In this document: positions 1 to 46,305 of the stretch, in pieces
Layout of the letters: each line of letters starts with the position of its first letter
How positions within the stretch are numbered: position 1 is the stretch's first letter
Source of the DNA: Coriobacteriia bacterium
GTDB lineage: Bacteria; Actinomycetota; Coriobacteriia; Anaerosomatales; PALSA-660
DNA length: 46,305 nt
Assembly (NCBI GenBank): GCA_023252055.1
Contig: JAHEXP010000008.1
Location: 1-46,305, forward strand
Direction: 5' to 3'
Notes under the pieces: model-generated
The model's database searches: none
Seen by the model: the letters and a program-made list of their open reading frames with translations, nothing else
Told to the model about the DNA's origin: nothing
Program-made: the position numbers and the translations under genes

Positions 1-27
1 ATCACCGCGCCCGCTCTGCGTTCGCAC

Positions 28-816
28 GTGGTCGACACCGCGGCTGAGCTGCGCGAGATGAGCCGCGACGCCCCTTGGAGAGTGCGCGTCACGGAGCGCG
101 GCGAGGCGGCGGTGCTCGGCCGATGGCGCGACCATCTCGCCGACTGCGCGATCCTCGGGTTGTGGTGCTCGCCGCACCGCGTGCCGCTGCTCGTCACCGA
201 CCTCCGCGAAGTCGCCGCTGCCGAAGGTTTCGAACGTTTGGTCGGTCCGCTGGTACCGGAGCGTGAGGCGACTCCGTATCTCGACGCGGGCCTTCGCGTG
301 GCGCAGCGGGTCGTGGTCATGCGCACGCGGCCTCGCCGGGTCCCCGCCGACACGGGTGTGGCCCTGCCTGCCGGTGTCGCGCTGCGCGTTGCCACAGCCG
401 ATGACCTCGACGCCATCCTGAGCCTGGACGCCGCATGCTTCGAGCCGTTCTGGCGCTACGACGCGGCCTCCTTGTCGAGGCTTCTGGACACAGAGCGCAT
501 CGTCGTCGCGCTGCTCGAAGGCGGTCTCGTCGGATATACTCTGTCCACGCTGCGGGCGGACGAAGCAAGCCTGGGCCGGCTCGCGGTCACGCCCGAGGCG
601 AGGCGTCGGGGCATCGGTCGTGCACTGGCCCTCGAGGCACTCGATCGGGCCGCCGGCAGCGGTGCACGCAACGTGGTCCTCTCGACGCAGGAAGACAATG
701 CGGCCTCCCGTGCGCTCTACCGCGGGATCGGGTTCCGCGAGACAGGGGATGTGCTCGTGGCCTGTTCGACGGACACGGGGACGGGCTCGGATCGCGGGCA
801 AGGAGTGGTGGCGTGA
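28..816 (+). CDS. GNAT-family N-acetyltransferase (RimI-like C-terminal domain); frame is open to the left edge so the true start may lie outside the window
   Basis: ORF 28..816; C-terminal GNAT motif 'LGRLAVTPEARRRGIGRALALEALDRA...NAASRALYRGIGFRETG'. Confidence 0.85.
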   Translation: MVDTAAELREMSRDAPWRVRVTERGEAAVLGRWRDHLADCAILGLWCSPHRVPLLVTDLREVAAAEGFERLVGPLVPEREATPYLDAGLRVAQRVVVMRTRPRRVPADTGVALPAGVALRVATADDLDAILSLDAACFEPFWRYDAASLSRLLDTERIVVALLEGGLVGYTLSTLRADEASLGRLAVTPEARRRGIGRALALEALDRAAGSGARNVVLSTQEDNAASRALYRGIGFRETGDVLVACSTDTGTGSDRGQGVVA

Positions 817-2105
817 TGCGACGGCGCCTGTTGCTGGACTGGGCCGCGATGTCTGTTGCGGTCGTGCTCGGCGCGTTCGTCGTCCTCGGGCCGCTGCTCG
901 GAGCGCCGCCTGCCGTCGTGTCCGCGGGCGCCATGGCGCTTGCGGCGTGCGCCGTCGTCGCGATATGGGTCCGCATGGCTTCTCGCCCCGACCATCTCCG
1001 CGCGGTGCAATCGCAGCAGATCCTCGATATCGCCAACGAGTCGTTATCCTTCATGCGCCAGGGCCTCACGCCCTACACGGCGCAGGAGGTGTGCCGCCTC
1101 ATCCTGCAGCGCACCGACGCGACTGCCGTGGCGATCACGGACCGGGACACGGTCCTCGGATTCGCGGGCCTGGGGGAGGACCACCACACCGTGGGCGGCC
1201 CGATCATCACCCGCGCCACCTCCGAGGTGCTCGAGACCGGCGAACATCGTGTGCTGCTGACGCGCGAGGAGATCGGCTGTCCGAAGCGCGACTGCCCGCT
1301 CCACGCCGCGGTGGTCGTGCCGCTGGAGACGCGGGAGTCGCCGGTCGGAACGCTGAAGTTCTACTACGAGACCCCGCGGCTCATCAACGAGACTCAGGTG
1401 ACGATGGTCGGCGGTCTCGCCAAGCTGCTCTCCACTCAGTTGGAGCTCTCGGAACTGGAGCGGCAGACCGAGCTGGCGTGCCGCATGGAACTGAAGGCGC
1501 TCCAGAGCCAGATCAACCCGCATTTCCTGTTCAACACGATCAACACGATCGCGAGCCTCATCCGCACCGACCCGCCCCGCGCGCGGGAGTTGCTCCGCGA
1601 GTTCGCCACGTTCTACCGCCGCACCCTCGAGAACAGCGACGAGCTCATCCCGTTCTCGCAGGAGCTCGACTACGTCCGGCGCTACCTCGTCTTCGAACGT
1701 GCGCGCTTCGGTGAGGAGCGGATCCGCTTCGCCGAGGACGTGCCGCCCGGGCTCGAGTCTCTGCAGGTGCCGGCGTTCGTGGTGCAGCCCATCGTCGAGA
1801 ACGCCGTGCAGCACGGTATCCGGCCGTCCGGCCCTCTGCACATCAAACTCGTCGCACGCGCACAGGGCGACACTGTCCACCTCGAGGTCATCGACGATGG
1901 CCGGGGGATTCCCGCCGCCGACCTCCCGAGGGTGCTCGACGCCGGCTTCGGGCGCGGGCTTGGCATCGCGCTCAAGAATGTGGACGATAGGCTCAAGGGG
2001 CACTTCGGCCCGGACAGCGGGATCGCCGTCAGCAGCACCGAGGGACAGGGCACGACCGTGACGCTCACGCTCGCAAGCACGTCGGCGCCGGAGCTGGTCC
2101 TATGA
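816..2105 (+). CDS. LytS/YehU-like sensor histidine kinase with short TM region, GAF domain, His_kinase and HATPase domains
   Basis: In frame with ORF 435..2105; start ATG at 816 overlaps upstream TGA; 'LKALQSQINPHFLFNTINTIASLIR' His_kinase motif and 'QPIVENAVQHGI' N-box. Confidence 0.88.
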   Translation: MRRRLLLDWAAMSVAVVLGAFVVLGPLLGAPPAVVSAGAMALAACAVVAIWVRMASRPDHLRAVQSQQILDIANESLSFMRQGLTPYTAQEVCRLILQRTDATAVAITDRDTVLGFAGLGEDHHTVGGPIITRATSEVLETGEHRVLLTREEIGCPKRDCPLHAAVVVPLETRESPVGTLKFYYETPRLINETQVTMVGGLAKLLSTQLELSELERQTELACRMELKALQSQINPHFLFNTINTIASLIRTDPPRARELLREFATFYRRTLENSDELIPFSQELDYVRRYLVFERARFGEERIRFAEDVPPGLESLQVPAFVVQPIVENAVQHGIRPSGPLHIKLVARAQGDTVHLEVIDDGRGIPAADLPRVLDAGFGRGLGIALKNVDDRLKGHFGPDSGIAVSSTEGQGTTVTLTLASTSAPELVL

Positions 2106-2818
2106 CGCTCAAGGCGCTCGTCGTCGACGATGAGGCACCCTCGCGCAGTGAGCTGCGGTTCCTCTTGAGTGAGGCCGGAGGGGTCGAGGTCATCGGCGAG
2201 GCCAGCAACGCTCCCGAGGCGATGCAGCTCATCCGCGCGATCCCTTACGACGTCGTGTTCCTCGACATCGAGATGCCCGGGCTGTCCGGCATGCGGCTCG
2301 CCGAGGCGCTGGGCGAGCTCGAGCGCCCGCCGGCGATCGTCTTCGTCACCGCGTACTCCGAGCATGCGGTGCAAGCGTTCGAGGTCGAGGCCGCCGATTA
2401 CCTGGTGAAGCCGGTCGAGGTGGCCCGCCTGCGGCGTGCGATCGAGAAACTCGGGCCGCAGGCCCCCGTGGCCGGCACCGCCCGCGTCGAGCGGGTCCCG
2501 GTGGAGAAGGCGGGCAAGAAGCTTCTCCTGTCCGTGGACGAGATCTTCCACATCATGGCCAAGGACGACTACAGCTACCTCTATACCGACGGCGAGCGCT
2601 ACCTTTCGACCCTGTCGCTTGCGGACCTCGAGCGCAAGCTCGAGCCCCGGGGGTTCTTCCGAGTGCACCGCCGGTTCGTCGTGAACCTGGAAAAGGTGAA
2701 GGAGGTCGTGCCGATGTACGGCGGCACCCTTCTGCTCACGATGAAGGACCGGGCGGCGACCCAGGTGCCGGTGTCGCGCCGGCGGGTTCCCTCGCTCAAG
2801 AAGGCGCTCGGGCTGTGA
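2102..2818 (+). CDS. LytTR-family response regulator
   Basis: ATGA overlap with upstream kinase; receiver domain 'VVDDEAPSR...DVVFLDIEMPGLSG' and LytTR domain 'YLSTLSLADLERKLEPRGFFRVHRRFVVNLEKVKEV'. Confidence 0.92.
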   Translation: MTLKALVVDDEAPSRSELRFLLSEAGGVEVIGEASNAPEAMQLIRAIPYDVVFLDIEMPGLSGMRLAEALGELERPPAIVFVTAYSEHAVQAFEVEAADYLVKPVEVARLRRAIEKLGPQAPVAGTARVERVPVEKAGKKLLLSVDEIFHIMAKDDYSYLYTDGERYLSTLSLADLERKLEPRGFFRVHRRFVVNLEKVKEVVPMYGGTLLLTMKDRAATQVPVSRRRVPSLKKALGL

Positions 2819-3306
2819 GCGCCACGGGTCGCACCGCCAGGCCGTTCCGGCTCGGCGTCATCTCCGACACGCACGGGGAGATGCCGGACTCCGTCATGGA
2901 GGCGTTCGCGGGCGTCGACGCCATCATCCACGCCGGCGACGTCGGGTCCGGTCTCATCCTCGATGTGCTGGGGGCGATCGCGCCCACGACAGCGGTATGC
3001 GGCAACTGCGACATCGGCGGGGCCGCGATGACGCCGATCGCCGTCAACGTCGTCCTCGGCGGCGTGCGCATCGTGGCCGCACACCGAGAGCGCGACCTCG
3101 GGGGCAGTCTCGATCCGGTCCGTGCCGGCGCGCGCATCGCTATCACAGGGCACTCCCACATCGCCGCGATCGGCGAGCGTGACGGCGTGTTGTGGGTCAA
3201 CCCCGGCAGCCCCTCCGGCCCGCGTGGCGGTCAGCCGGCGTCGGTGGCGATCGTCTCGATCGCGGCGGACGGCGAGATCGACGCGAGGGTGGTACCACTT
3301 CCCTGA
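2815..3306 (+). CDS. YfcE/MJ0936-family metallophosphoesterase
   Basis: GTG start overlapping upstream stop; motifs 'GVISDTHGEMPD', 'IIHAGDVGS', 'GNCD', 'ITGHSHIA', 'VNPGSPSGPR'. Confidence 0.9.
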   Translation: MSATGRTARPFRLGVISDTHGEMPDSVMEAFAGVDAIIHAGDVGSGLILDVLGAIAPTTAVCGNCDIGGAAMTPIAVNVVLGGVRIVAAHRERDLGGSLDPVRAGARIAITGHSHIAAIGERDGVLWVNPGSPSGPRGGQPASVAIVSIAADGEIDARVVPLP

Positions 3307-3318
3307 AACAGTCCGCAC

Positions 3319-3353
3319 GCAGAAGGGCCCCGGCGGCGCCGGGGCCCTTCTGC
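3319..3353. terminator. Strong bidirectional hairpin between convergent genes
   Basis: Perfect 16-bp inverted repeat GCAGAAGGGCCCCGGC-GGC-GCCGGGGCCCTTCTGC. Confidence 0.85.
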
Positions 3354-3377
3354 TGTTCTCCCGAACGCCGAGCGTCC

Positions 3378-4181
3378 CTACGGGAGCTGAAGCTTGCTGA
3401 TGACGTCGGCGGGGAAGAACTCCGCCATCGCATCTTCGGTGGAGAAGTCCGCGATCTCGCCGGTCCACTTGCCGCCGGAGTACTTGCCCCAGATCCCGAT
3501 CGGCTCGAGCCCCTCGACGCTCGGCTCGGCGTTGGCGTTGCCCCACCACACGCCCTTGGAGTCCTTGGCGATCTTGGCGGTGAAGGTGAACGTCCCCGTG
3601 TAGTCGGTCCCGGCCATGTTCTTGGCCGACTTCGCGGCGAACGCCTCGAACGACCCGAGGGTGGGCGCGGCTGCCGTGGGCTTGGCGAGCTTCTTGTTCC
3701 ACACGAGCTTGGCCGCGAGCTCCGGAGACACGAGCGGAGCCGCCTTCTCGAGCGCAACAACGCTGGCGAGCGAAGAGCCGTACGGCGCGCTCCACACGAG
3801 CTTCCAGTCCTTCGGGCCGCCGGTGAGGGCGAAGAACATGCGCGATCCGCTGGCGGGGGAGATGTCGCCCACCGCGGCGGTTCCCTGCGCGAAGAGCTGG
3901 TTCACGGTGACGGTCCCGCTGAGTCCGAGCCCCTCGCTCACGGCGGTGCGGATGTTGCCGCGCAGCGCAGTTCCGGCAGCAGGTGTCGCGATGGGCCCCG
4001 TCGAAACCGTGGGCGCCTCGGGCTCAGAGGTGCTCGTCGGGGCGACGGAAGACGTCGGCACCGGAGTGACCACCGGCCCCGTCGCAGGGGCGGTGGGCTG
4101 GGGAGAGGAGCACGCCGCCGCCACGAGGGCGAGGGCGACGAGGGTGAGCAAGAGCGCTGCGATGCGCGGTGCGCGGTGCAT
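3378..4181 (-). CDS. Predicted lipoprotein of unknown function
   Basis: Within ORF 3378..4235; ATG at 4181 preceded by GGAGG; lipobox 'LVALALVAAAC-SS' followed by Pro/Thr-rich linker. Confidence 0.75.
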   Translation of the reverse strand: MHRAPRIAALLLTLVALALVAAACSSPQPTAPATGPVVTPVPTSSVAPTSTSEPEAPTVSTGPIATPAAGTALRGNIRTAVSEGLGLSGTVTVNQLFAQGTAAVGDISPASGSRMFFALTGGPKDWKLVWSAPYGSSLASVVALEKAAPLVSPELAAKLVWNKKLAKPTAAAPTLGSFEAFAAKSAKNMAGTDYTGTFTFTAKIAKDSKGVWWGNANAEPSVEGLEPIGIWGKYSGGKWTGEIADFSTEDAMAEFFPADVISKLQLP

Positions 4182-4224
4182 GGTGGCCTCCGGTGCCGAT
4201 TCGTATGGTGTCGACGTCTGCTCC

Positions 4225-4230
4225 ATCGTA
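4225..4230 (-). promoter_or_regulatory. Candidate -10-like TACGAT element upstream of the lipoprotein gene
   Basis: Minus-strand GAGTACGATGGAG; similar to three plus-strand CGGGTACGATG elements elsewhere in the window. Confidence 0.3.
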
Positions 4231-4235
4231 CTCAA

Positions 4236-5888
4236 CTATGCCTCGACCGCGCACGTCAACGCCGCGACGACGTCCGCGATGTCGGCTGTCCCGGGGAGTT
4301 CCACCGCAAGCACGGGGCGCCCGCGATCCGCGAGGGCGGCGACGTCACCAGCCGGCTGCGCGGCATGGAGCTCGGCCAGGGTGAACGGCTGTCCCGGTAC
4401 CGGCATGTCGACGCCCTCGGCGGTGGTCACGACCAGGAACACGCCCTCGGCGGGACCGCCCTTGTGGAGTTGGCCGGTCGAGTGGAGATAGCGCGGGCCG
4501 AGCTCGAGCGTGACGGGGACGTCACGAGCCAGCGAGACGGCATCGCACGCGGCGCGCAAGGGAGCCAGCAGGTCCTCGTCCTCAGGCAGGTAGGCGAGCA
4601 CCGCGAGATAGCCGCCGGCGGTCACGCGGGTCAGCAGGTCGTCGACCGCCTCCTGAAGTCCCGTGAGCGTGATCCCCGGCGATGCCGCGACCTTCACGCC
4701 GGAGGCGAGTGCAGTGCGAGACGGCGCCGCCTCCGCTTTCGCAAGGATGGCACGCGTCGCGGCCTTGGCGCTCTCGACGTCGGGCTGATCGAAGCACTCG
4801 ATGCCGGCCACCGCGGAGAACAGCGCGACAGCCCACTCCCAGTGGACGAACTCCGCGCCGAGTGCGTAGGCGTCGTCCACCACCACCTCGAAGACCGGTT
4901 CCCCCTCAGGCAGGCGCGCACCCAGGCCGGCGAGAGCGTCGTCGTCGGTCTCGCGGAGCACGAACGTCATGCGGTCGGCGCCGTGTGCGTCCGGGAGGCC
5001 GGGATGAGTCTCCAGCACCGGCAGGATGCCCCTCCCGCCCTTGCCGGTCGATTCCGCCACAAGTTGCTCGACCCAAAGCCCGAAGGGGGCCAGTCCCCGT
5101 GAGCAGACGATCGTGAGTTTGTCGCGTCCGGCAGCGTAGGCATCGGCCATCCACGATGCGAGCGCGAGCGCGGGGTTGTCGTCGCCGGCCGCACGGCAGG
5201 AGTCCTCAAGCTCTCCCGCCACCGTCGCCAGCCGCTCGACGTCGACGCCGATGAGCGCGGCCGGGAACGTCGCGAAGGGCGTGAGGGCGGCGTAGCGGCC
5301 GCCCACGTCGGCCGGTGCATGGACGGTGATGCCGAACTCGCGAACGGACAGCTCATCGAGGGGCGTGCCCGGGTCGGTGATCGCGATGAAGTGCTCGGGC
5401 GCGGTGGCGCCGAGCGCCTCGACCGCCCACGAACGGAAGATGCCGTGCAGGGACAGCGGCTCGATCGATGTCCCCGACTTGCTGGACACGATGACGAGCG
5501 TCGACGCGGGATCGAGCGAGTCGAGGAGGGCGCCGACGGCCTGCGGGGAGGTCGTGTCCAGAACGTGCAGCACCGGATGCCCGGCGGTGCGCGGGAGCGC
5601 GCGCGACAGCACGAGCGGTGCGAGGGAGCTGCCGCCCATGCCGAGGAGAACGACATCGGTCATGCCGGCGGCGGCCGCGGAGTCGCCGATCGCCATGAAG
5701 TCCGCAGCTGTCTCCGACGCGGCGGCTGGGAGCCCTACCCAGCCAAGCCGCTCAGCAGCGATGCCCGGATCTGCGAAGAGCGTGGCGTCGCGGGCCGCGA
5801 GGCGCGCGATGGCGTCCATCTCCATGAGGCGTGAGCGAGCGTCCAAGAGGTGCTTCCTTCCACCAAGGGTCGTCACCATGGTACCCAT
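4236..5888 (-). CDS. pgi: Glucose-6-phosphate isomerase, resembling the Pgi half of Tal-Pgi bifunctional proteins
   Basis: 550-aa ORF; SIS-type motifs 'VLLGMGGSSLAPLVLSRALP', 'LVIVSSKSGTSIEPLSL', 'FIAITDPGTPLDEL', 'VGGRYAALTPFATFPAALIG'. Confidence 0.8.
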   Translation of the reverse strand: MGTMVTTLGGRKHLLDARSRLMEMDAIARLAARDATLFADPGIAAERLGWVGLPAAASETAADFMAIGDSAAAAGMTDVVLLGMGGSSLAPLVLSRALPRTAGHPVLHVLDTTSPQAVGALLDSLDPASTLVIVSSKSGTSIEPLSLHGIFRSWAVEALGATAPEHFIAITDPGTPLDELSVREFGITVHAPADVGGRYAALTPFATFPAALIGVDVERLATVAGELEDSCRAAGDDNPALALASWMADAYAAGRDKLTIVCSRGLAPFGLWVEQLVAESTGKGGRGILPVLETHPGLPDAHGADRMTFVLRETDDDALAGLGARLPEGEPVFEVVVDDAYALGAEFVHWEWAVALFSAVAGIECFDQPDVESAKAATRAILAKAEAAPSRTALASGVKVAASPGITLTGLQEAVDDLLTRVTAGGYLAVLAYLPEDEDLLAPLRAACDAVSLARDVPVTLELGPRYLHSTGQLHKGGPAEGVFLVVTTAEGVDMPVPGQPFTLAELHAAQPAGDVAALADRGRPVLAVELPGTADIADVVAALTCAVEA

Positions 5889-5918
5889 CGGGGAGCCGCT
5901 GGCACGGCGGCTTCGCGC

Positions 5919-6890
5919 CTAGGAGGCGGGTCCGCTCCCGGCGGAGTCGTCACCATCGAACGCGCCTGCGCTCTCCGGTCCCATCGCCACGTCTCGGGAC
6001 TCGAGCCGGGCCACCAGTGCGCCGCCCGCCACGACCATCACCCCGCCGACGACCGTGGGAAGGGTCAGCGCCTGGCCGAGGAAGAGCGCCGCGAACACGA
6101 CAGCCGAAGCCGGTTCGGCGTAGGTGAGTATCGCCGCGTGGTCGGTACGCACACGGCGCAACCCGGCCAGGAAGAGCATGCCCGCGAGCGCCGTGTGGAC
6201 GATCCCCAGCGTGGCGAGGGCACCGTAGGATGCGAGCGTGGTGGGACCCTGACCCCTCGCGTACAACCAGATCACGAACGGCAGGAGCAACACGCTCGCG
6301 ACACCGTACTCGACGATCATGAGCGCGCGCCCGGTGACGCCGTGCAGGATCTTCTTCGAGCGGAGCAACAGGAGTGCGTAGGTCATCGCCGAGAGGAAGG
6401 CGAGCACCGCGCCCAGCAGCTGCCGCCCACCGGCCATCGCCAGACCCTGTGGCGCCAGGATCACCGCGATCCCGCCCAGCGCCAGCAGCATGGGAACGAC
6501 GATGCGGACGTCGAACCGTTCCTTGGTCACGAACGGTGCGAGGGCGGCGACGAAGACCGGGCCCATGTACCCCAGCAGTTCCGCTGTGGCGACGTTCGTC
6601 ATGTCGAGCGCCGTCAGGAACAGCACCCAGTTGACGGTGAGGATGACGCCCTGGCCCACAAGCTGCCACAGTTTGCGCCGCGGCAGCTTCACGACCTCGG
6701 CCCATCCGCCGGTGGCCGTCATCCACGCGACGAGCACGATGCCGGCGAAGAATACGCGGTAGAAGACCTTGATGACCGATGCGCCGTCCGCAGCGTGCAG
6801 GACCACCGGAATGGAGCCCCAGACGAGTCCTGCGGCGCCGACGAGCAGCAGCCCGCCCAGCGAGCCCGCCCTGCGGGCGCCCGGCGTCAT
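5919..6890 (-). CDS. EamA/DMT-superfamily transporter
   Basis: 323-aa multi-TM ORF; duplicated EamA-like features, 'YAEPASAVVFAALFLGQALTLPTVVGGVMVVAGGAL'. Confidence 0.85.
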   Translation of the reverse strand: MTPGARRAGSLGGLLLVGAAGLVWGSIPVVLHAADGASVIKVFYRVFFAGIVLVAWMTATGGWAEVVKLPRRKLWQLVGQGVILTVNWVLFLTALDMTNVATAELLGYMGPVFVAALAPFVTKERFDVRIVVPMLLALGGIAVILAPQGLAMAGGRQLLGAVLAFLSAMTYALLLLRSKKILHGVTGRALMIVEYGVASVLLLPFVIWLYARGQGPTTLASYGALATLGIVHTALAGMLFLAGLRRVRTDHAAILTYAEPASAVVFAALFLGQALTLPTVVGGVMVVAGGALVARLESRDVAMGPESAGAFDGDDSAGSGPAS

Positions 6891-7901
6891 CTAGCAGATC
6901 CGGGGCAGCTGCTCGCCGACGAGCATGTCCATGATGCGGCGGGCGCCGAACGAGGTCTTGACGTAGACGCGGCCGGCGGGCCCTTCGCTCACGGTGCCGA
7001 TGATGGCGGCGTCCGCGCCGTAGGGGGCGGACTTCATCGCAGCAAGAGCGGCGTCAGCCTCGTCAGCGGGAACCACGGCGACCATCTTGCCCTCGTTGGC
7101 CACCTGGTAGACGTCGTAGCCGAGCATCTCGCACGCGCCGCGCACCTGCTCGCGCACGGGCACGGCATCCTCGTCGACGGTGATGGAGACGCCGGAAGCG
7201 GTCGCGAGTTCGTTCAGGCAGCTGGAGAGGCCGCCGCGGGTGGGATCGCGGAAGCACCGCGCGTTCGGGGCGGAATCGAGCGTGGCCGCAACCAAGTGGT
7301 TGAGAGGCGCCGCGTCGGACTGCACGTCCGTCCCGAACGAGAGGCCCTCGCGCGTCGACATGACGGCGATCCCGTGGTCGCCCAGTGTGCCGGACAGCAG
7401 CACCACGTCGCCGGCCTTGAGGTTGCGGCTGGAGAGGTCGAGTCCGTCGCGCACGACGCCGACACCGGCGGTGTTGATGTAGATGCCATCTCCGTGGCCG
7501 CGCTCGACGACCTTGGTGTCGCCGGTGACGATCCGCACGCCGGCCTCGGCGGCCACCTCAGCCATCGAGTCGAGGATGCGGCCGAGCTCCTCGACCATGA
7601 GGCCCTCTTCGAGGACGAACCCGACGGTGAGATACAGGGGAGTGGCTCCCGCGGTGGCGATGTCGTTGACCGTGCCCGCGACCGCCAGCCGGCCGATGTC
7701 GCCGCCGGGGAAGAACCGCGGCGTGACGACGTAGGTGTCGGTGGTCAGCGCGATGCGGCCGGGAGGTATCTCAAGCGATGCCGCGTCATCCATCCGCAGG
7801 AGCGCCTCGTCGTTGAACCGCGCGACGAACACGTCCTCGATCAGTTCGCGCATCATCGTGCCCCCGCTGCCGTGAGCGAGAAGAACGCGGTCTGAGCGCA
7901 T
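6891..7901 (-). CDS. hypE: Hydrogenase expression/formation protein HypE
   Basis: Start ATG at 7901; 'LLAHGSGGTMMRELI', 'DDAASLEIPPGRIALTTDTYVVTPRFFPGGDIGRLAVAGTVNDIATAGA' and C-terminal PRIC motif. Confidence 0.97.
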   Translation of the reverse strand: MRSDRVLLAHGSGGTMMRELIEDVFVARFNDEALLRMDDAASLEIPPGRIALTTDTYVVTPRFFPGGDIGRLAVAGTVNDIATAGATPLYLTVGFVLEEGLMVEELGRILDSMAEVAAEAGVRIVTGDTKVVERGHGDGIYINTAGVGVVRDGLDLSSRNLKAGDVVLLSGTLGDHGIAVMSTREGLSFGTDVQSDAAPLNHLVAATLDSAPNARCFRDPTRGGLSSCLNELATASGVSITVDEDAVPVREQVRGACEMLGYDVYQVANEGKMVAVVPADEADAALAAMKSAPYGADAAIIGTVSEGPAGRVYVKTSFGARRIMDMLVGEQLPRIC

Positions 7902-7941
7902 GGGGACCTCCGGGGATGCGGGTGGGACCGTGCCTGAAGAC

Positions 7942-9039
7942 TCAGGCGCGGCCGTAGTCGGTGTATCGGTAGTACGCGGCGCACGAGCCTTCGGAGGAGA
8001 CCATGCACGGCCCGATGGGATGCTCGGGCGTGCAACCCTTGCCGAACAACCTGCACTGGAACGGAAGCACCACGCCGCGCAGCACGTCCCCGCACTGACA
8101 CCCGGGGATCTCCTTGGGCTCGGGAACGGTGACGTCGAACCGCTTCGCCGCATCGAAGTCGGCGAACTCGGGGCGGATCGCGAGGCCGGTCCCGGGGATG
8201 ACGCCGATGCCGCGCCACTCAGCGTCGGTCGGCTCGAACACCTCTTCGATCAGCGCGCGAGCCGTGGGGTTGCCGTCGGCGTTGACGCCGCGTTGGTACG
8301 CGATCTCGATCTCTGCTCGCCCCTCGCTGATCTGGCGCGCGAGCATCCACACCCCCTGCAGCACGTCGATCGGCTCGAAGCCGGTCGCGACGCCGGGGAC
8401 GTGGTAGGTGGAGGCGAGGAAACGGTACGGCTCGGGGCCGATGATCGTGGAGACGTGTCCCGGGAGGATGAACCCGTCGATCGCGACCTCGGGGTCGTTG
8501 ACGAGCGCCTCCAGCGCGCCCGGCACCGTCTTGTGCACCGACAGCACGCTGAAGTTCGTGAGGCCCTGGGCCATGGCGTGCTTGATGGTGACCGCGATCG
8601 TGGGCACCGTCGTCTCGAAGCCCACGCCGAGGAACACGACCTGCTTGTCCGGCTCGGCCGCGGCCATCTGGACCGCGTCGAGCGGGGAGTAGACGATGCG
8701 GACGTCGCGCCCGTCGGCCTTCTCACGCGAAAGCGACGAATGGGAGCCCGGCACCTTCATCATGTCGCCGAACGTGGTGATCACCACGCCCGGCAGCCGT
8801 GAGAGCTCTATGGCGAAGTCGATGTCGCGGTTCGCGGTGACGCACACCGGGCAGCCAGGCCCCGACAGCAGCGTGACGTTGTCCGGCATGACGTCGCGCA
8901 GCCCGAAGCGCGCGATCGCCACGGTGTGGGTGCCGCAGACCTCCATGATCTTCATCGGACGGTCGGCCGCCTGGGCGATCTGCTCGATGAGATGACGTGC
9001 GAGTTCGGGGTCGCGCCACGCGGAGAGGATGTCCGCCAT
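7942..9039 (-). CDS. hypD: Hydrogenase formation protein HypD
   Basis: 'MEVCGTHTVAIARFGLRDVMPDNVTLLSGPGCPVCVT', 'FLGVGFETTVPTIA', 'PGCQCGDVLRGV'. Confidence 0.97.
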   Translation of the reverse strand: MADILSAWRDPELARHLIEQIAQAADRPMKIMEVCGTHTVAIARFGLRDVMPDNVTLLSGPGCPVCVTANRDIDFAIELSRLPGVVITTFGDMMKVPGSHSSLSREKADGRDVRIVYSPLDAVQMAAAEPDKQVVFLGVGFETTVPTIAVTIKHAMAQGLTNFSVLSVHKTVPGALEALVNDPEVAIDGFILPGHVSTIIGPEPYRFLASTYHVPGVATGFEPIDVLQGVWMLARQISEGRAEIEIAYQRGVNADGNPTARALIEEVFEPTDAEWRGIGVIPGTGLAIRPEFADFDAAKRFDVTVPEPKEIPGCQCGDVLRGVVLPFQCRLFGKGCTPEHPIGPCMVSSEGSCAAYYRYTDYGRA

Positions 9040-9040
9040 G

Positions 9041-9289
9041 TCAGGCGCTGGCTTCCGCGGGAACGTCGTCGTCGACCCATACGATCTGCTTGATGAGGTC
9101 CCAGGACTCGGCGGCGAACTGCTCGTCGACGACCTGGATGGCGAAGCCCGCGTGGATGAGTACCCACGAGCCGAGTTCGGCCTCAGGCGTGAGGTCCAGG
9201 CTCACCGTGCGGGTGACGCCATGGATATCGACCTCCGCCATGCGGTTGTCGCTCATGAGGATGACGCGGGCCGGGATCGCAAGGCACAT
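9041..9289 (-). CDS. hypC: HypC/HybG/HupF-family hydrogenase maturation chaperone
   Basis: N-terminal MCLAIPARV signature; start at 9289 with upstream GGAGCTCCC. Confidence 0.95.
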   Translation of the reverse strand: MCLAIPARVILMSDNRMAEVDIHGVTRTVSLDLTPEAELGSWVLIHAGFAIQVVDEQFAAESWDLIKQIVWVDDDVPAEASA

Positions 9290-9312
9290 GTGGGAGCTCC
9301 TCGGGTCAGTGC

Positions 9313-9344
9313 GTATGTAGTGCCGGCGTACCGGCCTGTTATAC
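9313..9344. promoter_or_regulatory. Concentric dyad in the hypF-hypC gap (candidate operator/hairpin)
   Basis: GTAT-N5-GCCGG-CGTA-CCGGC-N5-ATAC, both arms share centre 9328.5. Confidence 0.3.
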
Positions 9345-11816
9345 CGTATCGCGCTGCGCCCACGCCACGACGGTCTGCCCGTAGGACACGTCGCCGTCGT
9401 TGGTGGGCAGGTCGCGGTGGACGAGCGGGACGAGGCCAGCGGCCCCGATGCCCGCACGGGCGCCGGCGAGAACGATCCGGTTCATGAACACGCCGCCGGT
9501 CAGCGCGACGTGGCGCGCTCCGGCGCGGGCGCACGCCGCGGTGGCCACCTCGACCGTCATCGCGACGACCGCGTTGTGGAACCGGGCGGAGATCGTGGGA
9601 GCTCCGACGCCGGCCGCCATGTCGTCGAGGATCGCGCGGAGCACCGGCTCAGGATCGATGATCACCGGAGCGTCCCCCGAGTACCCGAACGCGTACGCAC
9701 CCCGCTCGTCCGGGTCCGCGAGCGCCTCGAGTTCGATCGCCGCCTGGCCTTCGTAGAGGGCGTCGGACCGAACGCCGGCGATCGCGGCGACCGCGTCGAA
9801 CAACCGGCCCATGGACGACGTGAGAGGGCTGTTCAACCCCCGGCTCACCATCGCTTCGAGCGTGGTGTGCTCCTCTGGTGTCAGTGTACGTCGCAGGAGA
9901 GAAGCGCCGGGATGATCGAACAGCCCTCGTTGAAGTGAAGAGAGCAATCCGAATGCCATGCGGGCCGGCCTTCTGACGGCCGCGGCGCCTCCGGGCATCC
10001 GCACCGGCAGCAGGTGGGCGACGCGCTCGAAGCCGGCCCAGTCCGCCAGCAGGAACTCGCCGCCCCAGATCGTGCCGTCGGTCCCGTAGCCCGTGCCGTC
10101 AAAGGCGACTCCGATCACTTTCTCGGACACCCCGTGCTCGGCGGTGACGCTCGCGATGTGCGCGTGGTGGTGCTGCACGCCGACGGACGGCAGGCCGAGC
10201 GAGAGCGCGAACTTCGTGGAGAGGTACTCCGGGTGCAGGTCGTACGCGACCAGCTGCGGCGTGACCCGGAACATCTGCTCGTAGAGCGCCAGCGTGCGCT
10301 CGTAGGCCTCGAGCGTCTCCGCGTTCTCCATGTCGCCGATGTGCTGGCTGACGAAGGCGTGCGACTCGCGGGCGACGCAGAAGGTGTTCTTCTGCTCCGG
10401 GCCTGTCGCGAGGATGTGGACGTCGGTGCAGAAGGGGAGGCGCAGCGGGAACGGCGCGTACCCGCGCGACCTGCGGACGAGCTCGGTGGTGCCTGCGATG
10501 ACCCGTACCACCGAGTCGTCGTAGCGCTGGCGGATCTCACGGTCGTGCAGCAGGAAGGCGTCGGCGACCGGGGCGAGACGCTCGAGCGCTTCGGCGTTGT
10601 CGATCGCTATCGGCTCGTCCGACAGGTTGCCCGACGTCATCACGAGCGGGCGGCCGCCGACGGCGTCCATCAGCAGGTGGTGCAGCGGGGTGTACGGGAG
10701 CATGACGCCGAGTTCCGACAGGCCCGGGGCGACCGATGGGGCCAGGATCGTCGCGCCGCATCCCGTCGCCGGCTCCCCTGCGCGATCAGGGCTCGCGCTT
10801 CGGTCGAGCCCTGCGGTCTCGTCCGGCGCTCGCAACCGATCGCTCCGGGGATCCGCCGCCGGGGCGACATCGTGCTCGCTCGTCGCCCTCGCACGTAACT
10901 TGAGCAGGACGATCGGGCGTTTCGTGCCATCGAGCAGGGCGGCTTCCTCGGCATTGACCTCACACAGCGCGCGGACGGCCTCCAGGGTGGGGAGCATGAT
11001 CGCCAGCGGTTTGCCCCAGCGGCGCTTCCGCTCGCGCAACGTGCTGACGGCGGACTCGTTCGTTGCGTCGCACGCTAGGTGGAAGCCGCCGAGGCCCTTG
11101 ATCGCGAGGACACGGCCGTCCGCGAGCATCGCGGCTGCGCGCGCCATGACGTCGGCGGACCGGGCGGCCTCGGAGTCACGGGTGCGATCTTGGAGCGGCG
11201 TGACGGGCTCGGCCGGGCTCCAGGCGAGGGCGGCGGGCGCGTCGGCGCCGTTGAGGTACAGGCGCGGGCCGCACACGTGGCAGGCGTTCGGCTGGGCGTG
11301 GAAGCGGCGATCGCCGGGGTTGCTGTACTCCGCGGCGCACTCCGGGCACATCTCGAACGCCTTCATCGACGTGGCCGGGCGGTCGTAGGGAAGCGACTCC
11401 ACGATCGTGAAACGGGGGCCGCAGTTCGTGCAGTTCGTGAAGGCATAGCCGTACCGACGGTCGGTCGGGTCGCGCAGTTCGGACAGGCACGCCGGGCAGG
11501 TCGCGATATCGGGGGAGACGAGCGTCAGGTCCCCCCGCGCCTCCGACTCGCGGATGTCGAACGACGTGAACCCCTCGGGCTCGGCCTTGGCCGAACTGAC
11601 CGACTGCACGACCGCCATCGGGGGAGCGAGCTTCCAGACGTCGTCCGCGAACGCGTCGACGGCACCGGCCTCGCCCTCGACGACGATCGTCACGCCCTCG
11701 GCGGTGTTGTTGACCCAGCCGCTCAGGCCGCGCTCGCGCGCCAGACAGTAGACGAAGGGCCGGAAGCCCACGCCCTGCACCACACCCGAGACTTCGATCC
11801 TCGCGGCAGCCGTCAC
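9339..11816 (-). CDS. hypF: Carbamoyltransferase HypF
   Basis: Acylphosphatase N-terminus 'VSGVVQGVGFRPFVYCLARE', zinc-finger CxxC repeats, YrdC-like 'LAIKGLGGFHLACDA', 'GVQHHHAHIASVTAEHG'. Confidence 0.97.
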   Translation of the reverse strand: MTAAARIEVSGVVQGVGFRPFVYCLARERGLSGWVNNTAEGVTIVVEGEAGAVDAFADDVWKLAPPMAVVQSVSSAKAEPEGFTSFDIRESEARGDLTLVSPDIATCPACLSELRDPTDRRYGYAFTNCTNCGPRFTIVESLPYDRPATSMKAFEMCPECAAEYSNPGDRRFHAQPNACHVCGPRLYLNGADAPAALAWSPAEPVTPLQDRTRDSEAARSADVMARAAAMLADGRVLAIKGLGGFHLACDATNESAVSTLRERKRRWGKPLAIMLPTLEAVRALCEVNAEEAALLDGTKRPIVLLKLRARATSEHDVAPAADPRSDRLRAPDETAGLDRSASPDRAGEPATGCGATILAPSVAPGLSELGVMLPYTPLHHLLMDAVGGRPLVMTSGNLSDEPIAIDNAEALERLAPVADAFLLHDREIRQRYDDSVVRVIAGTTELVRRSRGYAPFPLRLPFCTDVHILATGPEQKNTFCVARESHAFVSQHIGDMENAETLEAYERTLALYEQMFRVTPQLVAYDLHPEYLSTKFALSLGLPSVGVQHHHAHIASVTAEHGVSEKVIGVAFDGTGYGTDGTIWGGEFLLADWAGFERVAHLLPVRMPGGAAAVRRPARMAFGLLSSLQRGLFDHPGASLLRRTLTPEEHTTLEAMVSRGLNSPLTSSMGRLFDAVAAIAGVRSDALYEGQAAIELEALADPDERGAYAFGYSGDAPVIIDPEPVLRAILDDMAAGVGAPTISARFHNAVVAMTVEVATAACARAGARHVALTGGVFMNRIVLAGARAGIGAAGLVPLVHRDLPTNDGDVSYGQTVVAWAQRDTV

Positions 11817-12496
11817 GGCTCGACGGGCCCCTTCGGGGCGTCGTCCTCGGCTGTGCCGCCGTGAAGGGACACGTGGGGGGCCTCGCCCCGGTGCCGCCTG
11901 CCATCGGCGACGAACTTGTTGTTGAGCGAGACGAACAGCGTGTACGCCTGGTCCAGCAGGACCATGACCTCGAGCGCGGTGGTCTGGTCGAGCGCGCCCT
12001 CTACGTCGCGGTACGGCGTGTCGTGGATGAAGGCGTTGCGAATCTGGCGGACCTTGCGCCAGCGTTTCGGAAAGTCGCGGTATCCGAGCTCGGCCGCTGC
12101 GTCCTCGAACTCGACGCCCGTGAGGTCGGGGAACAGCCGCGAGAGGCGCTGGCCGATCGCGCGGACGGTGTCGAGCAACGTCCCGCGGATCGCGATATCG
12201 GCGCCGTGGGCGGCCATGATCCGGTCGAGGATGTCCTCGAGCAGCGCTTCGAGCAGCGCGGCCCCGAGTATCACCGTGATCTGGGACTCACCATCGCGGT
12301 AATAGCCACGGATCCGGTCGTCGAGCAGGCGCTGGGTGTCCGGCGGGAACCGGCGCTTGGTGACGCCCGACGCGCGGCACTCGGGGCACGGCGTCTTGGC
12401 GTCCGCGAAGGCGGGGTCCTTGGACAGATAGCCGCAGGAAGGGCACTCCCAGAAGAGGGGCGCCTTGGCGGCGGGTGTCACGGCGGGTCGGTCCAT
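11813..12496 (-). CDS. Zinc-ribbon protein with C-terminal HEPN-like domain (R-x4-H motif), function unknown
   Basis: Start ATG at 12496; N-terminal 'WECPSCGYLSK...CPECRASGV' (2x CxxC); 'RQIRNAFIHDTPYRD' matches RNxxxH; 4-nt overlap with hypF. Confidence 0.75.
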   Translation of the reverse strand: MDRPAVTPAAKAPLFWECPSCGYLSKDPAFADAKTPCPECRASGVTKRRFPPDTQRLLDDRIRGYYRDGESQITVILGAALLEALLEDILDRIMAAHGADIAIRGTLLDTVRAIGQRLSRLFPDLTGVEFEDAAAELGYRDFPKRWRKVRQIRNAFIHDTPYRDVEGALDQTTALEVMVLLDQAYTLFVSLNNKFVADGRRHRGEAPHVSLHGGTAEDDAPKGPVEP

Positions 12497-12525
12497 GACC
12501 GAGAGTGTAGCGCTTCGGCGCGCGT

Positions 12526-12553
12526 GCGCGCGCATGCGCAAGTGGGCGCGCGC
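12526..12553. promoter_or_regulatory. GC hairpin immediately after the nikO stop codon, embedded in an alternating purine/pyrimidine tract
   Basis: GCGCGCGC (12526-12533) - 12-nt loop - GCGCGCGC (12546-12553); 12518-12540 is a perfect 23-nt alternating purine-pyrimidine run. Confidence 0.55.
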
Positions 12554-13360
12554 TCAGGCGTGCTCGTGCTCGTGCGCGTGAGGGTGGACGTGCCGGTCGG
12601 CTCCGTGCCGGTGAGCGTGCTCGTGGATGAGGTTCACGCTCAGCAGCAGGTCGCGGCGCGCGAGCACTTCCTCAGGTGCGCCGTCGGCTACGACCCGATG
12701 GTCCTCGGAGAGCACGATCATGCGATCGCACGACTCGGCGGCTGCCGACAGGTCGTGAGTGGCGATGACAACCGTGCGGCCCGCCCGCTTCCACTCCTCG
12801 AGCACGTCGAGCAGCCACACTTGGCTTCGAGGGTCGAGCGCGTTGGTCGGCTCATCCATGAGCAGGGCCTGGGGCCGCATCGTGAGCACGCTCGCGATCG
12901 CCACACGCTTCTTCTCCCCGCCGGAGAGCGTGTAGGGGGCACGGTCCAGCAGCTTGCCGATCCGCAGGGCCTCGGCGGTCTCGGCGACGCGCGTTCGTAC
13001 GTCCTCGGGCATCAGGCCGAGCTGCAGGGGCCCGAACGCGAGCTCGTCGAAGACCGTGTTGCAGAAGAGTTGGACGTCCGCGTCCTGGAAGACGAACCCC
13101 ACGCGCGACCTGAACTCGCGACGAAATGCCGGGTCCTCCAGCGCGTCCTCGGTGAGTGCGTGGCCGAACGCCTCGATCACTCCCGCCCGGGCGAACACCA
13201 GCCCATCGAGCATCTTGAGCAGCGTTGACTTGCCGCTGCCGTTCGCGCCGACGATCGCCACATGCTGTCCTGCTTCGATCGTCAGGTCGATGCCCTCGAG
13301 CGCATCCATGCCGGCGCCGTACGCGTGGCACACGCCCGAGAGCACGAACTCCGCTGTCAT
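12554..13360 (-). CDS. nikO: ECF-type nickel/cobalt transporter ATP-binding protein with His-rich C-terminal tail
   Basis: Walker A 'VGANGSGKSTLLKML', signature 'LSGGEKKRVAIASVL', Walker B 'ALLMDEP'; tail 'HEHAHRHGADRHVHPHAHEHEHA'; start at 13360 overlaps upstream gene. Confidence 0.92.
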   Translation of the reverse strand: MTAEFVLSGVCHAYGAGMDALEGIDLTIEAGQHVAIVGANGSGKSTLLKMLDGLVFARAGVIEAFGHALTEDALEDPAFRREFRSRVGFVFQDADVQLFCNTVFDELAFGPLQLGLMPEDVRTRVAETAEALRIGKLLDRAPYTLSGGEKKRVAIASVLTMRPQALLMDEPTNALDPRSQVWLLDVLEEWKRAGRTVVIATHDLSAAAESCDRMIVLSEDHRVVADGAPEEVLARRDLLLSVNLIHEHAHRHGADRHVHPHAHEHEHA

Positions 13361-14238
13361 AGGGGGAACACCATCCTGTCGATCCCGAGGGCGAGCGCAC
13401 ACACAGCGGCGCTCGTCAGCAGCCAGCCCCAGTCAGCCGCGCGGGTCCGCAGCGCCGCAAGGGATGGCATGTGGCCGTCGAAGCCCCGCGCGAGCATGGC
13501 GTCGTAGACATCGTCGGCGGTCTTCATCGACCTTCGCGCCACGAACGCCATGCGTTCCACGACCCATCCTCGGTTCTCGTGCACGGTGCCGACCGAAAGC
13601 ATGCGGCTCTCGCGCGCAAGGTGCATGTTCTCCACGGTACGCAGCAGCGACATGATCTGCTTCTGGGTCATCGCGAGTGTCGCGACCACGAGTTCTGGGA
13701 CGCCCACAGCGCTGAGGGCACGCAGCAGATCGGTCCATCGCGTGGTCCACACAACCAGGAGGCCGAAGCCGGCGCCGGCAGCGACCCGCGTGACGAGCCG
13801 CGCTGCGATGAGCAGGCCCGGTGCCGTGACCGAGAGTGGCCCGAGCGGAACGAGGACCGGACCCGGAGTGATCCAGGCGGTGGCTGCTGGCGCGGCGAGG
13901 AGCGCTCCGAAGAACCCCGCCGTGCTCCAGACCTTGGCTGCGAACGAGGCGAGCGGCACCTTCGACGCGGCAGCGAACGCCACAGTCGTCAAGGTGAGCC
14001 CGAGCAGGACGGGCAACGAGTGCACGAGGGACGTCGCGACAGCGAACGCGAGGATGCTCACGAGCTTCACGCGCGGGTCCAGCGACTGCATGAGCCCCGG
14101 CGTACTCGCCAGTTCGTCGTTCTCGAGCACGTCGGCCACGGCACGGCCGAGTGCGTCTGCCGTCCGTCTGGCGAGAGAGCGGTGCCCGCGCCGGCTGCGA
14201 GTGGCCGGATCGCCCATGTGCTGGAGCGCCGGGATCAT
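13357..14238 (-). CDS. nikQ: ECF-type nickel/cobalt transporter transmembrane protein (CbiQ/NikQ)
   Basis: 'SLDPRVKLVSILAFAVATSLVHSLP'; 'LLRTVENMHLARESRMLSVG...DDVYDAMLARGFDG' typical CbiQ coupling region. Confidence 0.9.
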   Translation of the reverse strand: MIPALQHMGDPATRSRRGHRSLARRTADALGRAVADVLENDELASTPGLMQSLDPRVKLVSILAFAVATSLVHSLPVLLGLTLTTVAFAAASKVPLASFAAKVWSTAGFFGALLAAPAATAWITPGPVLVPLGPLSVTAPGLLIAARLVTRVAAGAGFGLLVVWTTRWTDLLRALSAVGVPELVVATLAMTQKQIMSLLRTVENMHLARESRMLSVGTVHENRGWVVERMAFVARRSMKTADDVYDAMLARGFDGHMPSLAALRTRAADWGWLLTSAAVCALALGIDRMVFPL

Positions 14239-15251
14239 GGCTGGCGGCCTGACGGAGGCGTGGGCGGGGCCGTGCGCTCCTTGCCGGACAACAGCCGGCC
14301 CAAAGCCCACGTCACGCCGATGACCGCTGCCGACCCGAGTACCGCGGCTACGAGGTAGCCGACGAAGGGATTGGCGATGAAAGCCGGAGCATAGTCGGGG
14401 ACCGCAGCGGTCCACAGACCGCCGACCTTCTCGAGCCCTGCCGGGACGAAACCGAGCGTCCTTCTCAGCTCGTCGGCCCCCCACTCGCCCCACGCGGTGC
14501 CCGGGGCGAGCACACCCACGGGGGTCAGCAGCACCAGGGCGGCGAAACCGGCCCACAGCCACCGCAGCGGTTTCGACGCGGGCTTCATCTCCACAAGCGC
14601 CGAGTCCTGCTTGGCCAGTACCGCGACGATGCCCATGGTCACGGCCGCCTCGAGGGGACCGAAGAACAGCAGGTGCTCGATCGCCATCGCGGGGACAGCC
14701 ACCGACAGCGGGTACGGCGCGTACAGCGGTTGCCCCGTCGCCGTGTGGGCCAACAGTGGCTGCAGGCCGAACTCGACGCCCGCAGCGATCGCCGCGGTCA
14801 CGATCCCGAGAAACGCGCCGATCCCCGACGCCACGATGCGCCGCCCGTGACCCGGGGCATCGCCGGACGCGAGCCGGTACACGTAGTAGCCCACGAACGG
14901 CATGATCACCGCCATGTTGAGCACGTTCGCGCCGATCGCCGTGATGCCGCCGTCGCCGAAGACGAGCGCCTGGATGACGAGCGCGATCGAGACGGAGATG
15001 CACGCCGCCCACGGCCCCAACAGGATGGCGATGAGCGTCGCGCCCACGGCGTGACCGGTGGAGCCGCCCAGTACCGGCACGTTGAACATCATGATGACGA
15101 AGGAGAAGGCGGCGGCGAGAGCCATGAGCGGCACCTGCTTCGCCTTGAGCGCCTGCTTGACCTTGGAGCCGGCGATCATCCAGACCGGGATGAGCGCGGC
15201 ATCGAGAACCGCGTAGGTCTGGGGTCCGAGGTAGCCGTCCGGTATGTGCAC
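14235..15251 (-). CDS. nikMN: CbiM-family substrate-binding component with C-terminal PDGLE/CbiN-like region (NikMN type)
   Basis: MHIPDGYLGPQ N-terminus diagnostic of CbiM/NikM; C-terminal extra TM helices. Confidence 0.93.
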   Translation of the reverse strand: MHIPDGYLGPQTYAVLDAALIPVWMIAGSKVKQALKAKQVPLMALAAAFSFVIMMFNVPVLGGSTGHAVGATLIAILLGPWAACISVSIALVIQALVFGDGGITAIGANVLNMAVIMPFVGYYVYRLASGDAPGHGRRIVASGIGAFLGIVTAAIAAGVEFGLQPLLAHTATGQPLYAPYPLSVAVPAMAIEHLLFFGPLEAAVTMGIVAVLAKQDSALVEMKPASKPLRWLWAGFAALVLLTPVGVLAPGTAWGEWGADELRRTLGFVPAGLEKVGGLWTAAVPDYAPAFIANPFVGYLVAAVLGSAAVIGVTWALGRLLSGKERTAPPTPPSGRQP

Positions 15252-15264
15252 GTTGCGCCTCCCG

Positions 15265-15684
15265 CTAGAGGTGGAGGCCGGTGGTGGTCGACACGAGCTT
15301 GCCGTGCTTGACGCCCTTGGTCCCGAGAAGGCCGTCTGCGATGGCTCGCACCTGCGAACTCGTGCCGCGGACCACGATCACTTCGAGGCAGTTGTGCGCG
15401 TCGAGATGCACGTGCATCGAGGACACGATCCGCTCGTGATGCGCGTGCTGTAGGGAGTCGAGCTTGTCGGAGAGGTCGGACGCATGATGGTCGAAGACCA
15501 TGGTGATCGTTCCGACGATCTCCTGGTCGCTGTCCTCCCACTCGGCGTCGACGAGAGCGTCACGGACGAGGTCGCGGACCGCTTCCGAGCGGTTGACGGC
15601 GCTGCCGCGTCGCGCCACGAGGTCGTCGAAGCCGGCGAGCAGGTCCGCGTCCATGGCGACGCCGAACCGCACGAGTCTGCCCAT
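15265..15684 (-). CDS. nikR: Nickel-responsive transcriptional regulator NikR
   Basis: RHH N-terminus '[36 protein letters not shown]'; metal-site region '[22 protein letters not shown]'. Confidence 0.96.
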
Positions 15685-15706
15685 CGTTCCGCCTCCGTCC
15701 CGTTGC

Positions 15707-15734
15707 GTAGCACGAACAGCCCAAAGGTAGCACG
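15707..15734. promoter_or_regulatory. Candidate nikR autoregulatory site: two GTAGCACG direct repeats at 20-bp period
   Basis: GTAGCACG at 15707-15714 and 15727-15734, just upstream of nikR; a TACCTT -10-like element lies between/over them on the minus strand. Confidence 0.4.
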
Positions 15735-15764
15735 CCCGGCCCCCTGGTCAAGGGGCCGGGCGTG
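15731..15764. terminator. Hairpin between the small protein gene and nikR
   Basis: CACGCCCGGCCCC-ctggtcaa-GGGGCCGGGCGTG inverted repeat (13-bp stem). Confidence 0.75.
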
Positions 15765-15795
15765 TGATGTGGCGGCTCGAGTCCGGTGCGAAACG

Positions 15796-16047
15796 CTAGA
15801 CGAGTTCCACCGTGACGTCAGGGGACGCCGTGCGGCCCTCGAGTGCGGCGATCGCATCGTCGAGCTTGGCACGCGCCTCACCGAGCAGGACGCCCGCCTG
15901 TGCGAGCTCGGCCGACGCCTCCGGCTTCTTGCCGTGGTCGGCCAGGTGGTGAAGCTGCTCGAGCCACTGCTGCGACAGCGCGATGGCGTCGTCGACCTGG
16001 CCCACCGACAGCTTCAGCTGCGGAACGTTCACGCTGTTCTCACACAT
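15796..16047 (-). CDS. Small conserved-looking helical protein of unknown function
   Basis: 83-aa ORF directly following trxA, same strand; helical, acidic. Confidence 0.6.
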   Translation of the reverse strand: MCENSVNVPQLKLSVGQVDDAIALSQQWLEQLHHLADHGKKPEASAELAQAGVLLGEARAKLDDAIAALEGRTASPDVTVELV

Positions 16048-16083
16048 ACTCAGAGTCCTTTGCGCGTAGCGGGTGCAGGCCGA

Positions 16084-16413
16084 CTAGCCGAGGTAGGCGG
16101 ACAGCTCGTCGACGAGCTTCTTCTTCGGCATGGCGCCCACGAGCTTCTTCACGACGGCGCCGTTGACCACGACGAGAAGCGTCGGGATCGAGAGGACGTC
16201 GAAGCGCATGGCGGTGTTCGGATTGTCGTCGACGTTGAGCTTGCCGACCGCGAGCTTGCCGACGTTCTCGGCCGCAAGCTCCTCGAGCACCGGCTCCATC
16301 ATGCGGCACGGGCCGCACCACGGCGCCCAGAAGTCGAGGAGGAACGGAACGCTGCTGCCGGCGACGACGCTCTCGAAGGTCGCGTCTGTGACGGCTGTGA
16401 TCAGGTCGCTCAT
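16084..16413 (-). CDS. trxA: Thioredoxin
   Basis: 'FLLDFWAPWCGPCRMMEPVLEELA', cis-Pro 'SIPTLLVV'; start at 16413. Confidence 0.96.
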   Translation of the reverse strand: MSDLITAVTDATFESVVAGSSVPFLLDFWAPWCGPCRMMEPVLEELAAENVGKLAVGKLNVDDNPNTAMRFDVLSIPTLLVVVNGAVVKKLVGAMPKKKLVDELSAYLG

Positions 16414-16471
16414 GAGGCCCTCCAGGGGTTGGTTTGGGGCGCTTGCCGCTTCTTGTGCGGCCGCGAGCCCG

Positions 16472-16477
16472 ATACTA
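16472..16477 (-). promoter_or_regulatory. Candidate -10 (TAGTAT) for trxA
   Basis: Minus-strand GTAGTAGTATCGGG about 55 nt upstream of trxA start. Confidence 0.3.
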
Positions 16478-17416
16478 CTACAAGGTACAGACGCCCGAGT
16501 CCAGGTATCGCAGCGCCTCGAAAGCCGCCGTCGCGCCCTGTCCGGCCGCCGTGACGACCTGCTTGAGCGGTGTATCCGTGACGTCGCCGGCCGCATACAG
16601 GCCCATGTACGAGGTCATCATCGAAGAGTCGACCTTCACCCAGCCGCCGTCGGCAAGGTCCGCCAGGCCGACCATGAGGTCGCTGTTCGGGTGTACTCCC
16701 ACGAACTCGAAGACGCCGGACAGCGCCAACATCTCATCGGGTCCGCCGTCGGTCGCCTGCAAGACGATGCCCGACACCTTTCCCTCGTGTCCGGTGATCT
16801 CGACCGGGATGCGGTTGTAGTGCACCTCGATCTTTTCGTTGGAAAGCGCGCGCTCCTGGATGCACTTCGTCGCGCGGAACTCCTCGCGGCGATGTATCAG
16901 GTGGACGCGCTCCGCGAACTTCGTGAGGAACATCGCCTCCTCGAGAGCGGCGTCCCCGCCCCCCACGACGGCGACGATCTTGCCGCGGTACAGAGCGCCG
17001 TCGCAGGTCGCGCACCACGAGACGCCGCGGCCCGTGTACTCCGCCTCGCCGGCGATGCCCAGCTTGCGGGGGGTCGAGCCCGTGGCGAGGATGACGGTGC
17101 GCGCGAGCGCCTCGCCGTCGTCGCTGACGAGGCGGAACCCCCCGCTGTCGGGCCGGATCTCCTCGATCGGGGCGAACGTGCGGAAGGTCGCGCCGAACTT
17201 CTCCGCATGCGCGTGCATGAGCTCGCCGATGCGGCTGCCGTTGAGGCCCTCCGGCATGCCCGGGTAGTTCTCGATCCAGTCGGTTGTGATGATCTGGCCG
17301 CCGGGCAGCTGCGTCTCGAACACGACGGTGTTGGCCCGGGCGCGTGCGCCGTACAGGGCGGCGGTGAGCCCCGCCGGTCCTCCACCCACGATCGCTATGT
17401 CGATGATCTCCGTCAC
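16478..17416 (-). CDS. trxB: Thioredoxin-disulfide reductase
   Basis: 'IVGGGPAGLTAALYGARA', redox-active 'WCATCDGALYRGK', 'VVGGGDAALEEA', 'GLYAAGDVTD'. Confidence 0.96.
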   Translation of the reverse strand: MTEIIDIAIVGGGPAGLTAALYGARARANTVVFETQLPGGQIITTDWIENYPGMPEGLNGSRIGELMHAHAEKFGATFRTFAPIEEIRPDSGGFRLVSDDGEALARTVILATGSTPRKLGIAGEAEYTGRGVSWCATCDGALYRGKIVAVVGGGDAALEEAMFLTKFAERVHLIHRREEFRATKCIQERALSNEKIEVHYNRIPVEITGHEGKVSGIVLQATDGGPDEMLALSGVFEFVGVHPNSDLMVGLADLADGGWVKVDSSMMTSYMGLYAAGDVTDTPLKQVVTAAGQGATAAFEALRYLDSGVCTL

Positions 17417-18528
17417 AGGGCGCTCCCCTCGGTGGTCACTGGTTGTCCCGCGGCCTTCGCGTCCTTCTGCACCTGGGCGAGCAGCATCGCCGCTCGCTGG
17501 TTGACGGAGGCGAGGTCAGTATTCCCGCGTGTCAGGGAAATGACGCGTGAGAACTGGTTGGCCGCGTTCTGGTACTGGATGGGGTCGGTGCTCATGTACA
17601 TGACGCCGAGGTTCAGGTTCGCGTTGACGTGGTCCGGATCGTGCCCGAGCACCGTCTTGAGCTCGGTGATCGCGACGTCGACCTTGCCCTGCCGCAGGTA
17701 GTCGGTGGCCAGATCGGTGCGTGCGTCGTCGTCCTTCGGGTCCAGCGCGATGACGCGCTCCCAGTACTTCACCGCGAACGGCAGGTAGGCGGTGTTCTGC
17801 TGAGCGAGGTTGTCGTAGACCGTGGCGAGCGAAACGAGCGTGTCCAGGTCATTCGGGTCCTTCTGCAGCCGGAACAGGTAGTTCAGCTCCTGCTGTTGAT
17901 CGACCGACAGTTGCGCGAGGAACTCGGGCGGCAGGTCGGTCAGCCCCGCCGTCTGCTTTCCGGCCGCGAAGGGGCTGAACAGCGTGAGATAGATCGCAGC
18001 CGCAAAGACAGCAAGTGCCACGCCGAGGATGCCGAGGGCCGTACGGTACCGCTGGAACGGACGCACGAAGAGCCTCTTCAGCGCGCCCTCCTCGGTCTCC
18101 ACGCGCTCGACCTCCAGGTGGTAGGACTGCGCCTTGAGCAGCATGTTGAGGTCGTTGGTGACGAGCGTCACCGGCCCGTCCCCGTTCGCATCGCGCACCG
18201 CCACCGCAACCGCGACGATCCGGTCGTCGGTGTTGCGGGAGTTGAGCCCCGCCGGGATCTCGGCCGAGGGCTCGATCCCGACGACGCGCACGCGGCCGCC
18301 CCCGCGAAGCTCCACCCCGTCCTTGAGGCTGCCACGCTCCGAGAGCTCGAACAGCGCGCGACTGATCTGGCGCCCGCGGTACCTGAGTTCGGGGTCGACC
18401 CGCGCGGTCTTGAGCTTGTCGATCTCGGACAGCACCATCTCGGGGATGACGACGTCCGCATCGTGGAACGTGTCGATCACGCCCGGATCGGACAGGAGCA
18501 CGTTCGTATCGATCACGACGGTACGCAC
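17413..18528 (-). CDS. PIN-domain (PhoH-type PIN) protein with single TM helix and C-terminal TPR domain
   Basis: GTG start at 18528; 'VVIDTNVLLSDPGVIDTFHDADVVIPEMVLSEIDKLK...NTDDRIVAVA...VTNDLNMLLKA' PIN motifs; TM 'ALGILGVALAVFAAAIYLTLF'; TPR-like 'AVKYWERVIALDPKDDDARTDLATDYLRQGKVDVAITELKTVLGHDPDHVNANLNLGVMY'. Confidence 0.82.
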   Translation of the reverse strand: MRTVVIDTNVLLSDPGVIDTFHDADVVIPEMVLSEIDKLKTARVDPELRYRGRQISRALFELSERGSLKDGVELRGGGRVRVVGIEPSAEIPAGLNSRNTDDRIVAVAVAVRDANGDGPVTLVTNDLNMLLKAQSYHLEVERVETEEGALKRLFVRPFQRYRTALGILGVALAVFAAAIYLTLFSPFAAGKQTAGLTDLPPEFLAQLSVDQQQELNYLFRLQKDPNDLDTLVSLATVYDNLAQQNTAYLPFAVKYWERVIALDPKDDDARTDLATDYLRQGKVDVAITELKTVLGHDPDHVNANLNLGVMYMSTDPIQYQNAANQFSRVISLTRGNTDLASVNQRAAMLLAQVQKDAKAAGQPVTTEGSAL

Positions 18529-18599
18529 GGCAAGCGCCTCGCTGACTGGTTGAGGATGGTGGCGTTCGAGGGGCCCGCACGCGGAGCCCGACCCCGACA

Positions 18600-18605
18600 A
18601 GTATA
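18600..18605 (-). promoter_or_regulatory. Candidate -10 (TATACT) for the PIN-TPR gene
   Basis: Minus-strand GGCTATACTTG, ~70 nt upstream of the GTG start. Confidence 0.4.
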
Positions 18606-18686
18606 GCCGCCGCGCCAGCGTACCCGCCGCAGCGGCGAGCATCGCCGCTGCGCCCCGTTGGCCGCCGCATGGCAGGGGATGACGGG

Positions 18687-18692
18687 TACGAT
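18687..18692 (+). promoter_or_regulatory. Candidate -10-like TACGAT for lon
   Basis: Part of recurring CGGGTACGATG (18683-18693), ~60 nt upstream of lon. Confidence 0.35.
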
Positions 18693-18750
18693 GTAGAAAC
18701 ACACACGCAGACGAACCCGTTCACGCCGGCCCGATTCGAGGCGCATCCAT

Positions 18751-21117
18751 ATGTCGACGATCGACGAGTCACCCACCGAGATACCGGACGTTCTGCCGCT
18801 GATCCCCCTGAGGGACCTCGTACTCTTCCCCAACCTCGTCGTGCCGCTGTTCGTGGGCCGTGAGAAGTCGATCCTCGCGCTCGAAGAGTCGCTGCGCGGC
18901 GACCACCTCGTCGCGCTCGTACTGCAGCGCGAGCCGGAGACCCAGGACCCGGGAGAGAACGACATCTACCCGGTGGGCTGTGTCGGCACCGTCCTGCAGG
19001 AACTCAAGCTCCCCGACGGGACCGCCAAGGCTCTTGTCGAAGGCGTCGTGCGCGTTCGCGTTCTCGAGTACGTGACGTCCGAGCCCTACCTCCAGGTCCG
19101 TGTAGAACGGATCGAGGAGGAGCTCGCGTCGGATGTGGAGACGCAGGCACTCATGCGCGCGCTGCTCGCTGATTTCGAGAAGGCCGCGGAGCTGGGGAAG
19201 CCGATCCCGCAGGAGGTCCTGATCGCCGCCGGCGCCATCGAGGAACCCGGCCGGCTCGCGGACTTCGTCGCGTTCCACCTCAACCTCAAGTCCGATGAGA
19301 AGCAGGCGATCCTCGAGGCGGCCAAGCCGATCGCGCGGCTCGAACAGGCTTCGATGTTCCTACGCCAGGAACTCCAGATCCTCGAGCTGGGCTCGAAGAT
19401 CCAGAACCGCGTGAAGGAGTCGCTCAACGCCTCGCAGCGGGAGTACTTCCTGCGCGAGCAGATGAAAGCCATCCAGCAGGAACTCGGCACCTTCGACGAG
19501 ACGCAGCAGGAACTCGACGAGTACCGCGAGAAGATCGTGGCCGCCAAGATGCCGGAGGGCGTCGAGGCGAAGGCGGTCAAGGAGCTGGGGCGTCTGGAGA
19601 AGATGCCGCAGGCCGCAGCCGAGACCGGTGTGATCCGCACCTACCTCGATTGGCTCGTCGGCGTTCCGTGGGCGGTCGAGGATGACGAGAAGCTCGACCT
19701 CATCGAAGCGCGCCGCATCCTGGACGAGGACCACTACGGTCTCGAGAAGGTCAAGGAGCGCATCCTCGAGTACCTCGCGGTCCACAAGCTCACCGACACG
19801 ATGCGCGGACCGATCCTGTGTTTCGTGGGACCTCCGGGCGTGGGCAAGACATCGATCGGCAAGTCGATCGCCCGCTCGTTGGGTCGCAAGTTCATCCGCA
19901 TGTCGCTGGGTGGCGTACGGGACGAGGCTGAGATCCGCGGCCACCGTCGCACGTACGTGGGCGCGCTCCCGGGGCGCATCATCCAGTCGATCTCGACGGC
20001 GGGCACGCGCAACCCGGTCTTCATGATGGACGAGATCGACAAGGTGGGCGTCGACTTCCGAGGCGACCCCACGGCGGCGCTGCTCGAAGCTCTCGACCCC
20101 GAGCAGAACGACAGTTTCCAGGACCACTACCTCGAAGTGCCGTTCGACCTGTCCGACGTCATGTTCATCACGACGGCGAACATGCTCGATACGATCCCGC
20201 CCGCCCTACAGGACCGGATGGAGGTCATCCACTTCCCGGGCTACACCGAGGACGAGAAGCTCCACATCGCCCGGCAATACCTCGTGCCGAAGCAGTTGCG
20301 CGAGCACGGCCTCAAGACCACGAAACTCGAGATAACCGACGAGGCGCTCAGCGAGATCGTCAGGCGTTACACCCGTGAGGCGGGCGTGCGCGGCCTCGAG
20401 CGGCAGATCGCCTCGATCTGCCGGCAGGTGGCTCGCCGCGTCGTCGAGGGCCATGGCCGCAAGACGCGCGTGACACAGCGCACGGTCCACACGTACCTCG
20501 GCCCCGCGCGCTTCAGCTACGGCATCGCCGAGGAGTCCGACGAGGTCGGCACCGCCACCGGTCTTGTGTGGACCGAAGTCGGCGGCGATGTCATCTCCAT
20601 CGAAGCCACAACGATGGCGGGCAAGGGCGAACTCATCCTCACGGGTCAGCTCGGCGACGTCATGCGTGAGTCCGCCCAGGCGGCGGTGTCCTACATCCGC
20701 GCCCATGTGTCCGACTGGGACATCGACCCCGCCTTCAACGAGAAGCTCGACCTGCACATCCACGTGCCCGCGGCCGCCACGCCGAAGGACGGGCCCTCCG
20801 CGGGCATCACGATGGCCACGGCGATCGCATCTGCGCTCATGGGATGCCCGATCCGGCGTGAGGTCGCGATGACCGGCGAGATCACCTTGCGCGGCCACGT
20901 GCTGCCCATCGGCGGCCTCAAGGAGAAGCTGCTGGCGGCGCACCGAGCCGGGATCAAGACGGTGCTGATCCCGAAGGAGAACGTGCGCGACCTCGATCTT
21001 CTGCCGCCGCACGTACGCGACGAGGTGGAGATCGTGCCGGTGGAGCGCATGGACGAGGTGCTCGCCCGGGCGCTGGTGGCGCCGTGTCGGCCCAACGCGC
21101 GGAAGACCGCCAAGTGA
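18751..21117 (+). CDS. lon: ATP-dependent Lon protease
   Basis: '[23 protein letters not shown]', Walker A '[15 protein letters not shown]', protease '[14 protein letters not shown]' Ser-Lys dyad region. Confidence 0.98.
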
Positions 21118-21131
21118 CCAAGGGAGAACCG

Positions 21132-22076
21132 ATGCGCGTGCTCGTCACCGGCGGGGCCGGCTTCATCGGCAGTAACCTCGTACACGCTCTGGTCGTCGGG
21201 GGCCACGAGGTCGGCGTGATAGACGATTTCTCGACCGGGAAGATGGCCAATGTCCATCCGGCCGTGTGGCTGCGGCACATGGACATCCTCGATCCGACCC
21301 TGCCCGACGTGGTCGCGGAGTTCGCCCCCGAGGCCGTCGTGCACCTTGCGGCGCAGACGGACGTCACGCGTTCGATCGCGGATCCCTCGAGGGACCGCGC
21401 GGTGAATGTCGAGGGCACGACGGCCGTCGCGCGCGCGGCCGCAGCCGCCGGGGTCGGTCGCATGCTCTCGGCTTCCTCCGCCGCGGTGTATGGCAATCCG
21501 GAGAGCCTGCCGATCGCCGAAGACGCTCTCAAGAACCCGATCAACCCGTATGGTTCCTCGAAACTCGAGGCGGAGGCCGCGCTCGCGGAGGCGCTGGCAG
21601 GAACCACGGTCGATTTCGCTTCGATGCGGTTCTCGAACGTGTACGGACCGCGGCAGGACGGCCACGGCGAGGGCGGCGTCGTCGCGATCTTCGCGGCGCG
21701 CCTCGCCGCGGGCGAACGTCCGGTGATCTATGGCGATGGGCGTCAGACGCGCGATTTCATCTACGTGGGCGACGTGGTCGGCTTCATCGTGTGCGCTCTT
21801 GAAGCGGACTCTCCGCTTGCCGGGCCCATGCCCGACGGGCCGGCATACAACGTCTCGACGGGACATGCCGCCTCGGTCCAGCAGGTCGCCGCCTATCTGA
21901 GCGCGGCCTCGATGGTCCTCAAGCAGCCGGAATTCGCAGAGGCGCGCAACGGGGACATCGCCGACAGCGTGCTCGACCCGGGCAAGGCCGCCTCCGCCTT
22001 GGGGTGGTCGGCCGGTCAGTCTCTCGACCGGGGGCTCGCCTTCACATGGCGGTGGATGTGCGCGAACCCGAGCTGA
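21132..22076 (+). CDS. NAD-dependent epimerase/dehydratase (UDP-glucose 4-epimerase-like extended SDR)
   Basis: Start ATG 21132; 'MRVLVTGGAGFIGSNLVHAL', 'INPYGSSKLEAE' YxxxK, 'FSNVYGPRQD'. Confidence 0.9.
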   Translation: MRVLVTGGAGFIGSNLVHALVVGGHEVGVIDDFSTGKMANVHPAVWLRHMDILDPTLPDVVAEFAPEAVVHLAAQTDVTRSIADPSRDRAVNVEGTTAVARAAAAAGVGRMLSASSAAVYGNPESLPIAEDALKNPINPYGSSKLEAEAALAEALAGTTVDFASMRFSNVYGPRQDGHGEGGVVAIFAARLAAGERPVIYGDGRQTRDFIYVGDVVGFIVCALEADSPLAGPMPDGPAYNVSTGHAASVQQVAAYLSAASMVLKQPEFAEARNGDIADSVLDPGKAASALGWSAGQSLDRGLAFTWRWMCANPS

Positions 22077-22627
22077 ATGGCGCGGCGGAGTTGAGATCCG
22101 CCTACGAGGCGAAGGCGCGAGCCGAACTCGCGGACGCCGACGCGCTCATCGGGGCACGGCCCGGCGCGTGGGACGGCGAGGTCGTCGGTCCGCGCATCGC
22201 ATTCGTGGTGGCGCGGCGTTCGGCCGACGGGTCCGGCTTCGTGGACGCGACCACCGCTGGCGCCCTGGAGAAGGCCGCCGGTGCACTCGGGGCCTCCGGC
22301 TCCGTGTTCATGATCGCCTCATGGCCGGTGGCGGCTGCAACATCGGGCCCGCGTTGCGCGCGGCTGCGACTCGCGCTGGAGGCGGTCGACGCCCCCGTCG
22401 TCATCGCGCTGGACCAGGCCGGTGCTGAAGATCTTGCCGCCGCCTTCGATGTGCCGGAACTCCGGCCGGGCCACCCTGTCCGTGCGTTCGGCCGTCATCT
22501 GGGCGCCGTGGGCGACTTCGCCGCGTCCCTCGGGGACGCGGACGCAAAGTCGCGCGCATGGATCGGGATGAAGTCGGTCGCGGCCGCCGCAGGTCTGGAA
22601 ACGAAAGGGCGCCCGAAGGCGCCCTGA
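22046..22627 (+). CDS. Hypothetical protein
   Basis: ATG at 22046 overlaps the 3' end of the epimerase; no family recognised. Confidence 0.6.
   Translation: MAVDVREPELNGAAELRSAYEAKARAELADADALIGARPGAWDGEVVGPRIAFVVARRSADGSGFVDATTAGALEKAAGALGASGSVFMIASWPVAAATSGPRCARLRLALEAVDAPVVIALDQAGAEDLAAAFDVPELRPGHPVRAFGRHLGAVGDFAASLGDADAKSRAWIGMKSVAAAAGLETKGRPKAP
22606..22625. terminator. Hairpin overlapping the stop codon of the hypothetical gene
   Basis: AGGGCGCC-CGAA-GGCGCCCT perfect 8-bp stem with tetraloop; genes converge here. Confidence 0.55.
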
Positions 22628-22676
22628 TCGATCATGCTTCCGCGGTCGACCGCCCCGGCGGTGGTCCCGCCTCTGC

Positions 22677-22865
22677 TCAGTCGTCCTCGACTTCGGTGAT
22701 CGCGCCCATCGGGCACTCTTCCAGGCACGACTCGCACCCGGTGCAATCGTCCTCGTTGACCGCCTCGGCGACGTCGCCGACGAGCTCGATGACGTTCTGG
22801 GGACACGCGTCGACACACACTCCGCAGCCGGAGCACTCGTCTTCATTGATGATCGGTCGGGGCAT
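22677..22865 (-). CDS. 2x[4Fe-4S] ferredoxin
   Basis: 'CSGCGVCVDACP' and 'CTGCESCLEECP' cluster motifs; start ATG at 22865. Confidence 0.95.
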   Translation of the reverse strand: MPRPIINEDECSGCGVCVDACPQNVIELVGDVAEAVNEDDCTGCESCLEECPMGAITEVEDD

Positions 22866-23036
22866 GTGCGTTCCTCTTCCACGCGAGAGCCTGCTCCAGT
22901 GAGTTGCGCCGTACCTTACCCACTGCCGGGCCGGGTGTAAAGACGCTTCCGCGGCCGTCTTCCGCGCGCGTTTCCACTGAAGGTCGCGAGCGGGTCGATC
23001 GGAAGGCGCCCACAGTGGTTTCCACGCTCGGGAGCA

Positions 23037-23047
23037 CGGGTACGATG
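23037..23047 (+). promoter_or_regulatory. CGGGTACGATG element upstream of dnaK
   Basis: Second copy of recurring intergenic motif. Confidence 0.3.
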
Positions 23048-23067
23048 AACGTACGACGCGAACAAAA

Positions 23068-23098
23068 CTTGACAATGAGTCACTCAGATTTGTACCAT
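23068..23098 (+). promoter_or_regulatory. dnaK promoter with overlapping HAIR-like HspR operator
   Basis: -35 TTGACA (23069-23074), 18-nt spacer, -10 TACCAT (23093-23098); CTTGACA-N7-ACTCAGA (23068-23088) matches the HAIR layout CTTGAGT-N7-ACTCAAG. Confidence 0.65.
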
Positions 23099-23156
23099 TC
23101 GTTGGCGGCACATCGTGCCGGCTACAGGTCTGCATCTGGAAGGAGTCCCGAACACC

Positions 23157-25058
23157 ATGGGCAAGGTCATAGGCATCGACCTCGGAACCACCAACTCGGC
23201 GATGGCCGTACTCGAAGGCGGGGAACCCGCCATCATCATCAACGCTGAAGGCGATCGCACGACGCCTTCGGTCGTCGCGTTCCGCAAGGACGGCGAGCGC
23301 ATCGTCGGCAAGGCCGCCAAGAACCAGGCGATCACCAACCCCGAGAACACGGTGAAGTCGGTCAAGCGCTTCATCGGCCGCAAGTTCGAGGAGACGGTCT
23401 CCGAGCGCAAGACCGTCGCATTCAAGGTCGTCAAAGGCAAGGACGGCCGTGCGTCCGTCGAGATCGAGGGCAAGGACTTCACCCCCGAAGAGATCTCCGC
23501 GATGATCCTCGGCAAGCTCAAGGCCGACGCCGAGAAGTACCTGGGCGAGCCGGTCACGCAGGCGGTCATCACCGTCCCTGCGTACTTCAACGACATGCAG
23601 CGCCAGGCCACCAAGGACGCCGGTAAGATCGCCGGCCTCGAGGTCCTGCGCATCATCAACGAGCCGACAGCCGCCGCGCTCGCATACGGCCTCGACAAGG
23701 GCTCCGGTGAGCAGACCGTTCTCGTCTTCGACCTCGGCGGCGGCACGTTCGACGTGTCGATCCTCGAACTCGGCGACGGGGTCTACGAGGTCAAGTCCAC
23801 CAACGGCGACAACCACCTCGGCGGCGACGACTGGGACCAGAAGGTCATCGACTGGCTTGCGGACAAGTTCAAGGCCGATCACGGCATCGACCTGCGCAAC
23901 GACAAGATGGCCCTCCAGCGTCTGAAGGAGAAGGCCGAACAGGCGAAGATGGAGCTGTCCGGCGCACAGACCGCCAAGATCGAGCTCCCCTTCATCACCG
24001 CCGACGCCTCAGGCCCGAAGCATATGGACTACGAGCTGACGCGCGCCGAGTTCCTCAAGATCACCGCGGACCTTCTGGACCGGTGCAAGAAGCCGGTCGA
24101 GGCCGCCATGAAGGACGCTGGCATGAAGATGGGCGATCTTGACGAGGTCATCCTCGTCGGTGGCTCGACGCGCATGCCCGCCGTGCAGGAGCTCGTGAAG
24201 TCGCTCACCGGCAAGGACCCGCACATGGGCGTCAACCCGGACGAGGTCGTGGCGCTGGGCGCTGCGGTCCAGGGCGGCGTGCTCGCCGGCGACGTCAAGG
24301 GCATCCTGCTGCTCGACGTGACCCCGCTGTCGCTGGGCGTCGAGACCATGGGCGGCGTCATGACGCGGATGATCGAGCGCAACACCACGATCCCGACCCG
24401 TAAGACGGAGACGTACACGACCGCCGCCGACGGCCAGACCTCGGTGGAGATCCACGTCCTGCAGGGTGAGCGCGAGATGGCCGGCGACAACAAGACGCTC
24501 GGCAAGTTCCACCTCGTCGGCCTCCCCGCCGCACCGCGTGGCGTGCCGCAGATCGAGGTCACGTTCGACATCGATGCCAACGGCATCGTCAATGTATCGG
24601 CCAAGGACCGCGGCACCGGCCAGGAGCAGCGCATCACGATCTCCGGCACCACGGCACTGTCCGACGACGAGGTCGACAAGATGGTGAAGGACGCCGAGTC
24701 CAACGCCGACGAGGACCGCAAGCGTAAGGAACAGGCCGAGGCCCGCAATATCGCCGACACGCTCGTCTACCAGACCGAGAAGACCCTCAAGGATCTTGGC
24801 GACAAGGTTCCCGAAGAGACGAAGAACGATGTCGAATCGGCCATCACCGGTGCCAAGGCTGCGCTCGAGGGCGACGACACCGAGGCCCTGACCGCTGCCA
24901 GCGACAAGCTGCGCGAGGCGGGGATGAAGCTCGGCGAGATCGCGTACCAGACCGCCGAGGCCGCAGCCCCTGAAGGCGAGGCTGCTGAAGGCGCCGCGGC
25001 ACCGGCCGAGGACGAGGAAGTCGCCGACTTCGAAGTCGTCGACGACGAGCAGAAGTAG
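23157..25058 (+). CDS. dnaK: Molecular chaperone DnaK (Hsp70)
   Basis: '[21 protein letters not shown]', '[20 protein letters not shown]', C-terminal '[14 protein letters not shown]'. Confidence 0.99.
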
Positions 25059-25066
25059 AGGCGTCC

Positions 25067-25675
25067 ATGCCCGATAAGCGGAACACGCACGGTGCTCCGC
25101 GCGACGACGAGCGCGCGCCGAAGGTCGCTCCCGGCACCGATCCGGAGCTTGTGGACGACCTCGGCGCGCTGCTCGGCGAGCAGCGCGACACCTCAGCAGC
25201 GCTCGAGGCCGCCCGCGACGAGGCAGCTCGCAACCTGGCGACCGCGCAGCGCTGGCAGGCCGAGTTCGAGAACTACAAGCGCCGCCAGGAGCGTGACGCG
25301 CTCGACGTGCGCCTCCGCGCGAGCGAGCGCATCATCACCGAGCTGATCCCGGTGCTCGACGATCTCGACCGGACGATCGCGCACACGGTCGCGAGCGCCG
25401 ATTCCGGTGGAGAGCTCGAGCACCTGCTCTCCGGCGTCGAGATGGTGCGCTCCCGGGTCCTCTCCGTGTTCGCCAAGGAGGGCGTCGACGTCGTCGACCC
25501 GTTCGGCTCGGAGTTCGATCCGCACTCCCACCACGCGGTCGGGCAGCGCGAGGATCTCGAAGTGCCGGAGAACACGGTGGTCGAGGTGTACCAGAAGGGC
25601 TACCTGATGGGCGGCCGGGTCGTTCGCCCGGCGATGGTCATCGTGAGCGCCGGCGGCCCTGCGCGCACGGCGTAG
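25067..25675 (+). CDS. grpE: Nucleotide exchange factor GrpE
   Basis: 'LATAQRWQAEFENYKRRQERD', 'VVEVYQKGYLMGGRVVRPAMVIVS'. Confidence 0.96.
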   Translation: MPDKRNTHGAPRDDERAPKVAPGTDPELVDDLGALLGEQRDTSAALEAARDEAARNLATAQRWQAEFENYKRRQERDALDVRLRASERIITELIPVLDDLDRTIAHTVASADSGGELEHLLSGVEMVRSRVLSVFAKEGVDVVDPFGSEFDPHSHHAVGQREDLEVPENTVVEVYQKGYLMGGRVVRPAMVIVSAGGPARTA

Positions 25676-25687
25676 GCGGGGGCCACC

Positions 25688-26851
25688 ATGGCCGCCAAGG
25701 ACTACTACGAGACGCTCGGTGTGCCGAAGTCCGCGACCGCCGAGGAGATCAAGAAGGCGTACCGCCGACTTGCCCGCAAACACCACCCGGACACCGGCGG
25801 CACCGAGGAGAAGTTCAAGGAGATCGGCGAGGCCTACGAGGTCCTCTCCGACCCCGAGAAGAGAAGCCAATACGACCAGTTCGGCGCGTACTTCGGCGGG
25901 AACGTGCCTCCCGGCGCAGGAAGTTCCGGCGCGGGCGCGGGTGGCTGGCCCGGCGGTGCACCTGGCCAAGGCGGCTACCAGTATTCCAACGTCGACCTCG
26001 GCGACCTCGGCGACATGTTCGGCAACCTCTTCGGTGGCGGCATGCCCGGCGGGGCGACCACCGGCTCGTCGCGCGGCAAGGCGCAAGCCTCTGCGCAGCG
26101 CGGGCGCGACCTCACGTACGAGGTCTCTCTCAGTTTCGACGACGCGCTGACCGGCGTCTCCACCAAGGTGGACGTGCAGCGCACAGAGAACTGCCCCACC
26201 TGTCACGGATCGGGAGCCGCTCCCGGGACCTCGCCCGTCACGTGCCCCGTCTGCCATGGCAGCGGCCACGTAGCCGAGGGTCAGGGCCTGTTCTCATTCT
26301 CACGGCCCTGCCCGCGCTGCGGGGGCGCCGGCACCGTCATCGAGACGCCGTGCCCGACGTGCCGGGGCAAGGGCAAGGTCGTCAAGACGAAGCCGGTGAC
26401 CATCCAGATCCCACCCGGCGTCACCGACGGCGGCAAGATCCGCTTCAAGGGCAAGGGGGAGCCCGGCAGCGGCGGGGGACCCGCCGGCGACCTCTACGTG
26501 GTCACGCGGATCAAGGCGCATCCGTACTTCACCCGCGAGGGCGCGGACGTGATCCTCGAGCTTCCGGTGACCGTCACCGAGGCCGCTCTGGGCGCCCAAC
26601 TCGAGGTGCCGACGCCCGGCGGAGGGCGCGTGAAGCTCAAGGTCGCCGAGGGCACGCAGGACGGCAAGGTGTACAAGCTCCCGGGCAAGGGCGCACCGCG
26701 CCTGAAGGGCAACGGGAGCGGCGACATGCGCGTCCGCGTCAAGCTCGTGGTTCCGCAGGACCTCAACGCCGAGCAGAAGGAACTCCTGAAGAGGTTCGCC
26801 TCCTCGCGGGGTGAAGCGGACTCGGTCCGCGCTCACCTCGCGAAGGACTGA
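25688..26851 (+). CDS. dnaJ: Chaperone DnaJ
   Basis: J domain with HPD, G/F region, four CxxCxGxG zinc repeats. Confidence 0.98.
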
Positions 26852-26867
26852 GGGAAGGACGACCTGG

Positions 26868-27287
26868 ATGCCACGAAGACGCCGCGGGACCCAAGTGGAC
26901 AGTGACCGTCCGCTGTACATGATCAGCGTCGCAGCCGAACTGGCGGGCGTGCATCCGCAGACGCTTCGGATCTACGAGCGCAGGCAGCTCGTGAGCCCCA
27001 AGCGGAGCTCGGGCAACACCCGCCTGTACTCGGATGCCGACATCGAGCGCCTGCGCCTCATCCAGCAGCTCACCCAGGACGAGGGCATCAACCTCGCCGG
27101 TGTGATCCACATCATCGAGCTGGAGGACGAGCGCGCCCGCCTGGATGACGAGACGCGGCAACTGCGCATGCTCGTGGAAGCGATGCGCCGCCGTTTGGCG
27201 GAGCATGAGGCAGCCCGCGCCCGGGTCACCCGGACAGAGCTGGTACTCGTGCCGCGCGGCGGGCTCCAGAGGAGATTCATGGGGTGA
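26868..27287 (+). CDS. hspR: HspR-type MerR-family heat shock repressor
   Basis: 'MISVAAELAGVHPQTLRIYERRQLVSPKRSSGNTRLYSDADIERLRLIQQLTQDEGINLAGV'. Confidence 0.93.
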   Translation: MPRRRRGTQVDSDRPLYMISVAAELAGVHPQTLRIYERRQLVSPKRSSGNTRLYSDADIERLRLIQQLTQDEGINLAGVIHIIELEDERARLDDETRQLRMLVEAMRRRLAEHEAARARVTRTELVLVPRGGLQRRFMG

Positions 27288-27320
27288 TGGCCCGCCCCTC
27301 GATGCGAAGGACGATGCGTC

Positions 27321-29909
<2,589 letters not shown>

Positions 29910-29935
29910 AGCGACGGTGATGCGGCGACCGTTCC

Positions 29936-30244
29936 CTACTTCACGAAGTAGGCGATCAGCGCGGACCGCTCCGCGGCGGTCAGGTTCGCACCGTGCCCGA
30001 CCATGCGGTCGAGCAGCTTCTCCGCGGCGTCCGTGCTGGGCGCCTTCCAGTTCAGCGCCTTTGCGACCGGATGACACCCGAAACACCGCGCCTCGACGAT
30101 CTCCTCGACGCGGCTCGGAGCCTGAGTGGGCGCCTGCGCGGGAGTCCTCGGAGTGGCGGAGCACGCCGTGACCGCTAACGCGGCGGCCATGAGGAGCAGG
30201 GCGGCGCAGGCCCGTGCCGTTCGCTTGGTCGTCGGCGCGTGCAT
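29936..30244 (-). CDS. Small c-type cytochrome-like lipoprotein
   Basis: ATG at 30244; lipobox 'AALAVTACS'; single CFGCH heme-binding motif. Confidence 0.75.
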   Translation of the reverse strand: MHAPTTKRTARACAALLLMAAALAVTACSATPRTPAQAPTQAPSRVEEIVEARCFGCHPVAKALNWKAPSTDAAEKLLDRMVGHGANLTAAERSALIAYFVK

Positions 30245-30252
30245 CGAGGCTC

Positions 30253-30471
30253 CTAACCGATCGAGATGCCGAGCCAGCTGACGATCCCGACAACGCCGTG
30301 CACTGCCACAAGGGTAGCGAGCCCGTAGCCGATGAGCCGATGCGTAGCGCGAATGCGTGGGACCCGGTGGCGGTGCATCCGGTGACCGCTCCATGCCTGG
30401 AAGGCGACGGCCAGCGCGAGCGCGACGCCCGACGGCACCAGAACGCTAGCCAGTGGGAGTCCGAACAGCAC
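30253..30471 (-). CDS. 72-aa two-TM membrane protein with paired intramembrane histidines (possible heme b protein)
   Basis: GTG start at 30471 with GGAGG upstream; 'RATHRLIGYGLATLVAVHGVVGIVSWL' His-x13-His. Confidence 0.6.
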   Translation of the reverse strand: MLFGLPLASVLVPSGVALALAVAFQAWSGHRMHRHRVPRIRATHRLIGYGLATLVAVHGVVGIVSWLGISIG

Positions 30472-30598
30472 CGCGCCTCCTTCCGCACGCAGCGGACGTC
30501 GCGTATGTACCCTGATCGGAGCGCCGACCCTTTCGGTGCACGTCCGTGCGGAGCGGGTGGCTGCTGTCGCGCGACCTGCGGCGAACCGCGAGCCGCCC

Positions 30599-32071
30599 TT
30601 ACAGTCCCGTGCCGATGAGGGCCGCCGGGATCGTCTTGAGGCACAGCTTGAGGTCCACCCACAGGCTGGTGTTCCTGCCGTACATGAGGTCCTGGAAGGT
30701 CATCTCGTCGAACGACACGCGGTTGCGTCCGACGACCTGCCACACACCGGTGATGCCGGACTGGACCTCGAGACGCTGGCGCTGCCAGTCGTCGTACTTC
30801 GCGGCCTCGTAGGGCAGGGGCGGGCGCGGGCCGACGAGGCTCATATCCCCGCGAAGGACGTTGATAAGCTGCGGGATCTCGTCGAGCGAGTACTTGCGGA
30901 TGAAGCGTCCCACCGGGGTGACGCGCGGGTCGTGGACGAGGTGGAAGACGCCGTTGCCGTTCTCGTCGGTCATCGTCGGCTTGGCATCGCCCGTGATCAT
31001 CGCCTGGACGTAGCGCTCGTGCGCGGACGAGTCGCTGTTGACGTACATCGAGCGGAACTTCAGGAAACCGAAGGTCGTCCCGGAGCGCCCCACCCTCGTC
31101 TGCGACAAGAAGACGGGTCCAGGTGACGTCAGCTTGATCGCGGCGGCTATGGCTGCGATGACCGGAGACAGCAAGAGAAGCGCGATCCCGGATCCCACGA
31201 TGTCGAGCGTGCGTTTGAACGCGTACCCTCGCGGCGCAGACGGCGTCCTGCGCACGCGCGTCACGGGGGTCTGGAACAGCGTCTTGAGGAGTTTGCTGCC
31301 CTCGAGCGGCCCCAGGAGCCCCGACGCCACGTATACGTCGACGCCGCGATCCTGGGCCACACCGACGAGGCCCATGATGTCCCGCGGCGCGATGCTGCTG
31401 CTGTCGATGAACAGGGAGTCGGCAGCGAGGTCGTCTGCCGGGCGGTCGCCGGCTTCCCAGATCAGCGCTTCCGACCAGGACTTCGTCGGGCCTTCGTCGT
31501 CGATGCAGCACACACGGTTGAAACCGCGAAGCTTGCCCAAGCGGGCCGCGATGCGGCGTGACTCGGGCGAATCGCCCACCACGTATGCGACCGGTTCGTG
31601 CTTCTTGACCCACGACTCGTACATCTCATGCAGCGCGCCGAGGCGCAGCGGAAACGTGAAGAGGGGGAGCATCGCGAACGTCAGCATCAGCGTGAGCCGC
31701 GAGATCGTGATCCAGCCCGACCCTATGACGAATGCCGCAGCCGAAGAGACGATGAAAGCGAGCGTGGAGGCCCGCAGGATGGTCCAGGCGTGGAGCGGCC
31801 GGGAAACGTACGCATCACGCTCGTAGAGGCCCGCTGCGGCGAACGCAGCGAGCACGGTCACGAACGGGAGGGCGAGGGACCAATCGATGGAGACGGGCAC
31901 GGGCTCCAGTCCGAGCCAGGGCGCCACGCCGCTGCGCAGAGCAAGGGCGGACAGCGTCGCCAGAAGCACGGCCACGCAATCCGCCACGATGCCTGCACGC
32001 CGCATCATCACCCGCCCGTCCCTCCCTGCGGGGGACTCGCCCCCGACCGATGCCCCATGTTCCTGCAACAT
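30599..32071 (-). CDS. Polyprenol-phosphate sugar-1-phosphate transferase (exopolysaccharide initiating transferase); start uncertain (32071, 32008 or 32011)
   Basis: Bacterial sugar transferase domain '[20 protein letters not shown]...[26 protein letters not shown]...[29 protein letters not shown]'. Confidence 0.92.
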
Positions 32072-32259
32072 CCCGCTCACTCCCGCCGGTGTGGCTCCTG
32101 CTTCCCGGATATCGGCAGGTGAGTGGGTGCAATTGAGCATACCCAGATTCTGTGAAGACGAGCCGGGGGACGGCGATCCGCCTGCCGGGGCTCGGCCGGC
32201 CTTCGTCGCCAACGCCTCGTCGGCCTACAGGAAAGCGCGCCGCGCCGCGTCCATCCTGT

Positions 32260-33126
32260 CTAGAAGAGCCGCTTCAGGAACGCGTGGGCGAGACTCGACC
32301 GCACCACCGCCTCATCGGGCGAGGCGTCGTCGGGGATGACGATCCGATGGATCCGGAAAGGATCCGTGCCGGCGCCGTTGACTCCGGCCATCGCCGAGAA
32401 GGCGCAGTGGTACCCGGCTCGTTGCGCGAACGAGGCCTCGCGCTCTCCCCAGTCGGCTGCGGTGCCGTTGGGATAGGCGAGCGCGGTGACACGGAGGCCG
32501 AAGCGGCCTTCGAGTTCGGCCTTGGCCCCCGCGATCTCGTCCCACGCACGATCGTCTGAGCACCGAGAGAGGATCGGATGCAACCGGGTGTGCGACTGGA
32601 GATCGAACGCGCCGTCCATCGCCCGCAACTCGTCGCCGGACAGGGCGCTCCGCTCCGGGAGCGCTTCCGTCTCGGAATGGCCGGCCGCCTCGAGCGCGGC
32701 GACGCGGGCCGCGTCGGGCTCCCCCTTGAGATGCTCCGCGCCGGCGACGCCCCCCGGCACCTGCGTCCACCAGAACGCCCGGTCGGTGCCCACGATGCTG
32801 CTTGCGAGGAACACGGTCGGAACCACATCGTGCGCCCTGCATACGTCGAGCAGCGCGAAGTTGCCCCGATGGCCGTCGTCGAATGTGACCGCGAGCGCGC
32901 GGTGCGGCAGCGCCTCGAGGTTCCCGCTCCGGAGCGCATCGGTGTAGCGGCTCAAGGCGATGAACGAGTAGCGTTTGGCGAGCGCGTCCAGTTGCCGGGA
33001 CAGCACTTCAGGTTCCGGGTCGTGGAGGCACAGGACCGTGACGTTCCTGCGCTGGAGGGCGTGGCGCAGCACGAACGGAAGCCCGCTGAACCTGAGCGCC
33101 GTCCAGACCTGCTGCATCACCGGCAT
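32260..33126 (-). CDS. Polysaccharide deacetylase family protein
   Basis: 'LAVTFDDGHRGNFALLDVCRAHDVVPTVFLASS', 'FDLQSHTRLHPILS'; ATG at 33126. Confidence 0.88.
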   Translation of the reverse strand: MPVMQQVWTALRFSGLPFVLRHALQRRNVTVLCLHDPEPEVLSRQLDALAKRYSFIALSRYTDALRSGNLEALPHRALAVTFDDGHRGNFALLDVCRAHDVVPTVFLASSIVGTDRAFWWTQVPGGVAGAEHLKGEPDAARVAALEAAGHSETEALPERSALSGDELRAMDGAFDLQSHTRLHPILSRCSDDRAWDEIAGAKAELEGRFGLRVTALAYPNGTAADWGEREASFAQRAGYHCAFSAMAGVNGAGTDPFRIHRIVIPDDASPDEAVVRSSLAHAFLKRLF

Positions 33127-33218
33127 CTGCCGCCCCTCGGATGTCTCGGACCCGCTCGTGTCACGCTTCGTATGAGGGTACCCGCATTCCGCGGAGGCAG
33201 CCACCGCAAGGCGGGCAT

Positions 33219-33229
33219 CGGGTACGATG
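33219..33229 (+). promoter_or_regulatory. CGGGTACGATG element upstream of the epimerase at 33315
   Basis: Third copy of recurring intergenic motif. Confidence 0.3.
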
Positions 33230-33314
33230 AGGCTCACTCCGGATCCCCCCGGATCAGACCCGTAGCTGCGCCCCCATCGGCGTTCGCGGGACCCGCCCGG
33301 CTTGGAGGAAGTAG

Positions 33315-34277
33315 ATGCGCGCAGTGGTCACCGGCTGTGCCGGCTTCATAGGCTCTTCGCTGACGGACCGCCTCCTCGAACTCGGGAACGAGGTCGTCGG
33401 GATCGACTCCTTCGACGACTACTACGCACCATCGGCGAAGCGCGATAACCTCGCCGGGGCGCTGCGCGACCCCGCCTTCACCTTGGTGGAGGGGGATCTC
33501 CTGGATCTGGCTCGGCCCGACGCCGCCTGCACCGGCTCGCTGAGGGAGATCATCTCCGCGGCCGACCACGTGTACCACCTCGCAGCGCAGCCCGGCGTGC
33601 GGGAGAGCTGGGGCCGCACCTTCGAGAGTTACGCGCGCAACAACGTTCTGGCGACCCAGGTGCTGCTCGAGTGCGCCAAGGACGTCGGGGTGGAGTCGTT
33701 CGTATGCGCCTCGAGCTCCTCGGTGTACGGGGATACGGACATGCTGCCGATGGACGAGGAGGCGGCATGCCGGCCGTACTCGCCCTACGGAGTCACGAAG
33801 CTTGCCGGCGAGAACCTGGCACGGCTGTACGCCCGCAACTTCGGGATGCCCGCGGTCGTGCTGCGGTTCTTCACCGTGTACGGTCCCCGGCAGCGGCCCG
33901 ACATGGCGTTCCACCGCTTCATCCGCGCCGTGCTCGAGGACCGCGATATCGAGGTCTTCGGGGACGGTTCGCAGACGCGCGACTTCACGTTCGTGGGCGA
34001 CATCGTCGACGGGATCCTCGCAGCGCCCGCCGCACCCGCCGGGTCGGTCATGAACCTGGGAGGCGGCTGCCGGGTGTCGCTCGCCGAGACGCTCGACGTG
34101 CTGGGTTCGGTCATGGGGCGCGAGGTTCGGATCAAGCGGTCTCCGGTACAGGCGGGTGACGTGAGGGACACGTGGGCGTCGGTCACACGCGCCCGTGAGC
34201 TGATCGGCTACGAGCCGAAGGTGGATCTGGCGGCCGGTCTGGACGCCGAGTACCGCTGGCTGGCAAGCATCGCGTGA
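33315..34277 (+). CDS. NAD-dependent epimerase/dehydratase (UDP-glucuronate 4-epimerase-like)
   Basis: 'MRAVVTGCAGFIGSSLTDRLLELGNEVVGIDSFDDYY', 'YSPYGVTKLAGE', 'FFTVYGPRQRPDMAFHRFIRA'. Confidence 0.92.
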   Translation: MRAVVTGCAGFIGSSLTDRLLELGNEVVGIDSFDDYYAPSAKRDNLAGALRDPAFTLVEGDLLDLARPDAACTGSLREIISAADHVYHLAAQPGVRESWGRTFESYARNNVLATQVLLECAKDVGVESFVCASSSSVYGDTDMLPMDEEAACRPYSPYGVTKLAGENLARLYARNFGMPAVVLRFFTVYGPRQRPDMAFHRFIRAVLEDRDIEVFGDGSQTRDFTFVGDIVDGILAAPAAPAGSVMNLGGGCRVSLAETLDVLGSVMGREVRIKRSPVQAGDVRDTWASVTRARELIGYEPKVDLAAGLDAEYRWLASIA

Positions 34278-34332
34278 CCGGTCTCATTACGAGCGCCCTT
34301 GGCTCGACCAGGCCCGTTCGTCGAGAGCGACG

Positions 34333-35547
34333 TCAGCGAGTCTGAGGGCGGAGGCGCCGGATCGTGTCGGCCAGAGGTTCGACCGCCACGCGGTAGTCGA
34401 AGCTCCGCTCCGCCACCTGCCGGCCGCACGCCCCCACCGCAGCGGACCCCTCGGGATCGGACAGGCTGCGGCGCATGCCGGCCGCGAGAGCCCCGACATC
34501 GCCGGGCGGGACGAGGAACGCGCTCCGGCCATCGGTCAAGTATGCGGCGATGTCGCTGGTGGCGGTCACAACGACCGGGCGGCCTGACGCCAGGAACTCG
34601 CCGAGCTTGGTGGGGAACCCGGCGTCCGCCTGCTGGCTCGCGGGTCGAGCCAGAACGAGCACCGACGCATCACGTAGGTGCCGGGGGACATCCTCGCGCC
34701 GAACCTGCCCTGTGAATAGCACGCGGTCAGCGATCCCGAGGTCTTCGGCGATGCGCCGGAACTCGGGGACGTTCGACACGCGCTCGTCGTCGGAGTCGCC
34801 AACGAGCCGCAGCACCACATCCGGGAAGTCGGGCGAGACCTCGGCGAAGGCTCGCATGAGCGTGGCCACGCCGTCTTTCGCCTCATTCAGCATGCCCACG
34901 TAGACCATGAGGCGCGGGTCGTGGGCGGGCGGCTGATCGGTGCGGTAGTCATCGGAGTCCACCAGGATCGGGACGACGATCACCTCCGCGGACGGGCGCG
35001 CGTGCGTGCGCGCATAGCCGGCGAGGTAGGTCGAGATCGCGACGATCACGTCGAACCGGCGCAGGAACGTCTCGCCGTGATGGACCTGGCGAGCATCACG
35101 TGACGGCCCCGCCGGCAGTCCGTGATACGGCATCTCGACGAGGCTCAGCACGTACAGCGCGCCCACCGATCTCGCCACCCGGTCGAAGAACGCGCCGGTG
35201 CGCGTGGCGCTGCCGTAGAGGAGCACCGCGTCCACCCCGCTCCGCTCGTCGAGTTCCCGGATCCGACGCCGCGCGCGCCGGAGGCTCGTCATGATCCGCC
35301 ACTTGCGCGTGATCAGGTGCGGGCTCTTGATCGTGGACACGCTGGTGTACTCGAAGGGAACGCCGCGGAACACACCGGTGACTTCGGTGTTGACCGCGGT
35401 GGATGCCTGCAATTCGCTCGGGCCGAGCATGATCACGTGCACGTCCTCGCCGGCGGCCGCGAGGCCGCGTGCGTACGCGGCGACGCGTGACGTCGCGGCG
35501 GTGCCGTTCGGGAACCCGATGTAGGGCTCGGCGACTATGACGATCAC
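34333..35547 (-). CDS. Glycosyltransferase family 4 protein
   Basis: 'VYVGMLNEAKDGVATLMRAFAEV', 'FPTKLGEFLASGRPVVVTATSD'. Confidence 0.88.
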   Translation of the reverse strand: MIVIVAEPYIGFPNGTAATSRVAAYARGLAAAGEDVHVIMLGPSELQASTAVNTEVTGVFRGVPFEYTSVSTIKSPHLITRKWRIMTSLRRARRRIRELDERSGVDAVLLYGSATRTGAFFDRVARSVGALYVLSLVEMPYHGLPAGPSRDARQVHHGETFLRRFDVIVAISTYLAGYARTHARPSAEVIVVPILVDSDDYRTDQPPAHDPRLMVYVGMLNEAKDGVATLMRAFAEVSPDFPDVVLRLVGDSDDERVSNVPEFRRIAEDLGIADRVLFTGQVRREDVPRHLRDASVLVLARPASQQADAGFPTKLGEFLASGRPVVVTATSDIAAYLTDGRSAFLVPPGDVGALAAGMRRSLSDPEGSAAVGACGRQVAERSFDYRVAVEPLADTIRRLRPQTR

Positions 35548-36644
35548 AGGTGCGTCCTCCCATGCCGGTCCATGACCGATCCGTAGATACGCACGTAGGC
35601 GTCGACCATCGTGGCGACCGAGAACCGGGGCTCCAAGCGCAACCGGCCCTCGCGGCCCATATCGGCCGCCCGCCCGGGGTCCTTGCGAAGCGAGCGCAGC
35701 GCCGAGACGAGCGCGTCGGCATCACGCGGCGGCACGAGGAATCCGGTCACGCCGTCCTCGACCAGTTCCGGGTTGCCCCCAGAGTCGGTGCACACCACCG
35801 GAAGGCCGCACGCCATGTACTCCATGATCGCGTTCGAGCAGCCCTCCGCGTGGGAGCGGGGGTCGGAGAGCAGGACGCCGACGTCTGCGGTCATGAGCGC
35901 CGGCACCACTTCGAGGCCAGGGTCCGGGAACTGCATCGTTCCTGAGGCGATGAGGTCGGCTGCCTGATGGACGAGCCCAGCGCGGTCGGGCCCGTCGCCA
36001 AGCGCGATGACGGTCCATCCTGCCGCCTCCGCGGCCAGACGGCGCGCCGCGTCGAGCAGTACCGCCCAGTCCTTCCCGTCGGCCATCCGGGCCGCCATGA
36101 CCGCCACGAAACCGTTCGTGGTCGCCGCGTCCCCCGCGCGAACCGCGCCCGCGAGGCGCGCACAGTCGAAGCCGTTGTAGACCACGTGTCCGCGCGCGCC
36201 CTCAGGGATCCCGAACGCCTCGAGGCCGGCCCGGCTGTTGGCCACGACCGTGTCGGACAGCGCCATTCCGAGCCGGTATCCCCAGGCGCGGCGCGGAGGC
36301 AGGTCGCCACGCCGGATCGTGCCCGCGACCAACGGGATACCCCTCGCGCGGCAGAACGGGACCATCGCAAGCGTGGACATCCACCCCCACGAATGCACGA
36401 TGTCGGGCGAGATGCGCGCCGCCGCACGCCACATCCGGAAGGCCGGTGTGATGTCGAAGCGGAAGCGTCGCGGGACCACGTCGACGCCGATGCCCAGGCC
36501 TTCGAGCACCGGCCGGTACGGCCCGTCTTGCATGCTCACGACGGAGGCCGACCACGGTGCGGGCAGCGAGGACGCGAGGAGCGCCAGCTGACGTTCGGCA
36601 CCGCCGTTCCACATCCCATCGGCGACCATGAGGACCTTGGCCAT
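35544..36644 (-). CDS. Glycosyltransferase family 4 protein
   Basis: 'SHAEGCSNAIMEYMACGLPVVCTDSGGNPELVEDGVTGFLVPP'. Confidence 0.92.
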   Translation of the reverse strand: MAKVLMVADGMWNGGAERQLALLASSLPAPWSASVVSMQDGPYRPVLEGLGIGVDVVPRRFRFDITPAFRMWRAAARISPDIVHSWGWMSTLAMVPFCRARGIPLVAGTIRRGDLPPRRAWGYRLGMALSDTVVANSRAGLEAFGIPEGARGHVVYNGFDCARLAGAVRAGDAATTNGFVAVMAARMADGKDWAVLLDAARRLAAEAAGWTVIALGDGPDRAGLVHQAADLIASGTMQFPDPGLEVVPALMTADVGVLLSDPRSHAEGCSNAIMEYMACGLPVVCTDSGGNPELVEDGVTGFLVPPRDADALVSALRSLRKDPGRAADMGREGRLRLEPRFSVATMVDAYVRIYGSVMDRHGRTHL

Positions 36645-36659
36645 GTCCGCGGCCCGCCC

Positions 36660-37541
36660 CTATCCGGCGCCGAGGAAGTCGTCGTAGATCTTGCGCTCCG
36701 CCGCGAGCCGGACGACGGCGTCGGCCCACGGGCGTGGCGCCCAGCCGGTCCGCTCGCGGAAGCGGGTGCTGTCGAGCGAGCGGTCGATCACCGGTTCGTC
36801 GCGCGGTTCGATATCCGCGCCCCAGCCCAGGGCGGCGTCGAGGCCGGTGAGGAGGTCGAACTTGGAGATGGGAGAGGCGGAGACGTGCCAGAGGCCGTCG
36901 AGGTCCCGCCACCGCGAGCACAGGCCCTCGATGACGTCCACGAGGTCGCTCGTCGTGAGGCCGGAGAACACCGCCTTGGTGAAGCCCCCGCACCTGGACC
37001 CCCGGCACGACGCGAACCATTCGAGCAGGCCGGTCGGATGGGAGAGTTCCCACCCGACCATCGATGTCCGCACCGTCACAGCGCCGGAGACGTCGGTCAC
37101 CTCTCCGAGGAGCTTCGAGCGACCGTAGAGGTCGGTTGCGTCGGGCAGGTCGTCCTCGGTGTAGCAGCCCGTGCGGCCGCTGAAGACGCAATCGGTGCTC
37201 AGGTGCACGAAGCGTGCGCCCGCCGCCGAGCACATGGCGGCGACCTCGTGGGGGAACAGCGCGTTCGTTCGGATGCTCGGGACCGACTCGTGCGCATCGG
37301 CCTTCTGCTTCACGACCCCGATGCAGTTCACGACCGCATCGGGACGGACGCGGTCCATCACGGAAGCGAGACTCGAGGGGTCCTCGACCGAGACGCCGGT
37401 CGCGAAACGGGCACGCGGCGCGAACCGCTGCGCAGGCCCGTTCGCGTCCCGGACGGTGCATGTCACATCGTGACGCTCCGAGAGCAGAGCGGCCGCGCGA
37501 TGCCCGAGCATGCCGCTCCCGCCAAGCACGAGGATCTTCAT
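36660..37541 (-). CDS. RmlD-like SDR sugar-nucleotide reductase
   Basis: 'MKILVLGGSGMLGHRAAALL', 'FVHLSTDCVFSGRTGCYTEDDLPDATDLYGRSKLLGE'. Confidence 0.88.
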   Translation of the reverse strand: MKILVLGGSGMLGHRAAALLSERHDVTCTVRDANGPAQRFAPRARFATGVSVEDPSSLASVMDRVRPDAVVNCIGVVKQKADAHESVPSIRTNALFPHEVAAMCSAAGARFVHLSTDCVFSGRTGCYTEDDLPDATDLYGRSKLLGEVTDVSGAVTVRTSMVGWELSHPTGLLEWFASCRGSRCGGFTKAVFSGLTTSDLVDVIEGLCSRWRDLDGLWHVSASPISKFDLLTGLDAALGWGADIEPRDEPVIDRSLDSTRFRERTGWAPRPWADAVVRLAAERKIYDDFLGAG

Positions 37542-37560
37542 CGGATCGCCCCGATCCTCA

Positions 37561-38505
37561 TCAGCGCGCGGACCAGCGCTGAAGGGTCACAGGGTCGCTC
37601 GCAAGCCACGCCATGTACCGCCTCAGCCCATCGCCGAGGGCGACCGAAGGACTGAATCCGAACGCGGCGTGCGCAGCAGCGACATCGGCAAGGCTGTCCC
37701 GGACGTCGCCTGGCCGGGGCCCCTCGTGGACGATGCGTGGCGAGGTGCCCGAGATGTCGGCCATCGTGCGAACCAGCTCGTTCACGGTCACCTGCGTGGC
37801 ACTCCCGAGGTTGAAGACCCCGCTCACCCCGGGGGTCGTGCCTGCGAGGAGGTTGGCGCGCGCGACATCGGCGACGTTGACGAAGTCCCGCGTCTGCTCG
37901 CCATCCCCGAAGATGACAACGTCCATCCCGCGCAGGATGCGCTCCGCGAAGATGGGGATCGCATTGCCGTAGGCGTCGTAGCGCTGGCGTGGGCCGTAGA
38001 CGTTGAAGTAGCGCAGGCATACGTTCGACATGCCGTGGAGCTTGTTGTAGACGAGGCACATCTTCTCCGCGGCGAGTTTGCTCACGCCGTACGGCGAGTC
38101 CGGGTCCTGGGGGTGGTCCTCACGGATCGGCAGCGTCTTGAGCTCCCCGAAGATTCCCGCAGACGACGAGAACACGACGCGCTCGATGCCGTTGGCCCGC
38201 GCGGCCTCGAGCACGTTCACCATGCCGAGGACGTTGACCTGCGAGTCCCTCGCGGGATTCTCGATGGACCTCGTGTTGCCCACGCTCGCAGCGAGGTGGA
38301 AGACGACGTCGCAGCCGACCATCGCCGAACACACCGCGTCCCCGTCCGTCACGTCACCACGGACGAATGCGGCCCCTTCTTGCAGGTTGGCTTCGTAGCC
38401 CGAGGAGATGTCGTCGAACACCACGACCTCGTGACCCTCGCTCAGGAGCAGTTCGACCAGGTTGCTGCCGATGAAGCCGGCGCCGCCCGTCACGAGCGCC
38501 TTCAC
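37561..38505 (-). CDS. NAD-dependent epimerase/dehydratase (UDP-glucose 4-epimerase-like)
   Basis: GTG start at 38505; 'KALVTGGAGFIGSNLVELLLSEGHEVVVFDDISSG', 'DSPYGVSKLAAE'. Confidence 0.92.
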   Translation of the reverse strand: MKALVTGGAGFIGSNLVELLLSEGHEVVVFDDISSGYEANLQEGAAFVRGDVTDGDAVCSAMVGCDVVFHLAASVGNTRSIENPARDSQVNVLGMVNVLEAARANGIERVVFSSSAGIFGELKTLPIREDHPQDPDSPYGVSKLAAEKMCLVYNKLHGMSNVCLRYFNVYGPRQRYDAYGNAIPIFAERILRGMDVVIFGDGEQTRDFVNVADVARANLLAGTTPGVSGVFNLGSATQVTVNELVRTMADISGTSPRIVHEGPRPGDVRDSLADVAAAHAAFGFSPSVALGDGLRRYMAWLASDPVTLQRWSAR

Positions 38506-39593
38506 GCGACACCCGCCGCGGACAGGTGGCCGACGATGATGCGGGCCACGGTCTGGGACACGTCGTCGGCAAGGTACTCGGCCGGTGGCTGCCATCCGCC
38601 GCGCTTGCGTACAGCGAGGTCGACGCACGCGAGGACCGACTCCGGCTCCACACCCGACAGGATATTGCTGCCGCACTCGATCGTCTCCGGCCGTTCGGTG
38701 ACGTCACGCAGCGTGACGGTGGGGACTCCGAAGATGCAGCACTCCTCCTGCACCGTCCCGCTGTCGCTGAGCACGCAGAACGCGGACTTCTCAAGGGCCA
38801 CGAAATCGAACAGGCCCAGCGGTTCGACGAAGCGCACGCCGTCCATCGTGACGCCGAAGGAGCGCATGCGGTCGGCGGTCCTGGGGTGCAGCGAGCACAC
38901 GATCGGCATTCCGTAACGGCCCGCCACGCGCTCGAGGGACGCGGCGAGCGACCGCAGCCGGGGCTCGACGTCCACCGTCTCGGCGCGGTGCACCGTGGCG
39001 AGCATGAACCCGCCAGCGGTCAGGCCGAGCGTCTCGAGCGCGCCTGCCGAAGCGATCCGGTCCTCGTAGCGATCGAGGACCTCCTTGATCGGGTTGCCGG
39101 TGACGAACACGCGGTGGCGCTCGACGCCCTCCTTCACGAGGTTCGCCGCACTGCGGTGCGTGTACGGCATGAGTACCGAGCTGGAGTGGTCGATGACGCG
39201 ACGGTTCACCTCTTCGGGCACGCGGTCGTCGTAGCAGCGGTTGCCGGCCTCCATATGGAAGACGGGGATCCCCATGCGTTTCGCGACGATCGCGGTGAGG
39301 CCCGAGTTCGTGTCGCCCAGAACGAGAAGGGCATCCGGGCGGTGCTCCGACATCAGGGCGCCGGATCCCGCGATGATCTGGCCGACCTGGTCTGCGAAGC
39401 CGGATCCGCGCACCCCCATGGCGACGTCGGGCGCTCGCAGACCGAGCTCCTCGAAGAAGAGCCTGCTGAGGCGGTCGTCGTAGTTCTGGCCGGTGTGCAC
39501 GAGCAGGTGTTCGCACGATGCGTCGAGCGCGTCGATGACACAGCGGAGCCGGATGATCTCGGGACGCGTCCCGAGTACGGTCATCACCTTCAT
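38502..39593 (-). CDS. wecB: UDP-N-acetylglucosamine 2-epimerase family protein (WbjD/FnlC-like)
   Basis: 'MTVLGTRPEIIRLRCVI', 'HTGQNYDDRLSRLFFEELGL', 'HMEAGNRCYDDRVPEEVNRRVIDH'. Confidence 0.93.
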   Translation of the reverse strand: MKVMTVLGTRPEIIRLRCVIDALDASCEHLLVHTGQNYDDRLSRLFFEELGLRAPDVAMGVRGSGFADQVGQIIAGSGALMSEHRPDALLVLGDTNSGLTAIVAKRMGIPVFHMEAGNRCYDDRVPEEVNRRVIDHSSSVLMPYTHRSAANLVKEGVERHRVFVTGNPIKEVLDRYEDRIASAGALETLGLTAGGFMLATVHRAETVDVEPRLRSLAASLERVAGRYGMPIVCSLHPRTADRMRSFGVTMDGVRFVEPLGLFDFVALEKSAFCVLSDSGTVQEECCIFGVPTVTLRDVTERPETIECGSNILSGVEPESVLACVDLAVRKRGGWQPPAEYLADDVSQTVARIIVGHLSAAGVA

Positions 39594-39600
39594 CGCATCA

Positions 39601-40671
39601 TCACGCGCCCAAGTACGAAGCGTCGGCGATCTCGGGCACGCGGGCAGCGAGGTACGTGGCCAGCTCGCCGGGATCCATCAGGTTGTCTGCCGAGCTGTAC
39701 TCGGCGCTCAGGACGGGGGAGGGGCACCCGTCTCCCGCCACCTCCGGGAGCATGGGCCGCAGAGCGTAGTAACCGGGCGCTCCGTGAACTGTGCGGAACG
39801 ACTCCTCCTCCGAGATCAGGATCTCGTGGATCTTCTCACCGGGCCGGATGCCCGTGACGACGACAGGGATGTCCCGGCCCGCGATCAGCGCGTCCGCCAC
39901 GTCGACGATGAGCGCGGACGGGACACGCGGGATGTACGTCTCTCCGGGCGCAGCGCTCCGCACTGCGGCGAAGATGGTGTCGACCGCGTCGTCCAGAGTC
40001 AACAGGAACCTCGTCATGTCCCGCGTCGTGATGGTGACGGGACCACCCGCGGCGATCTGGTCGAGGAACAAAGGGACCACAGATCCGCGGGACGCGAGGA
40101 CGTTGCCGTAGCGGACGCAGATGAACCTCGTCGCCGGACGGCGCATGTTCCCCTGGATGTAGACGCGCTCCTGGATCGCTTTCGTCATCCCCATGACGTT
40201 GACCGGCTTGCATGCCTTGTCGGTGGAGATACCGACGACGGTCTCCACGGGCAGGTCGAACTCGCGGATGGCGCGAACGATGTTCTCGGCACCCTCGACA
40301 TTGGTACGGACCGCCTCCCAGGGGGAGTACTCGCAGGTGGGCACCTGTTTGAGCGCCGCCGCGCTGAATACGATGTCCGTGTCGCGCAGCACCGCCGCGA
40401 CGCTGTGGTAATCGCGAACGTCACCGATGCGGAATTCCAGGCACTGCTCGAAGTTGCGGTAGATGACCTCATCGGTCGCCGCGCGCTGGTTCTGGAAGCT
40501 CAAGCGCATGTAGTGCTGCTTCGCCTCGTCCCGCGAGAAGACGATGATCTTGGCGGGCGTGCCGTTGACGCCGGTCAGCAGGCGGCGGACGAGCACCTGG
40601 CCGAGCGAACCGGTTCCTCCGGTGACGAGGATTCGCTTGCCTTCGAACTCCTGAGCTGCGGAATCTCCCAC
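39601..40671 (-). CDS. Polysaccharide biosynthesis SDR (CapE/WbjB/FnlA-like UDP-GlcNAc dehydratase/epimerase)
   Basis: 'KRILVTGGTGSLGQVLVRRLL', 'GISTDKACKPVNVMGMTKAIQERV', 'GIRPGEKIHEILISEEE'. Confidence 0.9.
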   Translation of the reverse strand: MGDSAAQEFEGKRILVTGGTGSLGQVLVRRLLTGVNGTPAKIIVFSRDEAKQHYMRLSFQNQRAATDEVIYRNFEQCLEFRIGDVRDYHSVAAVLRDTDIVFSAAALKQVPTCEYSPWEAVRTNVEGAENIVRAIREFDLPVETVVGISTDKACKPVNVMGMTKAIQERVYIQGNMRRPATRFICVRYGNVLASRGSVVPLFLDQIAAGGPVTITTRDMTRFLLTLDDAVDTIFAAVRSAAPGETYIPRVPSALIVDVADALIAGRDIPVVVTGIRPGEKIHEILISEEESFRTVHGAPGYYALRPMLPEVAGDGCPSPVLSAEYSSADNLMDPGELATYLAARVPEIADASYLGA

Positions 40672-40784
40672 TTGGTCCCCCTATGCTGGTGCGCAGGTCG
40701 TGAGGCGAGGCGCGCGAAGGCCATCGTTGGCCCTCCTCCCGGAAGTCTACCCCACGTTCAGGCGCCTTCCGCCGTCCCGGCTCG

Positions 40785-42041
40785 TCAGGATCCGCCGAGC
40801 ATCTCCGCGTAGATCCCGGAAAGTTGCGTGCGGATCCGTTCGCGGTCGTGGCGTTCGGCGGCGAGCGCCTTGGCCCGCTGCCCGAGCCGCATCGCGCCGT
40901 CGGGGTCGTCGAGCAGGGAAAGGACCGCTCCCGCGAGAGCCTCAGGGTCCCCGTCTTGGACGAGGAGCGCCGCCGATCCATGGTCAGCGATCGACACGAG
41001 CCCGCCCGCGCAGGAGGCGACGCAAGGAACGCCGACGACTTGTGCCTCGCACAGCGCGTTCGAGCTGTTCTCCATGTGTGACGGGTTGACGCACACGCTC
41101 GCCCTGCGGAGTTCCTCTATGAGCGACGCCTCGTCCAATTCGCCCGCCAGGGTCACGCAACCGCCGAGGCCCAGAGCGCTCGCATGTCTCACGGCCGCAC
41201 GTTCGTCTTCCGAGGTTGAAGGCAAGCCCGCGATCACGAGTGTGGTCTCCGGCCTCATCGCCCTCAACGTTGCAAAGGCGCGCAGCAGTGTTCCGACCCC
41301 CTTGAGCGGGTACTGGCCGCTCACGCTCAGGATGCGGCCCGCGATCGCCGTCCGCGGGTCCCAGGATGCGTCCCCGAAACCGGTTCGCAGGGGTTCGTCG
41401 CAGTGGTGATACGCCGCCTGCGGTGCCATCACGGCGGCGAGACGACGGTCCCAATCGGTCCGGCCTGCCACGTGGCTCGCCGCGGCCATCGCCCGGGCCT
41501 CGCTCGATGCCCGGGAACGCAGCGAGAGGTATCGGTGGACACCGCCGACCCCGCGGAGGAAGTCCGTCAGCGAGAGCGATCGGACGTAGTGGCGATCGAT
41601 GCCGCGCGAGTACACCCCGCGGATCGCGGTAGGCGAGCCCTGGACCGACAGGAGTACGGGCGCGCCGCAGTCAGCCAGCGCCGGCCCCCACGGGCCGTCG
41701 GCGCCGTGGACGTGCACCAGGTCGGGAGCGACGGCGCGTACCAGTGCCGATGCCGCCGCGACGAGATCCCGGGGGGCCGCGTCGTGCCGCCATCGCGTCA
41801 GGATGCGGGCTGGAGCGCTCCCGTCATCTCCCGTCGGCAGGCCCACGTACCGCACGCCGCCGATCGACGTGTCCGGCGAGCGTCGGGTCCAATCGGGGAA
41901 CGCGACGGTCAGTTCGAGATCAGGCAGGGTACGCGCGATCTCCACGTATGCGTCGATCCACCCGCCGCGGACGCCCGTCTCGCCGGCTGCGCGGGCGACG
42001 TCGAGAGGGACCTTGTTCACGAACCAGAGGACGTGGTTCAC
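40785..42041 (-). CDS. Glycosyltransferase family 4 protein
   Basis: 'SVSGQYPLKGVGTLLRAFATLRAMRPETTLVIAG', 'NPSHMENSSNALCEAQVVGVPCVASCAGG'. Confidence 0.9.
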   Translation of the reverse strand: MNHVLWFVNKVPLDVARAAGETGVRGGWIDAYVEIARTLPDLELTVAFPDWTRRSPDTSIGGVRYVGLPTGDDGSAPARILTRWRHDAAPRDLVAAASALVRAVAPDLVHVHGADGPWGPALADCGAPVLLSVQGSPTAIRGVYSRGIDRHYVRSLSLTDFLRGVGGVHRYLSLRSRASSEARAMAAASHVAGRTDWDRRLAAVMAPQAAYHHCDEPLRTGFGDASWDPRTAIAGRILSVSGQYPLKGVGTLLRAFATLRAMRPETTLVIAGLPSTSEDERAAVRHASALGLGGCVTLAGELDEASLIEELRRASVCVNPSHMENSSNALCEAQVVGVPCVASCAGGLVSIADHGSAALLVQDGDPEALAGAVLSLLDDPDGAMRLGQRAKALAAERHDRERIRTQLSGIYAEMLGGS

Positions 42042-43288
42042 GCGGGGCCTCCGATCGTCGGCCCGGCCGCGCGGAGTTGCACGGCCCTCACCACTATCCC
42101 GGCGATCGCGGCGGCGAGCAACGGCGCCGTGGCCAACTGGTACAGGGTCGCGTTCGCGGCGGAGAACGCCAGATACGCGATCACGTAGCCCACCAATGCA
42201 CGCATCACAGCGTCAAGGCGGATCCAGCGCCATCCGGCCCGTAGCGCCGTCCACAGCACGACACCGTAGAACGCAAGCCCCGCCACCCCCTCGTTCACTG
42301 CGATCTCGAGGACGAAGTTGTGAGGCGGATAGGGGTCCTGCAGATGGACAAGATAGTAGGTGCCGCTCCATATGTAGTCGTTGAACGGGCGGCTGAGGAA
42401 CGACTGCAAAGCGAGATTCCATCTCACCAGCCGATCCGCGCCGTTGCCCGACGTGAAGTCGAGCAGTGCGCTGATCGTGTATCCGAACACCCGCTGGAGT
42501 TGGGACTCCGCCAAGAGGCCGACGATGATCGCAGCGAGCGCCAGCGGAACCGCCCAGATCAAGGCACGGCGCCACCTGCCCGATGCGACCAACAGGAACA
42601 CCGCCACCAGCGCGAACGCAACGAACCCGGACCGGTGGTTCGTGAGCGCCAGGCCCACAAGGGAGATCCCCCCGAGCGCAACGGTGAGCCGCGTGGACAC
42701 GGCTCCCGACATCGCCAGCGCGAACGGCCATGCGAACAGCAGCGTGGCGCCGCCCCACAGCACGCGGAACCTCAAGTCGCCCGACTCGTAGTAGAACCCC
42801 GCGCCGCCGGTCGCGGCGAAGTACACGCCCCAGGCGGCCAGGCCGGCGGCAGCGATCACGGGCACCATGCCGGCGATGCGCATCGTGCGCTCGTCTCGGC
42901 ATAGAGCCCAGACGGTGGGGACCAGCAACCAAACCAGCCGAACGGTCATGCCGTGGATGACATGGTTGAGGCCGAGGCCCAACCCCATGCCCACCGGGAT
43001 GACGATGAGAGCGAGGTACAGCATGTACGCGAACAGCACGCGGGCGACCGTGCGGGTGGCGCTCGGTGTCCGATCGGTGAAGGCGCGCAGCATGTCTCCC
43101 AAAGCGAACGCGAAGGCGCCCACGATCAGGATGTCGTAGATGCTCACCCAGAACGGCCCTGCGGCGAATCCGACGTCAGGCGGCACGCCGTCGCTCGCCA
43201 TCGCGAACGCGCAGCACGCGACGAAGCCCGCCCATACGACCATCCGCCACGTGAGGCCGGTCCTACTCACCGTGACTCCCGTGTCCAT
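42038..43288 (-). CDS. O-antigen ligase/polymerase-like membrane protein (Wzy-like)
   Basis: Multi-TM ORF; 'GLALTNHRSGFVAFAL', 'PYPPHNFVLEIAVNEGVAGLAFYGVVLW' typical of Wzy_C/WaaL. Confidence 0.85.
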   Translation of the reverse strand: MDTGVTVSRTGLTWRMVVWAGFVACCAFAMASDGVPPDVGFAAGPFWVSIYDILIVGAFAFALGDMLRAFTDRTPSATRTVARVLFAYMLYLALIVIPVGMGLGLGLNHVIHGMTVRLVWLLVPTVWALCRDERTMRIAGMVPVIAAAGLAAWGVYFAATGGAGFYYESGDLRFRVLWGGATLLFAWPFALAMSGAVSTRLTVALGGISLVGLALTNHRSGFVAFALVAVFLLVASGRWRRALIWAVPLALAAIIVGLLAESQLQRVFGYTISALLDFTSGNGADRLVRWNLALQSFLSRPFNDYIWSGTYYLVHLQDPYPPHNFVLEIAVNEGVAGLAFYGVVLWTALRAGWRWIRLDAVMRALVGYVIAYLAFSAANATLYQLATAPLLAAAIAGIVVRAVQLRAAGPTIGGPA

Positions 43289-44843
43289 CGGCCCCGCCGT
43301 CCGTCGGTGCGGGTCGGCGCGAAAGGACGGCGCGCAGCGACGCCCAGTCCTCGGCGGTGAAGGCTCCGAAGGCCGCTGAGGCGGCGAGCCCGGCCGCTCC
43401 GACCACAGCGACGAGCGCGAGCGTCCCGATCAGGCTCGAGGCCAGACCCCGGAGCGTGAACCACGAGACGACGCCCACGGTGAGGACAGCGAGCGTGATC
43501 CGCGCGTAGCACTCGCTGAACACCCGCCAGCTTCCGATGCCGAGCACCTTGCGGTGGCTGTAGTGCAGGAAGAAGGGAACGGCAGCCGCCGCGAGCAGGC
43601 CGGATGCAGCGGTGCCCGAGATGCCCCACCGGACCGTGAAGAAGTAGACGGTTGCGAGGTTGATGAAGCTGTTGATCAGCGAGAAGGCCAAGTTGACCTT
43701 CGGCCGGCCCATCGCCATGTTGAGGTGGCTCGCGGCCATGCTCGTCGCGTTGAGCCCGGCGGCGAGGGCGAGGAACGTGAAAGCAAGACCTCCGGTCCTG
43801 CCGTACACGGGCCCCACCCAATTCGCCAGCAGGGGAGCGGCGAAGACCACCACGGCTCCGGTCATCGACGCGTTCAACAAGAAGAAGAGCCGCGACGACC
43901 GCTCGTAGAGCGAGAGCACCTGTTCGTGCTCACCCTCCGCCACAAGCTGTGACCCCGTGGGGAGCAGCACCGTGCTCATGCTACCCAGCAGGCCGCTGAT
44001 CCTTGAGGAGATGAGGTTCGGTACCTGGAAGTACGTGGTCTGGGTGGTGCCGCCGGCGACGCCCACCACGACCTTGCTGGTCTCGGTCTGGATGGAGGTC
44101 CAGATGCTGTTGGCGGCCACGGCGGCCGAGAAGGCGATGAACTCCCGCCGGTGCTCCGAGAAGGGCGGGCCCTCCCGGGGCAGCGACGCCACGAGGCGAA
44201 GCCCGACCGCTCCCCAGGCGATGCAGGCCACGCCGTTGAGCGCGACGCTGAACCACACGATCGGCAGGATCCCGTATCCCATCAGGACGAGCACCGCGGG
44301 ACCCGCGAGGCTCAGTGAGGACAGGACCGCGTTGAGCGCTGACATGAGGTCGTATCGCAGGAACGCCTGAGGTATCAGGGAGAACACGGAAGCGAGCATC
44401 CCCAGAGCGAACGCGAGACCGCCGATCCGGAAGGCGATGGTGGTCACGGCCACCAAGGCGGGCGGGACCTTGAGGAAGTGCCCGGCGAGCCACGGGGCGA
44501 GCAACCACATCGCGGACGCCCCGAACGCCCCGACGGCGGCGAACCAGATCAGGACGAGCCGCAGCGCGTCCCGCGTGGTTCGGCCGTGGTTCCGCGCGAC
44601 GAACATCGCGAGGAAGCGCACGATGCCCCGGCCGAGGCCAAGGTCGAGGAGCCCAAGGTAGCCAGCGATCGCTCCGACGAGAGCCACGACGCCGTAGCCG
44701 TCCGCTCCAAGGCCACGCACCGTGACGGGCACGGCGATGACCGCCACCGCCGCGGGCACGAACCACGAGACGCCGGAGTACAGGACGTTCCGGCCGAACC
44801 GCGCGCGCTTTGCGGGGCGGCCCTGTGCGTCAGGAGGATTCAC
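43263..44843 (-). CDS. Polysaccharide flippase (Wzx/MATE-like)
   Basis: GTG start at 44843; multi-TM, 'NVLYSGVSWFVPAAVAVIAVPVTVRGLGADGYGVVALVGAIAGYLGLLDLGLGRGIVRFLA'. Confidence 0.88.
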   Translation of the reverse strand: MNPPDAQGRPAKRARFGRNVLYSGVSWFVPAAVAVIAVPVTVRGLGADGYGVVALVGAIAGYLGLLDLGLGRGIVRFLAMFVARNHGRTTRDALRLVLIWFAAVGAFGASAMWLLAPWLAGHFLKVPPALVAVTTIAFRIGGLAFALGMLASVFSLIPQAFLRYDLMSALNAVLSSLSLAGPAVLVLMGYGILPIVWFSVALNGVACIAWGAVGLRLVASLPREGPPFSEHRREFIAFSAAVAANSIWTSIQTETSKVVVGVAGGTTQTTYFQVPNLISSRISGLLGSMSTVLLPTGSQLVAEGEHEQVLSLYERSSRLFFLLNASMTGAVVVFAAPLLANWVGPVYGRTGGLAFTFLALAAGLNATSMAASHLNMAMGRPKVNLAFSLINSFINLATVYFFTVRWGISGTAASGLLAAAAVPFFLHYSHRKVLGIGSWRVFSECYARITLAVLTVGVVSWFTLRGLASSLIGTLALVAVVGAAGLAASAAFGAFTAEDWASLRAVLSRRPAPTDGGADGHGSHGE

Positions 44844-46305
44844 GGCGCGAGTTGCTGTACCCGTAGTAGCCCCGGTTGTGTACCGCATCGATGGGGCCCC
44901 AGACCGCGAGACCCAGCACGCGCGCTCCGACATTGTGGAGTTGCTCGTGCCCGGCCCGGGCAGCGTCGCGCCTCGTGACTCCGATGCGCGCGACCACGAG
45001 CACGCCATCCACCCAGGCGGTGGCCGCGGCCGCGTCGGCGGTGGCGAGCACCGGAGCGGTGTCGAGAATGATCCAATCAGCGGACTCGCGCAGCGCCGAG
45101 ACGATCCGGTGCATCGCCTCGGATCCCAGCAACTCGCTCGGGTTCGGCGGCAGCGGGCCCGGGGCGATGACGGTCAGGTGCTCGTAGCCCTTCGGCTCCT
45201 GAAGTGCTTCCGATAGCGAGTTCGCTCCGGACAGCACGCTCGACAGGCCGATGCCGTAGTCGATGTCGAAGAACCGCTCCGCCGCAGGCAGGTAGAAGTC
45301 GCAAACGACGAGCACGACCTTGCTCCCGGTCTTCGCGAGGGCGGTGGCCAGGTTCGCGGCCACAGTGGACTTGCCCTCGCTCGGCACCGCGGAGGTGACG
45401 AGGATCGTCTTGATCCCCTTGTCGAAGTTCACGAAGCCCAGGTTGTTGCGGAGCATGCGGTATGCCTCCGCTGCCGAGCTCCCCGGTCGATCCGTGAGTG
45501 TGAGCCGCTGCAACTCGCTCTTGCTCACCCGTTCCGTCGGGATGTTCGCAAGCACCGGAGCGCCGTAGAGACCGGCCGCCTCTTCGGGCGACTTGATGCG
45601 GGTATCCAGCTGGTCCGCGACGAACGCGACAGCAAGCCCGAGGAGAAGGCCGATGGCGAGGCCGAGCATGAGGTTGCGCGCGGGCTTCGGGGAGACGGCG
45701 ACCGGGTCGGGGGTGGCGCTCGCGAGCACGGTACCCGCGCCCGTAGCCAACTGCTGCGCGATGCGCAACTGCTCCAGCTTGTCGGCCAGTGAGGTGTAGA
45801 GGTCTCGGGCGGCTTGAAGCCGGGCCTGGTCCGCGACCGAGGGCGTCGCCGTCGCTGCGATGGACGCGATCTGCCTTTGGGCAGCCGAAAGGCGCTGCTG
45901 GACGTCGTCGGCGGCGGTCTTGATGCTGGCGCTCTGCGTGTCGCGAGACCAAGCCACGTACGCTCCGGCGAACCCGTTAGCGAGGTCGGTGGCCCCGTTG
46001 ACCGAGGAATCGACGGCATGGATCTCGATATTGTTGGTCCCCGTGTCCGCCGAAGCGACGACGCGTTCCAGAAGCTTGGCGGGCGACTCATGGAGGCGCA
46101 GGTCCGCGATGACCTGGCTTGCGATGCGAGCGGAGTTGATGACTTCGACCTGGGTCTGCACTATGTCGCGTCCGGCCTGGAATGACTGGTCGGGCTGGGG
46201 CGTGCCCAAGATGGCGACACCGGCGTCCTGCTGGGTCACGAGTACCAGGGCGACGCCTTGGTACTCGGGCTCTTGCAGCAGGGTGTACGCGGCCGCGGCG
46301 AGGGT
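44830..46305 (-). CDS. Chain-length determinant (Wzz) fused to BY-kinase; 5' end truncated by window edge
   Basis: Frame open to 46305; TM region 'KPARNLMLGLAIGLLLGLAVAFVADQLDTRIKSPEEA', Walker A 'SAVPSEGKSTVAANLA', 'VVCDFYLPAAERFFDI', C-terminal Tyr cluster 'RGYYGYSNS'. Confidence 0.93.
   Translation of the reverse strand, partial: TLAAAAYTLLQEPEYQGVALVLVTQQDAGVAILGTPQPDQSFQAGRDIVQTQVEVINSARIASQVIADLRLHESPAKLLERVVASADTGTNNIEIHAVDSSVNGATDLANGFAGAYVAWSRDTQSASIKTAADDVQQRLSAAQRQIASIAATATPSVADQARLQAARDLYTSLADKLEQLRIAQQLATGAGTVLASATPDPVAVSPKPARNLMLGLAIGLLLGLAVAFVADQLDTRIKSPEEAAGLYGAPVLANIPTERVSKSELQRLTLTDRPGSSAAEAYRMLRNNLGFVNFDKGIKTILVTSAVPSEGKSTVAANLATALAKTGSKVVLVVCDFYLPAAERFFDIDYGIGLSSVLSGANSLSEALQEPKGYEHLTVIAPGPLPPNPSELLGSEAMHRIVSALRESADWIILDTAPVLATADAAAATAWVDGVLVVARIGVTRRDAARAGHEQLHNVGARVLGLAVWGPIDAVHNRGYYGYSNSRRESS

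Follow-up and report, generated by a model that had tools for sequence, protein, structure and literature searches.

A membrane-tethered PIN domain fused to TPRs and encoded next to trxBA in deep-branching Actinomycetota

The stretch of DNA analyzed here (46,305 nt from a Coriobacteriia bacterium, called the window below) encodes a protein in which a PIN domain, one transmembrane (TM) helix and TPRs follow one another from the N- to the C-terminus. On the reading favored here, to which we would give about an even chance, it is a PIN endoribonuclease tethered to the membrane, and its extracytoplasmic TPR domain binds a partner in the envelope, by which the nuclease is regulated or placed. PIN, TPR and the thioredoxin system are each well known, while the fused architecture is apparently undescribed: neither the protein nor its MurJ/DUF6049/trxBA context was described in the open-access literature searched, where the matches to YacL were to the unrelated E. 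coli YacL. The features of the locus are as follows.

16084-16413, minus strand: trxA, thioredoxin (TIGR01068, 115 bits, above cut-off; start read from the sequence)
16478-17416, minus strand: trxB, thioredoxin-disulfide reductase (TIGR01292, 351 bits, above cut-off)
17413-17416, minus strand: 4-nt overlap, GTGA, of the PIN-TM-TPR gene and trxB, with a Shine-Dalgarno-like GAGGGGAG upstream
17413-18528, minus strand: gene for the PIN-TM-TPR protein (GTG start, 371 aa; full length kept in 72 aligned copies)
17494-17880, minus strand: TPR domain, about residues 217-345, predicted to be extracytoplasmic (Pfam, AlphaFold, Foldseek)
17980-18036, minus strand: single TM helix, residues 165-183, N-terminus predicted inside (hydropathy maximum and K/R flanks)
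18100-18519, minus strand: PIN domain, residues 4-143, with acids D7, E35, D101 and D126 (Pfam, AlphaFold, Foldseek)
18751-21117, plus strand: lon protease gene, divergent, the upstream boundary of the locus (ORF, named Lon by inspection)

An earlier note, made from the sequence alone, had placed all three parts in one ORF, and its coordinates were exact. The GTG start matches the start in most homologs. The note had named confinement to one genome and an assembly-induced fusion as evidence against its proposal. The architecture is not confined to the window genome: 76 relatives were found when one genome per species was scanned, and the relatives from two collections are all PIN-TM-TPR fusions. 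An assembly or frame fusion is ruled out, both domains lying in one intact frame in every complete relative. All but two of the relatives have a named phylum or lower taxon, in every case within the Actinomycetota; genomes beyond this phylum were sampled by the pattern scan (one genome per species) only. Of 397 genomes sampled across the phylum, 39, from many families, gave a strong match. Within the class sample, full-length copies were found in nearly all members of the window's own order and in some families of other orders, and in many families there is no full-length protein and the match is confined to the TM-TPR half. Full-length copies are single in nearly all of the genomes searched. 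Overall, the gene is widespread in deep-branching Actinomycetota.

The PIN domain is the best-conserved region of the protein, with 26 of the 28 invariant columns in an alignment of 33 diverse copies. Residues 4-143 match Pfam PIN_4 (E 2e-25, 90 bits, cut-off 21.9). The best NCBIfam match, for residues 2-146, is to PhoH2 (NF053827; E 3e-20), at 72.6 bits against a cut-off of 680 and over only the N-terminal positions 2-144 of the model's 427, in keeping with the earlier observation that the PhoH ATPase is absent. The description of the domain as "PhoH-type" holds in part; the PhoH2 match supports it, but the domain also resembles the PIN domains of SMG6 and Dis3. The PIN domain of PhoH2 is broadly of this type and is fused to the PhoH ATPase, where the window protein instead has a TM helix and TPRs. 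No PhoH2 match above cut-off was found in the sampled genomes of the class, in which the PhoH ATPase matches belong to a separate gene. That gene is class-wide and present also where the PIN protein is not, and a split PhoH2 acting in trans was rejected as a candidate.

Foldseek searches with the full-length model were swamped by the TPRs, so the PIN domain was modeled separately (AlphaFold pLDDT 92.9, pTM 0.87). Its matches include the PIN domains of SMG6, AF0591, Thermus 3ix7 and Dis3 (E from 3e-6 to about 1e-4), with VapC5 as a weak structural match. In a profile alignment D7, E35, D101 and D126 fall on D1251, E1282, D1353 and D1392 of SMG6 (residues counted along chain 2hww_A); this alignment is marginal by E-value (0.046), and given the marginal HMM match the case for SMG6 likeness is one of fold and residue mapping. 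The four SMG6 residues are its canonical catalytic acids, and D1353A or D1392A abolishes activity (PMC12923823). Because the window acids fall on these four, the predicted metal site is called complete.

The acidic motifs pointed out earlier (IDTN, SEIDK, NTDDR and TNDLN) are all present and correspond to D7, E35/D37, D101/D102 and D126. Variation of these acids among homologs had been named as evidence that would count against the proposal, and they do not vary: D7, E35, D101 and D126 are invariant in all 72 full-length copies aligned, as are T8, N9, D37, K40, D45, R53 and R57 and the whole of T124-Q134 (TNDLNMLLKAQ). From this we infer that the protein is probably an active RNA-cutting enzyme. 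A catalytically silent PIN, serving as an RNA-binding or protein scaffold, has a precedent in SMG5, whose PIN domain is without catalytic residues and without endonuclease activity (PMC12923823). SMG5 has lost those residues, however, while here the four acids together with D37, K40, D45, R53 and R57 are kept in 72 of 72 copies, and a silent domain seems improbable.

The PIN domain and the TPRs had been suggested to lie across the membrane from each other, and the charge bias around the helix bears this out. When K and R were counted in the 15 residues on either side, the window copy had five before the helix and one after, and an excess on the N-terminal side was found in 77 of 77 copies (means 5.0 vs. 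0.84). By the positive-inside rule, PIN should be cytoplasmic and the TPR domain extracytoplasmic. No conserved second TM helix was found among the 77 copies.

Several Pfam models of TPRs, which are tandem 34-residue helical repeats, score above cut-off over about residues 221-312. In the AlphaFold model, residues 221-360 form alpha-alpha repeats with pLDDT mostly 93-98 (92-98 over the blocks), and the top Foldseek matches of the full-length model are TPR structures. Proteins resembling the TM-TPR half alone are found across the class (for example L103:6185-6841 and L102:5835-6770). These score up to 108 bits in profile searches, TPR profiles being promiscuous, and sit in other neighborhoods, for example near tatA (identified by eye). 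Descent of the TM-TPR half from such a class-wide paralog is possible.

The 4-nt overlap with trxB and the presence of trxA beyond it were as first described. The GTGA is common to both genes, the trxB start (17416) overlapping the stop region of the PIN-TM-TPR gene; GAGGGGAG lies six bases 5' of the trxB GTG, and trxA is 64 nt downstream of trxB. An identical start offset (-3) is found in 14 relatives. The linkage was checked, as had been suggested, in the 62 loci with enough downstream sequence. In 55 of these trxB is directly downstream of the PIN-TM-TPR gene, in 60 trxA is within about 2 kb downstream, and in 53 both hold. The conservation of the acids, the topology and this linkage is well beyond chance.

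Other genes recur beyond trxA. About 39 loci share, downstream of trxA, a gene for an 83-aa protein without a Pfam match (MCENSVNVPQLKLSVGQVDDAIALSQQWLEQLHHLADHGKK..., window 15796-16047, minus strand); genes that by eye resemble those for NikR, CbiM or HypF often come after it. A gene of the DUF3842 family comes after trxA in about 19 loci (for example L036:6430-6870 and L059:6443-6931).

The earlier note had proposed a membrane-anchored RNase or scaffold linked to thiol redox homeostasis. The first part, a membrane-anchored PIN domain with a full acidic site, stands; the redox link fares less well, since the window protein has no cysteine at all. In its stronger form this proposal would have thioredoxin switch a pair of cysteines in the PIN domain through TrxB and TrxA. 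The trxBA adjacency is very stable, and in 37 of 72 copies the only cysteines are two in the PIN loop 105-120, a pair that is kept while its spacing varies (CxxC, CxxxC, CxxxxC or Cx6C). Set against this, the nearest kin of the window protein (L002-L005) likewise have no cysteine, the Aquicultor relatives are without the pair and have nonetheless kept the trx linkage, and Actinomycetota loci that have no PIN gene also place trxBA close to DUF6049/MurJ. Taken together, a redox-tied RNase or scaffold appears quite unlikely. The presence or absence of the pair needs about eight changes on the tree, and the pair has therefore been gained or lost several times. Copies with it include L011, L021, L045 and L040; in such carriers, not in the window copy, it could possibly be a redox switch or disulfide, or a metal site.

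The linkage is better explained by the wider neighborhood of the gene. Of the 77 loci, 59 have a Lon homolog encoded on the strand opposite the PIN gene. In 55 loci an upstream gene of about 650 codons shares the strand of the PIN gene and, if lon is at its usual position, lies between lon and the PIN gene. Its product, judged by eye, begins with what looks like a signal peptide and carries a TM segment at the C-terminal end; it weakly matches DUF6049, at E-values of about 1e-5 to 4e-7 that are below the Pfam cut-off. In some loci this DUF6049-like exported protein also matches GH57, with E-values down to 5e-16 (L070:1445-3562, L054:3-1910 and L075:1155-3104), which may point to what DUF6049 does. 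The gene is absent from the window locus and from the assembly of the window genome. L002-L003, the closest relatives, and three of four genomes of the same genus also lack it; the fourth, G088, has it. MurJ is directly before the PIN gene in two lineages (L054 and L069/L156), and the gene order in L156 is DUF6049-like, MurJ (E 1e-78), PIN-TM-TPR and trxB. In about 20 loci, the gene directly upstream of the PIN-TM-TPR gene encodes a small protein of about 120-130 aa with a single TM segment and no clear Pfam assignment (for example L052:3595-3978, L060:3391-3870 and L070:3559-3930).

DUF6049 was also searched for in 41 genomes of the phylum. None of 14 DUF6049-centered Actinomycetota loci has the PIN gene in the stretch examined. 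In 12 of the 14, trxB is 4-8 kb from DUF6049, usually with trxA; it was not found near the other two, the end of the contig limiting at least one of them. The PIN-TM-TPR gene therefore belongs to an old actinobacterial envelope neighborhood that includes trxBA and is present with or without the PIN gene. Since trxBA is near DUF6049/MurJ even where there is no PIN gene, the linkage needs no dedicated redox function to account for it. In M. tuberculosis, trxB2-trxC is a neighbor of cwlM, whose product regulates peptidoglycan synthesis, and cells depleted of TrxB2 lyse (PMC7527780). The three DUF6049-to-trxB intervals that were read contain MurJ and a Ser/Thr kinase in L155, both a kinase and a sigma factor in L149, and a sigma factor in L153. 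Such kinase and sigma-factor genes in the MurJ-to-trxB interval of other Actinomycetota suggest that the PIN-TM-TPR protein may have a regulatory role.

The same neighborhood bears on whether the protein could be a VapC-type toxin of a toxin-antitoxin pair. The PIN fold and the weak structural match to VapC5 would fit a toxin. The conserved neighbors, however, are lon, the DUF6049-like gene, trxB and trxA, with no vapB-like gene among them, and neither a nearly order-wide gene in a fixed neighborhood nor a large TM-TPR extension is what a VapC would lead one to expect, so that this explanation is very improbable indeed.

A broader possibility is a general membrane nuclease for RNA decay or quality control, working in parallel to RNase Y, with the TPR domain only an anchor or a means of oligomerization and no sensing. 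RNase Y, a membrane-tethered bacterial endoribonuclease, is a KH-HD enzyme with a fold unrelated to PIN, and occurs in the same genomes as the PIN-TM-TPR protein. Among 17 sampled genomes of the class it was found in 16, the sole miss being the window's own, 75%-complete genome; RNase E/G was found in nine, including the PIN-bearing ones of the window's order. Replacement of either enzyme by the PIN-TM-TPR protein is ruled out, as both coexist with its gene. A complete predicted active site and the single copy in nearly every genome searched would suit a general nuclease. The coexistence of RNase Y, by which the bulk decay of RNA at the membrane is already provided for, together with RNase E/G in the window's order, makes a specialized role likelier than general decay; anchoring does not need a well folded extracytoplasmic TPR domain, and the gene neighbors are envelope genes rather than RNA-decay genes. 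A general decay enzyme is thus rather unlikely.

Several known proteins share parts of the design. SMG6/EST1A, the eukaryotic NMD endonuclease, has the same four acids in an active PIN domain and combines PIN with TPR-like helices in one protein, but in reversed order and without a TM helix, so that the analogy is one of parts, not orthology. The N-terminal PIN of Dis3/Rrp44 has the fold and leading acidic motifs in common with the window protein; Dis3/Rrp44 itself is an exosome subunit with an RNB exonuclease and has no TM helix or TPR. Thermus 3ix7, a Foldseek match to the window PIN, is presumably a YacL-type membrane PIN-TRAM protein; proteins of this type have a membrane-tethered PIN, a TRAM domain and several TM helices, and no extracytoplasmic TPR. 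In IRE1 one TM helix joins a sensor outside the cytosol to a cytosolic RNase, which is a kinase-KEN nuclease. Its likeness to the window protein is in topology alone, with no relation in sequence or fold.

For the PIN-TM-TPR protein as a tethered endoribonuclease with an envelope partner, the following scheme is proposed. The N-terminal PIN domain, with its four-acid metal-dependent site, would be cytoplasmic, the one helix would serve as anchor, and a TPR domain of few repeats would be outside the membrane. PIN would cleave RNA at the membrane. The TPR domain would bind a partner that is exported or resides in the envelope, possibly MurJ or the DUF6049-like protein, and this binding would position or regulate the nuclease, so that the state of the envelope could reach mRNA. 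A more specific version is a transmembrane sensor-RNase with IRE1 topology built from unrelated parts, in which the extracytoplasmic TPR domain reads the envelope state, through either the flipping of lipid II or the DUF6049-like protein, and controls the cutting of specific mRNAs by the cytoplasmic PIN; as stated, this seems unlikely.

The adjacency of trxBA here reflects an ancient envelope neighborhood more than a redox circuit, which corrects a tempting inference. Given its cell-wall and thioredoxin gene neighborhood, the PIN-TM-TPR protein may take part in envelope-to-RNA signaling. If the nuclease is active, it would be a bacterial link from the exterior of the membrane to RNA cleavage within one polypeptide.
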